From NCBI GenBank assembly GCA_002816705.1, contig MUCK01000026.1, forward strand, positions 1 through 63,711: 63,711 nt of DNA. The letters run 5' to 3'. Both the position numbers and the translations under genes were made by a program. Source of the DNA: SAR202 cluster bacterium Casp-Chloro-G4. GTDB lineage: Bacteria; Chloroflexota; Dehalococcoidia; Lucifugimonadales; JADFKI01. The notes beneath the pieces are model-generated. The model was not told the DNA's origin and ran no database searches. It saw only the letters and a list, made by a program, of their open reading frames with translations. Of the stretch, positions 1 through 63,711 are shown piece after piece. Numbering within the stretch: position 1 is the first letter of the stretch; the number at the start of each line of letters is the position of its first letter.

Positions 1-651
1 GCGGTCTCCCGCAAGGTACTGCAGACGCATCATACGCCAGTGAGTTCGCTCATGCGCCCGGTCGGACTGAAGTATCCGATGGCCGTACACAAGGCCCATT
101 TCGTACTCCTCCATGGTTTCGAAGTACGTCATGAGCTTGTTCAGCATTGCCAGGTGCATTCCTTGCAGCCGTTCCCGCTCGAAGATGCACCAGTCGTGGT
201 ACCAGCCTTCTAGCAGGTTTCCGCGATGTAATTCCACAGCCTTCGCAAGCTGGTGGGCCGTCTGGGGGTCTAAGTCTCCGCCGGATTGACCTTGAACCGC
301 TTCGTAAGCGGCCTCGAAATCCTTAATGTCCAGAGTAAAGTCAGCGTCGGAGTTTATGCTAACCCAGTCACTGCCGACCGACAGGCAGCCATCTGCCTCG
401 ACGCCGTCATCCGTCTTTAGTGCGCTCTGCAGTTGCCAGAGCGCTTGGCGAAGGTATTTCCTGGCCTGAACGCTGGAATTTTCGCCCCACAGCAGGTCGG
501 CAAGCGCCTCACGGGGGTGACTGCGGTCGCGGTATAGGAGCATGTACGCGAAAAGCTCTTGCACCTTTCGTGCCTCCAGATGCGCAGCAACGGGCGCGCC
601 CTGGTAATCAACATGAAATCTGCCAAAGAGTGAGATGTTTAGCTGGCTCAT
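1..651 (-). CDS. BTAD/SARP-type transcriptional regulator, N-terminal part (runs off window)
   Basis: The frame is open from an ATG at 651 to the window edge, giving 217 codons without a stop, so the C-terminus lies outside. Residues 1 to about 95 resemble the OmpR/SARP winged-helix DNA-binding domain: a short beta start (SLFGRFHVDYQG), then 'LFAYMLLYRDRSHPREALADL' and a helix rich in Arg/Gln (ARKYLRQALWQLQSALK). Residues about 100 to 217 resemble the bacterial transcriptional activator domain (BTAD), a TPR-like helical repeat, with 'LEGWYHDWCIFERERLQ' typical of it. A purine-rich Shine-Dalgarno (AAGGAGAG) lies just upstream of the start. Such proteins often continue into an ATPase or TPR region, which cannot be seen here. 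Target genes are unknown; the upstream neighbour is a 500-base gap. Confidence 0.8.
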   Translation of the reverse strand, partial: MSQLNISLFGRFHVDYQGAPVAAHLEARKVQELFAYMLLYRDRSHPREALADLLWGENSSVQARKYLRQALWQLQSALKTDDGVEADGCLSVGSDWVSINSDADFTLDIKDFEAAYEAVQGQSGGDLDPQTAHQLAKAVELHRGNLLEGWYHDWCIFERERLQGMHLAMLNKLMTYFETMEEYEMGLVYGHRILQSDRAHERTHWRMMRLQYLAGDR

Positions 652-1152
652 CTTCGCTCTCTCCTTAAGTATCCGGGTGTAGCTTGCGGTTTTCGATTAC
701 CGACTGTTGTGCAGATGTTACTAACTGAAACAACTGCCTTTGGGAGACTCGGGACCATGGCTTAATTCCGACCGTATCCCCACTCAACGCTTAGTTATCA
801 ATGCCGGGTATTTCAGACCGTCTTTTGAGCATCTGCGGTAGCGTCTTTCCCTGGATAATTAAACACACCAGCGCAATGTAAGGCTCCGCATTCTAAAGAG
901 AGGACTAACCCCGACCTTGAATGTGGGCGCAGTATATTGGCGGCGCCAAAGCAAAGTCAACGGGGGAACAGGGGAATTGCCAGGAGATATAATCTAAGAA
1001 AAATCTTGGATAAGGACGACTTTCGGGGAAAGAATATATGCGGCGATTCGGCTTTCCACGACACGCTGCTTTTGACGTGGGCAGGGCTAAGTATTGCCGC
1101 TGATAGCGAGGCTACGGGCCTAATATATCGGGTGTTGTTAGATGGGCAATGC
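652..1152. other. Intergenic gap without recognisable gene
   Basis: These 501 bases separate the start of the BTAD regulator from the stop of the amidohydrolase, both on the minus strand. Short open frames exist but have no family resemblance or good ribosome binding site. The promoter of the regulator should lie here, but I found no convincing -35/-10 pair. No strong hairpin or tandem repeat was seen. Confidence 0.5.
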
Positions 1153-2379
1153 CTAGAACAGCAACTCGCCCTGGCGCTTGACCACCTCGCCCTGCCTGAT
1201 GATGGAGTCGACGTTGTGCATAGCCTTGATGTCCGCAGCAGGGTTGCCCTCTACCATGACGATGTCAGCCGACTTGCCGACCTCCAGCGTGCCGATCTCG
1301 GCCTCCAGGCCCAGACATTCCGCCGAAGTTTTTGTTGAGCACACGATGGCCTCCATGGGAGTGATGCCCATGCGCTCCACCATAACTTGTGGAATATATG
1401 CGAAGTCATCAAAGTGGGCGTTGACCATTCCAGAGTCCATGCCGGTGACGAACTTGACGCCCCTGTCCCACATGTCTCGCAGAATCTCGAAACGCCTCAC
1501 GGGGTCTTGCATGCCGGCGCCTCCCTCCCGGGCTCGTCCTCGCAACTCGTTCAGGTGGATTAGCGCCAGTGTCGGGTCGACAAAGATGCCCTTGGCGGCC
1601 ATCTCGTCTGCTACCCCGGTGTCGTAGTCATAAAGCTTGGTCGGGTCGTCGTGCAGCCATGAGGAGTGGATGAGGTTGTGTACCCCGGCTTCCACGCAGT
1701 TTCGCACGCCGGCTGCAGCGTGGCAATGGGCCGCGACTCGCAAGTTCAGGCGCTCAGCGTCTTTAACGGCAGCCTTTAGGGTCGATACTGGGTACTGCGC
1801 CGCACGCACGTTAGTGCCTGGCGTGAAGGCCCCTCCGGTGGACATTACCTTTATATAACCTGCACCCAGCTTGAACTGTTGGCGCACCGCAGCCACCACT
1901 TCTTCCTCCGTGTTGGCCTCTGTGCCGAACATGTTGCAGTGTCCGCCGGTGGTGGTGATAGGGGTGCCCGTCACGATTAGCCTGGGTCCGGCGATAATGC
2001 CGTCCTCAATGGCCTGCTTGATTGGGAAAGCCACCTCGTTTCTGGCCCCCAGGTCCCGCATTGTCGTGACGCCGGATGACAGAGCGGCCCTCATCGCCTT
2101 GACGGAGCGCATCGTGAATATCTCGTTGCTCTCTGTGGTGATTTGCCTGTAGGCGTCCAACTCGCTGCTGCAGTGCATGTGGGAGTGCATCTCGATGTAG
2201 CCTGGCATGATGCTGCCGCTGACCGATATCTCATCCACCTTTTCGCCAGGAGCAAGCTGCAACTGGTCCTGAGTGGTTATCTGGGTAATCCTACCGTCTT
2301 CCGCCACCAGAGCGGCGTTGCTGATAGGTTCGGCCCCTGTCCCGTCGATTAAACGGTCTGCCTTTAGCACCAGCTTCAT
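1153..2379 (-). CDS. Amidohydrolase family metal-dependent hydrolase (imidazolonepropionase/prolidase-like)
   Basis: A 408-residue protein of the amidohydrolase superfamily (COG1228-like), which hydrolyses amide or cyclic amide bonds in a metal-binding TIM barrel; it should be cytoplasmic as no signal peptide is seen. The metal ligands are visible: HxH at residues 65/67 (EMHSHMH), the lysine that is usually carboxylated at K177 (GYIKVMSTGG), histidines around 218-220 (AAHCHA) and 238 (HNLIH), and the catalytic aspartate D315 (TGMDSG). The N-terminal strand (LVLKADRLIDGTG) and C-terminal 'GTLEVGKSADIVMVEGNP' form the usual composite beta-sandwich. I chose the ATG at 2379 because AGGTGG sits just upstream and the family starts here; the frame stays open further upstream. 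The substrate cannot be told; prolidase-like dipeptidase and deaminase-like roles are both possible. It is divergent from the E1alpha gene. Confidence 0.88.
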   Translation of the reverse strand: MKLVLKADRLIDGTGAEPISNAALVAEDGRITQITTQDQLQLAPGEKVDEISVSGSIMPGYIEMHSHMHCSSELDAYRQITTESNEIFTMRSVKAMRAALSSGVTTMRDLGARNEVAFPIKQAIEDGIIAGPRLIVTGTPITTTGGHCNMFGTEANTEEEVVAAVRQQFKLGAGYIKVMSTGGAFTPGTNVRAAQYPVSTLKAAVKDAERLNLRVAAHCHAAAGVRNCVEAGVHNLIHSSWLHDDPTKLYDYDTGVADEMAAKGIFVDPTLALIHLNELRGRAREGGAGMQDPVRRFEILRDMWDRGVKFVTGMDSGMVNAHFDDFAYIPQVMVERMGITPMEAIVCSTKTSAECLGLEAEIGTLEVGKSADIVMVEGNPAADIKAMHNVDSIIRQGEVVKRQGELLF

Positions 2380-2532
2380 GTAATGCCCACCTTTTGCTTT
2401 ATTAGCAATCTGCTTAACACGCCTGATCAATGTCCCTACGGCCAAAACAGTAGGGAGTTGCCCGACGATCTAAAAAAATCCCAAAATATTGGGGGCATTA
2501 TAGCATGGTGACCGGTGCCGTCTTGCGCCCAC

Positions 2533-2560
2533 TAGACCGCCAAGCTATTTCTGGTATAAT
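2533..2560 (+). promoter_or_regulatory. Probable sigma70-type promoter for the 2-oxoacid dehydrogenase operon
   Basis: A consensus -10 TATAAT at 2555-2560 is preceded at 16 bp by TAGACC (2533-2538), a partial match to TTGACA. The start codon of the first gene is at 2632 with AGGAGG before it, giving a leader of roughly 65 bases. The -10 is convincing; the -35 is weak. Confidence 0.45.
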
Positions 2561-2631
2561 CGCGGCTAGTTTTAGAATGGCGTAAAGCCCACCTATTCGG
2601 ACGACTATAACCGCCCCACAGGAGGCGACCA

Positions 2632-3612
2632 GTGGCAGGATACACGGAGCTAACTAAGGAAAGCGTACTGTGGATGTACGAGACGATGGTTACTATTCGG
2701 CGATTCGAGGAGCAGGCCAGGCGCGAGGCTGATGCCGGGAAACTGCGGGGCATACACTCGTCGATTGGCCAGGAGGCTGTGCCTACGGGTATATGCGCCC
2801 TGTTGCGCGACGATGATTACGTGCTGGGCACGCATCGCAGCCATCACCATTGCATTGCCAAGGGCGTTAACCTAAAAGAGATGATGGCCGAGCTGCTGGG
2901 CAAGGCAACCGGCACCAACAAGGGCAAGGGCGGCACGATGCACATTGCCGATATCCGCAAGGGAATGCTTGGCGCCAACGGCGTTGTTGGCTCTAACATA
3001 CCCGTTGCCACCGGCGTTGCCCTTAGCGCCAAGGTGCGTGGGACCGACCAGGTGAGCGTAGTTTTCTTTGGCGACGGCGCGTCCAGCCAGGGCAGTCTTC
3101 ACGAATCCATGAACTTGGCCAGTATTTGGAAGCTACCCGTGCTATTCGTGTGCGAGAACAACCGCTATGCCGAGTCAACTCCCTTTGAATACTCTGTTGC
3201 CGGTGGATCGGTGGCCAACCGCGCTGCGGGATACGCCATGCCTGGTGTAGTGGTTGACGGCCAGTCCGCGCTGGAAATGTTCGAGGTTGCCAAAGAGGCG
3301 ATTGCCAGGGCAAGGGCCGGGGAGGGACCTACCCTTATAGAGGCGCAGACCTACCGGTACATGGGCCACATGGGGGCCGACGATCCTCTCGGGTATCGAA
3401 CACAGGAAGAGGAAGACTACTATGAGGGTCGTGACTGCATCAAGCGGATGGAGGAACACCTTCTGGATAGCGGACTTGCGACGGAAAGCGACCTGAAGGC
3501 CATCGACGAGAAGGCCCTGGCGGCTATAGCCGAGGCAACCAAGTTCGCGGACGAGAGCCCCTTCCCGGATCCGTCCGAGCTCACAACCGACGTTTACGTA
3601 TCGTATCCATAG
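2632..3612 (+). CDS. pdhA: 2-oxoacid (pyruvate/acetoin-type) dehydrogenase E1 component, alpha subunit
   Basis: The 326-residue thiamine-diphosphate subunit of a heterotetrameric E1, which decarboxylates a 2-oxoacid (pyruvate or, in the acetoin family, acetoin) and passes the acyl group to E2. The TPP-binding motif is clear: GDG at 147-149 followed about 27 residues on by NN at 176-177 (FVCENNRYAEST). Other family marks are RRFEEQAR near residue 24 and GTHRSHHH near 67. The start is GTG with AGGAGG six bases upstream. The size and the short N-terminus without extension resemble AcoA/PdhA of bacteria with alpha/beta E1, rather than the single-chain AceE. It is first in an operon with E1beta and E2; no dihydrolipoamide dehydrogenase (E3) lies within the window. 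Pyruvate is the most likely substrate, but sequence alone does not exclude acetoin or branched-chain oxoacids. Confidence 0.92.
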   Translation: MAGYTELTKESVLWMYETMVTIRRFEEQARREADAGKLRGIHSSIGQEAVPTGICALLRDDDYVLGTHRSHHHCIAKGVNLKEMMAELLGKATGTNKGKGGTMHIADIRKGMLGANGVVGSNIPVATGVALSAKVRGTDQVSVVFFGDGASSQGSLHESMNLASIWKLPVLFVCENNRYAESTPFEYSVAGGSVANRAAGYAMPGVVVDGQSALEMFEVAKEAIARARAGEGPTLIEAQTYRYMGHMGADDPLGYRTQEEEDYYEGRDCIKRMEEHLLDSGLATESDLKAIDEKALAAIAEATKFADESPFPDPSELTTDVYVSYP

Positions 3613-3624
3613 AAACAAGTATCT

Positions 3625-3726
3625 AGTTATTAGTTCTCAGTAATTAGTGTTGAGAATCGAGAACTTTCCCGTTAATTGGAAGGGCCGCTTCGAAATACTG
3701 AAACTAAGAACTAAAGACGAATAACT
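3625..3726. repeat. Imperfect inverted repeat between E1alpha and E1beta genes
   Basis: The unusually long (131-base) gap inside the operon holds an A/T-rich left arm at about 3625-3644 (AGTTATTAGTTCTCAGT) and a complementary right arm at about 3700-3726 (ACTAAGAACTAAAGACG then AATAACT). The arms pair over most of their length with a few-base bulge, enclosing about 55 bases that are less ordered. The composition differs from the flanking genes. It could be a mobile palindromic element or an mRNA structure that sets the E1alpha/E1beta ratio. There is no T-run, so it is not a simple terminator. Confidence 0.5.
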
Positions 3727-3743
3727 TAAGACTGGAGAGACCC

Positions 3744-4772
3744 ATGGTACAGACACAAGGCGTGCGACAGCTTTCTTATATCCAGGCCGTGAACGAGGCG
3801 CTTCGACTAGAAATGCGGCGCGACTCCACGGTGATAATCATGGGCGAGGACATCGCTGGGGGTGGAGAACGCGACGATTTCCAGGATGCCTGGGGAGGCC
3901 CTATGCGTCTCACCAAGGGTCTGGTAGGCGAATTCGGGCGCGAGCGCATTCGCGATACGCCTATCGCCGAGTCGGGCTTTATGGGAGCCGGCGTCGGAGC
4001 GGCAGCCACGGGACTTCGTCCTATCGTCGATCTTATGTACGTTGGTTTCCTAGGCGTATGCGGCGACCAGATCCTAAACAATGCTTCCAAGATTCACTAT
4101 ATGTTCGGCGGCAAGGTCAACGTGCCTTTGACCATAATGACGGGGACGGGCGCAGGCACCAACTCCGCAGCTCAGCACTCGGAGACGGTCTACTCTGTTT
4201 TCACTCACTACCCTGGACTAAAGGTCGTTGTGCCCTCCAACCCATATAACGTAAAGGGCCTTTATGCTGCGGCCATACGAGACGATGACCCGGTAATCAT
4301 CTGCAACAACCGTCAGCTTATGGGGGTTCGGTTCGATGTGGATGTGCCCGAGGGCGATTACACCATTCCCATTGGCAAGGCCGACATCGCCAGGGAGGGC
4401 ACGGACGTTACGCTAGTAGGCATGAGCTACACCACCAGGGTATGCCTGCAGGCCGCCCAGGAGCTGGAAGCTCTAGGTTATTCGGCGGAGGTCGTGGACC
4501 TGCTTTCGCTGTCACCCATGGACGATGAGGCTATCCTGGAGTCGGTACGGAAGACCAGAAAGATCGTCATTGTGGACGAAGACTACCCGCGCTGCAGCAT
4601 CGCATCCGACGTAGCAGCACTGGTGGCTGAGCAGGCTTTCGATTACCTGGACGCACCGCCCAAGCGCGTGAACCCGCCTCACACCCTTGTGCCCTACAGC
4701 ATGCCATTGGAGGCGTTGTTTGTGCCCACCAAGGAGCAGGTAGTGGCAGCCGCACTGGAAGTCATGCAGTAG
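3744..4772 (+). CDS. pdhB: 2-oxoacid (pyruvate/acetoin-type) dehydrogenase E1 component, beta subunit
   Basis: A 342-residue E1 beta subunit that completes the TPP active site formed with the alpha subunit encoded just upstream. It has the usual transketolase pyrimidine-binding domain first (SYIQAVNEALRLEM, then GEDIAGGG and RIRDTPIAESGFMGAGVGAA) and the transketolase C-terminal domain from about residue 205 (ADIAREGTDVTLVGMSYTT, then VVDLLSLSPMD). Length and order match the family, and no key stretch is missing. The ATG start follows GGAGAG. The next gene, E2, begins 14 bases downstream with its own AGGAGG, so the two are surely cotranscribed. The gap to E1alpha is unusually long and holds an inverted repeat. 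Confidence 0.93.
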   Translation: MVQTQGVRQLSYIQAVNEALRLEMRRDSTVIIMGEDIAGGGERDDFQDAWGGPMRLTKGLVGEFGRERIRDTPIAESGFMGAGVGAAATGLRPIVDLMYVGFLGVCGDQILNNASKIHYMFGGKVNVPLTIMTGTGAGTNSAAQHSETVYSVFTHYPGLKVVVPSNPYNVKGLYAAAIRDDDPVIICNNRQLMGVRFDVDVPEGDYTIPIGKADIAREGTDVTLVGMSYTTRVCLQAAQELEALGYSAEVVDLLSLSPMDDEAILESVRKTRKIVIVDEDYPRCSIASDVAALVAEQAFDYLDAPPKRVNPPHTLVPYSMPLEALFVPTKEQVVAAALEVMQ

Positions 4773-4786
4773 GAGGCCCACCGAAA

Positions 4787-5986
4787 ATGGCAATTCCCAT
4801 AGTAATGCCCCGACTGGGAGACTTCATGACCGAGGGCCTGGTGGCCAGGTGGACCAAGTCCAGCGGCGAGCATATAGATCAGGGCGAAGTTCTGGCAGAG
4901 ATTGAGTCGGAGAAGCTCAATTATGAGCTAGAGGCCACGAGCACCGGCATCCTCCACCACGCGGTGGAAGAGGGCGCCACTGTGGAGGTCGACGGCATAA
5001 TGGCCTACCTGCTTGCGGAAGGCGAAGCCCCGCCGCAGCCAGTAGCCCCTGCTGCTCCCAGTTCTGCCCCTGCGGCGTCAGCACCTGGCCGTACCGCTCC
5101 TGCGAGACAGGTTGAGGCTGGTGATGTAGTGCCGTCCACACCCGGCGCTCGTCGATTGGCTACCAGCCTTGGCGTGGATATTTCCAAGGTAACGCCCACC
5201 GGACCTCGTGGTCGCGTGGTGGATGCCGATGTTCGGGCTTACCACGAAAGCCAACCGGCCGGTGGAGCGCCAGCCGCAGGTCAAGCGCCGGCGGCCATAC
5301 CGGGACTGCCAGAGCCTACACGGGTTGTGCCTTTGCAGGGCATTCGCAGGGCCATCGCCCAGAACATGCACGATAGCCTGGCAAAGACGGCACAGCTTAC
5401 ATATCATCTTGAGGTCGACATCACTGACGCTCAGGCTATGCGCCGTGAGGCCTCAGGCAACTCCGATGCCACCATCAATATGGCCAGCGTGCTGGTGAAG
5501 GCGTGCGCGGAGTCGCTACAGCGTGTGCCTGCGCTGAATACCCTGCTGGTGAACGGCAACGTGATGTACTACGACGTCATCAACATGGGGGTAGCAGTCG
5601 CTCTGGATGATGGCCTCATCGTGCCGGTAATCAAGGATGTTCAGGATAAGTCCATAGAGCAGATTGCCACCGAGATGCAGGAGCTTTCCGACAAGGCCAG
5701 GGCGGGACATCTAAGCTCAAGTGATGTCGTTGGGGGTACCTTTACTATAAGCGTACTGGGTGTGGTGGACGGCTTTACGCCCATACTGAACCCTCCGCAA
5801 AGCGCGCTGCTTGGCGTTGGCCGTAGCGTGCAGAAGCCCGTGGTCAAAGGCGGCGAGATCGTCGTCCGAGAGATGATGACGCTGAGCCTTACAGCTGACC
5901 ACCAGGTAGTAGACGGCTCTGTAGCGGTAAGCTTCATGAGGCGTCTGCAGCAGATGGTGGAGCGGCCGAGCCAGCTCTTCAGTTAG
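4787..5986 (+). CDS. pdhC: Dihydrolipoamide acyltransferase E2 component
   Basis: A 399-residue E2, the core of the dehydrogenase complex, which transfers the acyl group from E1 via a swinging lipoyl arm to CoA. Three domains are visible. A single lipoyl domain spans residues 1-77 with the lipoylated lysine K43 in EIESEKLNYE. An Ala/Pro-rich linker leads to the E3/E1 binding domain at about 117-153 (PGARRLATSLGVD ... GPRGRVVDADV). The catalytic domain runs from about 175 to the end, with the acyltransferase motif DHQVVDG at 371-377 (H372, D376). ATG follows AGGAGG. The 3' end overlaps by 8 bases the convergent gene on the other strand. No E3 gene follows, so the complex must borrow a dihydrolipoamide dehydrogenase from elsewhere. 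Confidence 0.93.
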   Translation: MAIPIVMPRLGDFMTEGLVARWTKSSGEHIDQGEVLAEIESEKLNYELEATSTGILHHAVEEGATVEVDGIMAYLLAEGEAPPQPVAPAAPSSAPAASAPGRTAPARQVEAGDVVPSTPGARRLATSLGVDISKVTPTGPRGRVVDADVRAYHESQPAGGAPAAGQAPAAIPGLPEPTRVVPLQGIRRAIAQNMHDSLAKTAQLTYHLEVDITDAQAMRREASGNSDATINMASVLVKACAESLQRVPALNTLLVNGNVMYYDVINMGVAVALDDGLIVPVIKDVQDKSIEQIATEMQELSDKARAGHLSSSDVVGGTFTISVLGVVDGFTPILNPPQSALLGVGRSVQKPVVKGGEIVVREMMTLSLTADHQVVDGSVAVSFMRRLQQMVERPSQLFS

Positions 5987-6239
5987 CGGAGAAGTAGAGC
6001 CAGGCCCCTTCGGTCCAGCCTCCATTTAGGTCACGGGAGCTCATCACGGGCACAACGTGGGTTAGACGGAGGCCCTGTTGCAGCATGTCTCGGCAAACGT
6101 CCTCCATCTCAGTTGCTAACCTCTGACGCCACGTACGCTCGTCCTCGTAATTGGATAGAAAGAGAAACTTCCACGTCTGCATTCGCCCCGTGCCTACGTA
6201 GACTACCCGGCAATCGGGTTGAGGATTATCCATAGCCAT
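5979..6239 (-). CDS. Small conserved-looking protein of unknown function
   Basis: An 86-residue protein that I do not recognise. I place the start at 6239 because GGAGGA lies 8 bases upstream; the frame continues further but without a better site. It is soluble in appearance, with no signal peptide or membrane segment. It alternates beta-like stretches (CRVVYVGTGRMQTWKFLFLS) with a charged helix (RTWRQRLATEMEDVCRDMLQQ) and ends in 'GGWTEGAWLYFSAN', giving an alpha/beta look. Its stop codon overlaps the 3' end of the E2 gene by 8 bases in convergent orientation, and it is divergent from the aldo/keto reductase. Two cysteines show no metal-binding spacing. No function is proposed. Confidence 0.6.
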   Translation of the reverse strand: MAMDNPQPDCRVVYVGTGRMQTWKFLFLSNYEDERTWRQRLATEMEDVCRDMLQQGLRLTHVVPVMSSRDLNGGWTEGAWLYFSAN

Positions 6240-6425
6240 AGGTAATTTCCTCCGTTGTTGAACTCCGATTTTATCGAGGGTCCCCCGATAGGTCGGAGAA
6301 TCCGACTCTACCATGGCCACATGATCAAAAACGAAACAAATATTCGTGCGTGTATTATATAGCGGCTCAGCCTTAGGTGCCTTTGCGGCCACCTATAGTG
6401 ATATGAAACTAGGATGTGACGAAAA

Positions 6426-7364
6426 ATGGAATACACCCGACTGGGAAGAACAGGCCTCAAGGTATCCAGGATATGCGTAGGAACCAACATGTTTGGCGCA
6501 GAGTACGTCGATGATGCCCGGGCCATTTCCGTCGTGCATGCAGCCCTGGATAACGGCGTTAACTTCATCGACACGGCCGATGCCTATAACGGTGGTCGCT
6601 CTGAAGAGGTAGTGGGTAAGGCCGTAAAGGGTAGGCGATCAGATTACGTCGTGGCCACGAAAGGGTTCATCGCCACGGGTCCCGGCGAGAACGACAAGGG
6701 CCTCTCCCGCAAGCACCTCCTGGATGCCGTGGAGGGCAGCCTTCGCAGGCTGGACACCGATTACATTGATCTCTACCAGGTGCACTACTGGGATCCCGAT
6801 ACGTCGTTGGAGGAAACGCTGGGGACCTTGGACGACCTGGTTCATCAGGGCAAGATTCGGTACATAGGCTGCTCCAACTTCGCGGCGTGGCAACTCGCTA
6901 GAGCGCTGTGGGTCAGCGACAAGAATGGCTTCGCCAGGTTCGAGTCTCTGCAGCCTGAGTACAACTTCGGCAAGCGAGACATCGAGACAGAGCTTTTTCC
7001 ATTGTGCGAAGACCAGGACGTTGGCATCATCCCATACCAGATTCTCATGGGAGGCGTGCTCACCGGCACCTACGACCGCGCCACCGACCCTGGCTCCGAT
7101 ACGCACATGGCTTCTCGTCACGCGACGCGGGCCAAGAACACCTACTGGACCGACGAGAACTTCGACAGGGTTGACCGCATGAGGAGCATCGCCGCAGACC
7201 TGGGTTGCGAGGTACCTCAACTGGTTATGGCTTGGGTCCTGTCAAAGCCAGTGGTCACATCCGTCATAGTTGGTTCCAGCAGGCCTGAGCAGGTCGCAAA
7301 AAACGCCCAGGCCGTTGAGGTCAAACCATCCGCTGACGTGCTGCAAATCCTAGACACCATGTAA
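6426..7364 (+). CDS. Aldo/keto reductase
   Basis: A 312-residue NAD(P)H-dependent oxidoreductase of the aldo/keto reductase superfamily, a cytoplasmic TIM barrel that interconverts carbonyls and alcohols. The catalytic tetrad is visible: Asp and Tyr in FIDTADAYNGG (about residues 49 and 54), Lys in VVATKGF (about 79), and His in YQVHYWD (about 120). The cofactor loop 'KPVVTSVIVGSSRPEQVAKN' near the C-terminus is typical. 'YRxLGxTGLKVS' at the start and 'GKIRYIGCSNFAAWQL' place it near the YghZ/potassium-channel-beta-like branch. It starts at ATG 6426, 187 bases from the start of the divergent small gene. The natural substrate cannot be inferred; isolated genes of this kind are often detoxification enzymes. 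Confidence 0.9.
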   Translation: MEYTRLGRTGLKVSRICVGTNMFGAEYVDDARAISVVHAALDNGVNFIDTADAYNGGRSEEVVGKAVKGRRSDYVVATKGFIATGPGENDKGLSRKHLLDAVEGSLRRLDTDYIDLYQVHYWDPDTSLEETLGTLDDLVHQGKIRYIGCSNFAAWQLARALWVSDKNGFARFESLQPEYNFGKRDIETELFPLCEDQDVGIIPYQILMGGVLTGTYDRATDPGSDTHMASRHATRAKNTYWTDENFDRVDRMRSIAADLGCEVPQLVMAWVLSKPVVTSVIVGSSRPEQVAKNAQAVEVKPSADVLQILDTM

Positions 7365-7652
7365 CCCACACCAAACCACAACCAATTCCCCAGATTACAT
7401 ACACCAGTTCTCCTAGAAACTAAGGGGAGGACATGCAAAATTTAGCCTTGGTACTTGGCGCATCAGGCAAATCTTCTGAACCCATTTACCGAGCGCTTGT
7501 TTGAGTCCGGCTTTCTAATCGGATATTTCCTGGATTTTCTAGGAAGGGTTCTTTTAGTGGACTTTTTCAGTTTATAGCTGGAACTCTCGAGTTTATTTGG
7601 CAGGTATATATAGTTTTTGTGGCCAAGGTTTCCTTGGTCGTGGTGTGTGGGT

Positions 7653-9650
7653 ATGACGGCGACTCAACCTCAAGTTGACGACTTTCTGGCAGAGGCCGAG
7701 CGAGAGGCTGGCCGTTTTCATTGGGAAGGTACCTTCGCAGACTACTTCCGAATGGTTACGGAGAATCCCTCGCTGGTGCGCTTGGCTCACGAGCTGGTTC
7801 ATGACGCCATTATGGCCAACGGGACCAGGCAATCTGCGGTTACCGGTAAGCCCGTTTACAGGCTATTCGAAAACAAGGTTTTCGGCCAAGAAGAGGCCAT
7901 TGAACAGGTCGTTGACTTCTTCGTGACATCCAAGGCGAATTTCGAAAAGCGTAAACGTATTCTCCTTCTGGTGGGACCTCCTGCCAGCGGTAAATCCACT
8001 ATCGCCGACCTGTTAAAGGTCGCTTTGCAGCGTTTCACGCGAACGGATAACGGACCTGTGTTGACTATCAAAGGCTGCCCGCTCCAAGAAGAGCCGATGC
8101 ACCTGATACCTAACAACATGCGGCCCAAGCTATTCGAACAGCATGGCATGAAAGTAGAAGGCGACCTCTGCCCGCGTTGCCAGCGCATGTTGGACACCCA
8201 GTACGGTGGGCAGATATCCAAGGTGCCCGTGAGCCGAGTCATATTTTCCGAGCAGAAGGCTACCGGGATCGGCTACTACGATGCCGCCGTTAAAGAATCC
8301 GACCCATCGATGCTGGCCGGCGGAGCCGACGCCTCTGCCTCATCCAACGGCATTTGGCAGGAGATGGTTGATGGCCACGGTCTGGACGGCGCATTTCACG
8401 TGGCCAATCGAGGCCTCATGGAATTCGTTAGAATTTTCCAGGCTGAGCCGATTTCATTATCCATGCTTCTTGAGTTAGTTGAGGACCGACGTGTTCGACT
8501 GGATAAGTCGGGCGCGGTTTATGCGGACGAGGTGGTACTGGCGCTTTCCACAGAGGACGAATACAGGAAGTTCCTGGCCGACGCGTCCCAAGAAGCTCTT
8601 CGCGGACGGATCGTTCCGGTGCACCTGCGGTACAACCTGAGCGTTCAAGACGAGCGGAGGCTCTACCAGAATTTCGTTAAGTCGCAAGGGATCAATGAGG
8701 TCCATGTGCCTCCACTTTGCCTTCCAACTCTTAGTTCGTTGGCTGTCCTATCTCGCTTGGAGGAGCCACGGGCGCACTCAGCCACCATTGAAGAAAAAAT
8801 GCTGGCCTACGACGGCGCATTTGGTAAGGTGTTCTCCATGGAGGATGTTCATCGGGAACGGCAAGCGTGTCCGGGCGAGGGTCTGACAGGCCTGTCGCCG
8901 CGCATGGTAATGAACCGCTTTACCGACAAGGCATCCAGATCTGATGTTACATGCGTAACACCGCTGAACGCCCTGCACAGCATTTGGCAAGACCTGAGAG
9001 AGAACGCCGGACTTTCGACCGAAGAGACTGAGCGTTATATTAAATTGTTCCAGGTTGCTGTTTCCCAATACAGCGAAAAAGCTGTAAGAGAGGCTCAACG
9101 GGCCTTCGTCGATAACTTCGATAGGGCCGCCAATGATCAGTTGACCAATTACCTGTCCGACGTGACGGCAGCACTGTCCGTGGGTTCACCGAAGGACGTT
9201 CCTGGAGAGATCGAGCGCAACCTGGCGGATATGGAGAAGAGTATTGGCATATCCGGCAAGGAACGCCGAAATTTCCGCATGGAAATCCAGGAATTCTTCA
9301 CCGACCTGAAGCGACGGAACCTCTCCTTCAGTTACGTCACCCACCCCAGGCTACGAGAGGCCATAGAGATTCGTCTGTTTCCAGATCGCAAGACGCTACG
9401 TAAGATGCTGATTGAGCCCAAGGCCACCGACAAGGTTACGGAGTGGCGGAGGCTGCGTGGTGCTATGCACAACAGGCTCGTCAACGACTACGACCATTGC
9501 GCAATCTGCGCTGGTGACATCGTGGAGTATGCGTTGTTCATTTTGAATGGGAACCAAACTCTTCGACCCGCAAAAGGTGAACTCGAGTGGCGCTGGGACC
9601 TTAATCCCACCAACGGCACCGCTGCCAATTACCAGTCCCTAGACCAGTAA
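7653..9650 (+). CDS. prkA: PrkA-type serine protein kinase / AAA+ protein
   Basis: A 665-residue member of the PrkA family, described as serine protein kinases (more recently also as AAA+ proteases) linked to stress and stationary-phase responses. An N-terminal AAA domain carries Walker A GPPASGKST at residues 108-116 and 'LTIKGCPLQEEPMHLIP'. A CPRC pair follows near 180. 'HVANRGLMEFVRIFQAEP' is the PrkA signature, and the C-terminal kinase-like domain includes 'TGLSPRMVMNRFTD'. Length fits the family (about 640-680). I chose ATG 7653 because the preceding GTG at 7617 only adds a non-conserved stretch. In many bacteria prkA is followed by yeaH (DUF444) and spoVR; neither follows here, so it may act alone or with partners elsewhere. 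Confidence 0.93.
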   Translation: MTATQPQVDDFLAEAEREAGRFHWEGTFADYFRMVTENPSLVRLAHELVHDAIMANGTRQSAVTGKPVYRLFENKVFGQEEAIEQVVDFFVTSKANFEKRKRILLLVGPPASGKSTIADLLKVALQRFTRTDNGPVLTIKGCPLQEEPMHLIPNNMRPKLFEQHGMKVEGDLCPRCQRMLDTQYGGQISKVPVSRVIFSEQKATGIGYYDAAVKESDPSMLAGGADASASSNGIWQEMVDGHGLDGAFHVANRGLMEFVRIFQAEPISLSMLLELVEDRRVRLDKSGAVYADEVVLALSTEDEYRKFLADASQEALRGRIVPVHLRYNLSVQDERRLYQNFVKSQGINEVHVPPLCLPTLSSLAVLSRLEEPRAHSATIEEKMLAYDGAFGKVFSMEDVHRERQACPGEGLTGLSPRMVMNRFTDKASRSDVTCVTPLNALHSIWQDLRENAGLSTEETERYIKLFQVAVSQYSEKAVREAQRAFVDNFDRAANDQLTNYLSDVTAALSVGSPKDVPGEIERNLADMEKSIGISGKERRNFRMEIQEFFTDLKRRNLSFSYVTHPRLREAIEIRLFPDRKTLRKMLIEPKATDKVTEWRRLRGAMHNRLVNDYDHCAICAGDIVEYALFILNGNQTLRPAKGELEWRWDLNPTNGTAANYQSLDQ

Positions 9651-9684
9651 CCGGGCTTTGAGTTCACGACGCCGACGCCGACGT

Positions 9685-9792
9685 ATGGCCAGAGGTTCAT
9701 CTGGTGGCCAGCGGCGCGCCGTAATACCCTGGTGGGTGGCCATCGTAATACTGTTGATTGGCTTTCTGGTGGTGCTCGCCAGGGTCCTTTAG
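9685..9792 (+). CDS. Possible 35-residue single-pass membrane peptide
   Basis: An open frame after prkA that is too short for usual gene finders: a basic N-terminus (MARGSSGGQRRA), then one strongly hydrophobic stretch (WWVAIVILLIGFLVVLA) and a terminal Arg-Val-Leu before TAG. This is the layout of a small inner-membrane protein with positive residues inside. In-frame upstream codons from a TTG at 9658 would add eight residues, six of them arginine. No clear Shine-Dalgarno is seen. It begins 34 bases after the prkA stop, so it could be cotranscribed. The composition supports a membrane peptide, but the short length means chance cannot be excluded. Confidence 0.4.
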   Translation: MARGSSGGQRRAVIPWWVAIVILLIGFLVVLARVL

Positions 9793-9822
9793 GCACCGGC
9801 AAGGGGGTTTCCCACTCCCTCC

Positions 9823-10959
9823 CTATCCCGTATATAGCTCCGTATCCGGATTCCAGTCTGTCCAGGCGAACCAGAAGGACAGGTGAGATAACACCCGCTC
9901 CATAGTCTTCCCCCTAAGCTCCCCATCAATGGCCCTGCCCGTAAACGCCGACCACCTGGAGCCCGTCTCCTCGTCGACCAGAATCGTCTGTACCCCGGAG
10001 GGCTGACCTTCCAGTCGGAAGGTCAGCGTGCGCCCATCGACGTTGCGGTCGAACACCAGCGCTGTGTTGGTCGTGTTCTCAAAGTAGACCAGCACGTCCT
10101 CGCCGGAGTAGGTGTCGTTGACCACCTGCCGCTCAGCCAGCTCTTTGAACGGGTAAGCCTTTGGGTTGCCGCTCACGTCCACGCCTACAACCAGTTCTTT
10201 GGACCGCAGCCGGTCATCGCCGTTGGTCTCTCCGATGACGCCCGCCCTACCATCTCGGTAATAGCTCTCGTAGGTATCACTGGAGTAGCGGTCAGACTTG
10301 TCAAGGGCCAGCGTGTCGGGATGGAGCTCCGTCCACGCAGCCCAGGTCGTCTGTGTTACTGGTATGACCTCGAGTTCTGTGCCTGCAAGTGCGCCTTTTA
10401 TTCCCCGTCGGTTAAACTGGCTCCACAGGGTATCCGTCTGGTGATCGTACATGACCAGGGCGTTCATTATCAGTTTTCCCGAGACGCCAAAGGTATGAAT
10501 CTCCCCGTTGATCTCCCGGCCATACACGATGGCCGAAAAACATAGCGGTCACCACGTTACTGCGACAGGAACCCCACCAACTACGTCGTTCACAATCTCG
10601 TGGCGGCTAAGCATGGGAATCGAGTAGGCGCGATTCTCCCCGTTTATGGATAGCCCCAGCACCTGCTCATTAGGTTGAAACTGGGTTTGGGCCTGCTTTG
10701 CGTCCAGGAACTGCGGGTCCAGAATGGCAGGAATGGCGTCGTAGCCTAGCAACGTGACTATTTCCAGTTCCTGTCCTGCCAAGGTGTCTTGCCCTGACGT
10801 GCTTGGCGAAAAGTTACCGGCAGACGCTGTGCCGGAGTTTGCCGGTACGACCACGGTTTCGGAATTGGACAGCATCCGCGTGAAGGTCTGCCTCACGCCA
10901 GGCACAAATACGAACACAGCTATTACGCCCACCAGCAGTACAACGATTGTCTTCCCCAC
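9823..10959 (-). CDS. DUF3179 protein with in-frame UGA, candidate selenoprotein
   Basis: One continuous frame of 378 codons interrupted only by UGA at 10549-10551. The upstream part has an N-terminal membrane anchor (KTIVVLLVGVIAVFVFV) and ends in 'GGVPVAVTW'. After the UGA the same frame continues 'PLCFSAIVYGREINGE'. DUF3179 proteins carry a conserved VTYCPLC motif at this place, so the UGA replaces the first cysteine and yields UPLC, a redox-type UxxC motif. The rest is full DUF3179, including 'DHQTDTLWSQ', 'TTWAAWTELHPDT' and a second diverged copy (ALVFDRNVDGR ... SRWSAF). A hairpin 8 bases after the UGA resembles a bacterial SECIS. The GTG start at 10959 follows AGAGGG; TTG at 10980 is an alternative, which makes the Sec residue 137 or 144. 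The alternatives are a nonsense mutation or a read error, with two separate ORFs (10549-10980 and 9823-10527). The family's biochemical function is unknown; the anchored protein should face outward. Confidence 0.75.
10512..10540 (-). promoter_or_regulatory. Candidate bacterial SECIS hairpin after the in-frame UGA
   Basis: Read on the minus strand, eight bases after the UGA a stem begins. The core is CGGCCAT (10535-10529) pairing perfectly with ATGGCCG (10523-10517) around the five-base loop CGTGT (10528-10524). Five further pairs, T-rich with G-T wobbles, extend it to 12 bp (10540-10536 with 10516-10512). The loop starts 20 bases after the UGA and has G at its second position. Both fit the published general rules for bacterial SECIS elements (loop about 16-37 nt downstream, G among the first two loop bases). 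Recoding was not tested. Confidence 0.6.
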
Positions 10960-11148
10960 AGCAGACTTCCCTCTTTCCAAACTGCGATACGCGGCCCACG
11001 AAATCTCCCGGCGCGTTGCAGTTTGGATGCGCGCGCCGGGCGAGAGGTGCGGGCTGGCCGTCGAGGCCGATATTGGGATGGCGAGGCTTATTCAATGGCA
11101 GCGGGAGTGTGTGGCCGATACAAGGGTTGGAAGGTATGCTGACGTTTC

Positions 11149-11180
11149 ACCCTCATCCTGACCTTCCCCCATCGAGGGTG
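11149..11180. repeat. Small inverted repeat upstream of the DUF3179 gene
   Basis: CACCCTC at 11149-11155 and GAGGGTG at 11174-11180 pair perfectly, with a pyrimidine-rich centre (CCTGACCTTCCCCC). It lies in the 260-base gap between the divergently placed ends of the DUF3179 and acetyltransferase genes, just outside the acetyltransferase stop. The look is that of a short repetitive palindrome seen in many genomes. No T-run follows on either strand, so a terminator role is weak. Confidence 0.4.
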
Positions 11181-11240
11181 ATCTTGAGCCCATAGGACAT
11201 CGCCGGCCTTTCACACCAACGCGCCAGGCCAGAGAAAACC

Positions 11241-11948
11241 CTAGACCAGCAACCTATCCGAAAAACCCCAGCGACCCTGGTGCGCGGCCGACAGGAATTG
11301 GAAGCGGTCCCTAAACTCTTGGGACTGGATCTCGTCCGTAGTCATGATGAGAGCGTCTTCGCGATTATCGGTGTAGTAGGCCTTGCGTACGCCTCGTTCG
11401 GTGAAACCGTACTTTTTATACAGGTTCTGAGCGACGTCATTGGAGGCCCGCACCTCTAAAGTCACGACAGCTGACCCGCGATTTGTGGCCTGCTCGATTC
11501 CGCCAATTAGCAGCAGTTCGCCTATGCCATTCCCTCGGTGTTCCGTGCGCACGCCCACAGAGACTATGTGCGCCTCGTCCACCATGTACCACGTGCCCAG
11601 GAAACCCGCGACGTACTGCTCACCCTGCACCCAGGTTGTGTTTCGCTTAGCCAAAAAACCTCGGGCGTTGTCCAACAGCCGGCTGATGGACAGGGGAGAG
11701 CCGGGAGGAGCTTCGACGTCTCCCGCGGCGCTAGTGACCCGGTTTGATGGGTTTAGATCATCTCGGCGCCACGCCACCAGGTATTGGGCCATGCGATTGC
11801 GCAACTCTCTCCGGAAGGGCGTTGGCGGGAACAGTGTCGGGAAGGCGTCCCGCTCAATCTCAGCGGCCTGCGTGGTGTCTATTTCTTCCAGCGGACGTAG
11901 CGCAAAAGGCATGATCTTGCCATGGGGAATCTCTCCGATTGCGCTCAT
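11241..11948 (-). CDS. rimI: GNAT-family N-acetyltransferase, RimI-like
   Basis: A 235-residue GNAT acetyltransferase resembling ribosomal-protein-S18-alanine N-acetyltransferase, which acetylates an N-terminus using acetyl-CoA. The acetyl-CoA loop is clear (VRTEHRGNGIGELLL), followed by 'VTLEVRASNDVAQNLYKKYGF', which is the typical RimI end of the fold, and 'GFLGTWYMVDEAHIVSVGV' ahead of it. The protein is about 80 residues longer than RimI of E. coli. The extra length is an N-terminal and central insertion around residues 75-105 rich in Ser/Gly/Pro and a C-terminal tail. A start at the ATG at 11912 is also possible. It stands alone here, not beside tsaB/tsaD as often seen, so the S18 target is inferred only from the fold. 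Confidence 0.75.
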   Translation of the reverse strand: MSAIGEIPHGKIMPFALRPLEEIDTTQAAEIERDAFPTLFPPTPFRRELRNRMAQYLVAWRRDDLNPSNRVTSAAGDVEAPPGSPLSISRLLDNARGFLAKRNTTWVQGEQYVAGFLGTWYMVDEAHIVSVGVRTEHRGNGIGELLLIGGIEQATNRGSAVVTLEVRASNDVAQNLYKKYGFTERGVRKAYYTDNREDALIMTTDEIQSQEFRDRFQFLSAAHQGRWGFSDRLLV

Positions 11949-12345
11949 TATGTATCCCTGCAGTACGGTTTTTTTCGGCCTCTACAAAGCTCCGCCGTAG
12001 ACAGGGCTTAATTTTAACATACAGCCCTTCGTGGGCACTTTTCTTGTAACTTCCATGTCCAAGTCAACATTCCAGGCGAATATTAATCCGGTATCTCGAT
12101 GGTAAATGTTGATGCCTTGAAATTGGCGTGTAAGCAATTGGCGTTGGTATATGGAACCTAAAAGGCAAAAGTTACGTCTAAATAACAGGCCCTTGAAGCC
12201 TGGAGAGCACTAGGGCCGCCCTAACCAAAGAAATCAATCGACGTTATAATGTCTGAGAGAAATTGCTGCCAGATTAGCCGGCGTAGACTCGGTCGGTTAA
12301 GTGGCGTAGTGAAAACTCTTGGTGATCACGGAGAGGTAAGCAGCC
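11949..12345. other. Intergenic region with a -10 element and short palindrome before the ECF sigma gene
   Basis: These 397 bases contain no gene I can support. A TATAAT at 12245-12250 is a good -10 for the sigma gene beginning at 12346, though the -35 position (12222-12227, TAACCA) is poor. Just over that -35 lies a 13-base palindrome, TAGGG-CCG-CCCTA (12211-12223), which could be an operator or simply a hairpin. The region also contains the start-side flank of the acetyltransferase gene on the minus strand. Confidence 0.35.
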
Positions 12346-12951
12346 ATGCCCGCGCATGACAATGCAAACACTGACGTAGCATTACTGGTTCGGCTAGCCC
12401 AGGAGGGCGACGCATCGTCCTTTGCCGAGTTGTATGAGCAGTTCTTCGACCGGATATACCGATACGTCTCCTTCAAGACCGGTAGCCCCACAGAGGCAGA
12501 GGACATCACCGGCGAGGTGTTCGTGCGTATGCTGGAATCCATTCATAAGTTCAAGTGGCAGGGCCACCCTTTTTCATCATGGCTTTTTAGGATTGCCCAC
12601 AATCTGGTGGTAGACCACTTCAGGAGGAAGGGCAAGCGCAACATAGTGTCGTTGGAAAACACAGTAACCAGTGTGGAGGCGGTGGCAGTGGACGTAGATA
12701 ATCATATAGACACCGAGCTTTCCATGGACGAGGTGCGTAAGGCGATGGTTGGACTAACTGATCTCCAGAAGGAGGTCATTTCCCTTCGGTTTGCGGCTGG
12801 CCTTTCCGTTGCGGAGACGGCGCAGGCCATTGGCAAAAAGGAAAACGCCGTGAAGGCATTGCAGCACGCGGGGCTGAAAAAGCTTCGTCGGCTTCTCAAT
12901 CCGGAGACGTCGAATCCGACCCCCTTACTTCGGCAACAGGAGATGATGTAG
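12346..12951 (+). CDS. ECF-type RNA polymerase sigma factor
   Basis: A 201-residue sigma factor of the extracytoplasmic-function type, with only regions 2 and 4. Region 2 spans about residues 20-95: 'FAELYEQFFDRIYRYVSF' and the -10 recognition helix 'AEDITGEVFVRML', then 'PFSSWLFRIAHNLVVDHFRRK'. Region 4 spans about 130-185: 'LTDLQKEVISLRFAAGLSVAETA' and the helix-turn-helix 'AIGKKENAVKALQHAGLKKLRR'. The ATG follows GGAGAGG. The next gene, 57 bases downstream, encodes a membrane protein of the DUF5667 type often paired with such sigma factors in Chloroflexota, so regulation by membrane sequestration is a fair inference. The two genes sit just before an ABC exporter pair, a possible target. 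Confidence 0.92.
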   Translation: MPAHDNANTDVALLVRLAQEGDASSFAELYEQFFDRIYRYVSFKTGSPTEAEDITGEVFVRMLESIHKFKWQGHPFSSWLFRIAHNLVVDHFRRKGKRNIVSLENTVTSVEAVAVDVDNHIDTELSMDEVRKAMVGLTDLQKEVISLRFAAGLSVAETAQAIGKKENAVKALQHAGLKKLRRLLNPETSNPTPLLRQQEMM

Positions 12952-13008
12952 AACTGGTCTGGTGGGCCGGATTATCCCGGCGTTAGTGAGGCAGACCAGG
13001 GTACGACA

Positions 13009-13902
13009 ATGAACCAGAACTTTGATGACATACTGAATGATTGCCTCGAGCGGATATCCGCAGGGGAGGACATTCGTGCGTGCATCGAACGCTACCCGGA
13101 ACACGGCGAAGAGCTGGCGTCCCTTCTCAGGATAGCGAAGGTAACTATGCAGATGGCGTCACAGGCGTCAGAGGCGCCCAATGCCAAGGCGCGGGTATTG
13201 GCTCGGGTAAACCACAGGCTGGCACAAGCTAATGTCGAAAGCAGGCCCGCAGAAGGCATACGCTTCCGCATACGACGGTTAGTTCCCAACCTGTCTGGTA
13301 ACCCCGTAGTCCGTCCTGCCATGGTCGGTTTCGCAGCTGTGTTCCTGTTACTGGTGGCCGCTGGCGGTACGACTAGGGCTTCTGCTGACAGCGTTCCCGG
13401 CGAGCCGCTTTATTGGGTTAAAACCACCCGCGAGATCGTCTCACTCAGGATTCCTATGTCGGATGAAGGCCGGGCGAACGCACATGCCCGCCTTGCCGAG
13501 ATTCGAGGGCAGGAAGTACAGGTTTTGCTTTCCAGAGGGCGCCTCTACGACGCCGAACGTGTGGCGTTAAGATTAAGGCATCATATTAATATGTCTGCGG
13601 ACCAAGTGGGCATTCATCTGCCTGAGAACCCCACGCAGATGCCTGGCAAGACTATAGAAGTGAGAAGGCTTCCGAGCGCGGAGAGCCTGCGACAGGTGCT
13701 GGAGAGGGACGAGAGCTTGATGAAGGTTCATCTCACTGCATTGCTTAGCGACGCCCCCCCGAGACATCAGATACGCATACGGCGCATCATTTATCAGACC
13801 GACTACGGCTACCGCATACTGATACAGGCCATAGAAGACCGCAACAGCGCCGTGACCGGCCCGATGGCATCTGCCGTTCCTTTTTACCTTCCTCCTCGGT
13901 AG
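13009..13902 (+). CDS. DUF5667-type membrane protein, putative anti-sigma factor
   Basis: A 297-residue protein with an N-terminal cytoplasmic helical part ('DDILNDCLERISAGEDIRACIERYPEHGEELASLL', a motif typical of proteins encoded beside Chloroflexota ECF sigma factors). One membrane segment follows at about residues 103-122 (PAMVGFAAVFLLLVAAGGT). The extracellular part of about 170 residues includes 'PGEPLYWVKTTREIVSLRI', the DUF5667 core, and then a long helix with many Arg/His. It follows the sigma gene directly. The anti-sigma role is a context inference and no HxxxCxxC zinc motif is present. The spacing suggests cotranscription with the sigma gene. Confidence 0.7.
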   Translation: MNQNFDDILNDCLERISAGEDIRACIERYPEHGEELASLLRIAKVTMQMASQASEAPNAKARVLARVNHRLAQANVESRPAEGIRFRIRRLVPNLSGNPVVRPAMVGFAAVFLLLVAAGGTTRASADSVPGEPLYWVKTTREIVSLRIPMSDEGRANAHARLAEIRGQEVQVLLSRGRLYDAERVALRLRHHINMSADQVGIHLPENPTQMPGKTIEVRRLPSAESLRQVLERDESLMKVHLTALLSDAPPRHQIRIRRIIYQTDYGYRILIQAIEDRNSAVTGPMASAVPFYLPPR

Positions 13903-14192
13903 CAATAACCCGATGCTTAATTGTTTGTGGCCCGCGGCCGATTCCCCCGGCTCGCCATCTCACTCAGGTAGATTTGTTCGCAGTTGCCCGTATAATATTG
14001 GAACTTCCTTTTCGGATGTCCAGTTCTGTTTGCCATTACCTGAAAGAAAGTTTTAGAATCGCAAGTGTAGGGTACTTGTCAAATATCCTCAAAAAAGTGG
14101 TAAAATGCAGTATTGTCGGGCTGACGTGGAACAGGTCTAATGACGCGGAAATTGGCTCGTGGTCTAAAAAAGGGGGCCCCTCTCTTTAAAGT

Positions 14193-16001
14193 ATGTTAAT
14201 TATTTGGCGAATAGTGCAGATGGCATTCGTGCGCAAGTGGCGCATGGTTGGCGCCTATATCTCGATGATCGGCGCTACCATTGCATATCTACTACTACCC
14301 AGGTATTTTGGGCTGGCAATAGACTCTGTTAAGGACATGCTGGTGGGGGGTGTAATCTCCTACAACACCGTGTTAACGATTGCCGCTATCATCCTTGGAC
14401 TAAGCATAATCCGTGGAGTTTTATCCTTTTTCCAGACCTACCTCGGAGAGGCCACATCTCAGTTTGTTTCTTACGACCTGCGCAACCGGTTCTACGACCA
14501 CATTCAGCACCTCAACTTCGGCTTCCATGACAAGCACCACACTGGCAATCTGATGTCCAGGGCCATCACCGACGTTGAGAACATACGCATGTTTGTGAAT
14601 ATGGGCATCGTGCGGACGCCATATTTCATCTCCCTTTTTATAGTCGTGGCCATAATTCTGTTGCGTATGGACCTGCAGCTCGGCCTGGTTGCCGTAAGCT
14701 TCATGCCATTCGTCGCCATCCAGTCGGGGTTCGCGCGCTTGAGGATGCGTCGGGCATGGCTCGTAATTCAAGACATGATGGCCGAGCTCAACACGGTCCT
14801 CCAGGAAAACCTCACTGGCCAGCGTGTGGTTAAAGCATTCGCGTCTGAGGATTTCGAAAACAAGAAGTACAACGACAAGAGCCAGGAGGTATCGGGCGCC
14901 GTAATCAATGCCGAGCGTCTGCGTGTATCCAACACGGCCTTTACGTTATTCTCCTTTCAGATTGCCCTGGCGCTAATACTTTGGTTCGGCGGTTCTCGTG
15001 TCATAAATGGCGATATGACCATCGGCCAGTTGGCGGCGTTCGTATTCTATATGCAGATTCTGGCCATGCCGGTGCGGATGTCCGGCATGGTAGTCAATGC
15101 CTACGCGAGAGCTGCGTCAGCAGGGCAGCGTATCTTCGAAATTCTCGATATGGAAGCCGAGAAGGAAGAGGCTCCTGGGGCTATTACTCTGTCCGGGGTC
15201 AAGGGCCACGTAAAATTCGAGAACGTGTCCTTTAGCTACGACGAAGGCGTCCCAGTTCTCAAGAACATTAATATCGAGGCTGAGCCTGGAAAGATTGTCG
15301 CCCTTTTGGGTGCGCCGGGCAGCGGCAAGAGCACCATCATTAATCTGTTGCCCAGGTTCTACAGTGCGAACTCCGGTCGCATTACCATCGACGGTATCGA
15401 CATTAATGACGTTACGCTCAAAAGCCTGCGTCACAACATTGGCATGGTGCAGCAGGACGTCTTCCTGTTCACCTCGAGCCTACAAGAGAACATTGCCTAC
15501 GGCAAGGAGAATGCACCCTTCGATGAGATTGTTCGCGCTGCCAGAATAGCTCAGTTGAACGATCACATCATGTCGCTGGACGACGGCTATGATACCGTTG
15601 TCGGCGAGCGCGGATCTACCCTTTCCGGCGGCCAAAGACAGCGCATGTCTATCGCCCGAGCCGTGCTACTTGATCCGCCCATACTGATTCTGGACGACTC
15701 GACCTCCAGCGTTGACGCTAACACGGAGGAAGAGATTCGCAAAGCCATGGAGGAGGTGATGAAGGGCCGAACGACCTTTATTATCGCCCACAGGCTCAGC
15801 ACCGTGCACCGCGCCGACGAGATCGTCGTCTTGGACAATGGGAAGATTGTCGAACGCGGAACGCACCAGGAGCTTCTCTCCAAAAACGGCAAGTATCGCG
15901 AGATTTACGAATTGCAATTGCGTCCGCAGGAGGAGGTCCTCCGGGACATGGATGTGGATGAAGATGGCCACGTAATCGTCGGCGGGAGGGCATCCAGATA
16001 A
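14193..16001 (+). CDS. ABC exporter half-transporter, subunit with degenerate catalytic site
   Basis: A 602-residue half-transporter: six membrane helices in about residues 20-300 and a C-terminal ATPase domain. Walker A is GAPGSGKST (373-381), the signature is canonical LSGGQ (477-481), Walker B is ILILDD (497-502), and the switch histidine is in IIAHRLS. The residue after Walker B is Asp502 instead of the catalytic Glu, so this subunit's own site should be weak. Its LSGGQ completes the partner's active site. The stop codon overlaps the ATG of the next gene by one base (TAATG), so the two are made together and form a heterodimer like TM287/288 or BmrCD. Such exporters move drugs, lipids or peptides; the substrate is unknown. 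Start ATG 14193 lacks a strong ribosome site, and ATG 14220 is an alternative. Confidence 0.93.
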   Translation: MLIIWRIVQMAFVRKWRMVGAYISMIGATIAYLLLPRYFGLAIDSVKDMLVGGVISYNTVLTIAAIILGLSIIRGVLSFFQTYLGEATSQFVSYDLRNRFYDHIQHLNFGFHDKHHTGNLMSRAITDVENIRMFVNMGIVRTPYFISLFIVVAIILLRMDLQLGLVAVSFMPFVAIQSGFARLRMRRAWLVIQDMMAELNTVLQENLTGQRVVKAFASEDFENKKYNDKSQEVSGAVINAERLRVSNTAFTLFSFQIALALILWFGGSRVINGDMTIGQLAAFVFYMQILAMPVRMSGMVVNAYARAASAGQRIFEILDMEAEKEEAPGAITLSGVKGHVKFENVSFSYDEGVPVLKNINIEAEPGKIVALLGAPGSGKSTIINLLPRFYSANSGRITIDGIDINDVTLKSLRHNIGMVQQDVFLFTSSLQENIAYGKENAPFDEIVRAARIAQLNDHIMSLDDGYDTVVGERGSTLSGGQRQRMSIARAVLLDPPILILDDSTSSVDANTEEEIRKAMEEVMKGRTTFIIAHRLSTVHRADEIVVLDNGKIVERGTHQELLSKNGKYREIYELQLRPQEEVLRDMDVDEDGHVIVGGRASR

Positions 16002-17932
16002 TGCATGGAAGCGCCTTTCAAGATGTAGCCAGGGGGCAGTCCGACGAGGTAACTTTCGGAAAAATCTACGATAGGCGGGTCATTTTGCGCCTGCTGCCCT
16101 ACGTAATCCCGTACAAGAAGTTGGCCCTTATAGCTACCGTCGCCATGCTGGTGTACACGGCTAGCCAGGTTTCGATCCCTTTCATGATCAAGCTTGGGAT
16201 AGACGACTATATCGAGACCAAAGACTTTCCCGGTCTCACAGTGCTGTTCGCGATATTCATTTCCGTGGCCTGCACCAACTGGGTGGCCAACTACGTGCAG
16301 CAGCTCTACATGGAAAAGGTAGGGCAGGGCGTTCTTTACGACCTGCGGCGCACGATGTTCGCCCATCTGCAAAAGCTTTCTTTGTCTTATTACGACAAGA
16401 CGGAGGTTGGGCGAATCATGTCCCGCGTGCAGGGCGACGTTTGGCAGCTTCAGGAGTTCATGAACGTTGTCATCATGACGCTGGCAGACCTTCTCAGCCT
16501 CGCCGGCATCATCATTGTGCTGCTGATAATGAATCTGAAGCTCGGCCTTATAACCATGGCCGTGCTCCCTGTTTTGATAATTATAATGGCGTTTTGGCAG
16601 CCATTCGCGGTCAAGGCGTTCCTTCGGGTGCGTCGCGCCATCTCCATCGTGAACGGCGCGCTTAACGAGAACATCACCGGCGTGCGCGTTGTGCAGGCCA
16701 TGAACCGCCAGACGCGCAACCTGGAGCAGTTCGACGAGAAGAATACCGAGCACCTTGAATCCAATCTAGTGGCCAGCAAGCTGTCGTCAGGCCTTATACC
16801 GGTCGTGGACATTCTGACAGCAGTGGCCATAGGGCTGGCTATCATATTTGGCACCCAACTGGTGTCGGTTAGTGCTCTGGAAGTCGGTGTGCTGGTGGCC
16901 TTCATCATGTACGTCCAACGCTTCTTCGATCCCATCAGAAACCTGACTATGCAGTACACGCAGCTTCAGCGCTCCATGGCGTCCGGCGCTCGAATATTCG
17001 AGTTGCTAAACGTACAACCGGACCTGGTGGACACCACTGACGCCAGTGAACTTCCCAGGCTAAAGGGCGCTGTGCAACTCAAGAATCTCAGCTTCAGCTA
17101 TGCGGCGGCCAGCCGGGATGTTCAAACCCTTGACCGGGAGACCGGCGAGGAACGCAACGGCCATCAGACGAACGGAAACTTGCCCCAGCCGCAGGACGTA
17201 CTCAAGAACCTTAACCTGGAGATCAATGCAGGCGAGACTGTGGCCATCGTAGGCCCCACTGGCGCCGGCAAGACCACTCTGGTGTCTCTAATTTCCCGCT
17301 TCTATGACGTGCCCAGGGATCGCGGGGCAATCCTGGTGGATGGCATAGACATCCGCGATGTCACCCGAGAGTCTTTGGCCGGTCAGATGAGCATGGTGCT
17401 GCAGGAGCCTTTCCTCTTCTCAGGCACCGTCAGCGAGAACATCAAGTACAACAGTCTAGAGGTGTCTGATGAGCAGATGTTCGAAGCGGCCAAGGCTGTG
17501 GGTGCGCATGACTTCATCGTGCAGATGGAGGATGGTTACGACACCTATCTGGCCGAACGCGGCGTAAACGTGAGCCTCGGGCAGCGCCAGCTAATCAGCT
17601 TTGCCCGCGCCATCGTTGCCGACCCGCGCATACTCATTCTGGATGAGGCTACGGCCAACATCGACAGCTATACCGAAATGCTTATTCAGCGAGCGCTCCA
17701 GAAGCTATTGCAGGACCGCACAGCCATAGTCATAGCGCACCGGCTCTCAACCATTCGCGGCGCGGACAAGATCGTTGTGCTGAACCTGGGCGAGATCATG
17801 GAAGTGGGAACCCACGACGAGCTCATGGAGAGTGACGGCATGTACGCTCACCTCTACCACATGAATTACGCCTCCATAGAGGCGCCTGAACCCGCCAGCG
17901 CCAACGGCGTGTCAAGCGGGGACGGGGATTAG
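16001..17932 (+). CDS. ABC exporter half-transporter, subunit with intact catalytic Glu
   Basis: A 643-residue partner of the preceding ABC subunit. Six membrane helices lie in residues about 35-310. The ATPase domain has Walker A GPTGAGKTT (418-426), an atypical signature VSLGQ (524-528) in place of LSGGQ, and Walker B ILILDE with the catalytic Glu at 549. A 30-residue hydrophilic insertion (about 370-400, rich in Arg, Glu, Gln) interrupts the region between the first strand and the next one of the ATPase domain. The pattern is complementary to the first subunit: one consensus site and one degenerate site. The first base of its ATG is the last base of the previous stop. A strong terminator follows at 17958, ending the operon. 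Confidence 0.93.
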   Translation: MHGSAFQDVARGQSDEVTFGKIYDRRVILRLLPYVIPYKKLALIATVAMLVYTASQVSIPFMIKLGIDDYIETKDFPGLTVLFAIFISVACTNWVANYVQQLYMEKVGQGVLYDLRRTMFAHLQKLSLSYYDKTEVGRIMSRVQGDVWQLQEFMNVVIMTLADLLSLAGIIIVLLIMNLKLGLITMAVLPVLIIIMAFWQPFAVKAFLRVRRAISIVNGALNENITGVRVVQAMNRQTRNLEQFDEKNTEHLESNLVASKLSSGLIPVVDILTAVAIGLAIIFGTQLVSVSALEVGVLVAFIMYVQRFFDPIRNLTMQYTQLQRSMASGARIFELLNVQPDLVDTTDASELPRLKGAVQLKNLSFSYAAASRDVQTLDRETGEERNGHQTNGNLPQPQDVLKNLNLEINAGETVAIVGPTGAGKTTLVSLISRFYDVPRDRGAILVDGIDIRDVTRESLAGQMSMVLQEPFLFSGTVSENIKYNSLEVSDEQMFEAAKAVGAHDFIVQMEDGYDTYLAERGVNVSLGQRQLISFARAIVADPRILILDEATANIDSYTEMLIQRALQKLLQDRTAIVIAHRLSTIRGADKIVVLNLGEIMEVGTHDELMESDGMYAHLYHMNYASIEAPEPASANGVSSGDGD

Positions 17933-17957
17933 CTTCTTAGATTAGATAGGACTTGCG

Positions 17958-17990
17958 AAAAAGGGCGGGTTATTCACCTGCCCTTTTTTT
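17958..17990 (+). terminator. Rho-independent terminator after the ABC exporter operon
   Basis: A 13-bp stem: AAAAAGGGCGGGT pairs with ACCTGCCCTTTTT (one G-T wobble) around the loop TATTC, followed by more T residues. It lies 25 bases after the stop of the second ABC gene and is convincing for the plus strand. Confidence 0.85.
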
Positions 17991-18038
17991 CTTTAGTTAG
18001 ATGACGATCAGACGATTTCGGGATGCTGGAATGGCGCC

Positions 18039-18509
18039 ATGACGACTATCTACACCATTGGTCACAGCAACCACAAGTGGGAGACATTCCTGCCGTTACT
18101 GAAGCTACACGGCATCAAACTGCTGGCCGATGTGCGCTCCAGGCCAGTGAGTAGGTTCGCCTCATTCACTAACAAAGGCCGATTCTCAGGACTGTTGGCT
18201 CAGGAGAGTATCGAATACCTTTTCATGGGCGAGAGCCTGGGCGGCAAGCCTGAGGACCCTTCGCTTTACGATGATGACGGCAAACCGGACTACGGAAAGA
18301 TGGCCAGGCACATTGATTTCTTGGCGGGTATAGTTGATCTGGTAGCCCTCGCTGAGAAATCGGCAATTGCCATCATGTGCTCGGAGGGAGACCCGGCCCA
18401 GTGCCATCGGTCCTTGCTGATGACCCCGGCCATAGAGGCGCAAGGAGCGGAGGTTCTGCACATTCGTAGGACGGGCGAGGTGACTAACCAACTCCCTATG
18501 AATGTGTAG
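18039..18509 (+). CDS. DUF488 family protein
   Basis: A 156-residue protein of the DUF488 family. The N-terminus TIYTIGHSNHKW, the motif ADVRSRPVSRFASFTN (residues about 31-46) and the C-terminal cysteine pair region CSEGDPAQCHR are the family marks; the conserved C-x6-C-H-R is intact here. The biochemical role of the family is not established. It is followed immediately by an endonuclease/exonuclease/phosphatase-family gene whose GTG comes directly after the stop codon, so they should be translated from one mRNA. The start ATG at 18039 has only a weak Shine-Dalgarno. Confidence 0.85.
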   Translation: MTTIYTIGHSNHKWETFLPLLKLHGIKLLADVRSRPVSRFASFTNKGRFSGLLAQESIEYLFMGESLGGKPEDPSLYDDDGKPDYGKMARHIDFLAGIVDLVALAEKSAIAIMCSEGDPAQCHRSLLMTPAIEAQGAEVLHIRRTGEVTNQLPMNV

Positions 18510-19262
18510 GTGGTGACATTTCGTATTTCCACGCTGAACCTCGAGCAGGACCATAAGCGGTGGGACGAACGCCGATATCTTGTTTTGGCAGAGCTTGGTC
18601 GACTTAAGTCCGACGTTTTCTGCATGAACGAGGTCTGCATACCTCGGCAGACGGGCCGGTGGCTCCAGGTGGAGGGTGGGCGGCACGCAGGCCATGAATA
18701 CTCACTGGCGCAGCAATCTCGGCCAGGAGCTATGTCGCTAGTCGATGGAGAAGGCGTCCTCACTCGGTTCAACATCGTCGAAACGGCCAATCTCGACTAT
18801 CGCGCCGGCGATGCTGTGGCGCAGGTGGCGAGACTGCAAGTAGAGGGTAAGCTCGTCGACGTCTACGTCACACACCTTTTCCGCTCGACTGGCGAAGACT
18901 CGCTGAGAACTTTTCAAGCGCAGCGTCTGCTCGAGTGGACGAAAACCAGGGACGATGTGGACGCCAAAATCGTCTGTGGCGACTTTAACGCGACGCTGGA
19001 CATGCCTTCGGCGGCTTTGATGGCGTCGGAATTTACACCGACGCAAACTGCGCCAACCGCTTTTACGCCACTGGCAGATGTTGATGGGGAGCCGTCACAC
19101 CCGTACTGGGAGCGTTTCGACAGGTGCATCGACTACATATGGGTGTCAGACCACGTGGGTGTAGTGGAGAGCGGCGTCTGCTTCGCGGAGCCCAGCCCAG
19201 ACGACCCGACATTGTGGCCATCCGACCACGCGGGCGTATGGGCCGATTTGGAATTCGCCTAG
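18510..19262 (+). CDS. Endonuclease/exonuclease/phosphatase-family hydrolase
   Basis: A 250-residue metal-dependent phosphodiesterase of the EEP superfamily (nucleases, phosphatases and related enzymes). The catalytic motifs appear in order: KSDVFCMNEV (metal-binding Glu, about 36-37), VYVTHLFRS (His, about 113), VCGDFNATLD (about 150-158), CIDYIWVSD and WPSDHAGVWADL (catalytic His). No signal peptide is seen, so it is cytoplasmic. Two adjacent GTG codons at 18510 and 18513 can start it. Both follow directly the stop of the DUF488 gene, implying translational coupling. The 3' end overlaps by 4 bases the convergent membrane-protein gene. The substrate is undetermined. Confidence 0.85.
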   Translation: MVTFRISTLNLEQDHKRWDERRYLVLAELGRLKSDVFCMNEVCIPRQTGRWLQVEGGRHAGHEYSLAQQSRPGAMSLVDGEGVLTRFNIVETANLDYRAGDAVAQVARLQVEGKLVDVYVTHLFRSTGEDSLRTFQAQRLLEWTKTRDDVDAKIVCGDFNATLDMPSAALMASEFTPTQTAPTAFTPLADVDGEPSHPYWERFDRCIDYIWVSDHVGVVESGVCFAEPSPDDPTLWPSDHAGVWADLEFA

Positions 19263-19732
19263 GTCTCTGCTGGTGCGTCAGACCCTTGGCTTCCGCCAAG
19301 CGACCCCACCACAGCCGCCAGTATCATTGCCAATGCCGCCGGGAAGTAGAAGAGCCCAATGGACAACAACCCCAGCAGGCTGAACAGCACTGTAGATATT
19401 GTCGATGTCCAGAGTAGAGAAAGACCCAATCGTGGCTTGCCTCTTAGCAGTATTGAGGCCATGACCGCCGTTGCCGTCAGTGCGACAGGCACCGCAAGAA
19501 TAGGAATGATGCGTATGCCGTTAACGCTGATCAGCGACGAAGAAAAGGTCTCAGGGGGTGCGCCAAGCTCGACCCGAGTTAGAGGCGCGCTACTGGGAAG
19601 GTCGCCGGAGTTGACCGCGACAGCCGTCACGGATTCGCCTGAAGAGGCGGCTTGCCATAAAAGAAGAAACAGGAACGCCGCCCATGCGCATACGTGGGCG
19701 AACAGGCTGATGGCTAAGGCCAGTCTACGCAT
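19259..19732 (-). CDS. Membrane protein of unknown function
   Basis: A 157-residue protein that I cannot assign. It has three or four likely membrane helices: residues about 4-28 (LALAISLFAHVCAWAAFLFL), 74-95 (RIIPILAVPVALTATAVMAS) and 104-145 (two close segments rich in Leu, Phe and Ser). A soluble loop of about 45 residues, probably outside, sits between the first and second. The ATG at 19732 has AGAGGA just upstream. It follows ruvB with only 32 bases between, on the same strand, so it is likely the second gene of the ruvB transcript. Its last 4 bases overlap the convergent EEP gene. Confidence 0.6.
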   Translation of the reverse strand: MRRLALAISLFAHVCAWAAFLFLLLWQAASSGESVTAVAVNSGDLPSSAPLTRVELGAPPETFSSSLISVNGIRIIPILAVPVALTATAVMASILLRGKPRLGLSLLWTSTISTVLFSLLGLLSIGLFYFPAALAMILAAVVGSLGGSQGSDAPAET

Positions 19733-19764
19733 GCCATTCCTCTGTCATTATTGCTATTTCACAC

Positions 19765-20814
19765 CTATTCCGAGCCATTCTGGAACAGGCTGCCTTGCAT
19801 CGTGTCGTCCGCCTTGCCCTGGTTGAAGGCGATACCAAAATGCTCGTAGGCGCGACGCGTAGCCACCCTGCCTCGGGGCGTCTTATCCAAAAAGCCTAAC
19901 TGCAACAGGTAGGGCTCGTACACGTCCTCGATGGTGTCCGAATCCTCGCTGATGGATGCGGCAATGGTGTCCAGCCCGACGGGACCGCCGTTGAACTTCT
20001 CGATTATCGACTTGAGCACGCTGCGGTCTACGCCGTCCAGTCCCAATTCGTCCACCGCCAGTCCGGTGAGGGCGTCTCGCGCAACGTCTGCGGTGATGAC
20101 GTCGTTGGCCATAACCAGAGCGTAGTCGCGCACGCGGCGCAGCAGGCGGTTGGCGATTCGGGGCGTACCTCTGGCGCGGCGCGCGATCTCCTGCAAACCT
20201 TCGTCTTCGGACTGAATCTCCATGATGCGCGAGGAACGACTCACAATCGTGTTCATCGCGTCGTTGTCGTAGAACTCCAGTCGGTGGACATTGCCGAAGC
20301 GGTCTCGTAGGGGAGCGCTCACCATGCCGAATCGAGTGGTAGCGCCGATGAGAGTGAAAGGCTTGATGCTCAGGTTCATGCTCCTGGCCTTAAGCCCTTT
20401 GTCGATAACCCAAGAGACAAAGAAATCCTCCATGGCCGGGTAAAGGACCTCTTCCACGGTGCGGCTGAGCCGGTGAATCTCGTCGATGAACAGGATATCG
20501 TCCTGCTGCAATTGGGTGAGGATAGCCACCATGTCGCCGGGCCGCTCAATGGCCGGGCCGGAGGTGACTTTGATACGCACGCCCATCTCAGTAGCCATGA
20601 TGTTGGCCAGAGTGGTCTTGCCCAGGCCGGGCGGCCCGTAAAGCAACACGTGGTCCAGGGGCTCCCCCCGCTGCCGTGCCGCCTTGATGCTGATGTCCAA
20701 CAGCCCTTTGACGGTGTCCTGGCCTACGTAGTCGCGCAACTGGCGCGGACGCAAGCCGTTATCCAGATTGTGGTCGTCTTCGTGGGGAGCGCCGGAAACC
20801 ATTCGCTCTGTCAT
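19765..20814 (-). CDS. ruvB: Holliday junction branch migration ATPase RuvB
   Basis: A 349-residue RuvB. This hexameric AAA+ motor, with RuvA, drives branch migration of Holliday junctions in recombination and repair. Motifs: '[12 protein letters not shown]' at 21-32, Walker [10 protein letters not shown] (60-68), Walker B with DEIH (111-114), sensor region [18 protein letters not shown] and the arginine finger context near it, then the winged-helix C-terminus with '[22 protein letters not shown]'. Length is normal. A good promoter lies 50 bases upstream. ruvA and ruvC are not beside it; a membrane protein follows instead. Confidence 0.97.
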
Positions 20815-20864
20815 GTGGTCACCTGGAAACTGATGGGCTGGAGACGCGTTTAGAACGTGTGTTC

Positions 20865-20894
20865 ATTCTATGCTTTGCCGGTCTACACAGTCAA
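20865..20894 (-). promoter_or_regulatory. Promoter of ruvB (minus strand)
   Basis: On the minus strand TTGACT (20894-20889) and TAGAAT (20870-20865) are separated by 18 bp. The predicted transcript would start close to 20858 and reach ruvB's ATG (20814) after about 45 bases. The match to the sigma70 consensus is good on both hexamers. Confidence 0.65.
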
Positions 20895-21046
20895 GGAGCT
20901 TTCGGCGCTGCCCGATGGCCTATAATTGCTGTCAGATATAATCGAATAGGTTGCCCTGCAATCTGGATTGAGGGGATTTAGGCCTTGGCCCATAGGCCTA
21001 AATTGCTTTTGGATTCCTGCGCAACGGTAACCCAGTGATCTTAAAA

Positions 21047-21610
21047 ATGTTTTTTCACCAACTAGATGACGACACAGACCTCCACCTGTTGGAAGAACGT
21101 CACGCTGATGAGCTGTTAGTGGCCATCGAAACCAACCGCGAGCACCTTTTGCCCTGGCTGCCGTGGGTGAGCAACGTGAATAATGTTAACGACTCGAAGC
21201 GGTACATCGCGGGTACGTTGCAGCAGTTCGCCGACGGCAACGGCATGGCCGTGGGCATACGGTACCAGGGCGACCTGGCGGGTGTCGTCAACCTGCATTT
21301 CGTTGACAGGTACAGCCGACGCACGTCGATTGGCTACTGGCTCTGTCAGGAATTTCAGGGCCAGGGGCTAATCACCAAAACGTGCGCCAGGCTGGTGGAC
21401 CACTCATTCGGTGCGCTTGAACTCAACAGGGTGGAGATTCGCTGCGCCTCCGAAAACACCAGAAGCAGGGCTATTCCGGCGAGGCTAGGCTTCGAGGAAG
21501 AGGGAACCTTGCGCCAGGCGGAACTCGTAGGTGACAAGCTGATGGATCACGTTGTTTACGGTTTGCTGGCTCATGACTGGGCCGGCTCACAGTCGTTTGG
21601 AGTGCAGTAA
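21047..21610 (+). CDS. GNAT-family acetyltransferase, RimJ/RimL-like
   Basis: A 187-residue GNAT acetyltransferase of the RimJ/RimL group (acting on protein N-termini or amino groups). Marks are the opening 'LHLLEERHADELLVAIETNREHLLPWL', 'SIGYWLCQEFQGQGLITKTCARLVDHSF' holding the acetyl-CoA pyrophosphate loop, and 'LNRVEIRCASENTRSRAIPARLGFEEEGTL'. In the last, proline replaces the more usual E/K residue before the Gly-Phe. ATG 21047 is chosen on family similarity; a GTG at 21035 in frame would add four residues and neither has a strong ribosome site. The methyltransferase that follows starts 2 bases after its stop, so the two are likely cotranscribed. The acceptor is unknown. Confidence 0.8.
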   Translation: MFFHQLDDDTDLHLLEERHADELLVAIETNREHLLPWLPWVSNVNNVNDSKRYIAGTLQQFADGNGMAVGIRYQGDLAGVVNLHFVDRYSRRTSIGYWLCQEFQGQGLITKTCARLVDHSFGALELNRVEIRCASENTRSRAIPARLGFEEEGTLRQAELVGDKLMDHVVYGLLAHDWAGSQSFGVQ

Positions 21611-21611
21611 C

Positions 21612-22430
21612 ATGGCGGACTTTCCAGAGCTTAACAGGGAGACAGGCGAAATCTGGGACCGCAATGCTGATTACTGGGACGAGCGCATGGGTGAAGGCAA
21701 TTTCTTTCAATCAACGCTTATCGAACCGGCTCAACTGAGGCTGCTGGCCTTGCAGCCCGGTGAACAGGTGCTGGACATCGCATGTGGCAATGGCCAGTTC
21801 GCCCGGAAGATGGCCTCTCTTGGCGCGCGCGTCGTTGCCAGCGACGTCTCACAGCGGATGGTCGAGCTTGCCCGCAGCCGCACTGACGGCACTGACGCAG
21901 ATGTTGAATACCACGTTGCCGACGCTACAGACGAAACCCAGCTATTGGCACTGGCAAGTGAAAAATCTCAAAAATTTGACGCCGTAGTGTGCACTATGGC
22001 CCTAATGGACATTGCGTCTATAGACCCACTGATATCGGCTGCGATCCGCTTGCTTAAGCCCGGGGGACGCTTCGTGTTCTCGGTGATGCACCCCTGCTTC
22101 AACTCCGGAGACGGCTTGACTCGCTCTGTGGACCGAGAGGAACTCGACGGCCAAGCCGTCGAGCGTGGGTACGTTAAAGTCTTCCAATATGGCAAATCTC
22201 ACACCCACAAAGGCGAAGCCATGCTGGGCCAGCCCGTGGCGCAAAACTACTTCCCCAGGTCCTTCAGCACGCTGCTAGGTGCATTTTTTCAGCGGGGCTT
22301 CGTGATAGATGGCATGGAGGAGCCGCTCCTGCCGGAGAAGCCGCCCTTCGAACGCAGCCACTTCGAGGCCGCTTACGCCAATATCCCCCCGGCACTGGTG
22401 GCGCGAATGCGATTGCCGTCCGGGGCGTAG
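21612..22430 (+). CDS. Class I SAM-dependent methyltransferase
   Basis: A 272-residue methyltransferase with the SAM-binding motif I VLDIACGNGQFARKM at about 53-67, motif II VVASDVSQRMVELAR near 73-87, and the 'FDAVVCTMALMDI' region near 122. This is the normal order of a class I Rossmann-fold enzyme. The ATG at 21612 is one base after the preceding stop codon TAA, in line with translational coupling to the acetyltransferase gene. There is no membrane segment. The C-terminal third (about 180-270) gives no obvious family link beyond 'QPVAQNYFPRSFSTLLGAF'. Substrate unknown. Confidence 0.82.
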   Translation: MADFPELNRETGEIWDRNADYWDERMGEGNFFQSTLIEPAQLRLLALQPGEQVLDIACGNGQFARKMASLGARVVASDVSQRMVELARSRTDGTDADVEYHVADATDETQLLALASEKSQKFDAVVCTMALMDIASIDPLISAAIRLLKPGGRFVFSVMHPCFNSGDGLTRSVDREELDGQAVERGYVKVFQYGKSHTHKGEAMLGQPVAQNYFPRSFSTLLGAFFQRGFVIDGMEEPLLPEKPPFERSHFEAAYANIPPALVARMRLPSGA

Positions 22431-22529
22431 CCTGGCAAATTGACACACATACCGTCGTTGCCTACACTCACATCGTTGGCCGATTAATGGCGCTGGCCAA
22501 ACAAAATTTCATTGAGGTCTACTCAAAAA

Positions 22530-23684
<1,155 letters not shown>

Positions 23685-23768
23685 AGATCGCGTCGTCAGG
23701 TTGTAAGCCGCCTCGTAGACGGTTATCATATCGACGCTTGAATTTCTCCCATAGTTAATTTGCGCAAG

Positions 23769-23830
23769 TGGTTCGATAGGCTCACCACGGACGTTCACGC
23801 CCAATACCGTTCGCCCTGAGATTGTCCAAG
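23769..23830. repeat. Dispersed palindromic repeat, copy 1
   Basis: Two complementary arms. The left (23771-23792) reads TTCGATAGGCTCACCACGGACG and the right (23807-23829) CCGTTCGCCCTGAGATTGTC, so each strand can fold. The same element occurs near 53593, 55376 and 61589. It fills a 220-base gap between two plus-strand genes and is probably a short interspersed palindrome, not a gene. Confidence 0.6.
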
Positions 23831-23906
23831 GGCAGGTCCATAAATAGCGAATGCTATCCGAATTTAAGACCCTGCCTGAAATCGCCTTTACGGAGAATAT
23901 GAAAAT

Positions 23907-24806
23907 ATGAGCTGGATGCTGGAAAATGACAGCGGCCAGAGTTACGGGGCCCGCCTTCGTGGGCTAATCGATAGCGGCAAGACTCTCTCAGTGCCTGGCG
24001 TGCACAACCCGCTGACGGGCATGATAGCTCGCAGGGTTGGATTCGACGCACTGTACTTCTCAGGCGCAGCCTTCTCAGCCAGTCTGGGTATACCGGACAT
24101 CGGTCTGTTCACACTGGACGAGCTTACCCAGGCCTTGCGCTGGATGGTGAAGGCGTCGAACATGCCCTTCATCGTAGACGCGGACACCGGCTTTGGCGAA
24201 GCTCTGAACGTCGTGCGCACCGTGAAGGATTTGGAGGACGCAGGCGCGGCGGCAATCCAGATCGAGGACCAGGTGCTCCCCAAGCGATGCGGCCACCTGG
24301 ACGGCAAAACAGTGGTTTCCCCCGAGGCGTTTGCTGAGAAAATTGCGGCAGCGGTAGGCGCACGCAAAGACACGCTGATCATCGCCCGCACCGACGTTCG
24401 TGCTATAGAGGGCATGGAGTCGGCTATAAAGCGAGGCATCATGTGTCGCGAGGCCGGAGCCGACATTATTTTCCCCGAGGCTATGCAGTCTGAGGAGGAG
24501 TTTCGTACCTATGCCGAAGCCGTCGGAGGCACCATGCTGGCCAACATGACGGAATTCGGCAAAACGCCATACCTCTCCGCCGACCAGTTCCGCGACCTTG
24601 GCTATCAGATCGTCATTTTCCCGGTGACGACGCTACGGGTGGCAAATAAGATTACCGAAGAGTTGCTGATAGACATCAAGAACAAGGGCACTCAGGTCGA
24701 CTGGCTGGAGCGCATGCAGACGCGCCGCGAGCTTTACGACCTCATAGATTACGAGCGGTACCAGGAAATAGACGCAGACCTTTCTTTTGATAAAAAGCCC
24801 AAGTAG
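23907..24806 (+). CDS. prpB: 2-methylisocitrate lyase / isocitrate lyase-family protein
   Basis: A 299-residue member of the isocitrate lyase/PEP mutase superfamily. It most resembles 2-methylisocitrate lyase, which splits 2-methylisocitrate to succinate and pyruvate in the methylcitrate cycle of propionyl-CoA disposal. Diagnostic stretches are FIVDADTGFGEALNVVRTV (metal-binding D91 and D93), KRCGH (126-130, catalytic Cys128), IARTDVRAIEG and NMTEFGKTP. The last one marks methylisocitrate lyase from isocitrate lyase. Length (about 290-300) also fits PrpB. The following gene is a citrate synthase 17 bases downstream, as in prp operons. A weaker alternative is a PEP phosphonomutase-like enzyme. 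No prpD/acnB lies nearby. Confidence 0.85.
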   Translation: MSWMLENDSGQSYGARLRGLIDSGKTLSVPGVHNPLTGMIARRVGFDALYFSGAAFSASLGIPDIGLFTLDELTQALRWMVKASNMPFIVDADTGFGEALNVVRTVKDLEDAGAAAIQIEDQVLPKRCGHLDGKTVVSPEAFAEKIAAAVGARKDTLIIARTDVRAIEGMESAIKRGIMCREAGADIIFPEAMQSEEEFRTYAEAVGGTMLANMTEFGKTPYLSADQFRDLGYQIVIFPVTTLRVANKITEELLIDIKNKGTQVDWLERMQTRRELYDLIDYERYQEIDADLSFDKKPK

Positions 24807-24823
24807 GGCCAGGAGGACACATC

Positions 24824-25978
24824 ATGACAAGTCAATCGTACAGCCCAGGACTCAATGGCATTATCGCGGCGGAAATCGGCGTTTCCCTCTTAGATACCGA
24901 CTTGGAGCAGATCATCGTTCGGGGATACGACCTGATCGAACTGGCGCAGAACCTGAACTACACGGACGTTGCGTACCTGGTCATATACGGGCAGCTTCCC
25001 ACCGAAGAGCAGGGTCGTCAGTTCTGCCAGACGTTGGCTGAGCAGTCCGAGATCCCCGAAGACCTTTACCGCCTGTTCGAGCTTATGCCCAAGTCTACGG
25101 TTGCCATGGACGCTCTTCGCACGGGCATATCCTTCCTAGCAGGTTATGAGGCCCCGGAACTTTTGCACGACAACTCTCGTGAAGCCAACCTGAAGAAGGG
25201 TCTGAAACTCCTGGCGCAGGTGCCGGCAATCACGGTGAACTCATACAGGGCGCTAAACAACATGCCATTCGTGCGCCCCGACCCGTCGCTGGGCTACATG
25301 GAGAACTTCATGTATATGCTGCGTGGCGAGAAGCCCGACCCGGTGTCTCTGGACGTCTTCGATCGCATCCACACATGCTATATCGAACACGAGATGCCCA
25401 ACTCCACCTTCACCGCCAGGGTGATCGCCTCGACGCTGGCCGATATGTACTGCGCGATGGTCGGATCAGTGGCATCCCTCAAAGGCCCGCTGCACGGCGG
25501 CGCCAACGAGGCAGCTATCGAGTTTATTCTTGACATACAAAAAGAGGGTGGCCGTCCTCGCGCCGAAGCTTACGTCATGGAGAAGCTGGCGGCCAATGCA
25601 AAAATCATGGGCTTTGGCCACCGGGTCTACATGAAGAAGTACGACCCCCGGGCGAAGTTCCTAATGGAGTACATACCCAAGCTGGCATCCCGTATTCCTG
25701 ATGGCGAGGAGCTGACCTCCATCTACAACACTGTAGAGAAGGTGATGTTCCGGGAGAAGGCGTTGTACCCCAACACCGACTTCCCCATCGGCCTGTTGTA
25801 CTACGAGTTGGGCATTCCAGTTCCGCTGTACACTCCAATATTCCTGGCGTCGCGCACGGCGGGCAACATAGCGCACGTTGTGGAGCAGCACGAAAACAAC
25901 AGCCTGTTCCGTCCCCGCGTCATCTACAACGGCGCGCGCGGCCTGCACCCGCCGTCGAGCCCCATTTCGCCGGGGTAG
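24824..25978 (+). CDS. Citrate/2-methylcitrate synthase
   Basis: A 384-residue citrate synthase-fold enzyme that condenses acetyl- or propionyl-CoA with oxaloacetate. Active-site residues are present: His224 in GPLHGGANE, His266 in GFGHRVYMKKYDPRA, and Asp319 in NTDFPIGLLYYELGIP. It is the short (CitZ/PrpC-like) type with no N-terminal extension. It follows prpB after 17 bases, with GGAGG upstream of the ATG (24824), so a methylcitrate synthase role is likely. The sequence does not separate this from plain citrate synthase, and the same cell may need only one. A strong terminator follows at 26015. Confidence 0.88.
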   Translation: MTSQSYSPGLNGIIAAEIGVSLLDTDLEQIIVRGYDLIELAQNLNYTDVAYLVIYGQLPTEEQGRQFCQTLAEQSEIPEDLYRLFELMPKSTVAMDALRTGISFLAGYEAPELLHDNSREANLKKGLKLLAQVPAITVNSYRALNNMPFVRPDPSLGYMENFMYMLRGEKPDPVSLDVFDRIHTCYIEHEMPNSTFTARVIASTLADMYCAMVGSVASLKGPLHGGANEAAIEFILDIQKEGGRPRAEAYVMEKLAANAKIMGFGHRVYMKKYDPRAKFLMEYIPKLASRIPDGEELTSIYNTVEKVMFREKALYPNTDFPIGLLYYELGIPVPLYTPIFLASRTAGNIAHVVEQHENNSLFRPRVIYNGARGLHPPSSPISPG

Positions 25979-26014
25979 TTTTGGTTATTGGGCCAAACGG
26001 CATTTGATTTTGAT

Positions 26015-26050
26015 AAAGCGAAGGGCGGCCATATGACCGCCCTTCGCTTT
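26015..26050. terminator. Bidirectional rho-independent terminator
   Basis: A perfect 14-bp stem, AAAGCGAAGGGCGG with CCGCCCTTCGCTTT, around the loop CCATATGA. A- and T-rich ends give a T-run on each strand. It separates the citrate synthase gene from the convergent lipoprotein gene and can serve both. Confidence 0.85.
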
Positions 26051-26077
26051 GCTTACAACCGATTGCCGAACGGATGC

Positions 26078-26950
26078 CTAAGGTATGGGCGCTTCAATCT
26101 CCACAGGCTCGTTGAAGGCTGATAAATTGGTGATCATGCTGATGGTGGCGTTGCCCTCGCTGCCGCCTAGCGGAATAGGCAGGCCGGGGATAATCTCCGC
26201 TATTGCTCCAGGGTCCAGGGGTATCGCGCCTGTAATTCTCACCTGCCTTATTAGAGAGTCATCCAGCCCTATGTAGATGTTCGTCTCCAGGTCCAATGCG
26301 GGGCCGTCAACACCTGCTGCCTCAGTAGATATGCCCAGAAGGTGTAGCGCCTCTGTGCCGTCCTCCAGCGTCTCCTCACCCACCACTGCTAGGGCCATTG
26401 ACGTCACGGCGCCCGCCAGCCCGGTGAACTGTGTTGGGCTGATGTCGCCAATGGCGTTGCCGTCGGTCTTCTCCCACAGACCCGTCTGCGGGTCTGTGAC
26501 GTAAGACTCCTGACCGATGTTGATCATCTCCATCTCCAGCGCGATGAACCCCAAGGAGAGAGCCATCTTCCCCTTCATGCGGTCAGGGGCCTGGTAGTCC
26601 CCCTCGAACCTGAACGGGAACGTCGCCGTTAGTCCTTCCGACTCCATGCCTATTTCCGCCTCCAAGCTAAAGTGAACGGAATCCAGACCATCCAAGGCGT
26701 CCAACGCGGCACCTAGAAGGTCCTCGGCCTTGGCACTGGCTTCGCCGGTGAGCGGCTTCAACGCGACCAGTGACTCTGGCGTAGGAGTGGCCGTGGGCGA
26801 AGGCGTAGCCGTCGGAAGGGGCGTTGCCGTGGGCGGTGGTGTCGCCGTGGCAGTTGGTGTAGCCGTACCCGCGAGAAGTTGAATAGCCGTGTTGCAGCCG
26901 AGCGAAGCTGTCACCAATACGACCATGATCAGGAGCGCGAAATATTTCAT
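26078..26950 (-). CDS. Secreted lipoprotein, LppX/LprAFG-like
   Basis: A 290-residue exported protein. A hydrophobic signal (ALLIMVVLVTASLGC, Cys at 19) is a likely lipobox, though its -3/-2 residues are not the usual Leu-Ala pair. A Thr/Pro-rich linker (residues about 29-57, TATPTATATPPP-type) leads to the mature domain. From about 80 on, 'LDGLDSVHFSLEAEIGMESE', 'FRFEGDYQAPDRMKGKMALSLG' and 'SYVTDPQTGLWEK' resemble the LolA-like lipid-binding fold of LppX/LprG-type proteins. A ribosome site AGGAG sits about 12 bases upstream. It is convergent with citrate synthase. A role in lipid transfer or envelope sensing is a family inference; I am not sure of the exact family. Confidence 0.7.
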   Translation of the reverse strand: MKYFALLIMVVLVTASLGCNTAIQLLAGTATPTATATPPPTATPLPTATPSPTATPTPESLVALKPLTGEASAKAEDLLGAALDALDGLDSVHFSLEAEIGMESEGLTATFPFRFEGDYQAPDRMKGKMALSLGFIALEMEMINIGQESYVTDPQTGLWEKTDGNAIGDISPTQFTGLAGAVTSMALAVVGEETLEDGTEALHLLGISTEAAGVDGPALDLETNIYIGLDDSLIRQVRITGAIPLDPGAIAEIIPGLPIPLGGSEGNATISMITNLSAFNEPVEIEAPIP

Positions 26951-27242
26951 GTGCTTATGTTACTCCTTTCATCTTTCGCAGCGGTAGCGGCGGGGGCAAG
27001 GACCCTGAATGGAACAAGGGGCGGCAGTATACGCTGAAATGGAGGCGGCTGTCGTGGCACAAGATCGCGGCCATATTTTTTGAGATTGCGCACCACTGGT
27101 CACCCTACCATCGGGGAGGGTATAGCTGGAGGAATCGGGCTACCTCGGCGATTGACAACATCAGTCGACACACATATAGTCTGGGACATTCCGATTCCAG
27201 CCTCGGAATTGAGGTTGGATAATTTAAGTTGGAGAGCAAACA

Positions 27243-27638
27243 ATGAGCACTTCCGTTGGAGGCAAGCAGGTTAAAGTGGTACACGGCACACAAGCCGCCA
27301 GCACCACTGCTCAGACAAGGGGCATGGAACGTCAGCCAGGCATAGATGGGAATACAGCAGGCGCTAGCAAGATATGGCTAGGCAACGTGATCTGCGCTCC
27401 CAACACAATGGGCCCCCCTCATCACCACGGTGAGGCTGAGACTGCAGCGTATGTGGTGAAGGGCCGAATCCGAGTGTACTTCGGTGAGGACTTTAAAGAG
27501 TATGAGGAAGCGGGGCCTGGGGACTTCATCTTCGTGCCTGCACACATACCCCACATTGAGGGCAATCCTTACGATGAGCCGGCAGAGGCAGTCCTATCGC
27601 GTGGTCCAGATAATATCGTTATCAATTTGGGGGAATGA
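27243..27638 (+). CDS. Cupin-domain protein
   Basis: A 131-residue single-domain cupin. The metal-binding motif 1 appears as HHHGEAETAAYVVKG (about residues 60-74) and motif 2 as PAHIPHIEGNP (about 98-108), with 'GRIRVYFGEDFKEYEEAGPGDFIFVP' between, the normal spacing. Glu and His ligands are in place, so a metal is likely bound. ATG follows GGAGA. Cupins include dioxygenases, isomerases and sugar-binding proteins, so the reaction is undefined. It stands alone: upstream is a 290-base gap without a gene and downstream a convergent small exported protein. Confidence 0.85.
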   Translation: MSTSVGGKQVKVVHGTQAASTTAQTRGMERQPGIDGNTAGASKIWLGNVICAPNTMGPPHHHGEAETAAYVVKGRIRVYFGEDFKEYEEAGPGDFIFVPAHIPHIEGNPYDEPAEAVLSRGPDNIVINLGE

Positions 27639-27804
27639 AGGCTTTAGTATTCGGGTGACTCACTGACCGCTCATTTAGACACTTTTGCCTTCCCAGACCT
27701 TGAACCAGGATTGGCCGGGTGGCTTTCAGCTGAACAATTTCTCGCTGCTGACCGTAACTGCTTTAACTTCGTCGACCTTCTTTGGTCGAATTTGAAGCTT
27801 TAGG

Positions 27805-28098
27805 CTAACGACTCCACGTGTCCTGGGAAGCAGCCCTCAGTTCTTCCTGGATAGATGCGATAAACTGATCCGTGGCTCCCAAGGGGCCTGGCAGTAGCCG
27901 AATCGCCGGGTCGGCCTGGAGTAGAATAGGCGCGGAATTGTAAACGATAGGCGTCCTGTGTCGGACTGAAGCGTCCACGTCGCTCTCCAGCACCAGGAGG
28001 AACGGGGACAGCATTACCACCAGGGAACCGACGAGCGTCCGTCGGACAACGGATGGCCTTACTCGGTGTGACCTGGCTGCTCTATTCATTCCTATCAT
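27805..28098 (-). CDS. Small exported protein of unknown function
   Basis: A 97-residue protein with a basic N-terminus (MNRAARSHRVRPSVVRR) followed by one hydrophobic segment (TLVGSLVVMLSPFLLVL), which could be a signal peptide or membrane anchor. About 60 residues of hydrophilic tail follow, with no cysteines. AGGTGAG lies a few bases upstream of ATG 28098. I do not recognise a family. It is divergent from the ribosomal superoperon, whose promoter lies on the other strand about 150 bases away. Confidence 0.45.
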   Translation of the reverse strand: MIGMNRAARSHRVRPSVVRRTLVGSLVVMLSPFLLVLESDVDASVRHRTPIVYNSAPILLQADPAIRLLPGPLGATDQFIASIQEELRAASQDTWSR

Positions 28099-28251
28099 AA
28101 CTCACCTTTGTGGGAAGTAATGTCTAATTTCATTGTGACTTGCCAAAGGGAATAGAACGGTGGAACGTTAGTGAATATTAAGTGAAAATTCGCCCGGTAT
28201 CGTATATTTAACGGAAACGGGGAGAATGTGGTGGCGGTGTGACAATAAATG

Positions 28252-28280
28252 TTGACTTTGCTTGGCGCAATTTGTAAAAT
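28252..28280 (+). promoter_or_regulatory. Promoter of the ribosomal protein superoperon
   Basis: TTGACT (28252-28257) and TAAAAT (28275-28280) are separated by exactly 17 bp, a near-consensus sigma70 promoter. The predicted start is about 28287 and rpsL begins at 28352, giving a leader of roughly 65 bases. Nothing else in the 250-base gap competes as a promoter. Confidence 0.75.
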
Positions 28281-28351
28281 TTCTGTTTGTCGCCACCACG
28301 TTGTGGAGCGCTGATTTAATTCCGTAAATTAATGAGTATTGAGGTAGATGT

Positions 28352-28762
28352 ATGCCTACCGTTAACCAGTTGGTAAGGAAGGGTCGACAGCCCAAGCGAA
28401 AGAAGGACAAGGGGCCCGCGCTGAGGTACTCCTTCAACTCGCTGAAGAATCGTGGAAAGCGCGATTCCGGCTCGCCCCACAAACGCGGCGTGTGTGTTCA
28501 GGTTAGGACGCAGACGCCTAAGAAGCCGAACTCCGCCTTGAGAAAGGTTGCCAGAGTGCGCCTTACTAACGGTATGGAAGTAACGGCATACATTCCAGGC
28601 GAAGGCCACAACCTGCAGGAGCACTCGGTTGTGCTCATTAGGGGTGGTCGCGTCAAGGACCTGCCAGGAGTGCGTTACCACATAGTTCGTGGGGCGCTGG
28701 ACACCTCTGGCGTGGACGCCCGTAAGCGCGGACGTAGCAAGTACGGATCCAAAAAAGACTAG
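28352..28762 (+). CDS. rpsL: 30S ribosomal protein S12
   Basis: A 136-residue S12, a decoding-centre protein of the small subunit. The conserved [29 protein letters not shown] and [13 protein letters not shown] stretches are intact, including the lysines that become mutated in streptomycin resistance. It is the long S12 form with about 15 extra residues near position 25-45 ([18 protein letters not shown]), as also known in some Firmicutes. It opens the str part of the superoperon. Confidence 0.98.
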
Positions 28763-28785
28763 TTCTTTAAAAAAGGTAGAAAAAT

Positions 28786-29256
28786 ATGGCCCGCAGAAGA
28801 AGAGCTGAAAAAAGAATTCCGCCGTCTGATATCAAGTACGGTAGCGTTGATCTGAGTCAATTCATCAATCGGTTAATGATGCACGGAAAAAAGACGGTGG
28901 CGCAGAAGATCGTCTACGGGGCGCTGGCAAGGGTTGAAAAAGAGGCTAACCGGCCAGGTCTAGAGGTCTTCGAGCAGGCCATTCGAAACACCACGCCAAT
29001 GCTGGAAGTAAAGTCCAGGCGTGTCGGCGGTGCGACGTACCAGGTTCCGACCGAGGTTCGTCCCGAGCGCAGGCTGGCACTGGCCATGCGATGGATCATA
29101 GCTTCCGCAAGAAATCGCGGTAACAGGCCGACGCATATCAGCCTGGCTAACGAGCTATTGGAAGCGGCAAGAAATCAAGGGGCGGCGGTAAGGCGCAGGG
29201 AAGAACTGCACCGTATGGCCGACGCCAACCGGGCTTTCGCCCACTACCGTTGGTAA
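28786..29256 (+). CDS. rpsG: 30S ribosomal protein S7
   Basis: A 156-residue S7, the primary binder of the 3' domain of 16S rRNA. It has normal length and the conserved VGGATYQVPTEVRPERR, LALRW-like (LAMRWIIASAR) and C-terminal 'ADANRAFAHYRW' stretches. It lies 24 bases after rpsL and before fusA, the usual order of the str operon. S7 often autoregulates this operon in other bacteria; no binding site was identified here. Confidence 0.98.
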   Translation: MARRRRAEKRIPPSDIKYGSVDLSQFINRLMMHGKKTVAQKIVYGALARVEKEANRPGLEVFEQAIRNTTPMLEVKSRRVGGATYQVPTEVRPERRLALAMRWIIASARNRGNRPTHISLANELLEAARNQGAAVRRREELHRMADANRAFAHYRW

Positions 29257-29335
29257 CAGGAATAGAAGTGTTGATACAAGACGCGTACACATTTGAGGAT
29301 GACGCCCCATCTCTCAAGAAAAGAGATGGTAAATA

Positions 29336-31393
29336 ATGGCACCGATCATTGACGCAACTCGAATACGAAACATCGGGTTCATTGCTCACATCGACGCTGG
29401 CAAGACGACGGTGACGGAGCGTGTTCTGTACTTTACCGGCCGCATTCATAAAATTGGCGGGGTAGATGAGGGCACGACGGCGATGGACTGGATGGCGCAG
29501 GAGAAGGAGCGGGGTATCACCATTACCTCCGCTGCGACCACTGCGGAGTGGAAAGACTACAACATAAACATCATCGACACCCCAGGCCACGTGGACTTTA
29601 CGGCTGAGGTAGAGCGGAGTCTCCGCGTGTTGGATGGCGGTGTGGTTGTGTTTGACGCCGTTGCCGGGGTGCAGCCACAGTCAGAGACGGTCTGGCGGCA
29701 GGCGGACAAGTACAATGTTCCGCGAATTTGCTTTATCAACAAGATGGACCGCGTAGGAGCAGACTTCCACCGGGCCATCGGCACTATCGTTCATAGGCTG
29801 GGCGCAAACCCTGTAGCAATCCAGATTCCCATGGGGGCAGAGGATGGCTATAGGGGCGCAATCGACCTCGTTGATGAAAAGTCTTGGGTTTGGACGGAAG
29901 AGGGTGGAGAGACCCCTACCGAAGGCCCTGTTCCTGAAGAGTTCATGGAAGAGTTCCGAAATTACCGAGCAGTCATGATTGAAAAGGTTTCAGAAACCGA
30001 CGACGATCTGATGCTCAAGTTCTTGGAAGAGGAAGAGATCAGCAACGCCGAGATCAAGGCAGCCCTGCGAAGAGCCACCATCGCCAACAAGCTCGTGCCT
30101 GTTGTTTGTGGCACGGCCCTTAAGACCAAGGGCGTGCAGCCCCTCATCGACGCTGTATGCGATTACCTTCCCTCCCCATTAGAAGTGGCCCCTTTGATTG
30201 GCAAAGAACCCAAGACAGGGGCAGAGATTGTCCGCCCCCCTGGAATTAATGAGCCGTTCTCCGCTCTGGCGTTCAAGACGGTTTCAGACCCCTATATAGG
30301 TAGGTTGGTGTATTTCAGGGTGTATTCCGGTCAAGCGGAAACAGGCGCTACGTTGTTCAACTCTACGAACGGTCGTCGTGAACGGTTGGGTCGTATTGTG
30401 AAGATGCACGCGCAGCGTAGGGAAGATGTTGAGGTTGTATATTCCGGGGAGATTGCCGCGGCCGTGGGCCTGAAGGACACGTCCACCGGTGACACGGTAT
30501 GCAGTCAAGACTCTCCAATAATTCTTGAGACTATTACATTCCCTGAACCCGTGGTTTCTGTGGCCATTGAGCCGAAATCCAGGGCCGACCAGGACAAGCT
30601 GACGGAGGCTCTTATAAAGCTCTCCGATGAGGACCCTACGTTTAAGGTCAAATACGACGACGAGACTGGGCAGACGGTCATGTCCGGCATGGGCGAGCTC
30701 CACCTCGAGATTCTCGTGGATAGAATGAAGCGGGAGTTCAATGTCGAGGGCAGCGTTGGCATGCCTCGAGTGGCATACCGAGAGGCCATTTCGATTCCTG
30801 CCAGGGGCGAAGGTCGTTTCGTTAGGCAGACCGGCGGTCACGGTCAATATGGCCATGTGGTCGTTCAGATCGAGCCTGGAGAAACAGGTTCAGGCGTAAA
30901 GATCGAGGACAAGATCAGCGGTGGCGCGATACCAAGGGAGTTCATCCCGTCGGCTCAAAAAGGTGTCAGCGAGGCGTTGAGCACAGGGCCGCTATCCGGA
31001 TTCCCTGTGATTGACGTGAAGGTAACCCTGGTTGATGGGAGCTTCCATGATGTGGACTCCTCACAGGTAGCCTTCCAAATAGCGGGATCAATGGCCTGCA
31101 AGGATGCGATCAACAGGGCCCAACCCAAGTTGTTGGAGCCTGTGATGAGTCTTGAGGTCGTTACGCCGGGAGAATTCTTAGGGGAAGTTCTTGGCGATTT
31201 GGGTCGCCGCCGTGCTAACATTAGGAACATCGAAGGCGAGAGCGACATACAGGTAGTCCGGGCTTCTCTACCACTGGGCGAGAGCTTCGGATACGCCAAC
31301 TCGTTGAGGTCGCTTACCCAGGGGAGAGCTAGCTACTCCATGGAGTTCGATAGCTACCAGGAAGCCCCCAAGTCTTTGGTGGCCATCACATAA
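29336..31393 (+). CDS. fusA: Translation elongation factor G
   Basis: A 685-residue EF-G, the GTPase that moves tRNA and mRNA through the ribosome. G motifs: AHIDAGKTT (G1), [10 protein letters not shown] (G2), DTPGHVDFT (G3) and NKMDRVGAD (G4). Domain IV and V sequences such as '[19 protein letters not shown]' are typical of canonical bacterial EF-G. The 63 bases between this stop and rpsJ hold no tuf, where an EF-Tu gene is often found. Confidence 0.98.
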
Positions 31394-31456
31394 GCGGTAT
31401 AAACTAGGTCGGCCTCCTGGTCCCATTAGTTGGGTCGGAGCCGTTAGAGAGAATAA

Positions 31457-31774
31457 ATGGTCACAGTTAACAATCAGAAAATTCGAATAATCCTGAAGGC
31501 ATTCGACCACAGGATCCTGGATCTTTCCGCCACTCAAATTGTGGAGGCTGCGGAACGTACTGGAGCGCGAGTATCGGGTCCGGTGCCGCTCCCTACGTCG
31601 ATCAAGCGCTTCTGCGTTATTCGTGGACCGCACATCGACAAGGACTCCCGCGAGCACTTCGAGCTTCGCACTCACAATCGACTAATCGACATACTGGAGC
31701 CGACGTCCAAGACCATCGATACGCTGACGCGTCTTAACGTGCCGGCCGGTGTGGACATCTCCATAAAGCTGTAG
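31457..31774 (+). CDS. rpsJ: 30S ribosomal protein S10
   Basis: A 105-residue S10, which also serves as NusE in transcription antitermination. '[17 protein letters not shown]', 'GPVPLPT' and '[17 protein letters not shown]' are the family marks. It opens the S10 part of the superoperon and follows fusA directly. Confidence 0.98.
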
Positions 31775-31786
31775 TAGAGAAACTAA

Positions 31787-32419
31787 ATGACAATTCACGG
31801 ACTAATAGGCAAAAAAATAGGCACCACCCAGTTCTTCCGCGAAGACGGAAGGTCGGACTGTGTGACCGCTATTCAGGTAGGTCCCTGCACTGTTACGCAG
31901 ATTAAGAGGCAGGACACTGACGGCTATGAGAGTGTGCAACTGGGGTACGAGCCTGTTGGCAGTCTCACTAAGCCGGAGGCAGGACACCTTAAGGCGGCCG
32001 GTCAGCTTTTCCGACATTTGCGAGAGTTGAGTGTCGATGATATCTCTGATGTGGAGATAGGCCAATCTGTGGACGTCAGCCTTTTCGAGGCGGGCGACCG
32101 AGTGCAGGTTACCGGTAATATCAAGGGTAGAGGTTTCGCTGGTGGTGTTAAGCGACACAACTTCAAAGGCGGGCCTAAGACTCACGGTCAGTCGGATAGG
32201 CATCGCGCTCCGGGTTCCATTGGTGCGGGCACCACGCCTGGTCGCGTACTAAAGGGATTGCGCATGGCGGGTCACATGGGAAACGCCCAGGTGACACAGC
32301 GCGGCCTTGAGGTGATCCAGTCCGACACAGATAGGAACCTTCTGTTCATAAAAGGTTCCATCCCGGGGGCTCGCAACACCCTGGTCATCATTCGCAAGAT
32401 GGGTTACGGGAGAAGTTAA
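31787..32419 (+). CDS. rplC: 50S ribosomal protein L3
   Basis: A 210-residue L3 that binds near the 3' end of 23S rRNA and helps assembly. 'GLIGKKIGTTQFF', 'GGPKTHGQSDRHRAPGSIGAGTTPGRV' and the C-terminal 'NTLVIIRKMGYG' are conserved. It starts 12 bases after rpsJ's stop. Confidence 0.97.
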   Translation: MTIHGLIGKKIGTTQFFREDGRSDCVTAIQVGPCTVTQIKRQDTDGYESVQLGYEPVGSLTKPEAGHLKAAGQLFRHLRELSVDDISDVEIGQSVDVSLFEAGDRVQVTGNIKGRGFAGGVKRHNFKGGPKTHGQSDRHRAPGSIGAGTTPGRVLKGLRMAGHMGNAQVTQRGLEVIQSDTDRNLLFIKGSIPGARNTLVIIRKMGYGRS

Positions 32420-32424
32420 GAATC

Positions 32425-33126
32425 GTGAAATTGGAACTTAGAAATATCACTGGTGCTGTTGTAGGCAGCGTGGAGGTGCGGGACGACGTGTTCGGCGCGC
32501 CTATGAATGCTGCCCTTGTGCACCAGGTAATAGTTGGTCAATTGGCCAACCGCCGTCAGGGCACTGCCAAGGTTAAGACCCGGGCGGAGGTTTCCGGAGG
32601 CGGAGCCAAGCCAAGGCCACAGAAGGGTTCAGGACGGTCCCGCCAGGGCTCCATACGCTCTCCTCAGTGGAAGGGTGGCGGAGTCGCATTCGGCCCTTCT
32701 CCTCGCAGCTACAGGCAGCGCACCCCTAAGCGCATGAAGCGCGAATCCTTGAGGATTGCCCTCTCGGATAAGGTGAGGGGCAGGCAGCTAGTCGTGGTGG
32801 AGAAGCTTGAACTTGAAGAGATGAAGACCAGGGAGATGGCGAAGGTGCTCATTGGGCTAAATGCCACCTCTTCTGTTTTGTTGGTTGGGGACGGAGCCGA
32901 TCCGGAGATAATACGGACGGCCCGCAATATTCCTAGGGTAAAGACGTTGCCAGTGGATCTGCTTAACACGGTGGATCTGATAAATGCCCGCAGGGTTGTT
33001 ATGACCTTGGAAGCCGTGTACAAGGCTGAGCAGCTTTGGGGTGGGGACTTCGTTCGTAAGAGGGTCGCCGCCGTAGAAGTGGGTTTGGACGCTGAGCCCG
33101 GTGAAGATGAGTCTGGGGACAACTAA
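32425..33126 (+). CDS. rplD: 50S ribosomal protein L4
   Basis: A 233-residue L4 with a GTG start. It lines the peptide exit tunnel. The conserved extended loop 'GGGAKPRPQKGSGRSRQGSIRSP' (around 55-77) and 'GPSPRSYRQRTPKRMKRESLR' are present. The C-terminal acidic tail (DAEPGEDESGDN) is longer than usual. Its last base overlaps rplW's ATG (TAATG). Confidence 0.97.
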   Translation: MKLELRNITGAVVGSVEVRDDVFGAPMNAALVHQVIVGQLANRRQGTAKVKTRAEVSGGGAKPRPQKGSGRSRQGSIRSPQWKGGGVAFGPSPRSYRQRTPKRMKRESLRIALSDKVRGRQLVVVEKLELEEMKTREMAKVLIGLNATSSVLLVGDGADPEIIRTARNIPRVKTLPVDLLNTVDLINARRVVMTLEAVYKAEQLWGGDFVRKRVAAVEVGLDAEPGEDESGDN

Positions 33127-33416
33127 TGGATATACAAACTTTTGATTTGTTAAGAAAGCCGATAGTTACCGAGAAGAGCACACTGATGCAGGAGCAGGGG
33201 CGTTATGCCTTTGAGGTCTCCACTGAAGCGACCAAGCATCAGGTCAAGTGGGCCGTTGAAGAGGCCTTCGGTGTCCGGGTGATTAAGGTGAACACGATGA
33301 ACATGCGTGGCAAGCGTAAACGTTACGGGCCTCGCTACACAGGCATGAAGTCCTGGAAGAAGGCTATCGTGACCCTTGCCCCCGGTGATTCAATAACTAT
33401 TTTCGAGGGCGTCTAA
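33126..33416 (+). CDS. rplW: 50S ribosomal protein L23
   Basis: A 96-residue L23 at the tunnel exit, docking site for trigger factor and SRP. '[24 protein letters not shown]' and '[29 protein letters not shown]' are typical. The ATG overlaps the last base of rplD. Confidence 0.97.
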
Positions 33417-33417
33417 G

Positions 33418-34251
33418 ATGCCGTTAAAAGCACGTAAGCCTATAACTCCTGGGCAACGGGGAGCTGTACTCCCTACCTCCGAGGAGATAACTACCAGGAT
33501 ACCTAAGAAGTCCCTGCTTATGCCCATGCGGAAGAGGGCTGGCCGCAACTCCAGAGGTAAGATTACCGTTCGCCATCGCGGTGGTGGACACAAGCGACGT
33601 TATCGAGTTATAGATTTCAAGCGCGACAAAATCGGCATACCGGGTGAGATTACTACCATAGAGTATGATCCTAATCGGTCGGCGCGCATAGCTCTGGTAA
33701 AGTACCCAGATGGCGATTGGCGTTACATCCTCGCTCCTGATGGGGTTGAGGTTGGCCACAAGATTGAGTCCGGCGACCAGGTAGATCTTCGGCCGGGCAA
33801 CACTATGCCTTTGCGGGGCATTCGCGATGGTACACAGGTACATAATATTGAAATGCAGGTCGGCAGAGGTGGACAGCTAGTCCGCAGCGCCGGCGGGTCC
33901 GCGCAGCTTCTGGCCAAGGATGGCAAGTACGCCCTACTTAGATTGCCCTCGGGGGAAATGCGCAATATACTTTCTGAGTGTTCGGCGACGATAGGCCAGG
34001 TTAGCAATCTTGAGCACAAGAATATCAAGCTTGGTAAGGCTGGTAGAAAGCGGAACATGGGTTGGCGTCCTCAGGTCAGAGGGTCTGTCATGTCGCCAAG
34101 GGACCATCCGCACGGCGGTGGTGAGGGCAAGTCTCCTATTGGAATGCCTGGTCCTAAGACGCCTTGGGGTAAGCCCGCATTGGGTTACAGGACCCGCAAG
34201 AAGAAGAAGCCTTCGAGCAAGTTCATAGTGCGACGCCGAGGGCGACGCTAG
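33418..34251 (+). CDS. rplB: 50S ribosomal protein L2
   Basis: A 277-residue L2, essential for subunit association and peptidyl transfer. '[24 protein letters not shown]', '[30 protein letters not shown]' and '[27 protein letters not shown]' (with the conserved His) are intact. It begins 1 base after rplW's stop codon. A 66-base gap follows before rpsS. Confidence 0.98.
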
Positions 34252-34317
34252 GATTTTATCCGATATATTTAAGGCTGGCATCGGTTCTTCATTGGGCCGA
34301 TGCAGTAAAGGAAGTTT

Positions 34318-34602
34318 ATGTCCAGGTCGATCAAAAAGGGACCATACGTCCATCACAAGTTGGCCAAGAAGGTAGAAGCCGGCCAGCGCAGTGCTACCAA
34401 GACGGTAATCAGGACATGGTCTAGGGCGTCAACCATAATGCCGGAAATGCTGGGTCTGACCATTGCGATCCACGATGGCAGGCGGCACGTGCCACTGTTT
34501 ATCACGGAGAACATGGTTGGCCATAAACTGGGGGAGTTCGCTCCTACCAGGACGTTCCGGGGTCACATATCCCGGTCTGAGCGAACGACTCGACCTCGAT
34601 AG
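34318..34602 (+). CDS. rpsS: 30S ribosomal protein S19
   Basis: A 94-residue S19 of normal size, located in the head of the small subunit near the A-site tRNA. '[14 protein letters not shown]', '[27 protein letters not shown]' and '[14 protein letters not shown]' are the family signature. Confidence 0.98.
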
Positions 34603-34631
34603 TCTTTTAACTACGACGTGGTGAGAATAAA

Positions 34632-34970
34632 ATGTCTGTAAAAGCAGTTAGCACCAACACGGGTCTTTCCGTGAAAAAGGTGAAACCAATAATAGACCTT
34701 GTGCGGGGCATGCCTGTGAACGAGGCGCTTCGGGCGTTGAAGTTCATGACATCGCCTGCCGCCGCTAGGGTTGCTAAGGTTGTTCAGTCTGCCGCAGCTA
34801 ATGCCGAGAATGAACTTGTTGGCCGCGGCCCAGATCTACGAATTATAGAGATATTCGCCAATGAGGGCCCTCGGGTGAAACGCTTTCGTGCCAGGGCCAG
34901 GGGCCGAGTCGCCCAGATCATACGGCGAAGCAGCCACATAACAGTAGTAGTCGATGAGGGGGGCGCCTAG
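34632..34970 (+). CDS. rplV: 50S ribosomal protein L22
   Basis: A 112-residue L22 whose loop lines the exit tunnel. '[24 protein letters not shown]' and '[25 protein letters not shown]' are conserved. The extended loop region is typical. rpsC starts just after its stop, and its frame is open across it. Confidence 0.97.
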
Positions 34971-34971
34971 A

Positions 34972-35712
34972 TTGGGTCAGAAAACACATCCCATAGGATT
35001 TCGACTGGGAATCGTCAAGGACTGGGATTCTCGTTGGTTCGCCTCCAAAGGCAAGGACTATCGGAACCTCGTCACAGAGGACATGGGAGTCAGGAAATTG
35101 ATTCTCACGCGCTATCCGGAAGCTGGTATCTCCAAGATTGAGATCGAACGTGGTAGCAGCGAAGTTGTTATTAATATCCATACCGCCAGGCCAGGCATCG
35201 TCATAGGACGTGGCGGGCAACGTGTGGAGGAATTGCGCAAAGACCTTGAGGTACTTACTGAGCGGCGTGCTCGGTTGAATGTCCAGGAAATACGTCAGCC
35301 GGAATTGGACGCCTTCCTTGTGGCCCACAGCGTGGCTGAGCAGTTGGAAAGGCGAATCGCTTTCCGAAGGGCCATACGGCAGTCGGTCACCAGGACCATG
35401 CAGGCCGGGGCACTCGGTGTAAAGATTCTCATTAGCGGCAGACTGGGTGGGGCCGACATAGCCCGTCGAGAAAAGGCTATGGAGGGCAGGGTTCCATTGC
35501 ACACCCTGCGAGCAAACATTGATTATTCTCTCGCCGAGGCGGGGACAGAGTTTGGCCGTATCGGCGTTAAGGTTTGGATATACAAGGGTGATATTCTCCC
35601 CGTCCGACAGGTTGAGGAAGACTCACTTGAGGACATGGCACCCATAGAAGTAAGGGTAACAGCAAGCGAAGAGGCGACAGCAAATGCTCCAACCGAAGAG
35701 GGTCAAATATAG
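34972..35712 (+). CDS. rpsC: 30S ribosomal protein S3
   Basis: A 246-residue S3 at the mRNA entry site. I use the TTG at 34972 because the protein then begins [14 protein letters not shown], the family N-terminus, one base after rplV's stop codon. The frame is open further up to an ATG at 34954, which would overlap rplV. The KH domain motif '[16 protein letters not shown]' is intact, and the C-terminus carries an acidic tail ([14 protein letters not shown] ... [11 protein letters not shown]). Its last 29 bases overlap rplP. Confidence 0.96.
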
Positions 35713-36091
35713 GAATCACCACAGGGGCCGCCGGAAGGGCATGGCAGTCGCCGGCAGCACTATGAATTTTGGTGAGTTTGGTATTAAAGCGACGGAGACG
35801 GCTTGGGTAACGTCCCGACAGATTGAAGCAGCACGTCGTGCTATGACCAGGTATGCCCGTCGTGGCGGGAAGATCTGGATCAGGATATTCCCGGATAAGA
35901 CGGTTACGTCCCGGGCTGCTGAAACCCGTATGGGCAGCGGTAAGGGAGCTGTGGACCACTGGGTTGCAGTGGTCAAGCCGGGCAGGGTGATGTTTGAGAT
36001 TGCCGGTGTTCCACAGGAGATGGCCATGGAGGCTCTTCGGCTGGCCACGTCAAAACTGCCCATGGGCACCAGGATAGTAACCAGGCACTAA
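35684..36091 (+). CDS. rplP: 50S ribosomal protein L16
   Basis: A 135-residue L16 near the A-site and peptidyl transferase centre. '[24 protein letters not shown]', '[23 protein letters not shown]' and '[21 protein letters not shown]' are typical. The ATG lies inside the end of rpsC, so the two genes overlap by 29 bases in different frames. Confidence 0.97.
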
Positions 36092-36123
36092 GATTTTAAG
36101 AACTTTCATGGGATTCGATAGAT

Positions 36124-36327
36124 ATGGAAATAGATGACCTTCGCGGTATGACAGACGACGAGCTCCGAACGGAGGTCTATGAGACCCACCGGGAGATGAT
36201 GAACCTGAGATTCCGTGCAGCGACGATGCAACTGGCGAATGTGAACGAGATTCCTAAAGCGAAGAAGCGTATCGCCCGGATAAACACCGTGCTGCGAGAA
36301 AGAGAACTGGCGAGCGAATTAGCATGA
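36124..36327 (+). CDS. rpmC: 50S ribosomal protein L29
   Basis: A 67-residue L29, two helices near the tunnel exit. 'DLRGMTDDELRTEVYETHREMMNLRFRAATMQL' and 'RIARINTVLRERE' are typical. The last bases (ATGA) overlap rpsQ's start. Confidence 0.95.
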   Translation: MEIDDLRGMTDDELRTEVYETHREMMNLRFRAATMQLANVNEIPKAKKRIARINTVLRERELASELA

Positions 36328-36812
36328 GTTTCGAGAGACGGAAAGTTAGAATTGGTCGCGTAGTCAGCGACAAAATGGACGGGACATGCGTAGTCATCGT
36401 TGAATGGCGAAAGTCGCATCGTCTGTACAAAAAATCGGTAAAAATGCGTACTCGTTTCAATGTGCATGATCCGCTTAACGTGTGCAAACTTGGTGACCAG
36501 GTCCGTATTATGGAGACGCGGCCTATTTCCAAAACCAAGCGTTGGCGTGTTTCGGAGATCCTCCAGAGTGAGGAGATCGCGGAGATTCAACCTGAAGAGA
36601 TTAGGGTTGAGGACGAGTCGGTACTGATGTACCAGCCTCAGCACCCTGCCGCTGACGAGATTGCGGCCGTGGTAGAGGCTGATGTTGTGGCAGAGGCAGA
36701 GACCGTTGTGGAAGACAATGTTGCGGTTGAGGTCCCTGTAGAGGATGCCGTCGAAGAAGAGGCGTCTTCAGAAAATAACGAAGATGGCAGCGACGACGAG
36801 GAGAAAGAATAG
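36324..36812 (+). CDS. rpsQ: 30S ribosomal protein S17 with long acidic C-terminal extension
   Basis: The first 85 or so residues are an ordinary S17 ([35 protein letters not shown] ... [23 protein letters not shown]). After that the frame runs on for about 75 residues of very acidic, Val/Ala/Glu-rich sequence ending SDDEEKE. Normal bacterial S17 has about 80-90 residues, so the tail nearly doubles the protein. It has no Arg/Lys cluster and few hydrophobic residues, so it is probably disordered. The stop is 1 base into rplN's GTG. The tail is not a neighbouring gene read through, as the frame is uninterrupted and rplN begins at once. Confidence 0.95.
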
Positions 36813-37180
36813 TGATACAGAAGTACACACGACTCAAAGTCGCTGACAACTCCGGCGCCAAGACGATTAGTTGTATTGGTATCCCGGGTGGTACCGGCAG
36901 GCAATACGCTTGGTTGGGGGATGTCATTGTAGCCTCGGTTAAGGAGGCTGCCCCGGCCGCCGGTGTCCGGAAGGGCGAGGTGGTCAAGGCTGTGATTGTG
37001 CGAACATCTAAGGCCACGCGCCGACCCGATGGTTCTCACATCCGTTTTGACGATAACGCTGCAGTGATAATTAATGACGAACAGATGCCTCGAGGCACGC
37101 GCATCTTCGGGCCAGTAGCAAGAGAGCTACGGGACAAGAATTTTATGCGCATTGTCTCGTTGGCCCCAGAGGTGCTGTAG
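36812..37180 (+). CDS. rplN: 50S ribosomal protein L14
   Basis: A 122-residue L14, standard length, with a GTG start that overlaps the last base of rpsQ. '[27 protein letters not shown]', '[27 protein letters not shown]' and '[16 protein letters not shown]' are conserved. It contacts subunit interface rRNA. Confidence 0.98.
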
Positions 37181-37492
37181 GTGAGACTGCACACTGAAGA
37201 CAATGTGATGGTAATCAAGGGACGCGACAGAGGCAAACAGGGTCGCGTAACTAAAATTCTCCATAAAGAAGACAAGGTCATGGTGGAAGGTGTGAACATC
37301 GTTAAGCGTCACACCAAGGCCACAGGGGGAGTACGGCAAGGTGGCATCATACAGAAAGAGATGCCTGTTAGGGTCTGCAATGTGGTTCTGGTGTGTCCAG
37401 GCTGCACCAAGCCTGCTCGTATAGGCTATCGGTTCCTGGCGGATGGATCAAAGGCCAGGGTTTGTGGAAAGTGCGAGGAAGTAATCGAGTGA
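37181..37492 (+). CDS. rplX: 50S ribosomal protein L24 with C-terminal zinc-ribbon-like part
   Basis: A 103-residue L24 that begins GTG immediately after rplN. The KOW core '[39 protein letters not shown]' is present. The end carries two Cys pairs, VCPGC and VCGKC, spaced as a zinc ribbon. The stop TGA is nested in rplE's GTG (GTGA). Confidence 0.95.
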
Positions 37493-38313
37493 CTACCGAA
37501 GACCAGAATCCGGAAGAAGTACAACAGCCAGAAAATCCCGAGGTTGGAGAGGCTAAGCCTGCTCCTCGGCGACGTGCCTCCAGCCGCACCAGTGCATCTA
37601 CGGAAGGCGAGGCTGCCCCTGAGGCAGATGCTCCGGTATCCGAGACTGGTGCTGAAGAGAAGCCTGCGCCTCGACGACGCACGTCCAGAGCACGAGCTGA
37701 AGCATCTTCAGATGATGCGCCTTCAGGGGGACCTGTTACGCCCAAGCCTCTACCACGTATGTTAGTGCGGCTTAGAAACGACATTGGCCCTACGATGGTG
37801 CAGGAGTTCGGTTACACCAGCGTTATGCAGATTCCACGGCTCAGCAAGATCGTGCTTAACATTGGTCTGGGCGAGTCTTTGACCAATGCCAGGGCACTGG
37901 AATCCGCCATCCGTGACATGACGCTGATTACCGGTCAGCGGCCTCTGACGACAAGGGCGAAAAAGTCCATCGCTGGCTTTAAGATAAGGGAAGGCATGCC
38001 CATTGGCGTCAGTGTGACGCTGCGGGGTAGGCGCATGTATGAGTTCATTGATCGTCTGATCAGCTCTACGCTTCCTCGTATCAGGGATTTCCAAGGCCTG
38101 TCTCGAAAGGCTTTTGACGGTCGCGGGAATTTCTCCCTCGGTATTCGGGAGCAGGTCATCTTCCCGGAGATCGACTACAATAATATCGATAGAATAAGAG
38201 GGCTGCAGGTCGTTATTGGGACCACGGCGCCCAACGATGCAGAGGGGCTCCGACTGCTTGAATTGATGGGGATGCCCTTCACGAGACTACAAGAAGAAGA
38301 GCGAGTGGCTTAG
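37489..38313 (+). CDS. rplE: 50S ribosomal protein L5 with unusual N-terminal extension
   Basis: Residues about 95-274 are a standard L5 (LRNDIGPTMVQEFGYTSVMQIPRLSKIVLNIGLGE and IFPEIDYNNIDRIRGLQVVIGTTA). I start the gene at the GTG in the GTGA overlap with rplX (37489). This gives about 90 extra N-terminal residues of low-complexity sequence rich in Glu, Ala, Pro, Arg and Ser. They contain a near repeat, KPAPRRRASSRTSAS and KPAPRRRTSRARAEAS, about 35 residues apart. A plain L5 start would be the ATG at 37759. The extension is uninterrupted and coupled to rplX, so it is probably translated, but it could be a non-translated spacer with the real start at 37759. Confidence 0.85.
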   Translation: MTTEDQNPEEVQQPENPEVGEAKPAPRRRASSRTSASTEGEAAPEADAPVSETGAEEKPAPRRRTSRARAEASSDDAPSGGPVTPKPLPRMLVRLRNDIGPTMVQEFGYTSVMQIPRLSKIVLNIGLGESLTNARALESAIRDMTLITGQRPLTTRAKKSIAGFKIREGMPIGVSVTLRGRRMYEFIDRLISSTLPRIRDFQGLSRKAFDGRGNFSLGIREQVIFPEIDYNNIDRIRGLQVVIGTTAPNDAEGLRLLELMGMPFTRLQEEERVA

Positions 38314-38358
38314 GGTCACCGTCTATCTATAACGGCCGATTTCAGTAGGTGATTTGTT

Positions 38359-38544
38359 TTGGCGAAAGTAGCGAAAATAGCAAGGTGGAAAAGACCTCAG
38401 CCTTTCAAGGTGAGGAACTACAACCGATGTAATCGGTGCGGACGACCTCGCGCCTATATTAGGCATTTCGGTCTTTGCCGCATCTGCTTCCGAGAGATGG
38501 CGCTATTGGGCTTGTTGCCCGGCGTGCGCAAGGCTAGTTGGTAG
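38359..38544 (+). CDS. rpsN: 30S ribosomal protein S14, type Z
   Basis: A 61-residue zinc-binding S14 with TTG start. The two Cys pairs C-N-R-C and C-R-I-C (about residues 24-27 and 40-43) bind zinc; '[34 protein letters not shown]' is the usual end. It is shorter than the zinc-free form found in E. coli. It lies between rplE and rpsH as in the spc operon. Confidence 0.97.
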
Positions 38545-38603
38545 ATTCGCCGAGGACAACTTCTAATGCCGCTTGAAAAGGGCGGCGGGTAAAAAGGAAA
38601 GGT

Positions 38604-39005
38604 ATGCCAGTAACAGATCCTATTTCAGATATGTTGACCAGGATTCGTAACGCCATCATGGTGAATCACGAGTCCGTATCTGTACCTCTGTCCAAGATGA
38701 AAGAGTCCATCGCCAAGATATTCCTTGACGAGGGTTTTATTGAGGGTTTCGAGGTGCATCGGCGAGGCACGCCCCAGGCTAATATCAGGATCTACCTGCA
38801 TTACAGGGGTAGGGAAGAGTCTGCGATTGCAGGCCTGCGAAGGGTGAGCAAGCCCGGCTTGCGTGTGTATGTCAAAAAGGGGGAGATCCCCCGACCCTAT
38901 GGCGGTCTGGGCCTTACCGTTCTGTCGACGTCTAAAGGCGTCATGACGGGACGATCGGCTTGGCGCGAGGGAATTGGCGGAGAACTACTCTGCTACGTAT
39001 GGTGA
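38604..39005 (+). CDS. rpsH: 30S ribosomal protein S8
   Basis: A 133-residue S8, an early binder of the 16S central domain and the usual spc operon repressor. 'DPISDMLTRIRNAIMVNHESVSVPLSKMKESIAKI' and 'SKGVMTGRSAWREGIGGELLCYVW' are typical. ATG follows AAGGAAAG. No S8 binding site was looked for beyond inspection. Confidence 0.97.
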   Translation: MPVTDPISDMLTRIRNAIMVNHESVSVPLSKMKESIAKIFLDEGFIEGFEVHRRGTPQANIRIYLHYRGREESAIAGLRRVSKPGLRVYVKKGEIPRPYGGLGLTVLSTSKGVMTGRSAWREGIGGELLCYVW

Positions 39006-39015
39006 GGAGCCGCAA

Positions 39016-39558
39016 ATGTCCAGGATAGGGAACCAGCCGATTCCTGTGCCTTCTGGAGTACAGGTCGACATAAATGGGTCAGATGTCACGGTGAAGGGTG
39101 GTCAGGGCGAGTTGTCCACCACCTTCCACAGGGATATGAAGATCATCCAGGAAGAAAATGTATTGCGAGTGGAGCGCCCTTCAGACGAAGGGCAACACAA
39201 GGCGCTTCACGGTCTTACGCGAAGCTTGTTGGCCAATATGGTCACTGGTGTTAGCGTGGGGTTCCAGAGGGAACTGGAACTGGTGGGAGTTGGATATCGC
39301 GTGCAAAAGAGTGGGGAGAGTATCACTCTGAACGTGATGTACAGCCACCCGGTGGTCATGGATCCCCCAGACGGCGTCACCCTTGAGGTCGGGGGTAACA
39401 ACCGCATTACCGTTAAGGGCATAGATAAGCAGAAGGTGGGCCAGTTGGCTGCGCAGATTCGCAAGGTCCGGCCACCTAATATTTACACGGGCAAGGGAAT
39501 ACGTTTTCTGGGTGAACAGATACGGCTCAAGCCCGGTAAAAGCGCCAGGAGGGCTTAG
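39016..39558 (+). CDS. rplF: 50S ribosomal protein L6
   Basis: A 180-residue L6. The start is the ATG at 39016, after GAGGAG and 10 bases after rpsH's stop; the frame is open upstream through the end of rpsH. 'SRIGNQPIPVPSGVQVDINGSDVTVKGGQGEL' and 'IRKVRPPNIYTGKGIRFLGEQIRLKPGKSARR' are family marks. Confidence 0.97.
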   Translation: MSRIGNQPIPVPSGVQVDINGSDVTVKGGQGELSTTFHRDMKIIQEENVLRVERPSDEGQHKALHGLTRSLLANMVTGVSVGFQRELELVGVGYRVQKSGESITLNVMYSHPVVMDPPDGVTLEVGGNNRITVKGIDKQKVGQLAAQIRKVRPPNIYTGKGIRFLGEQIRLKPGKSARRA

Positions 39559-39561
39559 GCC

Positions 39562-39930
39562 ATGGCAAGGGTTAAGACAAACAAGGCCCGGCGGGTCATG
39601 CGGCACGTCCGGGTGCGTCGCAGGGTTAGCGGCACTACCGAGCGGCCCAGGTTGGCGGTTTATCGCAGCCTGAACCACATATATGCCCAGGTTATTGACG
39701 ACATTAAGGGAGTGACTGTCGCCGCCGCCTCCAGCTTGGAGAACGAATTGAAGGGCCAGTCTAGCGGCAAGGCCAAATCCGAAATTGCATCACAAGTCGG
39801 CACGCTTATCAGTGAACGCGCAAAAGAGAAGGGCGTGAATACAGTTGTTTTCGATCGTGGCGGCTATCAGTTCCATGGTCGGTTGAAGGCGTTGGCCGAA
39901 GCAGCTCGCGAGGGAGGGCTGATCTTTTAG
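39562..39930 (+). CDS. rplR: 50S ribosomal protein L18
   Basis: A 122-residue L18 that binds 5S rRNA with L5 and L25. '[45 protein letters not shown]' and '[28 protein letters not shown]' are conserved. It begins 3 bases after rplF and ends directly at rpsE's ATG. Confidence 0.98.
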
Positions 39931-40557
39931 ATGACAAGCTACCAGAGTCGATCGCAAGATTTAGATACAGGCGAATTACCCTTAGTTGAGCGGGTGGTGA
40001 AGATATCCCGTGTGGCTAAAGTGGTTAAGGGTGGTCGCCACCTCAGTTTCAGTGCCCTTGTAGTAGTGGGCGACATGTCCGGTCGTGTCGGCGTGGGAAT
40101 GGGTAAAGCCGACGCTGTTCCGGATGCTGTGCGTAAAGGCGCCGCTGCTGCGCGCAAAAGCGTGGTGACGATACCTCTTAGTGGTAGTAGCATTCCCCAC
40201 GAAGTTATCTCGAAGTTCGTGGGTTCTGTAGTCATGCTTAAACCCGCGGGCGAAGGCGCTGGCGTTATAGCCGGGCCATCGGTTCGAGCCGTTGTTGAGT
40301 TGGCTGGCGTCAAGGATATTCTCACAAAAGTGAGGCGCAGCACCAACCCTATCAATGTCGTCAAGGCCACCTTTCAGGGCTTGCAGATGTTGAAGGATCC
40401 CGTTGAGGAATTTGATAAGAGAAAACAGCTTATCGAATACGCCAAGGTTCGCGCCGAGGAGCGATCAGAACGCGCTGAACGGAACAGGCAGAGGCAGAAC
40501 CGCAGGCCTCCAACGCCAAACCCGGTTCCTAATGTGGCACCCCCGACTGCTGGCTAG
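39931..40557 (+). CDS. rpsE: 30S ribosomal protein S5
   Basis: A 208-residue S5. The RNA-binding start '[31 protein letters not shown]' and '[41 protein letters not shown]' are standard. The C-terminus extends about 35 residues beyond the usual end as a basic and Pro-rich tail ([15 protein letters not shown] ... PPTAG). The ATG directly follows rplR's stop. Confidence 0.96.
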
Positions 40558-40618
40558 GTTTAGTTCAGTCTAGGCGACGGAGTCTTCTTGTTCGCCGTAA
40601 ATCGGCGAGGGAATCTTT

Positions 40619-40819
40619 TTGAAACGAAAGTCATTTATGGCAAAGATATCAGTAACTTGGAAAGTCAGTGGCATCGGCTACAAGAGGGACCAGCGACTCA
40701 CCATTGAGGCGCTTGGTCTTCGAAAGCTACACCAGACCGTAGTGCACGACGATACCCCATCTATAATGGGTATGTTGCACAAGGTGCGGCATCTGGTCGT
40801 AGTCCAACCGGCTGAGTAA
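40619..40819 (+). CDS. rpmD: 50S ribosomal protein L30
   Basis: A short L30 of 60 to 66 residues: 'AKISVTWKVSGIGYKRDQRLTIEALGLRKLHQTVVHDDTPSIMGMLHKVRHLVVV'. TTG 40619 has a GAGGGAA ribosome site at proper distance; ATG 40637 would give the typical length but has no site. The region is the only L30 candidate between rpsE and rplO. A 227-base gap with hairpins follows. Confidence 0.9.
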   Translation: MKRKSFMAKISVTWKVSGIGYKRDQRLTIEALGLRKLHQTVVHDDTPSIMGMLHKVRHLVVVQPAE

Positions 40820-40837
40820 GAGGGTATTGATAGTTCT

Positions 40838-40859
40838 AGGTAGGCCTTTTGGCTTACCT
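40838..40859. promoter_or_regulatory. Hairpin in the rpmD-rplO gap
   Basis: A 9-bp stem, AGGTAGGCC with GGCTTACCT, around a TTTT loop (one G-T wobble). No T-run follows, so it is not a terminator. A second small hairpin GGTGTT-CC-AACACC lies about 90 bases on. The gap is long for the operon, so an RNA element or processing site may be here. Confidence 0.35.
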
Positions 40860-41046
40860 TAACTGTGAATCACATGAAGTTCTTTTGGCTCAAGACGGGA
40901 GCGACTTAAAACTTGTCCGATTGGCAATTGTAAGTTGATCGGGTGTTCCAACACCGAAGGGTCGCTGGGCAGGCTAAGATAACGAGATATAAAATGCCCG
41001 GCAGGCAGCAATTGCGTAGCCGGTCAATCCAAAAATAAAGGTTGAG

Positions 41047-41496
41047 ATGCAACAACACGAGATAAATCCGCCCCCTGGGGGAAAGCACAAGCAAAAACGT
41101 CGCGTCGGTAGGGGCGACAGTAGCGGATTCGGCAGCTACTCTGGCAAGGGCATGAAAGGCCAGAAGTCTCGGAGTGGCGGCGGTGTTCGTCCTGGCTTCG
41201 AGGGTGGTCAGTTAGCTCTGATGAAGAAGCTGCCTATGATACGCGGCTTCACAAATAGATTTCGAGTGGCCTACACGGCTGTGAATCTGGACAGGCTTGC
41301 GGGCTTCGAGCCCAACACGGAGGTTACTCCGGAGCTACTGGGCCAGGCAGGCATTGTAAGGGCATTGAAGAGTCCGATCAAGATATTGGGGCGCGGGGAA
41401 ATAGACGTCCCATTGTCGGTGGCAGCTCATAAATTCTCGGCGTCGGCACGCCAGAAGATTGAGGCTGCAGGGGGAAGTGTCAGGGAGATCGGATAA
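41047..41496 (+). CDS. rplO: 50S ribosomal protein L15
   Basis: A 149-residue L15. The glycine-rich start 'PPPGGKHKQKRRVGRGDSSGFGSYSGKGMKGQKSRSGGGVRPGFEGGQ' and the C-terminal 'VAAHKFSASARQKIEAAGGSV' are typical. It ends with TAATG, overlapping secY's ATG by one base. Confidence 0.97.
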   Translation: MQQHEINPPPGGKHKQKRRVGRGDSSGFGSYSGKGMKGQKSRSGGGVRPGFEGGQLALMKKLPMIRGFTNRFRVAYTAVNLDRLAGFEPNTEVTPELLGQAGIVRALKSPIKILGRGEIDVPLSVAAHKFSASARQKIEAAGGSVREIG

Positions 41497-42833
41497 TGCG
41501 TCAGAGTCAGGCCGGGCGTTCCCAACAGGTATCTAGGCCTCAGTTAATTCAGTCAATGATAGATGCCATGCAGATCCCGGATCTGCGTGGCAAAATTCTT
41601 TTTACGCTTGCAATGCTAGTGGTGTTCAGGTTCGTGGCCCATGTGCCCGTGCCAGGCGTGGACTCGCAGGCATTGGACCAGGCCTTCCAATCTCAGGCTC
41701 TCCTGGGCTTTTTGGATCTGTTCAGTGGTGGCGCTCTTGCCAACTTAAGTGTAGCGGCCTTGGGCGTTTACCCGTACATTACCGCATCCATTGTGATGCA
41801 GATTTTGGTACCGGTAATTCCCAATCTAAAGGCATTATCGAAGGAAGGCGAATACGGTCGGCAGCGCATCAATCAGATGACGCACTGGCTGGCCATTCCC
41901 ATCGCTTTCATGCAGGGTTGGGGCCAGTTGACTCTGCTTCGGCAGGCTGGCGTTCTGCCAACCATTGATTTCGGACTTAACTTGCCGACGATGTCCATGG
42001 TCATCTCCATGGTAGCGGGGACCATGTTCCTGGTTTGGCTAGGTGAGCTAATCACGGAACGCGGACTGGGCAACGGTATCTCGTTGCTAATCTTCGGCGG
42101 AATCGTGGCTCGGTTCCCTCAGGTCGTTGGGCAGGGATTCCTCCAAAGCAACGAGGCTGCTGGTCTTCTGCTTCTAGGCGTATTCGCCTTCGTGGTGATT
42201 TTCAGCATTGTACTGTTTACGGAGGCGCAGCGGCGGGTTCCGGTGCAGTACGGGCGTAGCGTGTTTCGCGGTGGGAGGATGGAGCGGCAAAGCGGTTCGA
42301 CCTTTTTGCCGTTAAGGGTGAACTCTGCGGGTATGATTCCGCTGATATTCGCCTTTTCCATCGTCATATTACCGGGGACTATATTTAGGTACTTTACCAA
42401 TCCGCTTAGCGATGGAATGTTTTCGCGAATTGCGCAGTTCTTCGCCAACTCTTTGGACCCGTCGGCCTTTGGGTACTGGGCCGCTGTGTTCGTACTGGTG
42501 GTGGTGTTCACATTCTTCTATACGATTGTGACCTTCCAGCAGCAGGACTTGGCAGGCAACTTGCAGAGGAACGGCGGATTCATCCCCGGCATTCGTCCGG
42601 GCAAACCGACGCAGGACTACCTCATGCGGGTTCTTGTGCGGATAACGTGGGGCGGCGCGTTCTTTCTAGGAATTATTGCCGTGTTGCCTTTCTTTATTAC
42701 GGCAGCGACCGACATACGATCGTTAACTTTAAGCAGCACCAGCCTGCTGATTATGGTAGGTGTGGCGCTGGATACTATGCGTCAATTGGAATCTCAACTT
42801 CTCATGCGCAACTATGAAGGATTCATACGATAA
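41496..42833 (+). CDS. secY: Protein translocase subunit SecY
   Basis: A 445-residue SecY, the channel of the Sec translocon with ten membrane helices. 'GVDSQALDQAFQSQALLGFLDLFSGGALANLSVAALGVYPYITASIVMQIL', 'GKPTQDYLMRVLVRITWGGAFFLG' and the C-terminal 'SQLLMRNYEGFI' are family marks; the plug and cytoplasmic loops look normal. It lies between rplO and adk as in many bacteria. secE is not here; it would normally be near nusG. Confidence 0.97.
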   Translation: MRQSQAGRSQQVSRPQLIQSMIDAMQIPDLRGKILFTLAMLVVFRFVAHVPVPGVDSQALDQAFQSQALLGFLDLFSGGALANLSVAALGVYPYITASIVMQILVPVIPNLKALSKEGEYGRQRINQMTHWLAIPIAFMQGWGQLTLLRQAGVLPTIDFGLNLPTMSMVISMVAGTMFLVWLGELITERGLGNGISLLIFGGIVARFPQVVGQGFLQSNEAAGLLLLGVFAFVVIFSIVLFTEAQRRVPVQYGRSVFRGGRMERQSGSTFLPLRVNSAGMIPLIFAFSIVILPGTIFRYFTNPLSDGMFSRIAQFFANSLDPSAFGYWAAVFVLVVVFTFFYTIVTFQQQDLAGNLQRNGGFIPGIRPGKPTQDYLMRVLVRITWGGAFFLGIIAVLPFFITAATDIRSLTLSSTSLLIMVGVALDTMRQLESQLLMRNYEGFIR

Positions 42834-42869
42834 GGCTGTAACACTCTTCAAAAGGGGCTATTCACAGAA

Positions 42870-43508
42870 TTGAAGGTTATACTTCTTGGGCCGCCTGGAG
42901 CCGGTAAAGGCACGCAGGCGGCCCGAATTGCTGAAAAATTACAGGTTACAAGGGCGGCATCCGGGGACCTGTTTAGGGGCAACATAAGAAATAATACAGA
43001 ACTGGGTCGGTTGGCCAAGTCCTATATGGATCGGGGTGTGCTGGTCCCAGATGATGTGACTATACGGCTGGTGATGGACTGGCTAGACTCGCCGGAGCAG
43101 TCTAAAGGTTTCGTATTGGATGGCTTTCCCCGGACATTGGGTCAGGCTGAAGCCTTGGACAGGGTGTTGGTTGACAAGGGCGGCATCAACCGGGTGATGT
43201 ACATTAATGTACCGGAAGCCGAATTGATTCGCAGGTTGGCTGGGCGCTATATATGTCGAATCTGTCAAACACCGTATCACGAGAGTTTCTCGCCGCCGAG
43301 GCAAGCAGGTATCTGCGATAAGTGCGGAGGCGAGGTATATCAACGGGACGACGATAAGGCTGAAGTGGTTGGAAAACGGCTAGAGGTCTTTTTTAAGGAG
43401 ACGGAGCCGCTGGTGGACTACTATCGTCTGGCGGGTAACCTGAAGGAGATAAATGGCGAGGGCACCATCGAGGACGTGGGGAACGCACTTATTGCCGCTT
43501 TGGAGTAA
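42870..43508 (+). CDS. adk: Adenylate kinase, zinc-LID type
   Basis: A 212-residue adenylate kinase that converts ATP and AMP to two ADP. The P-loop GPPGAGKGT is at 7-15. The lid region has Cys129, 132, 149 and 152 (CRIC ... CDKC), a zinc-binding lid. 'DGFPRTLGQAEAL' is the nucleotide-binding stretch. The start is TTG. It is placed after secY as in Gram-positive bacteria and Chloroflexota. Confidence 0.97.
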   Translation: MKVILLGPPGAGKGTQAARIAEKLQVTRAASGDLFRGNIRNNTELGRLAKSYMDRGVLVPDDVTIRLVMDWLDSPEQSKGFVLDGFPRTLGQAEALDRVLVDKGGINRVMYINVPEAELIRRLAGRYICRICQTPYHESFSPPRQAGICDKCGGEVYQRDDDKAEVVGKRLEVFFKETEPLVDYYRLAGNLKEINGEGTIEDVGNALIAALE

Positions 43509-43558
43509 CTCCCAGGACCTATTTTAATCAAATGATTTAATTATGGCGTCGGCTTTAC

Positions 43559-43564
43559 TATAAT
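43559..43564 (+). promoter_or_regulatory. Possible -10 element before map
   Basis: TATAAT lies 44 bases before the map ATG in a T/A-rich stretch. The -35 position (43536-43541, TTTAAT) matches TTGACA in three positions only. It could add an internal promoter in the superoperon. Confidence 0.3.
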
Positions 43565-43607
43565 ATACTGATGCCTTTTAATTTAAGGACAAGTTAGAAA
43601 CCGTACA

Positions 43608-44411
43608 ATGATCCTTTCCAGAAGGAGTCCTAGCGGAATTTCAATAAAATCCGCCAAAGAGATCGAGTTTATGCGACGTGCGGGCCAGATAGTGGCCGAC
43701 ACGAAGGTTCGCGTTAAAGAGGCCATTCGTCCCGGCGTTACGACGGGGGAACTGGACCGTATTGCTGAGGATTATATTCGCAGCGTGGGGGCCATGCCTT
43801 CGTTCAAGGGTTATAAGGCTGGTGGGAATATTCCGTTCTCTGGCACCATTTGCGCATCGGTCAACGAAGAGATAGTTCATGGCATTCCTGGAAACCGAGT
43901 GCTTAACGAAGGCGATATACTCAGTGTGGACTTTGGGGCTATTGCGGAGGGCTTTCATGGGGATAGCGCTTTCACCATGGGTGTCGGTGAAATCTCTGAA
44001 GAAGCCCAGCGTCTAATTGACGCTACAAGAGAGTCGCTGAAACAGGGTATCGCCCAGGTCAAGGCAGGCGGGCGTATCAGTGATATTTCGCACGCTGTGC
44101 AGACGTACGCTGAGGGAATGGGGTTTTCAGTAGTGCGGCAGTATGTTGGTCACGGCATAGGCAGGGCGCTACACGAAGAGCCTCAGGTGCCTAATTACGG
44201 GGAGGCTGGACGTGGTCCCATGCTCAAGAAGGGCATGACCATAGCCATAGAGCCCATGCTCAACATCGGAGGGTGGGAGACTGAACAGCTAGATGATGGA
44301 TGGACGGTGGTTACTGCCGACGGAAGCCTGTCGGCGCACTTTGAAGATACCATCGCCATAACACAGGACGGAGCAGAGGTGCTCACTTCGCCGGAAGGTT
44401 ACTACTTCTAA
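43608..44411 (+). CDS. map: Methionine aminopeptidase, type I
   Basis: A 267-residue enzyme that removes the initiator methionine. '[45 protein letters not shown]', '[35 protein letters not shown]' with the two metal aspartates, and '[20 protein letters not shown]' with the metal histidine are in place. ATG 43608 has AAGGA upstream. The usual infA does not follow: only 74 bases precede rpmJ. Confidence 0.97.
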
Positions 44412-44485
44412 CGGGTGAGTGCTTGCGGTGCTTGAGCTTACGACATGGAGATGTGAGCTGTGGTGGCTGTTAAGAGAGGATTAAG

Positions 44486-44599
44486 ATGAAAGTATCAGCG
44501 TCTGTTAAGGTGCGATGCGCCAAGTGCCGGGTTATTCGTCGGCACCGTAAGGTGTTGATCATCTGTGATAATCCCAGGCACAAGCAGAGACAGGGCTAA
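44486..44599 (+). CDS. rpmJ: 50S ribosomal protein L36
   Basis: A 37-residue L36, too short for most gene calls. '[29 protein letters not shown]' then 'PRHKQRQG' has the zinc ligands C11, C14, C27 and H32 of the C+ form. ATG is preceded by GAGGAT. It lies between map and rpsM where infA and rpmJ are normally found; infA is absent here. Confidence 0.95.
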
Positions 44600-44647
44600 G
44601 GTCTGATTAAAAAGGCCTTTTGCCAATGGCCTAACTAAGGAGACACA

Positions 44648-45025
44648 ATGGCGATAGTGTCCGGCGTAAATATACCTGACAACAAGCGGGTGGAGATTTC
44701 CCTCCGCAGCATATTCGGCATAGGGGCGCATCAGGCTCGTGACATCGTGGAGAAGGCTGGTATTATCGGCAATCCGCGTGTCAGTGAGCTTGTGGAGTCA
44801 GACCTGACTCGAATCCGCGAGATAGTAGACCGCGAAAAGATGGTAGAGGGCGATCTTCGAAGAGAGGTCAACCTCAATATACGCCGGCTGATGGACATCG
44901 GCACTTATCGAGGGCTGCGACATCGACGAGGATTGCCGTCAAGGGGCCAGCGCACTAAGACCAACGCTCGTACCAAGCGCGGACGTAGGATGCCGGTGGC
45001 GGGTCGAAGGCGCGTAACTAAGTAA
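44648..45025 (+). CDS. rpsM: 30S ribosomal protein S13
   Basis: A 125-residue S13 in the head of the small subunit. '[36 protein letters not shown]' and '[34 protein letters not shown]' are conserved. It is the first gene of the alpha part of the superoperon. Confidence 0.98.
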
Positions 45026-45065
45026 TAAATTCGTCTGAATCAAATTAGGGTAGGAAGTTCCAAAT

Positions 45066-45452
45066 ATGCCAAGGAGACCACGAACTAGGCGACGAGAAAG
45101 AAGGTCCGTACCTGTTGGTAAGGCTTTCATACAGTCGACTTTCAATAACACGATTGTCACGCTCACGGACCCGGCTGGAAGCGTTCTGGCCTGGGGCAGC
45201 GCCGGTACTGTAGGGTTCAAGGGTTCCCGTAAGTCGACTGCCTTCGCAGCGCAGCGAGCGGGCGAAGACGCTGCTCGTAAGGGAATGGAGAATGGTCTAC
45301 GGCAGGTGCAGATTTTCGTGCGAGGGCCGGGCGCTGGCCGTGAGGCTGCTATAAGGGCTATTCAGGCCTCTGGAATAGTAGTCACAAGTATCAGGGATAT
45401 GACGCCCGTTCCCCACAATGGCGCAAGGCCGCCAAAGCGCCGACGCGTATAG
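45066..45452 (+). CDS. rpsK: 30S ribosomal protein S11
   Basis: A 128-residue S11 on the platform, near the mRNA exit. '[45 protein letters not shown]' and '[25 protein letters not shown]' are standard. It is followed by a 279-base gap with RNA structure before rpsD. Confidence 0.98.
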
Positions 45453-45486
45453 CGGTTAAGGTCAGCTTGGGGAGGATGTCTACGTG

Positions 45487-45507
45487 AATAGGGCCTATGC
45501 CCTTTTT
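45487..45507 (+). terminator. Weak terminator-like hairpin between rpsK and rpsD
   Basis: AGGGC (45490-45494) pairs with GCCCT (45499-45503) around CTAT, followed by TTTT. The 5-bp stem is short, so it might be an attenuator inside the operon, lowering expression of the rpsD-rpoA part. Confidence 0.35.
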
Positions 45508-45592
45508 CATGAGGCCTCCTGAATGGCTAGCTGTTGCGTTAGTTGCTTCGTCAGGTAGGTCAATCGCGACGATTGTGGCTTAATTTGATTTT

Positions 45593-45639
45593 AGATCTGG
45601 GAAAGAGGGTTTCTTTATGAAAGCTCTCTCCCGAAATCT
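45593..45639 (+). promoter_or_regulatory. Structured leader before rpsD (candidate S4 autoregulatory element)
   Basis: A nested hairpin. GGGAAAGAG (45599-45607) pairs with CTCTCTCCC (45624-45632) with one mismatch. Inside is TTTC-TTTAT-GAAA (45610-45622), and outside AGAT/ATCT extend the base (about 45593-45596 with 45636-45639). It is 90 bases before rpsD's start. S4 controls the alpha operon by binding a leader in known bacteria, so this is a plausible target. Binding is untested, and this structure is not one I recognise as a known family. Confidence 0.35.
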
Positions 45640-45731
45640 GGGCCAACAACCTAATTATTGATTAGGTCTAGGGTCCGATGAGATATCGAAATTATTGACT
45701 GGAATATTCTGGAGGACTGAGTACTAAACCA

Positions 45732-46361
45732 ATGGCAAGATATACAGATCCAGTATGCCGCCGGTGCCGCCGAATCGGTGAGAAATTGTTCCTTAAAGGG
45801 GAACGCTGTTTCACACCTAGGTGCGCCATTGAAAAACGTCGTCGGCCTCCAGGGAACGCTGTGGCTAGGCGTCGTCGTTCGTCTGATTGGGCGTTGCAGC
45901 TTCGGGAAAAGCAGAAGGCACGCTTCACCTACGGGGTTCTAGAGAGCCAATTTCGAAAGTACTTTGAAATGGCGCGGGAACGTCCTGGAGTAACCGGTGA
46001 TGTGCTTCTACAATTGCTGGAGACCAGACTCGACAATGTGGTTTTTCGATTGTCATTCGCAGATTCGCGTGCTCAGGCCCGCCAACTAGTTAACCACGGC
46101 CACTTCGTAGTAAACGGACGTCGCATGGACATACCGTCTTACCTGGTTAAGGAAGGCGACATTGTTTCGTGGAAGAGAGTTAACGAGACCGTGCCCGAAT
46201 TCATTCAGGCGCTAACGGATGGGCTGCCCAAGAGGCCTGTTCCGCTCTGGCTAAGGCTGGATGCGGCCACGCTTAAGGGTGAGGTGGCTTCGGCGCCGGA
46301 CCCTTCCGAGGTAGACACCGGTATCGACTCCCGTTTGATAGTCGAATTCTATTCCAAGTAA
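45732..46361 (+). CDS. rpsD: 30S ribosomal protein S4, zinc-binding form
   Basis: A 209-residue S4, primary 16S binder. It starts MARYTDPVCRRCRRIGEKLFLKGERCFTPRCAIEKRRRPP with four cysteines in the C+ arrangement (C-x2-C ... C-x4-C). 'FADSRAQARQLVNHGHFVVNGRRMDIPSYLVKEGDIV' is the S4 RNA-binding domain. It precedes rpoA. Confidence 0.97.
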   Translation: MARYTDPVCRRCRRIGEKLFLKGERCFTPRCAIEKRRRPPGNAVARRRRSSDWALQLREKQKARFTYGVLESQFRKYFEMARERPGVTGDVLLQLLETRLDNVVFRLSFADSRAQARQLVNHGHFVVNGRRMDIPSYLVKEGDIVSWKRVNETVPEFIQALTDGLPKRPVPLWLRLDAATLKGEVASAPDPSEVDTGIDSRLIVEFYSK

Positions 46362-46503
46362 TGGCCTCCGTGGTGGATTTGCCGGAAATGCCTGGAAGGT
46401 TATCTGACAACTGCCGAGGGGTGGCCACGTACAGTCCCGTTAAGGGAATGGCTTCCATCTATTATCGAGTCCTCAGTAAGCAGGATGAGAGGAGATTGCC
46501 AAT

Positions 46504-47559
46504 ATGGTTCTAGAACTGCAAAGGTTCGGCGCCCCGGATATTGAAGATGAGGAAGAGGCACAGATACCTAGTCCTCAGATTACAGTAATCGAGTCCGATG
46601 ATAAATATGGTAAATTCGCCGTCGAGCCCTTGGATCGGGGTTATGGCATGACACTGGGTAATCCCCTGCGTCGTGTGCTGTATAACTCGCTCCAAGGCAC
46701 GGCCATAACGTGGGTGAAAATTGAGGGCGTGCTTCATGAGTACGGCACCATACCTCACGTCAAAGAGGAAGTATCGGAGTTTCTGCTAAACGTGAAAGGC
46801 ATCCGTCTGCGCTCAGGGGTAGACAGGCCCGGTAAGTTGCGGCTAGAGGTCGCAGGCGAGGGCGAAGTCAGTGCTGCTGACATTATGCGTTCCGCCGACT
46901 TCGAGGTAGTGAACCCTGAACTACACCTGGCCACACTGGATTCTCCGGAAGCCAAGTTGTCTGTGGAGTTCAACGTCGAGCGCGGTAGCGGATATGATGT
47001 TGCATCTAACGGCGACGGCCAACCCATCGGGGTTCTCCCTGTCGACGCGGTGTACACTCCCATTCGCAAGGTCAACTACACCGTGGAGAACACCAGGGTA
47101 GGGCAGCGCACCGACTTCGAGCGTCTGGTTATCGAGATGTGGACCGATGGTTCTATCGATCCCATAGACGCCTTGCGACAGGCCGGCGACATACTGATGA
47201 ACAAGTTCTTCATGTTTGCCAAGGTGCAGACCGACTCAGATGACCCATCAGAAGGGCCGCGTATGCCGAGCATCGCGCCCGAGCAGTACAATGTCACGGT
47301 GGAAAGGCTAGACCTGTCCTCGCGCACGCTGAACTGCCTGAAACGCGTAGGCATAAACAAGGTTGGCGAAGTGCTGGAGATGAACAAGTCCGAGTTGCTC
47401 CGCATTAGGAACTTCGGTGAAAAGTCCTACAACGAGTTGTTCGACCGTCTTCGCGAGATGGACCTTCTGCCGGCAGACCTTGATCCTGTGAACAGCCCAA
47501 GTGTAGCTGACGTGGATCCGGATGCCGAGGACGACGCAGAGGATTCCTCGGAAGAGTAA
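46504..47559 (+). CDS. rpoA: DNA-directed RNA polymerase alpha subunit
   Basis: A 351-residue alpha subunit that forms the dimer core of RNA polymerase and contacts promoter UP elements and activators. The N-terminal domain includes 'FAVEPLDRGYGMTLGNPLRRVLYNSLQGTAITWVKIEGVLHEYGTIPHVKEEV', and the C-terminal domain 'LDLSSRTLNCLKRVGINKVGEVLEMNKSELLRIRNFGEKSYNELFDRL'. An acidic tail (DVDPDAEDDAEDSSEE) ends it. ATG follows GGAGAT. Confidence 0.98.
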   Translation: MVLELQRFGAPDIEDEEEAQIPSPQITVIESDDKYGKFAVEPLDRGYGMTLGNPLRRVLYNSLQGTAITWVKIEGVLHEYGTIPHVKEEVSEFLLNVKGIRLRSGVDRPGKLRLEVAGEGEVSAADIMRSADFEVVNPELHLATLDSPEAKLSVEFNVERGSGYDVASNGDGQPIGVLPVDAVYTPIRKVNYTVENTRVGQRTDFERLVIEMWTDGSIDPIDALRQAGDILMNKFFMFAKVQTDSDDPSEGPRMPSIAPEQYNVTVERLDLSSRTLNCLKRVGINKVGEVLEMNKSELLRIRNFGEKSYNELFDRLREMDLLPADLDPVNSPSVADVDPDAEDDAEDSSEE

Positions 47560-47673
47560 GACTAGACCGGGAATAAACACGAGTATGTTCCGTCCGGACA
47601 CCAGGGCGAGTTCGCCAACAAGGGCCGGGCAGGCACCAGAGTTTGAAAACTCGATACGAAACATGAGGCGACG

Positions 47674-48027
47674 ATGAGACACCACCTCTCAGGAAGAAAA
47701 CTTAATCGACCAACGGCGCAAAGAATGTTGATGCTCCGCGGCATGGTCGGGGACCTGATCCGTCACGAGTCCATCAGGACCACTGAAGCTAAGGCCAAAG
47801 AGGTCCGGCGTATGGCAGAGAAGGTAATCACCAGGGGCAAGGTTGGAAACCTTCACAGTCGGCGTATGGCGATGAGCTTGCTGACGGATGAGATTGTGGT
47901 CAAGAAGATATTTACTGAGCTAGCCGAGCGCTACCAGGACCGCCCCGGTGGATACACCAGGGTGATCAAGCTGGGACCTCGGAAGGGCGATGCAGCCCCT
48001 ATGGCTGTAATTGAGCTTGTCTCTTAA
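47674..48027 (+). CDS. rplQ: 50S ribosomal protein L17
   Basis: A 117-residue L17 after rpoA, the common order. '[56 protein letters not shown]' and '[27 protein letters not shown]' are typical. It lies 114 bases after rpoA's stop. Confidence 0.97.
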
Positions 48028-48119
48028 TACGGGTCTTAATGTTGGTTCGCGGAGCCTTAGCGGTCGCCGTGACGACTTAAGGTGGCTGGGCCAATAGGGT
48101 TCAGCTTACAAGCCGAAAA

Positions 48120-48878
48120 ATGCGACTGGCAATGCAAATTGAGTATGAGGGTACGGCTTACGCTGGGTTCCAATACCAGGTAAACGCCCCTTCTATACAA
48201 GAGGAACTGGAAAAGGCAATAACGGCTCTCACCGGAGAAACCATCAGGATAAGGGGAGCCGGTAGGACTGACGCAGGTGTACACGCTCAAGGGCAGGTAA
48301 TCGCATTCGACACCGAGTCGAGGTTTGGCCCTGATGAGTTCGTCGTGGCAATGAATTACCACCTGCCGGACGACATTGCGGTACGAGCGGCATACATTGT
48401 GGATGATGAGTTTGACCCCAGGCGAAACGCCAGGGCACGTAGCTACAGGTACACAGTGTTGCGAAGGTCAGTTCCATCGCCTTTGTTGAGGCGACAAACG
48501 TGTCTGGTGCCGGGAGCGCTAGATTTACCGCTAATGGAATCAGCGGTAAAGATGTACGAAGGCGAACATGATTTCAAGAGGTTCGCCGGGCCGCTGGAGC
48601 ACAGAGAGGCTAGTACCGTCAGGTTCGTGTACGAATCATCTGTGAGCCAGAGTGGCGACTTGCTAATGATCGACGTGAAGGGCAACGCGTTTCTGCCGCA
48701 TCAGGTGCGACGGATGGTCGGAGCTCTGGTAGATGTTGGGAGAGGCAAGATTTCGTTGAACGAATTTAAGTTAATGATTGACGGAGACGAGACTGAGGCG
48801 GTGGCCCACTCCATGCCAGCGCATGGGCTGAGCCTGGTAAGCGTCAAGTACGACGACTACCCGCCGATTCTTTCATGA
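48120..48878 (+). CDS. truA: tRNA pseudouridine synthase A
   Basis: A 252-residue TruA that makes pseudouridine at tRNA positions 38-40. The catalytic Asp lies in GRTDAGVHAQGQV (about residue 51). 'FDPRRNARARSYRYTVL' and 'FLPHQVRRMVGALVDVGRGK' are family marks. It sits between rplQ and rplM as in many Firmicutes and Chloroflexota. Confidence 0.95.
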   Translation: MRLAMQIEYEGTAYAGFQYQVNAPSIQEELEKAITALTGETIRIRGAGRTDAGVHAQGQVIAFDTESRFGPDEFVVAMNYHLPDDIAVRAAYIVDDEFDPRRNARARSYRYTVLRRSVPSPLLRRQTCLVPGALDLPLMESAVKMYEGEHDFKRFAGPLEHREASTVRFVYESSVSQSGDLLMIDVKGNAFLPHQVRRMVGALVDVGRGKISLNEFKLMIDGDETEAVAHSMPAHGLSLVSVKYDDYPPILS

Positions 48879-48987
48879 TGGTTGCCATTCACACTCGTAA
48901 GAATGAAAATCGTGTAACGAGGGTAGTGGCAGAAACTCTTTTCTCATAGTGAATTTAAAACCTTAGAATCAGGATTGGTGGAACCCA

Positions 48988-49443
48988 ATGGCAGTAGGAT
49001 ATAAGCCGTATCAGACAAAAGCCTCAGAGCTAAAGCCAGAGTGGCATGTCGTGGACGCCGAGGGGCAGACCTTGGGCAGGATTTCTACGGAAATCGCGAC
49101 AGTGCTTATGGGTAAGCACAAGCCTATATATGTGCCGAACCTGAATACGGGCGATTATGTTATAGTAATCAACGCCGAAAAGATCAAGGTTACGGGTAAC
49201 AAGCTTGCGCAGAAGATGTATTACAGGCACAGCGGTTACCACGGCGGCCTAACGGAGCGAACGCTGGGACAGATGCTGGCCAAGACCCCCACGCGGGTCA
49301 TCCGGCAGGCGGTGAAGGGCATGCTCCCCAAGAACTCATTGGCACGCCATATGCTGGCCAGGATGAAGGTGTATGCCGGACCTGACCATCCCCACGAGGC
49401 GCAGATAAAAGGAAGCCCGGCAAAGACTTCGGAGGAATCTTAA
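48988..49443 (+). CDS. rplM: 50S ribosomal protein L13
   Basis: A 151-residue L13. '[54 protein letters not shown]' and '[37 protein letters not shown]' are typical. The stop is directly followed by rpsI's TTG. Confidence 0.98.
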
Positions 49444-49842
49444 TTGACGACGCAATCGCACTACTACTACGCGACGGGTAGGCGCAAGAACGCCATTGCC
49501 AGGGTACGCCTCTACATGGAGAGCGGCCCCATAGTGGTTAACGGCAAGCCCATGGAAGAGGTATTCCCTTGGGACAACTGGCAGAAGGTGATCGAGGAGC
49601 CTTTCCGAACTGCGGATGCAGTAGGGCAGTTCCGAGTGGTGGCCAAGGTCAACGGCGGCGGAGTCACCGGCCAGGCAGGCGCCATTCGACACGGGATCGC
49701 CAGAGCGTTGCTTGAGGTAGACCCAGCTCTTCGTATTCGCCTGAAGAGGGCAGGTCTGCTGACACGCGACCCCAGAGTCAAAGAGCGCCGCAAGTACGGA
49801 CTCAAAAAGGCCCGCAAGGCGAAGCAGTTTACCAAGCGGTAA
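49444..49842 (+). CDS. rpsI: 30S ribosomal protein S9
   Basis: A 132-residue S9, whose C-terminal tail reaches the P-site. '[34 protein letters not shown]', '[18 protein letters not shown]' and the basic end '[25 protein letters not shown]' are conserved. TTG start adjoining rplM. A strong terminator follows. Confidence 0.97.
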
Positions 49843-49881
49843 TCACTGGTCTGAATATTCCTGCCAGGGTAATAATGAAAT

Positions 49882-49921
49882 AAAAGAAAAGGCCTCCGGA
49901 TTTTCGGAGGCCTTTTCTTTT
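49882..49921. terminator. Bidirectional terminator ending the ribosomal superoperon
   Basis: A 17-bp perfect stem AAAAGAAAAGGCCTCCG with CGGAGGCCTTTTCTTTT around GATTTT. It sits 40 bases after rpsI's stop and 67 bases before the convergent dnaK stop, so it may stop both. Confidence 0.9.
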
Positions 49922-49988
49922 GCATTGTTTATTTACTAAGGTAAGGCTAAGCGGCCCACCCGGTACAGTTCGGGTAATTTATTCCGCA

Positions 49989-51898
<1,910 letters not shown>

Positions 51899-51899
<1 letters not shown>

Positions 51900-52537
51900 T
51901 ATTGTGTCTCCTGTTGTGAGCTTGTATCGGGATTCTTATCAGTTGGCTCGGGGGCCTTGGAAACTACCACCTGCGCGGCTCGAATTACTCTACCTCGTAG
52001 CTTGTAACCGTTTCGTATCACGTCCGTGACTATGCCTTCCTCGCGGTCAGGTGTTTCTTGGTAGAACACGGCTTCGTGTCCCCAAGGCTCGAAAGGCTGG
52101 CCTTCCGCCTCTATCTTGGTGACTCCCTCGGAGTCCATTACGTTGGCAAGGTTTCGCTGCACCAGTTGCAGGCCTTCCATCCAGCCCGGGGCTACGGCAT
52201 CTTCTGGCACCATGGCCATGGCCCGGCTAAAGTCGTCCACCACGCCAAGGAACTTCAGTATGAGGTCCGTATTGGCATTGCGCCTGATCTCTTGCTGTTC
52301 ATCAGCCGCACGTTTTCGGTAGTTGATAAGGTCCGCCTGGGCGCGCTGGGCTATAGACCGGAACTGGTCCTTTTCCCGTAGCGCCTCTTCAAGGCGTTCT
52401 TGCGTTAAGGTCATCTCGTCCTTTTCTTCAGCATCCTCAATATTTTGGGTATTTTGGCCGTCTGGGGCCGCACCCGTAGCTGACGCATCCAAATTCAACG
52501 TCGATTCTAGGTCTTCAGGCGGATTTTCTTGGGTCAT
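51899..52537 (-). CDS. grpE: Nucleotide exchange factor GrpE
   Basis: A 212-residue GrpE that releases ADP from DnaK. An N-terminal acidic disordered part is followed by the long coiled coil ([40 protein letters not shown]) and the beta domain ending '[19 protein letters not shown]', preceded by '[18 protein letters not shown]'. It overlaps dnaK's start by one base and lies 25 bases after hspR, so all three are cotranscribed. The order hspR-grpE-dnaK differs from the classic dnaK-grpE-dnaJ-hspR order of Actinobacteria. Confidence 0.95.
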
Positions 52538-52562
52538 TTAAACGGAACCTCCAACCATACCA

Positions 52563-52931
52563 TTATCGCAGTCTGGCATGGAGTAGCTCAAGCATATCGT
52601 CGATGCTTCCGCTTAAGGAGTGCTTGAGCTCGTCGCCCTTTAAAGTTCTTACCCTGGCCTTCATCTGCACCAGCCTGTTGAAGAGACCCAGAGCCAACTG
52701 CACGCCAGCCAGGTTCAGGCCCAGATCGCCCACCAGATGCTTGATGAGCCGCAATCTGGCCACGTCCTCTTCCGAGTAAAGACGCAGCATCCCCACTGTT
52801 CGCGATGGCCTAACAAGCCCCACTCGCTCGTACTTACGGAGCGTCTGCGGGTGCATCTCTAGGATGCGGGCGGCTACGCTGATGATGTAGACGCCTTCTA
52901 TATTTTCTTGCGCTGCTTGACTTCTTTGCAT
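52563..52931 (-). CDS. hspR: HspR-type MerR-family heat shock repressor
   Basis: A 122-residue MerR-family protein. The HTH region 'YIISVAARILEMHPQTLRKYERVGLVRPSRTVGMLRLYSEEDVARLRLIKHLVGDLGLNLAGVQLAL' is very typical of HspR, which represses dnaK operons by binding the HAIR inverted repeat with DnaK as co-repressor. The C-terminal part is a short coiled-coil region. It is first in its operon; a HAIR-like site is 213 bases upstream at 53144-53164. Confidence 0.92.
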   Translation of the reverse strand: MQRSQAAQENIEGVYIISVAARILEMHPQTLRKYERVGLVRPSRTVGMLRLYSEEDVARLRLIKHLVGDLGLNLAGVQLALGLFNRLVQMKARVRTLKGDELKHSLSGSIDDMLELLHARLR

Positions 52932-53143
52932 GCCCTGCCTTGATAAAGGTCTCTTATGGAACTAATACCCTTTTTATGGGTGGTTTGAACCCCTTCAGCG
53001 GTTATTCCGGCTAACCTGTTTGGGCTAACTTCGTTATAAGAATGAGCATCCCTATTCAAGAATTTTGCTTGCAGTATGTGCCATTCTCGCAACTGGGAAT
53101 CCCGTTAAATAATACTCAACTCCACTCGTATAGTATTCTACGG

Positions 53144-53173
53144 CTTGACACACTCCGTGTCAAGAACTATAAT
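53144..53173. promoter_or_regulatory. HAIR-like operator overlapping a consensus promoter
   Basis: CTTGACA (53144-53150), 7 bases, then TGTCAAG (53158-53164) form a perfect inverted repeat with the same 7-7-7 layout as the HspR site HAIR (CTTGAGT-N7-ACTCAAG). On the plus strand the left arm includes TTGACA (53145-53150), followed after 17 bp by TATAAT (53168-53173), a perfect consensus promoter pointing to the zinc-ribbon gene at 53298. The right arm also yields TTGACA on the minus strand, facing hspR, with a weaker -10 TAGAAT at 15 bp. One repressor dimer could thus block both directions. Confidence 0.75.
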
Positions 53174-53297
53174 GGCAAGTAGTGTAGGACGGTTAAGATT
53201 TCTTCGAGAGTTATTCCGTAGAATCTAAATCCGTGAACGGACATCTAATTGCGTAAGCAAGTTGCTGGGCAGGGAAAATTATTCGGAGGTACATTTT

Positions 53298-53486
53298 ATG
53301 ATGTTGCACTTCAAGGGTTGCCCTCGTTGCCAGGGGGATCTGACCACAAACAAAGATATGTACGGCGAGTACAGCGAATGCCTGCAGTGCGGGTACGTGT
53401 TGGATGTCGAGAAGCCTAATAGCCTTTTCACCATGACTACGTCGGAGATAGCGACCGCTACCAAGCGAAGTAAGAAGGCAGCGTAG
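53298..53486 (+). CDS. Small zinc-ribbon protein
   Basis: A 62-residue protein with two Cys pairs, CPRC and CLQC (about residues 8-11 and 28-31), a short zinc ribbon, and a basic tail (TKRSKKAA). ATG 53298 (or 53301) follows GGAGG; upstream codons from TTG 53262 are not used. Its promoter is overlapped by the HAIR-like site, so it may be a heat-induced gene. Function unknown; the fold resembles small ribbons that bind nucleic acids or modulate transcription. The 5' leader is about 118 bases and holds two small hairpins. Confidence 0.75.
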   Translation: MMLHFKGCPRCQGDLTTNKDMYGEYSECLQCGYVLDVEKPNSLFTMTTSEIATATKRSKKAA

Positions 53487-53514
53487 CACTCTAAATACTC
53501 TATCGCGGTAATTC

Positions 53515-53553
53515 AAAGAGGCCCTCTCGTTCGAGAGGGCCTCTTTTTTTGTC
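53515..53553 (+). terminator. Terminator after the zinc-ribbon gene
   Basis: A stem AAAGAGGCCCTCTCG paired with CGAGAGGGCCTCTTT and a T-run of seven or more, with almost no loop (TT in the centre, so the top opens). It lies 28 bases after the stop. Confidence 0.85.
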
Positions 53554-53592
53554 TATGTAGGCCTTTTGCAATAAAGGCCGTTTAAAGCTCAT

Positions 53593-53650
53593 GGGTCAAC
53601 AGGTTCACCACGAACGTAAGTATCAAAACCCGTTCGTCTCCGTCGTGGCG
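53593..53650. repeat. Dispersed palindromic repeat, copy 2 (degenerate)
   Basis: 'GTCAACAGGTTCACCACGAACG' (53595-53616) resembles the left arm of the copy at 23769, and 'CCCGTTCGTC' (53629-53638) starts the right arm; the remaining right arm diverges. It sits in a 291-base gap together with a terminator; the rest of the gap shows no gene. Confidence 0.45.
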
Positions 53651-53777
53651 GATCGATGGATGAAATATTGATTCAACGTATTTTCGTCCAAGGCATCTAC
53701 CTCGGTTTGCTACGGAAAAGCCAGTCGGGCGAATATTACCTTTGGCCATGACCGGCCCTAGACCGCTCTACCAAAAT

Positions 53778-54392
53778 CTAAGTTAGATCGTCCGAGAAGC
53801 GTTCCTCTTTCCACGGGTCGCCGGCGTTGTGGTAGCCGCGAACTTCCCAGAAGCCAGGCTTGTCTTCAGCCATGAACTCCAGGCCGTTCACCCACTTGGC
53901 GCTTTTCCATGCGTAGCGCTTGGGGACCACGAACCTCAGGGGGCCACCGTGCTTCGGCTCCAGCGGTTTTTCCTGATGACTATGCGCAAAAAGCACATCG
54001 TCGTCTTGGACGATCTCCAGCGGGAGGTTTGTTGTGTAGCCGCCGTAGCAGTGCAGCATCACGAACTTGGCCTCGGCCTTGGGTTGCGCCAGCTTCAAGA
54101 TATCGTTGAACAGCACGCCCTCCCAGGTGTTGTGCAGGTTGCTCCACTGGGTGACGCAGTGAAACTCGGCGTCCAACGTCGTCTGCGGAAGTTCGTTGAA
54201 CTGCTTCCAGTCCAGCGTGACCTCGCCGTCCACCAGTCCGAAGATGCGAAATTTCCACTCATTAATGTCGATCTCAGGCGTGGGGCCGTAGGACAGCACC
54301 GGGAACTTGTCGGTTACGAACTGGCCCGGGGGAACCTCTCGGCCTTCAATATCCTGGTTTATTTCGGTAGTTCGTCCCAGCTTGTTAAGCAT
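53778..54392 (-). CDS. Sulfite-oxidase-like molybdopterin enzyme (cytoplasmic form)
   Basis: A 204-residue oxidoreductase molybdopterin-binding domain (SUOX/MsrP/YedY family). 'FPVLSYGPTPEIDINEWKFRIFGLVDGEVTLDWKQFNELPQ' leads into the molybdenum ligand C79 in AEFHCVTQWS. Downstream are 'WEGVLFNDILKLAQPKAEAKFVMLHCYGGYTTNLPLE' and 'GGPLRFVVPKRYAWKSAKWVNGLEF'. There is no TAT or Sec signal, which differs from MsrP. It is divergent from the DUF6282 gene, with a perfect 18-bp palindrome between. The substrate (sulfite, sulfoxide or other) is not determined. Confidence 0.88.
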   Translation of the reverse strand: MLNKLGRTTEINQDIEGREVPPGQFVTDKFPVLSYGPTPEIDINEWKFRIFGLVDGEVTLDWKQFNELPQTTLDAEFHCVTQWSNLHNTWEGVLFNDILKLAQPKAEAKFVMLHCYGGYTTNLPLEIVQDDDVLFAHSHQEKPLEPKHGGPLRFVVPKRYAWKSAKWVNGLEFMAEDKPGFWEVRGYHNAGDPWKEERFSDDLT

Positions 54393-54434
54393 GGAATCCT
54401 CCAGTTGAATGACGTGAAATTATGAAGAATAGAG

Positions 54435-54452
54435 TATTGGGAATTCCCAATA
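54435..54452. promoter_or_regulatory. 18-bp perfect palindrome in divergent promoter region
   Basis: TATTGGGAATTCCCAATA is perfectly symmetric. It lies in the 97-base gap between the start of the molybdoenzyme gene (54392, minus) and of the DUF6282 gene (54490, plus). A homodimeric repressor or activator could bind and control both. The regulator is not in the neighbourhood. Confidence 0.5.
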
Positions 54453-54489
54453 TTGTACACTATGGGTCAATTTTTAAGCTGAGGATGCG

Positions 54490-55320
54490 ATGAACACCGA
54501 AATCGAAGAGATTCTCAAAGGCTCCTACGACCTTCATGTCCACGCTGCGCCGGATACAGAGGAACGGCGTCTGGACGCTCTGGAGGCTGCCCGCAATGCT
54601 TACGAAGCGGAGATGGGTGGGTTTGTCCTCAAGTCCCATGAGTACCCGACCGCGCCGCTCACCTATGCCCTGAACCGCATGTATCCTGGCCTAAAGGTCT
54701 ACGGTGCCATAGCTTTGAACAGGTCCGTAGGCGGGGTGAACCCTGACGCGGTGGAGATGGCCGCCGGACTGGGGACCAAAGTAGTATGGATGCCGACCAA
54801 AACAGCCGACTACTGGCTGAAGAACCAGAAGCGCGGCCCCGGTCTTACGGTGTTCAATGATTCGGGTGAGTTGACAGCAGAGACTCTCAAGGTAGTAGAC
54901 ATCGTTGCTAAGAACGACATGGTGCTAGCATCCGGTCACATCTCGCCATTGGAGGCCATCGCCGTATTCGAGGCTGCCAGGGCGGCTGGTGTAACCCGAA
55001 TGATCGCGACCCACCCCGCGAACGTGGCCACAGTGGAGCAGCAGAAAGAGATGATTTCGCTGGGGGCCTACCTCGAGTACACATTCCTGGCCTGCATGCC
55101 TGTGCGGCAGCGCTACACCGTTAAAGAGCTAATGGATGCCGTACGTTGGCTGGGGCTGGACAACTGCATCATCACCACCGACTTCGGCCAGTGGATGAAT
55201 CCGCCGCCCGCAGAAGGCATGCGCATGGCCATCGCCTCGCTACTGAATCAGGCCATGTCGTCGGAAGAGCTTACCAAGCTGGTCAAGACCAACCCCGCCA
55301 AGATTCTGGGCGAGGACTAG
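54490..55320 (+). CDS. DUF6282 / amidohydrolase-like protein
   Basis: A 276-residue TIM-barrel-type protein. The N-terminal 'GSYDLHVHAAPDTEERRLD' has an HxH metal motif (about residues 16-18). Then 'GGFVLKSHEYPTAPLTY', 'GALGTKVVWMPTK'-like 'AAGLGTKVVWMPT', and later 'ASGHISPLEAIAVFEAA' and 'IATHPANVATVEQQKEM' carry further histidines, as in the amidohydrolase/PHP-like folds. ATG follows GAGGA. DUF6282 is the closest family I recall. The enzyme's substrate is unknown. It shares a divergent control region with the molybdoenzyme. Confidence 0.7.
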   Translation: MNTEIEEILKGSYDLHVHAAPDTEERRLDALEAARNAYEAEMGGFVLKSHEYPTAPLTYALNRMYPGLKVYGAIALNRSVGGVNPDAVEMAAGLGTKVVWMPTKTADYWLKNQKRGPGLTVFNDSGELTAETLKVVDIVAKNDMVLASGHISPLEAIAVFEAARAAGVTRMIATHPANVATVEQQKEMISLGAYLEYTFLACMPVRQRYTVKELMDAVRWLGLDNCIITTDFGQWMNPPPAEGMRMAIASLLNQAMSSEELTKLVKTNPAKILGED

Positions 55321-55375
55321 GCCGGGTCATGGGGCTGCGCTTCGAAATACTTAGGACGTACGGGAGCCCAATTGC

Positions 55376-55402
55376 ACGTTCGTGGTGAACTCGTCGAACC
55401 AC
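55376..55402. repeat. Dispersed palindromic repeat, copy 3 (partial, inverted)
   Basis: On the plus strand it reads CGTTCGTGGTGAACTCGTCGAACCAC. In reverse complement this matches the TTCGACGAGTTCACCACGAACG arm of the other copies. Only one arm is clear. It lies in a 134-base gap between convergent genes. Confidence 0.45.
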
Positions 55403-55454
55403 AAGCCTACATGCGACGGTCGACTTCTCGAGTACACTGCCGATTAATTAAAAA

Positions 55455-55883
55455 TCACCCCAACTCAACCAGTTCCACCCAGTTGCCGTCGGGGTCCTGC
55501 AGGTAGCAGCCCTTCTTGCCGGGCACTATCTCGATAGGCGGATTGAGCTTCTGCCCGCCGTGGGCTACCAGGTGCTCGTAGGTCGCGAAGATGTCATCCA
55601 CCGTGAAGCCGATGTGGGACGCGCCCAATGCGTTGCGCTCGCTGGTAGTCCTGGGACTGCCGCCAGGGCTCACGTACTCGATCAACTCCAGCATGTAGCC
55701 GTCCCCATAATTTAGCTCTGCGATCTTGAGGGACGTGTTCTCGTAGCCCAGGATGTGGGAGATGGGGCCGCCTTCTCGCTCCCGAGTGTCCTTTAAAGTG
55801 AGGCCCACCACATCGCGGTAGAACTCTATCGACCTCTCCAAGTCGCTAACCACGAATCCAGTATGATGCATTCCGGTGATCAT
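55455..55883 (-). CDS. VOC/glyoxalase-family protein
   Basis: A 142-residue vicinal oxygen chelate protein. 'MHHTGFVVSDLERSIEFYRDVVGLTL' and 'HIGFTVDDIFATYEHLVAHGG' are the two betaalphabetabetabeta modules, with the metal ligands His6 or 7, Glu near residue 66 (MLELIEY), His about 91 and Glu about 138 (WVELVELG). The family includes glyoxalase I, methylmalonyl-CoA epimerase and dioxygenases. ATG 55883 follows GGAG 8 bases upstream. The next gene, DUF423, is upstream on the same strand. Confidence 0.85.
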   Translation of the reverse strand: MITGMHHTGFVVSDLERSIEFYRDVVGLTLKDTREREGGPISHILGYENTSLKIAELNYGDGYMLELIEYVSPGGSPRTTSERNALGASHIGFTVDDIFATYEHLVAHGGQKLNPPIEIVPGKKGCYLQDPDGNWVELVELG

Positions 55884-55914
55884 TGGCTGTCTCCTTCTGC
55901 CGGTTAAGTTCTGC

Positions 55915-56340
55915 CTAGCGACGTAGCGCGCCGACCGCCAGTGAGGCCCACCCCGCCATGAGGCTCAGGCCTCCCAATGGGGCTACGGCGCCGAAAATGC
56001 CGATGCCCGTCACGGCGAGCAAATACAGGCTTCCGCTGAACAGTACTACGCCCGTTGCGAAGAGCCAACCAGCCAGATTTACGTATGGGCCGTCCCGTCT
56101 TGTAGCTATCAGCCCTGTGACCAGTAGCGCCAGCGCGTGGTACATCTGGAAGCGCACCGCCGTCTCGAAGGTGCTCAGAGATGCTGGCTCTAGGGTATCC
56201 CGCAACGCGTGGGTTCCCGCTGCTCCGGCAACCACCGCCAGCAGTCCCAACAGCGCCCCTGCCGCGATCCACACTCTGCCCAAATCGCTGCCTGTGCCTT
56301 CGTCGTCCTTTGTCTTGGCCGTAAACTTTTCCACCACCAT
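55915..56340 (-). CDS. DUF423 family membrane protein
   Basis: A 141-residue membrane protein with four predicted helices. 'GAAGTHALRDTLEPASLSTFETAVRFQMYHALALLVTGL' is the DUF423 hallmark, followed by 'GWLFATGVVLFSGSLYLLAVTGIGIFGAVAPLGGLSLMAGW'. AGAGG lies a few bases upstream of the ATG. It lies just upstream of the VOC gene on the same strand, so they may share a transcript. The function of the family is not established. Confidence 0.88.
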   Translation of the reverse strand: MVVEKFTAKTKDDEGTGSDLGRVWIAAGALLGLLAVVAGAAGTHALRDTLEPASLSTFETAVRFQMYHALALLVTGLIATRRDGPYVNLAGWLFATGVVLFSGSLYLLAVTGIGIFGAVAPLGGLSLMAGWASLAVGALRR

Positions 56341-56442
56341 GATCGCTGCCTCTTACTGTTTCTGGTGCGCCGAGATTGATAGAAATCTTCGGGCGTAATG
56401 GTATCACCCCGAAAAAGTCTACTCCACAGTCACTGACTTTCC

Positions 56443-56448
56443 TATAAT
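56443..56448 (+). promoter_or_regulatory. -10 element very close to the start of the glucose/sorbosone dehydrogenase gene
   Basis: TATAAT ends 6 bases before ATG 56455 and no Shine-Dalgarno is present. A transcript would start at or near the ATG, so translation may be leaderless. No -35 matches well, so the reading is uncertain. Confidence 0.35.
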
Positions 56449-56454
56449 TGCTCC

Positions 56455-57771
56455 ATGAGATTTTTCTTGCCCTTAATGGTTGTAATTGTGGTTGCAGTCG
56501 GCTGCTCTTCGAGCCCTGATATTGCCCCGGAGCCTCGCCCTGCCGTTTCGGTCAGCGCCGCGCCTACGCTGCCGCCTACCGTGGTCGCGATTCCCGATAG
56601 GCCGGAGTTGGCTCCTACATCCGCCCCGACTCCTTCTCCGCCACCCACGGTTATGCCGGCCGTCGTCATTCCGCAAAGACTGAAGCCTCTGGACCTGGAG
56701 CCAGCCTTTCCCGATCTTGAGCAATATGATGGCCCGGTGGGCATGGCCTCTCCTGACGATGGCTCCGACCGGCTGTTTCTCATCTTGCAGCGTGGCCAAA
56801 TCGGCGTCTTTGAAAATCGCCACGACGTGACGTCTGCGGAAATCTTCCTGGACATAAGGGAGCGAGTAAACGATAAGGGCAACGAAGAGGGGCTCCTGGG
56901 GCTGGCCTTCGACCCGGCGTATGGCGACAACGGCTACTTTTACGTCTACTACAGCGCAGCCAACCCCCGACGTTCCGTGGTATCACGATTCCATGTAGAC
57001 GCGAGTGACCCGGACCTTGCTGACCCAGCCAGCGAGAGAGTTGTGTTGGAGGTGCGTCAGCCCTTCCAGAATCACAACGGCGGTCACCTGGCTTTCGGAG
57101 ATGACGGGTACCTGTACATTGGCCTGGGAGATGGCGGAGGGGGAGGCGATCCGGACAAGAACGGCCAGAACCTATCGACATTGCTGGGTTCTATCCTGAG
57201 GATCGATGTCGGGACGCTGGATAATCAGGGCGTTTACACGGTGCCACCCGATAACCCTTTTGTTGGGACGCCGGGGGCCAGACCTGAGATATGGGCGTAT
57301 GGCTTCCGCAATCCCTGGCGCTTTTCGTTCGACAGTGGCACGGGCGACCTGTGGGTGGCCGACGTGGGCCAGAACGCGTACGAGGAGGTCGATCTGGTGA
57401 GGCGTGGCGCGAATTATGGTTGGAACGTCATGGAAGGCCAACACTGCTTCGGGCGTGGCGGCGATTGTGATACCACGGCGCTGGAACGGCCAGTGGTCGA
57501 GTACGGGCGCGATGCCGGCTGCTCTGTAACAGGTGGCTATGTCTATCGTGGCAACCGCGTGCCGTCGTTGCTCGGGGCGTACGTATACGGCGACTTTTGC
57601 AGCGGCCGTCTATGGGCGTTACGTCACGACGGCCAGCGGCTCCTGGAGAGCATATCCCTGGCAGACACGACTCTGAGGATATCGTCGTTCGGCCAAGATC
57701 AGCAAAATGAGCTTTACGTTCTGTCCATAGACGGTCGCATACTTCAGTTCGTTCCTGGCGGCGGAAACTAA
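56455..57771 (+). CDS. Glucose/sorbosone dehydrogenase-family lipoprotein (PQQ-type beta-propeller)
   Basis: A 438-residue secreted protein. The signal ends in a lipobox-like VVAVGC (Cys17), followed by a Pro/Thr/Ser-rich linker of about 55 residues. The remainder is a six-bladed propeller: 'GNEEGLLGLAFDPAYGDNGYFYVYYS', 'NHNGGHLAFGDDGYLYIGLGDGGGGGDP', 'GSILRIDV', 'IWAYGFRNPWRFSFD', 'GDLWVADVGQNAYEEVDLV' and 'GGYVYRG' are typical of soluble aldose sugar dehydrogenases and HHIP-like proteins. The catalytic His in 'NHNGGH' is intact. PQQ binding is likely, but no pqq genes are in view. It lies after a region with TATAAT near the ATG. Confidence 0.9.
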   Translation: MRFFLPLMVVIVVAVGCSSSPDIAPEPRPAVSVSAAPTLPPTVVAIPDRPELAPTSAPTPSPPPTVMPAVVIPQRLKPLDLEPAFPDLEQYDGPVGMASPDDGSDRLFLILQRGQIGVFENRHDVTSAEIFLDIRERVNDKGNEEGLLGLAFDPAYGDNGYFYVYYSAANPRRSVVSRFHVDASDPDLADPASERVVLEVRQPFQNHNGGHLAFGDDGYLYIGLGDGGGGGDPDKNGQNLSTLLGSILRIDVGTLDNQGVYTVPPDNPFVGTPGARPEIWAYGFRNPWRFSFDSGTGDLWVADVGQNAYEEVDLVRRGANYGWNVMEGQHCFGRGGDCDTTALERPVVEYGRDAGCSVTGGYVYRGNRVPSLLGAYVYGDFCSGRLWALRHDGQRLLESISLADTTLRISSFGQDQQNELYVLSIDGRILQFVPGGGN

Positions 57772-57819
57772 GACCTTGACGCTTTGCGGGTCCTGGGCCC
57801 GCTTCTAACTCAAAAGAAC

Positions 57820-57848
57820 TTGACACCTAGTCCGATTACCGGGAAAAT
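57820..57848 (+). promoter_or_regulatory. Possible promoter for the alcohol dehydrogenase gene
   Basis: TTGACA (57820-57825) and GAAAAT (57843-57848), spaced by 17 bp. The -35 is perfect and the -10 matches in four of six positions. The ADH start is at 57929, so the leader would be about 75 bases. Confidence 0.4.
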
Positions 57849-57928
57849 TCGCTCTGCAGCATGATTCGCCCCTGTTGGGCCAATTCTTGCAGCCAGATCA
57901 ACCCGTTTATAAAACAAGGATGAAACCC

Positions 57929-58906
57929 ATGACGATGATGCCCGCTGCCCTGGCGACCGGTCTGAAGCAGATCAAATGCGACGAGACGCCGATTCCAGAA
58001 ATGGAACCGGGCAAGGTTCTGGTTAAGACCAGCCTGGGATCCATTTGCGGCAGCGACCTACACATCGTATACATGGGCTGGAACGCGTATGAGTTTCCTT
58101 TGGCGCACGGCTATCCTGGTCACGAGGGAGTGGGCGAAGTCGTTGATCCAGGAGATTCGGACTTCCAGGAGGGCGATCTGGTTCTAACCGCGCCTAACAT
58201 CTGGAGTTCTAAGGTGTTCGCTGGCTACCAGATGATCGACCCGAAATTTCTGCTAAGGCTGCCAAAGAATGTTCCCCCAGCCCACCTGCTCATGGCGCAG
58301 CAGTTGGGAACCGTGGTCTTCGCCGCTAGAAAGCTTCCTCCGTTGCTGGGCAAGACGGTGGCCGTATTGGGCCAGGGTTCAGTGGGGCTGTTTCACGACT
58401 TTATGTTGAGACGCTTGGGCGCCCATCGCATCATCGCTATAGAGCCGATTGCGCAACGACTTGAGGCAGGACGTCGTATGGGCGTCGACGTGGCGATTGA
58501 CGTTACAGGCCAACGGGCCACCGATGCGGTGCTGGACCTGACCAACGGAGAGGGCGCAGACGTCGTTATAGAGGGGGTTGGAAGCGTGGATACGCTGAAC
58601 CAGACTCTGAAGATGGTCAAGCCGCTAGGCACTATCGCCGTCTTTGGGCTGCCGCCCACCATGGAAAAGGTACCATTCGACTGGGATACCTTCTTCCGCA
58701 AACGCCTCGACCTATACACGACCTTTGGCGCGCAGGACGAGCCGGGCCTTCCCGCATTCCAATTGGCCACCGATTTCATCACTAGGGGCGAGATAGACAT
58801 GGCGCCTTTTGTGACGCACCAGTTCCCCATCGAGAGGGTCCAGGAGGCTTTCGACCTTGCCTATTCCAAGGAAGACGGCGCGCTCAAGGTTTCCCTGACC
58901 TTCTGA
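57929..58906 (+). CDS. Zinc-dependent alcohol dehydrogenase
   Basis: A 325-residue medium-chain dehydrogenase. The catalytic zinc ligands appear as Cys40 in SICGSDLH and His65-Glu66 in GYPGHEGVGEVV; the structural four-Cys lobe is missing. The nucleotide fold begins 'KTVAVLGQGSVGLFHDFMLRRLGAHRIIAIE'. The start ATG at 57929 has AAGGA upstream; other ATGs at 57920 and a TTG at 57875 are in frame. It is similar to threonine or L-idonate dehydrogenase-like enzymes, but the substrate is not determined. Confidence 0.88.
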   Translation: MTMMPAALATGLKQIKCDETPIPEMEPGKVLVKTSLGSICGSDLHIVYMGWNAYEFPLAHGYPGHEGVGEVVDPGDSDFQEGDLVLTAPNIWSSKVFAGYQMIDPKFLLRLPKNVPPAHLLMAQQLGTVVFAARKLPPLLGKTVAVLGQGSVGLFHDFMLRRLGAHRIIAIEPIAQRLEAGRRMGVDVAIDVTGQRATDAVLDLTNGEGADVVIEGVGSVDTLNQTLKMVKPLGTIAVFGLPPTMEKVPFDWDTFFRKRLDLYTTFGAQDEPGLPAFQLATDFITRGEIDMAPFVTHQFPIERVQEAFDLAYSKEDGALKVSLTF

Positions 58907-59044
58907 CGTCGCGAAGTACCCTGCCATTCTAAAGGCTCGAAGATTTCGAAAACGACAAGAACCGCTTCGCCAAACGCCAAAGTCCGGGTCTGGTGATGAT
59001 TCGAAAATTATCCTAAGCTTGATATCCAACATTAAGGTGAAACT

Positions 59045-60394
59045 ATGACCGAGCCTTACCAGCTATCCGTGGCGCAGGCTGCCTCTCAGATACGGGCGAA
59101 GCAACTGTCACCCGTGGCGCTAATGGAATCTCTATTGGCACGTTGCGCCGCGCTGGAGCCTCGTCTAAAGGCCTGGGTGACGCTGGACCCCAACGGCGCT
59201 ATGGAGTCCGCCAGGCAACGTGAGAGCGAGCTCATGCGCGAAGGCCCGCGTGGGCCGTTGCACGGCGTTCCCGTGGGCATCAAGGACATCTACAACACGC
59301 AGGACATGAGGACGACCTGCTGCTCGCCCATCTATGCTGACTTCGTGCCCGACCATGACTCGACTGCCGTTGCTCTGCTAAAGAGGGCTGGAGCGATCAT
59401 CATGGGCAAGACGGTGACGACACAGTTCGCGTGCGGTGACCCGTCTCCTACAGTCAACCCGTGGAACGCTCTCCACACACCAGGAGGCTCCAGCAGCGGC
59501 TCTGCAGTAGGCGCCGCAACCGGAATGTTCCCGGCGTCGCTGGGCACACAGACAGGCGGCTCTGTGCTGAGACCGGCGGCGTATAACGGCGTTGTGGGAC
59601 TGAAGCCTACCTTTGGCCGCATAAGCCGTTATGGCGTCTATCCCGTTTCCTGGTCATTGGACACCATGGGTACCTTCACACGATCGGTTGAGGACGCGGC
59701 CCTCATGCTCACAGTCATGGCCGGTCACGACATAAACGACAGTCACACCTCACCCCGGGAGACTGCAGACTACTCTCAGGCCATCGGTTCGCATACACAG
59801 CCTCGCATTGGCGTTTTGCGGACGTTCTTCTTCGAGCGGTGCAACGACGAGGTTTTGCGGCATACCGAGGCCGTCATAGATAGCCTGCGAAGTGCCGGCG
59901 CCGTTGTGGAGGATGTGCAGATTCCCGTGGACTTCGACACGGTGCTTGCCGCGCAACGGGTACTCATGAGCGTGGAAGGGGCCGCCGTTCATGAGGAGAA
60001 CTTCAGGACTAGGGCTGACGACTTTGCTCCAGTTGTTCGAGAGATGATCGAGATGGGCATGATTACTCCAGGAGTAACTTACGTCCAGGCGCAGAGGACG
60101 CGTCGAAGGTTCCGACGGGAGATGGAGCAGGCCATTCAGGGCTTCGATGTGCTTCTGACTCCCTCAACACCAGCTGCGGCTCCCAGGGACCGGAGCACCA
60201 CGGGCGATCCGATGTTCCAGGCTCCGTGGACGACATGCGGGTTGCCGACAGTCAGCCTGCCGTCGGGCCTGAATGGCGACGGGGTGCCTCTTGGGATTCA
60301 GCTTGCCGGTGCGCCATTTGATGAGGAGAGGCTCTTGGGGGTGGCACACTGGTGCGAGCGCGTGCTGGACTTCACGCTGACGCCAGTAGGCTAG
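59045..60394 (+). CDS. Amidase
   Basis: A 449-residue amidase-signature enzyme that hydrolyses amide bonds with a Ser-Ser-Lys triad: Lys80 (GVPVGIKDIYNTQ), the cis-Ser in GGSSSGSAVG (about 149-150), and the nucleophile Ser173 in GTQTGGSVLRPA. 'NGVVGLKPTFGRISRYGVYPVSWSLDTMGTF' is also standard. ATG follows AAGGTGA. It resembles general amidases such as indoleacetamide hydrolase-like enzymes and not specifically GatA: there is no GatB/C nearby. Convergent with the ECF sigma gene; only 9 bases separate the stops. Confidence 0.9.
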   Translation: MTEPYQLSVAQAASQIRAKQLSPVALMESLLARCAALEPRLKAWVTLDPNGAMESARQRESELMREGPRGPLHGVPVGIKDIYNTQDMRTTCCSPIYADFVPDHDSTAVALLKRAGAIIMGKTVTTQFACGDPSPTVNPWNALHTPGGSSSGSAVGAATGMFPASLGTQTGGSVLRPAAYNGVVGLKPTFGRISRYGVYPVSWSLDTMGTFTRSVEDAALMLTVMAGHDINDSHTSPRETADYSQAIGSHTQPRIGVLRTFFFERCNDEVLRHTEAVIDSLRSAGAVVEDVQIPVDFDTVLAAQRVLMSVEGAAVHEENFRTRADDFAPVVREMIEMGMITPGVTYVQAQRTRRRFRREMEQAIQGFDVLLTPSTPAAAPRDRSTTGDPMFQAPWTTCGLPTVSLPSGLNGDGVPLGIQLAGAPFDEERLLGVAHWCERVLDFTLTPVG

Positions 60395-60403
60395 GGGCGT
60401 GCG

Positions 60404-60958
60404 TTACGCCTGTGACGACGCGACGTAGTCGGCCATATGCTTACGCAGTAGAATGCGTGCTCGGTGCAGACGCGACTTTAGTGAGGAGATGGTGATGTTC
60501 AGCGCATCGGCAGCCTCGGCATTGGAGAGGCCGGAAACGTCCCTCAGCACCACTGCCGCACGAAGATCCGGATGAAGCATGGCGATTCCTTCGCGAATCT
60601 TGTTGCCCAACTCCATTGTGACCGCAGCGCCCTCAGGTGTTTCCCCCAAGCTAGGTATCTCCACGTCATCCAGCCCCGTGCGGGTGAGGCTTCGGCCGCG
60701 CTTCTCCTTGCGCAGACGCATCAGGGCGGCATTAGTGGTAATTCGGTAGAGCCAGGTGGTTACCTTGGAATCGCCTCGAAAGCGGTCTCTGGCGCGGTAG
60801 GCGGATATAAACGCTTCCTGGGCCACATCCTCCGCATCTTCGGCGTTTCCCATCATGCGGTAGGCCACGTTGTAAACGAAGTCCGAGTGCTCACCTACGA
60901 TGGTATCGAAATCGGGTAACTCGGACTCGGATTCTGGTTGTTCTTGGCTTTCGTCCAT
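60404..60958 (-). CDS. ECF-type RNA polymerase sigma factor
   Basis: A 184-residue sigma factor with regions 2 (DFVYNVAYRMMGNAEDAEDVAQEAFISAYRARDRFRGDSKVTTWLYRITTNAALMRLRKEKR) and 4 (LRAAVVLRDVSGLSNAEAADALNITISSLKSRLHRARILLRKHM). It is unlike the first ECF factor in this window in its longer region 2. The gene is divergent from a small zinc-finger gene (61151). In most such pairs both genes are on one strand, so the arrangement is unusual. An autoregulated divergent promoter is likely. Confidence 0.92.
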   Translation of the reverse strand: MDESQEQPESESELPDFDTIVGEHSDFVYNVAYRMMGNAEDAEDVAQEAFISAYRARDRFRGDSKVTTWLYRITTNAALMRLRKEKRGRSLTRTGLDDVEIPSLGETPEGAAVTMELGNKIREGIAMLHPDLRAAVVLRDVSGLSNAEAADALNITISSLKSRLHRARILLRKHMADYVASSQA

Positions 60959-61025
60959 GGTGTTTACAGGCGGTTTCCTAGTCGATAATGGGTCTCAGAA
61001 GGGGTACTGTAAGTCAACGTTTGGG

Positions 61026-61106
61026 GTGCATCCAATTGTAATTGAGTGCATCTAAAAGGCACAAGGGTAATTTGGTATTGACCGACATGGCATAGTTTAA
61101 TACATT
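61026..61106 (+). promoter_or_regulatory. Control region between sigma and zinc-finger genes
   Basis: TTGACC (61078-61083) and TACATT (61101-61106), 17 bp apart, form a fair promoter for the zinc-finger gene. Upstream, two copies of GTGCATC (61026-61032 and 61046-61052) lie 20 bp apart, two helical turns, with CAATT-GT-AATTG between. The repeats could be binding sites for a regulator. Confidence 0.4.
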
Positions 61107-61150
61107 GTTAGGTACAGTTGTTCATATGAAAGTACGGCGCGGAGAATAAC

Positions 61151-61417
61151 ATGGTTTCCCGCATAGCAGGATTTTTTAGGCGAAACGACATGGACCCCGA
61201 TTGTACGGAGGCCCGCGAGTCGTCGTCTGATTTTCTCGACGAAGACTTGGACGAGTCCATGGCGTCCAGGATATCCGAACATTTGGGACGCTGCGGTCCT
61301 TGCAACTCATTTATCCAGACTATGAAAGCCACTGTTGCCCTGCTGCGGGCGACACCACAAGAAAAAGCGCCACCAAACTTTGCAGAACGACTCAAGAAGA
61401 GGATTGAAGAGGACTAA
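61151..61417 (+). CDS. Zinc-finger (zf-HC2-like) putative anti-sigma factor
   Basis: An 88-residue soluble protein. 'DCTEARESSSDFLDEDLDESMASRISEHLGRCGPCNSFI' matches the zf-HC2/ZAS domain, with Cys18 and the HxxxCxxC motif (HLGRCGPC). The C-terminal helix (NFAERLKKRIEED) is charged. There is no membrane segment, so it acts in the cytoplasm. ATG follows GGAG. It is divergent from the sigma factor gene 60404-60958, its likely partner. Redox or zinc sensing is a family inference. Confidence 0.8.
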   Translation: MVSRIAGFFRRNDMDPDCTEARESSSDFLDEDLDESMASRISEHLGRCGPCNSFIQTMKATVALLRATPQEKAPPNFAERLKKRIEED

Positions 61418-61732
61418 CGCACCACATAACCTTTTAGCATATGCGTGCGACGCAGGCCTTAGGAGTTTCCAGGGTGAAACAGACTGAGGCCTATTTTTTT
61501 GCCTGCGATCTTCGGGGGTTGACTACCGCGTCGCCATTGCCGAAAATCCAGGCTGTCAGCTCTGCTAAAAAAGTGGCCATGAGGCGCCTGGTTCGGCAGG
61601 CTCACCACGTAGGTAGATTTTAAGATCCATTCGTCCTTAGTTTGTCGAAGGACGAGGCACTCAGGTTTGGCACTTAAAGCGTAAAGATCAACGTAACAAA
61701 GAATCCGTTCACCTCGATATTGGAGGTAGCCG
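61418..61732. repeat. Intergenic region containing dispersed palindromic repeat, copy 4
   Basis: This 315-base gap before the ETF gene has no supported gene. At 61592-61613 it holds TTCGGCAGGCTCACCACGTA and then GG. At 61627-61649 is CCATTCGTCCTTAGTTTGTC followed by GAA. The two can form a long imperfect hairpin and match the copy at 23769. The remaining sequence shows no promoter that I trust, but AT-rich stretches near 61690 could hold one. Confidence 0.5.
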
Positions 61733-63574
61733 TTGCCCGCAATAAAGATAGCAGTATGCATTAAGCAGGTCCCTGTGGTGTCCTTGCTCAAGTTCGACAA
61801 CGAAAGCCGTAGAGTCGTTCGGGAGGGAGTGCCCAGCGAGGTTAACCCGTTTGATGTTCTCGCGCTTTCGCTGGCCGTGCAGCTAAAAGAGTCTGCATCC
61901 GCTGAGGTAGCGGTCTACACAATGGGACCCCCGCAAGCCAGGGATGCGCTGGTGCAGGCGCTGGCCATGGGCGTGGACCGAGCGGTCCATTTAAACGACA
62001 GGGCCTTCGCAGGCTCCGACACACTCGCCACAGCGCGGGCGTTGGCCTTAGCGCTTCAAAAGGACAATTTCGATCTCATCATATGTGGCCTAAACAGCGT
62101 CGATGCTGAGACCGGCCAGGTGGGTCCTGAAATCGCTGAAATGATGGGCATTCCTCAGGTCACGGGGGTGCGTCAACTGCAGCTATCCGAAGGCTCCATG
62201 ACGGCCCGGCGCATGACCGAGGAGGGTTACGAGGTGGTGGAGTGCGCACTGCCAGCCCTCATTACTGTAACCGAGGAGGTAGCGCCGGAGATCTACCCCA
62301 GGCGGGAGGCCCGGGAGGCGGCGCTAAGCAAGCCCATCATCGAACTAACGGCTGCCGATCTCAGTGAAGATATGTCTGTTTTTGGGCTGGAGGGCTCTCC
62401 GACCTTCGTGAACGAAATCTACTCCATCGAGCCAGACCGCGATCAGATCGTATCAAGTGACAAGCCCGTGCAAGAGTCGGTCGCCGATCTCATGGCTTAC
62501 CTGGAAGGTCGGGGTGTCTTCGATGTCAACGCAGCTGCTGACGTTCAGGCAGGCACGGCCAGGGGGCCCCGTCGCGAAGTAGGGGAGGTTGGCGCAATAT
62601 GGGTGGTTGCGGATATGCTGGCTGGACAGGTCCGGTCCGTAACGCTGGAATTACTGGGTCGAGCCTCGGAGTGTGCCTCCCTTGTCGGAACCAGCGTTGA
62701 GGCCGTGCTCATTGGGCATGGGGTAGAATCGCATTGCGCCACCCTGACGGCCCACGGAGCCGATCGTATTCACCTGGCGGACGCCCCCATATTGGACCGG
62801 TACGACACAGACCTTTATACCTCTGTGCTAAGCGATGCCATAAGAAAGCACCAGCCGTATGCTGTCCTGATGTCCGCCACCATGCGAGGCCGTGACCTGG
62901 CGGCAAGGGTTGCAGGACGCTTGCAATTGGGCCTTACAGGCGACTGCATCGGGCTGGAGATCGATGATGAGGGCAGACTAGTGCAGCTAAAGCCGGCATT
63001 CGGCGGCAACATCGTTGCGCCTATCTTGTCTACAACGCGGCCCTACATGGCCACCTTGCGGCCGGGAATGCTAACGCCGGCGATTCCCGACGTCAGCATT
63101 CAGCCGACAGTCGTTAATCTGCCGACCGACTCCTTGGGACAGCCCCGCGTTAAGATTCTGGAAAGCGTATCAGATGATTCTGTGGACGGGGCTGAATTGG
63201 ATAACGCCAGGGTAATAGTCGGCGTGGGCAAAGGCGTTGGCGGCCCGGAAAACCTGGCGCCGATACGTGAGTTGGCTGCGTTGTTCGACGCGCCGCTGGG
63301 GACCACGAGGGACGTTACAGAGTTGGGTTGGCTGCCCAGGCAGACTCAGATCGGCCTTTCCGGGAGGTCGGTGTCGCCAGACCTGTACTTCGCCATCGCA
63401 TTGCGCGGGGCGTTTAATCATACCGTCGGCATTCAGAAGGCTGGGACTATCATTGCCATAAATAACGTCGGCCGATCTCCCATATTTCAGGCCTCGGACT
63501 TCGGAATCGTAGGCGATTACCAAGAGGTCTTGCCAGAGCTAATCAAGGCTCTAAGGGGCCGTCTGGGGCGTTAG
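61733..63574 (+). CDS. Electron transfer flavoprotein, fused beta-alpha chain
   Basis: A 613-residue single chain that combines both ETF subunits. The EtfB-like half (1 to about 260) has 'KIAVCIKQVPVV', 'VNPFDVLALSLAVQLK' and 'LIICGLNSVDAETGQVGPEIAEMMG' (residues 116-139). A linker of about 25 residues leads to the EtfA-like half (about 285-613). This half has 'AIWVVADMLAGQVRSVTLELLGRA', 'GLTGDCIGLEIDDEGRLVQLKPAFGGN' and the FAD-binding C-terminus 'VGVGKGVGGPENLAPIRELAALFDAPLGTTRDVTELGW' then 'GIQKAGTIIAINNVGRSPIFQASDFGIVGDY'. The TTG start has GGAGG upstream. ETF normally is a heterodimer taking electrons from acyl-CoA dehydrogenases; one such gene lies at 22530. An ETF-ubiquinone oxidoreductase or FixC homologue is not seen. 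Confidence 0.93.
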   Translation: MPAIKIAVCIKQVPVVSLLKFDNESRRVVREGVPSEVNPFDVLALSLAVQLKESASAEVAVYTMGPPQARDALVQALAMGVDRAVHLNDRAFAGSDTLATARALALALQKDNFDLIICGLNSVDAETGQVGPEIAEMMGIPQVTGVRQLQLSEGSMTARRMTEEGYEVVECALPALITVTEEVAPEIYPRREAREAALSKPIIELTAADLSEDMSVFGLEGSPTFVNEIYSIEPDRDQIVSSDKPVQESVADLMAYLEGRGVFDVNAAADVQAGTARGPRREVGEVGAIWVVADMLAGQVRSVTLELLGRASECASLVGTSVEAVLIGHGVESHCATLTAHGADRIHLADAPILDRYDTDLYTSVLSDAIRKHQPYAVLMSATMRGRDLAARVAGRLQLGLTGDCIGLEIDDEGRLVQLKPAFGGNIVAPILSTTRPYMATLRPGMLTPAIPDVSIQPTVVNLPTDSLGQPRVKILESVSDDSVDGAELDNARVIVGVGKGVGGPENLAPIRELAALFDAPLGTTRDVTELGWLPRQTQIGLSGRSVSPDLYFAIALRGAFNHTVGIQKAGTIIAINNVGRSPIFQASDFGIVGDYQEVLPELIKALRGRLGR

Positions 63575-63711
63575 GCCTAAGTATATTCCAGGGTATGAAA
63601 AACATGAGTCATCCCGAATTTAGGAAAGTGAATTGGGGCGATGGGGAGAAAGCGAGCCATAGGCGGCTCAAAGCGGACCTGATGCGATAAAGCGGTACCG
63701 TGAATGTGCGG

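Follow-up and report, generated by a model that had tools for sequence, protein, structure and literature searches.

A DUF3179 gene with an in-frame UGA from a SAR202 cluster bacterium is a new member of a predicted selenoprotein family

DUF3179 (PF11376), with the motif UxxC/T, is listed among the predicted selenoprotein families (PMC9312934, Table 1; PMC13188914). As credited in these two sources, the DUF3179 selenoprotein goes back to Zhang & Gladyshev 2007 and was found in an Olavius algarvensis symbiont. The initial annotation of the locus described here knew of no acceptance of this family as selenoproteins, and in view of these listings the novelty that it implied was wrong. The gene lies on a 63,711-nucleotide stretch of SAR202 cluster bacterium Casp-Chloro-G4 (contig MUCK01000026.1, referred to as the window) and is a well-supported new member of this already known predicted family. 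It shares its Pfam family and a Sec that opens the UxxC motif with the published DUF3179 selenoproteins, but the window member and its clade come from Chloroflexota. Further additions with respect to the published selenoprotein are relatives from Poribacteria, Acidobacteriota and other groups, a UxxA variant, and the UTLC and UIKC clades. Cys-type DUF3179 proteins (CPLC), including a second copy in the window's genome (C1:2514-3452), belong to the same family but carry Cys at the Sec column; their genes have no in-frame TGA and, as a group, lack the fixed-position hairpin described below. The thioredoxin-, DsbG- and Prx-like UxxC selenoproteins (PMC9312934) likewise combine U-x-x-C with the existence of Cys homologues, whereas the DUF3179 protein has no thioredoxin-fold match. 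A literature search, with most subscription journals outside its coverage, returned nothing relevant on Sec in SAR202 or Chloroflexota or on a selenoprotein combined with Rieske, and did not turn up DUF3179 in connection with a spread in Chloroflexota, a UxxA form or a Rieske-like fold. The breadth of Sec-containing DUF3179, the UxxA variant and the predicted tandem Rieske-like fold, which lacks cluster ligands, are possibly unreported.

The minus-strand frame from 10980 to 9823 encodes 385 residues, and its sole interruption before the closing TAG is a TGA at codon 144. This TGA (10549-10551) is preceded by GGVPVAVTW and followed by PLCFSAIVYG in the same frame, in agreement with the initial annotation, which had described the frame as open save for this codon. 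The part upstream of the TGA matches positions 2-64 of the PF11376 profile (72 bits) and the downstream part matches positions 66-292 (205 bits), such that the TGA corresponds to position 65 and takes the place of exactly one family residue. With the TGA read as a residue, the score reaches 295 bits over profile positions 2-292 (curated cut-off 27). Two starts were considered (Table 1). The GTG at 10959 is more likely than the TTG at 10980, because the ribosome-binding-like sequence AGAGGGAAG is located just 5' of it and the N-termini of relatives appear to start at about the same place. Apart from the Sec, the protein contains only one Cys. In comparison with a same-genus relative, the segment 3' of the TGA gave dN 0.11 and dS 1.19, indicating purifying selection.

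Table 1. Features of the DUF3179 locus (window coordinates; fold and membrane assignments are predictions)
Feature	Position	Strand	Details
DUF3179 selenoprotein gene	9823..10959	-	GTG start 10959 likely; 378 aa; Sec137, Cys140; PF11376 on both sides of the TGA
Alternative TTG start	10980	-	385 aa; UGA residue would be Sec144
In-frame TGA, read as Sec	10549..10551	-	Opening residue of the U-P-L-C motif
SECIS-type hairpin	10511..10541	-	13-bp stem, core CGGCCAT/ATGGCCG; pentaloop CGTGT at 10524-10528; loop from +20 nt
N-terminal hydrophobic helix, predicted membrane anchor or signal	10906..10965	-	Hydropathy 3.1; helix 6-25 in model
Domain 1, predicted Rieske-like fold, bears Sec and Cys	10261..10779	-	AlphaFold2 pLDDT 95.6
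Domain 2, internal repeat of domain 1, lacking the U/C pair	9826..10218	-	Profile comparison
Stop codon TAG of DUF3179 gene	9823-9825	-	
GNAT acetyltransferase gene, neighbour	11241..11948	-	Homologue near window-type DUF3179 in 9/15 loci, several families

The initial annotation had further claimed that the UGA replaces a family Cys, and had proposed that homologues be aligned at this column and close relatives scanned for TGA. Both comparisons bore the claim out. Exchange between U and C among homologues was found in exactly the UGA column, and all 20 sequences of the VTWUPLC subfamily from the window's genome and its relatives have TGA there. A chance open frame is excluded by this identical placement together with the purifying selection after the TGA. 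Within the order, 48 genes have U at the column and most others have Cys; the paralogue clades UTLC, UIKC and UPLCN carry U, and CPLC carries Cys. A set of 140 homologues from many phyla contained 79 U and 61 Cys forms (77 UxxC, 2 UxxA, and 61 CxxC). A tree of these sequences, which was built with U masked and does not separate gains from losses, requires 9 U/C changes, and well-supported branches make at least 7 of them necessary. Among named genomes, a broader scan found U-form genes in records labelled Chloroflexota, Poribacteria, Acidobacteriota, Tectomicrobia, Nitrospinota, Methylomirabilota, Bacillota, and SAR324, and on the complete chromosome of Sulfidibacter corallicola. One bin labelled 'Actinomycetes' (L166) has a UTLC-type DUF3179 on a short branch inside Chloroflexota sequences, and this bin may therefore be mixed or misnamed. 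Two loci (L114 and L160) have UPLA in place of UPLC, one in a Bacillota bin and one on the complete Sulfidibacter corallicola chromosome; in both, the second Cys is lost while the Sec and the hairpin are retained.

Bacterial SECIS elements have an apical loop about 16-37 nt past the UGA, with a G in the loop. The window hairpin, which is directly 3' of the UGA, has its loop CGTGT at +20 and folds with -20.4 kcal/mol (z -2.32). Of 48 U genes, 38 form the complete set of five core pairs at the fixed position, and none of 21 Cys genes does so; in most of the other U genes this site carries a stem with a shifted register or a wider loop. Six of seven pairs at the fixed position have changed on both sides, and the covariation score of 0.416 exceeds those of shuffles (0.118) and of slid pairings (at most 0.096). 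RNAalifold predicted the five core pairs identically. Measured against synonymous recoding, the apical stem had a mean z of 2.46 for the U genes, compared to 0.42 for the Cys genes, and total folding energy alone gave a weaker signal than the stem at its fixed place. We also used an independent set that had no part in defining the hairpin and that spans several phyla, including the complete Sulfidibacter corallicola chromosome. In this set all five pairs were present in 26 of 32 U genes and in 0 of 43 Cys genes, a difference whose p of 1e-12 overstates independence because the sequences are related, whereas the covariation does not rest on a p-value. At least four pairs were found in 30 of the 32 U genes. 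A scan of the window for other frames with a TGA followed by a hairpin yielded one weak, unsupported candidate besides the DUF3179 gene (1336, plus strand).

A search for the Sec machinery, another check proposed with the initial annotation, recovered every component from the window's genome (1.36 Mb, 66.7% complete). The tRNA-Sec is at C21:48580 (63.4 bits) and was called SeC with anticodon tca by ARAGORN. SelA is at C21:29650 (E 2.7e-136), SelB at C29:11336 (334 bits together with its neighbour), and SelD at C21:6723-7646 (L049:1501-2424; E 1.4e-115). The active-site motif of SelD, SCAGUASK, is itself encoded with an in-frame TGA, and the SelD gene is therefore likely to be a second selenoprotein gene in this genome. 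Among 60 relatives, 52 encode a full SelA (E < 1e-100). The remaining eight include three bins that are 74-83% complete and have a TGA-form DUF3179 (G033, G041 and G047), and four genomes at least 89% complete for which no TGA-type DUF3179 is listed. In the wider set, SelA was present in 14 of 15 genomes reached via U-side loci, which are outside the set of relatives, versus 9 of 15 reached via Cys loci. The absence of SelA beside TGA-form genes is most simply accounted for by incompleteness. As a terminator, TGA is rare in the window, closing 2 of 43 long frames compared to 25 for TAG and 16 for TAA.

With a probability of about 0.9, the UGA of the DUF3179 gene is explained by Sec insertion, and redox chemistry would be the likeliest, although unproven, use of the residue. 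In this mechanism, for which the comparative sequence evidence is strong and our confidence very high, SelB carrying Sec-tRNA(Sec) would recognise the hairpin whose loop starts 20 nt 3' of the UGA, and Sec would be placed at codon 137 (144 with the TTG start). Stopping at the UGA would cost most of the DUF3179 domain. A premature stop, which would leave a pseudogene or a gene for a short N-terminal protein, agrees with the meaning of TGA in table 11 and with mechanical ORF calling, which splits the gene at this codon. Such a stop is nevertheless highly improbable given the strong purifying selection 3' of the TGA (dN 0.11, dS 1.19), the conservation of the TGA over an order and several phyla, and the covarying hairpin behind it. 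More remote still is that TGA has been reassigned in the lineage, for instance to Trp or Cys. The small share of long frames in the window that end at TGA (2 of 43) would fit such a change, but the residue that is swapped is Cys while a Trp encoded by TGG immediately precedes it, and the genome has the complete Sec machinery, with a SECIS-type hairpin after the UGA. Moreover, the DUF3179 gene of a same-genus relative (L012) itself terminates at TGA, as do many other U-type genes, which makes a global reassignment in the group very unlikely. That the TGA was made by an assembly or sequencing error might be suspected of a window taken from an incomplete bin (66.7%). However, the codon recurs in independent assemblies of other species; since it is kept both in close relatives and on a complete chromosome of a named species, that of Sulfidibacter corallicola, an error is vanishingly improbable.

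The AlphaFold2 model of the product has a pLDDT of 92.4 overall and 95.6 for domain 1 alone. Its two halves are an internal repeat (profile comparison E 1.7e-32, 31% identity), of which only the first has the U/C pair. Among the VIA-align matches listed, which comprised Rieske ferredoxins, Rieske proteins, Rieske oxygenases, and NirD, those of domain 1 were all Rieske-type or NirD with Z up to 7.4 and those of domain 2 were likewise all Rieske-type or NirD with a best Z of 8.2 (a Rieske ferredoxin); values of 7-8 are near the level reached by models without a clear match and may reflect a common arrangement only. Given these Z values and the lack of any Foldseek match with E below 0.001, the Rieske-like fold is suggestive. 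No solved structure matched the protein in a sequence search of the PDB, no NCBIfam model matched it, and the gene was not listed in a Pfam Rieske search. Profile comparison with the Rieske proteins of relatives gave E 0.17 for domain 1, which is not significant, and a weak E 0.003 with a probability of 10% for domain 2. In its predicted fold each DUF3179 half may resemble Rieske ferredoxins and NirD, but it has no significant sequence match to them and lacks the C-x-H ... C-x-x-H ligands of the [2Fe-2S] cluster. Judging from the model, the product probably consists of two tandem Rieske-like beta domains without these ligands. By a linear offset of residue ranges, the invariant D179 (TTG numbering) would lie close to the second Rieske loop, whereas neither residue of the U/C pair would coincide with a ligand. 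Three genomes of the order (G010, G013, and G014) have 37-59 Rieske-domain matches each, versus 1-5 in most others.

The sequence of the N-terminal helix suggests that it would anchor the product in, or export it through, the cytoplasmic membrane. Taken together with the fold evidence, this helix leads us to propose, at about even odds, that the DUF3179 protein is an extracytoplasmic selenol/thiol oxidoreductase. The U-x-x-C of domain 1 would act as a selenol/thiol redox pair in which the selenolate would attack an oxidised substrate to give a selenenyl intermediate, which Cys140 would resolve as a selenenyl-sulfide, a scheme to which we give an equal chance of being right or wrong. Consistent with a redox role, every U is at a column that is Cys in homologues, and almost all U forms are UxxC (77 UxxC, 2 UxxA). 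A redox cycle that strictly needs both residues does not hold for all members, since two lineages have Ala in place of the second Cys and some published proteins have Thr. Sec is also known to bind metal, as in NiFeSe hydrogenase and formate dehydrogenase. A selenoprotein in which U137 and C140 bind metal instead of forming a selenenyl-sulfide would suit the predicted Rieske-like fold, and the invariant N131, D132, and D179 and the near-invariant E128 (TTG-start numbering) could take part. We consider metal binding unlikely, though not negligibly so, as the second Cys can be replaced by Ala or Thr, the U/C pair is off the Rieske ligand positions by the rough residue offset, and the CxH..CxxH ligands are missing. 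More tentatively than the redox proposal, and on balance with some doubt, DUF3179 might be an extracytoplasmic family with two Rieske-like domains that lost the Fe-S cluster and gained a Cys/Sec motif. This would be a fold so far not known to use Sec, present in Chloroflexota and several other phyla, with repeated switching between Sec and Cys.

Because ordinary gene calling splits Sec-containing DUF3179 proteins in two, their genes are probably mis-annotated in many genomes of Chloroflexota, Poribacteria, and Acidobacteriota, and the conserved hairpin together with the motif provides a simple rule for correcting split annotations. The presence of Sec and Cys copies within one genome and the predicted tandem Rieske-like fold offer a handle on DUF3179 function. 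Neither the GNAT neighbours (9/15 loci) nor the aminotransferase-like ones (3/12) pointed to a convincing function or substrate. The latter, class-V aminotransferase / SelA-like PLP genes, adjoin the UTLC-type DUF3179 paralogue of some relatives (L216, L219, and L220).
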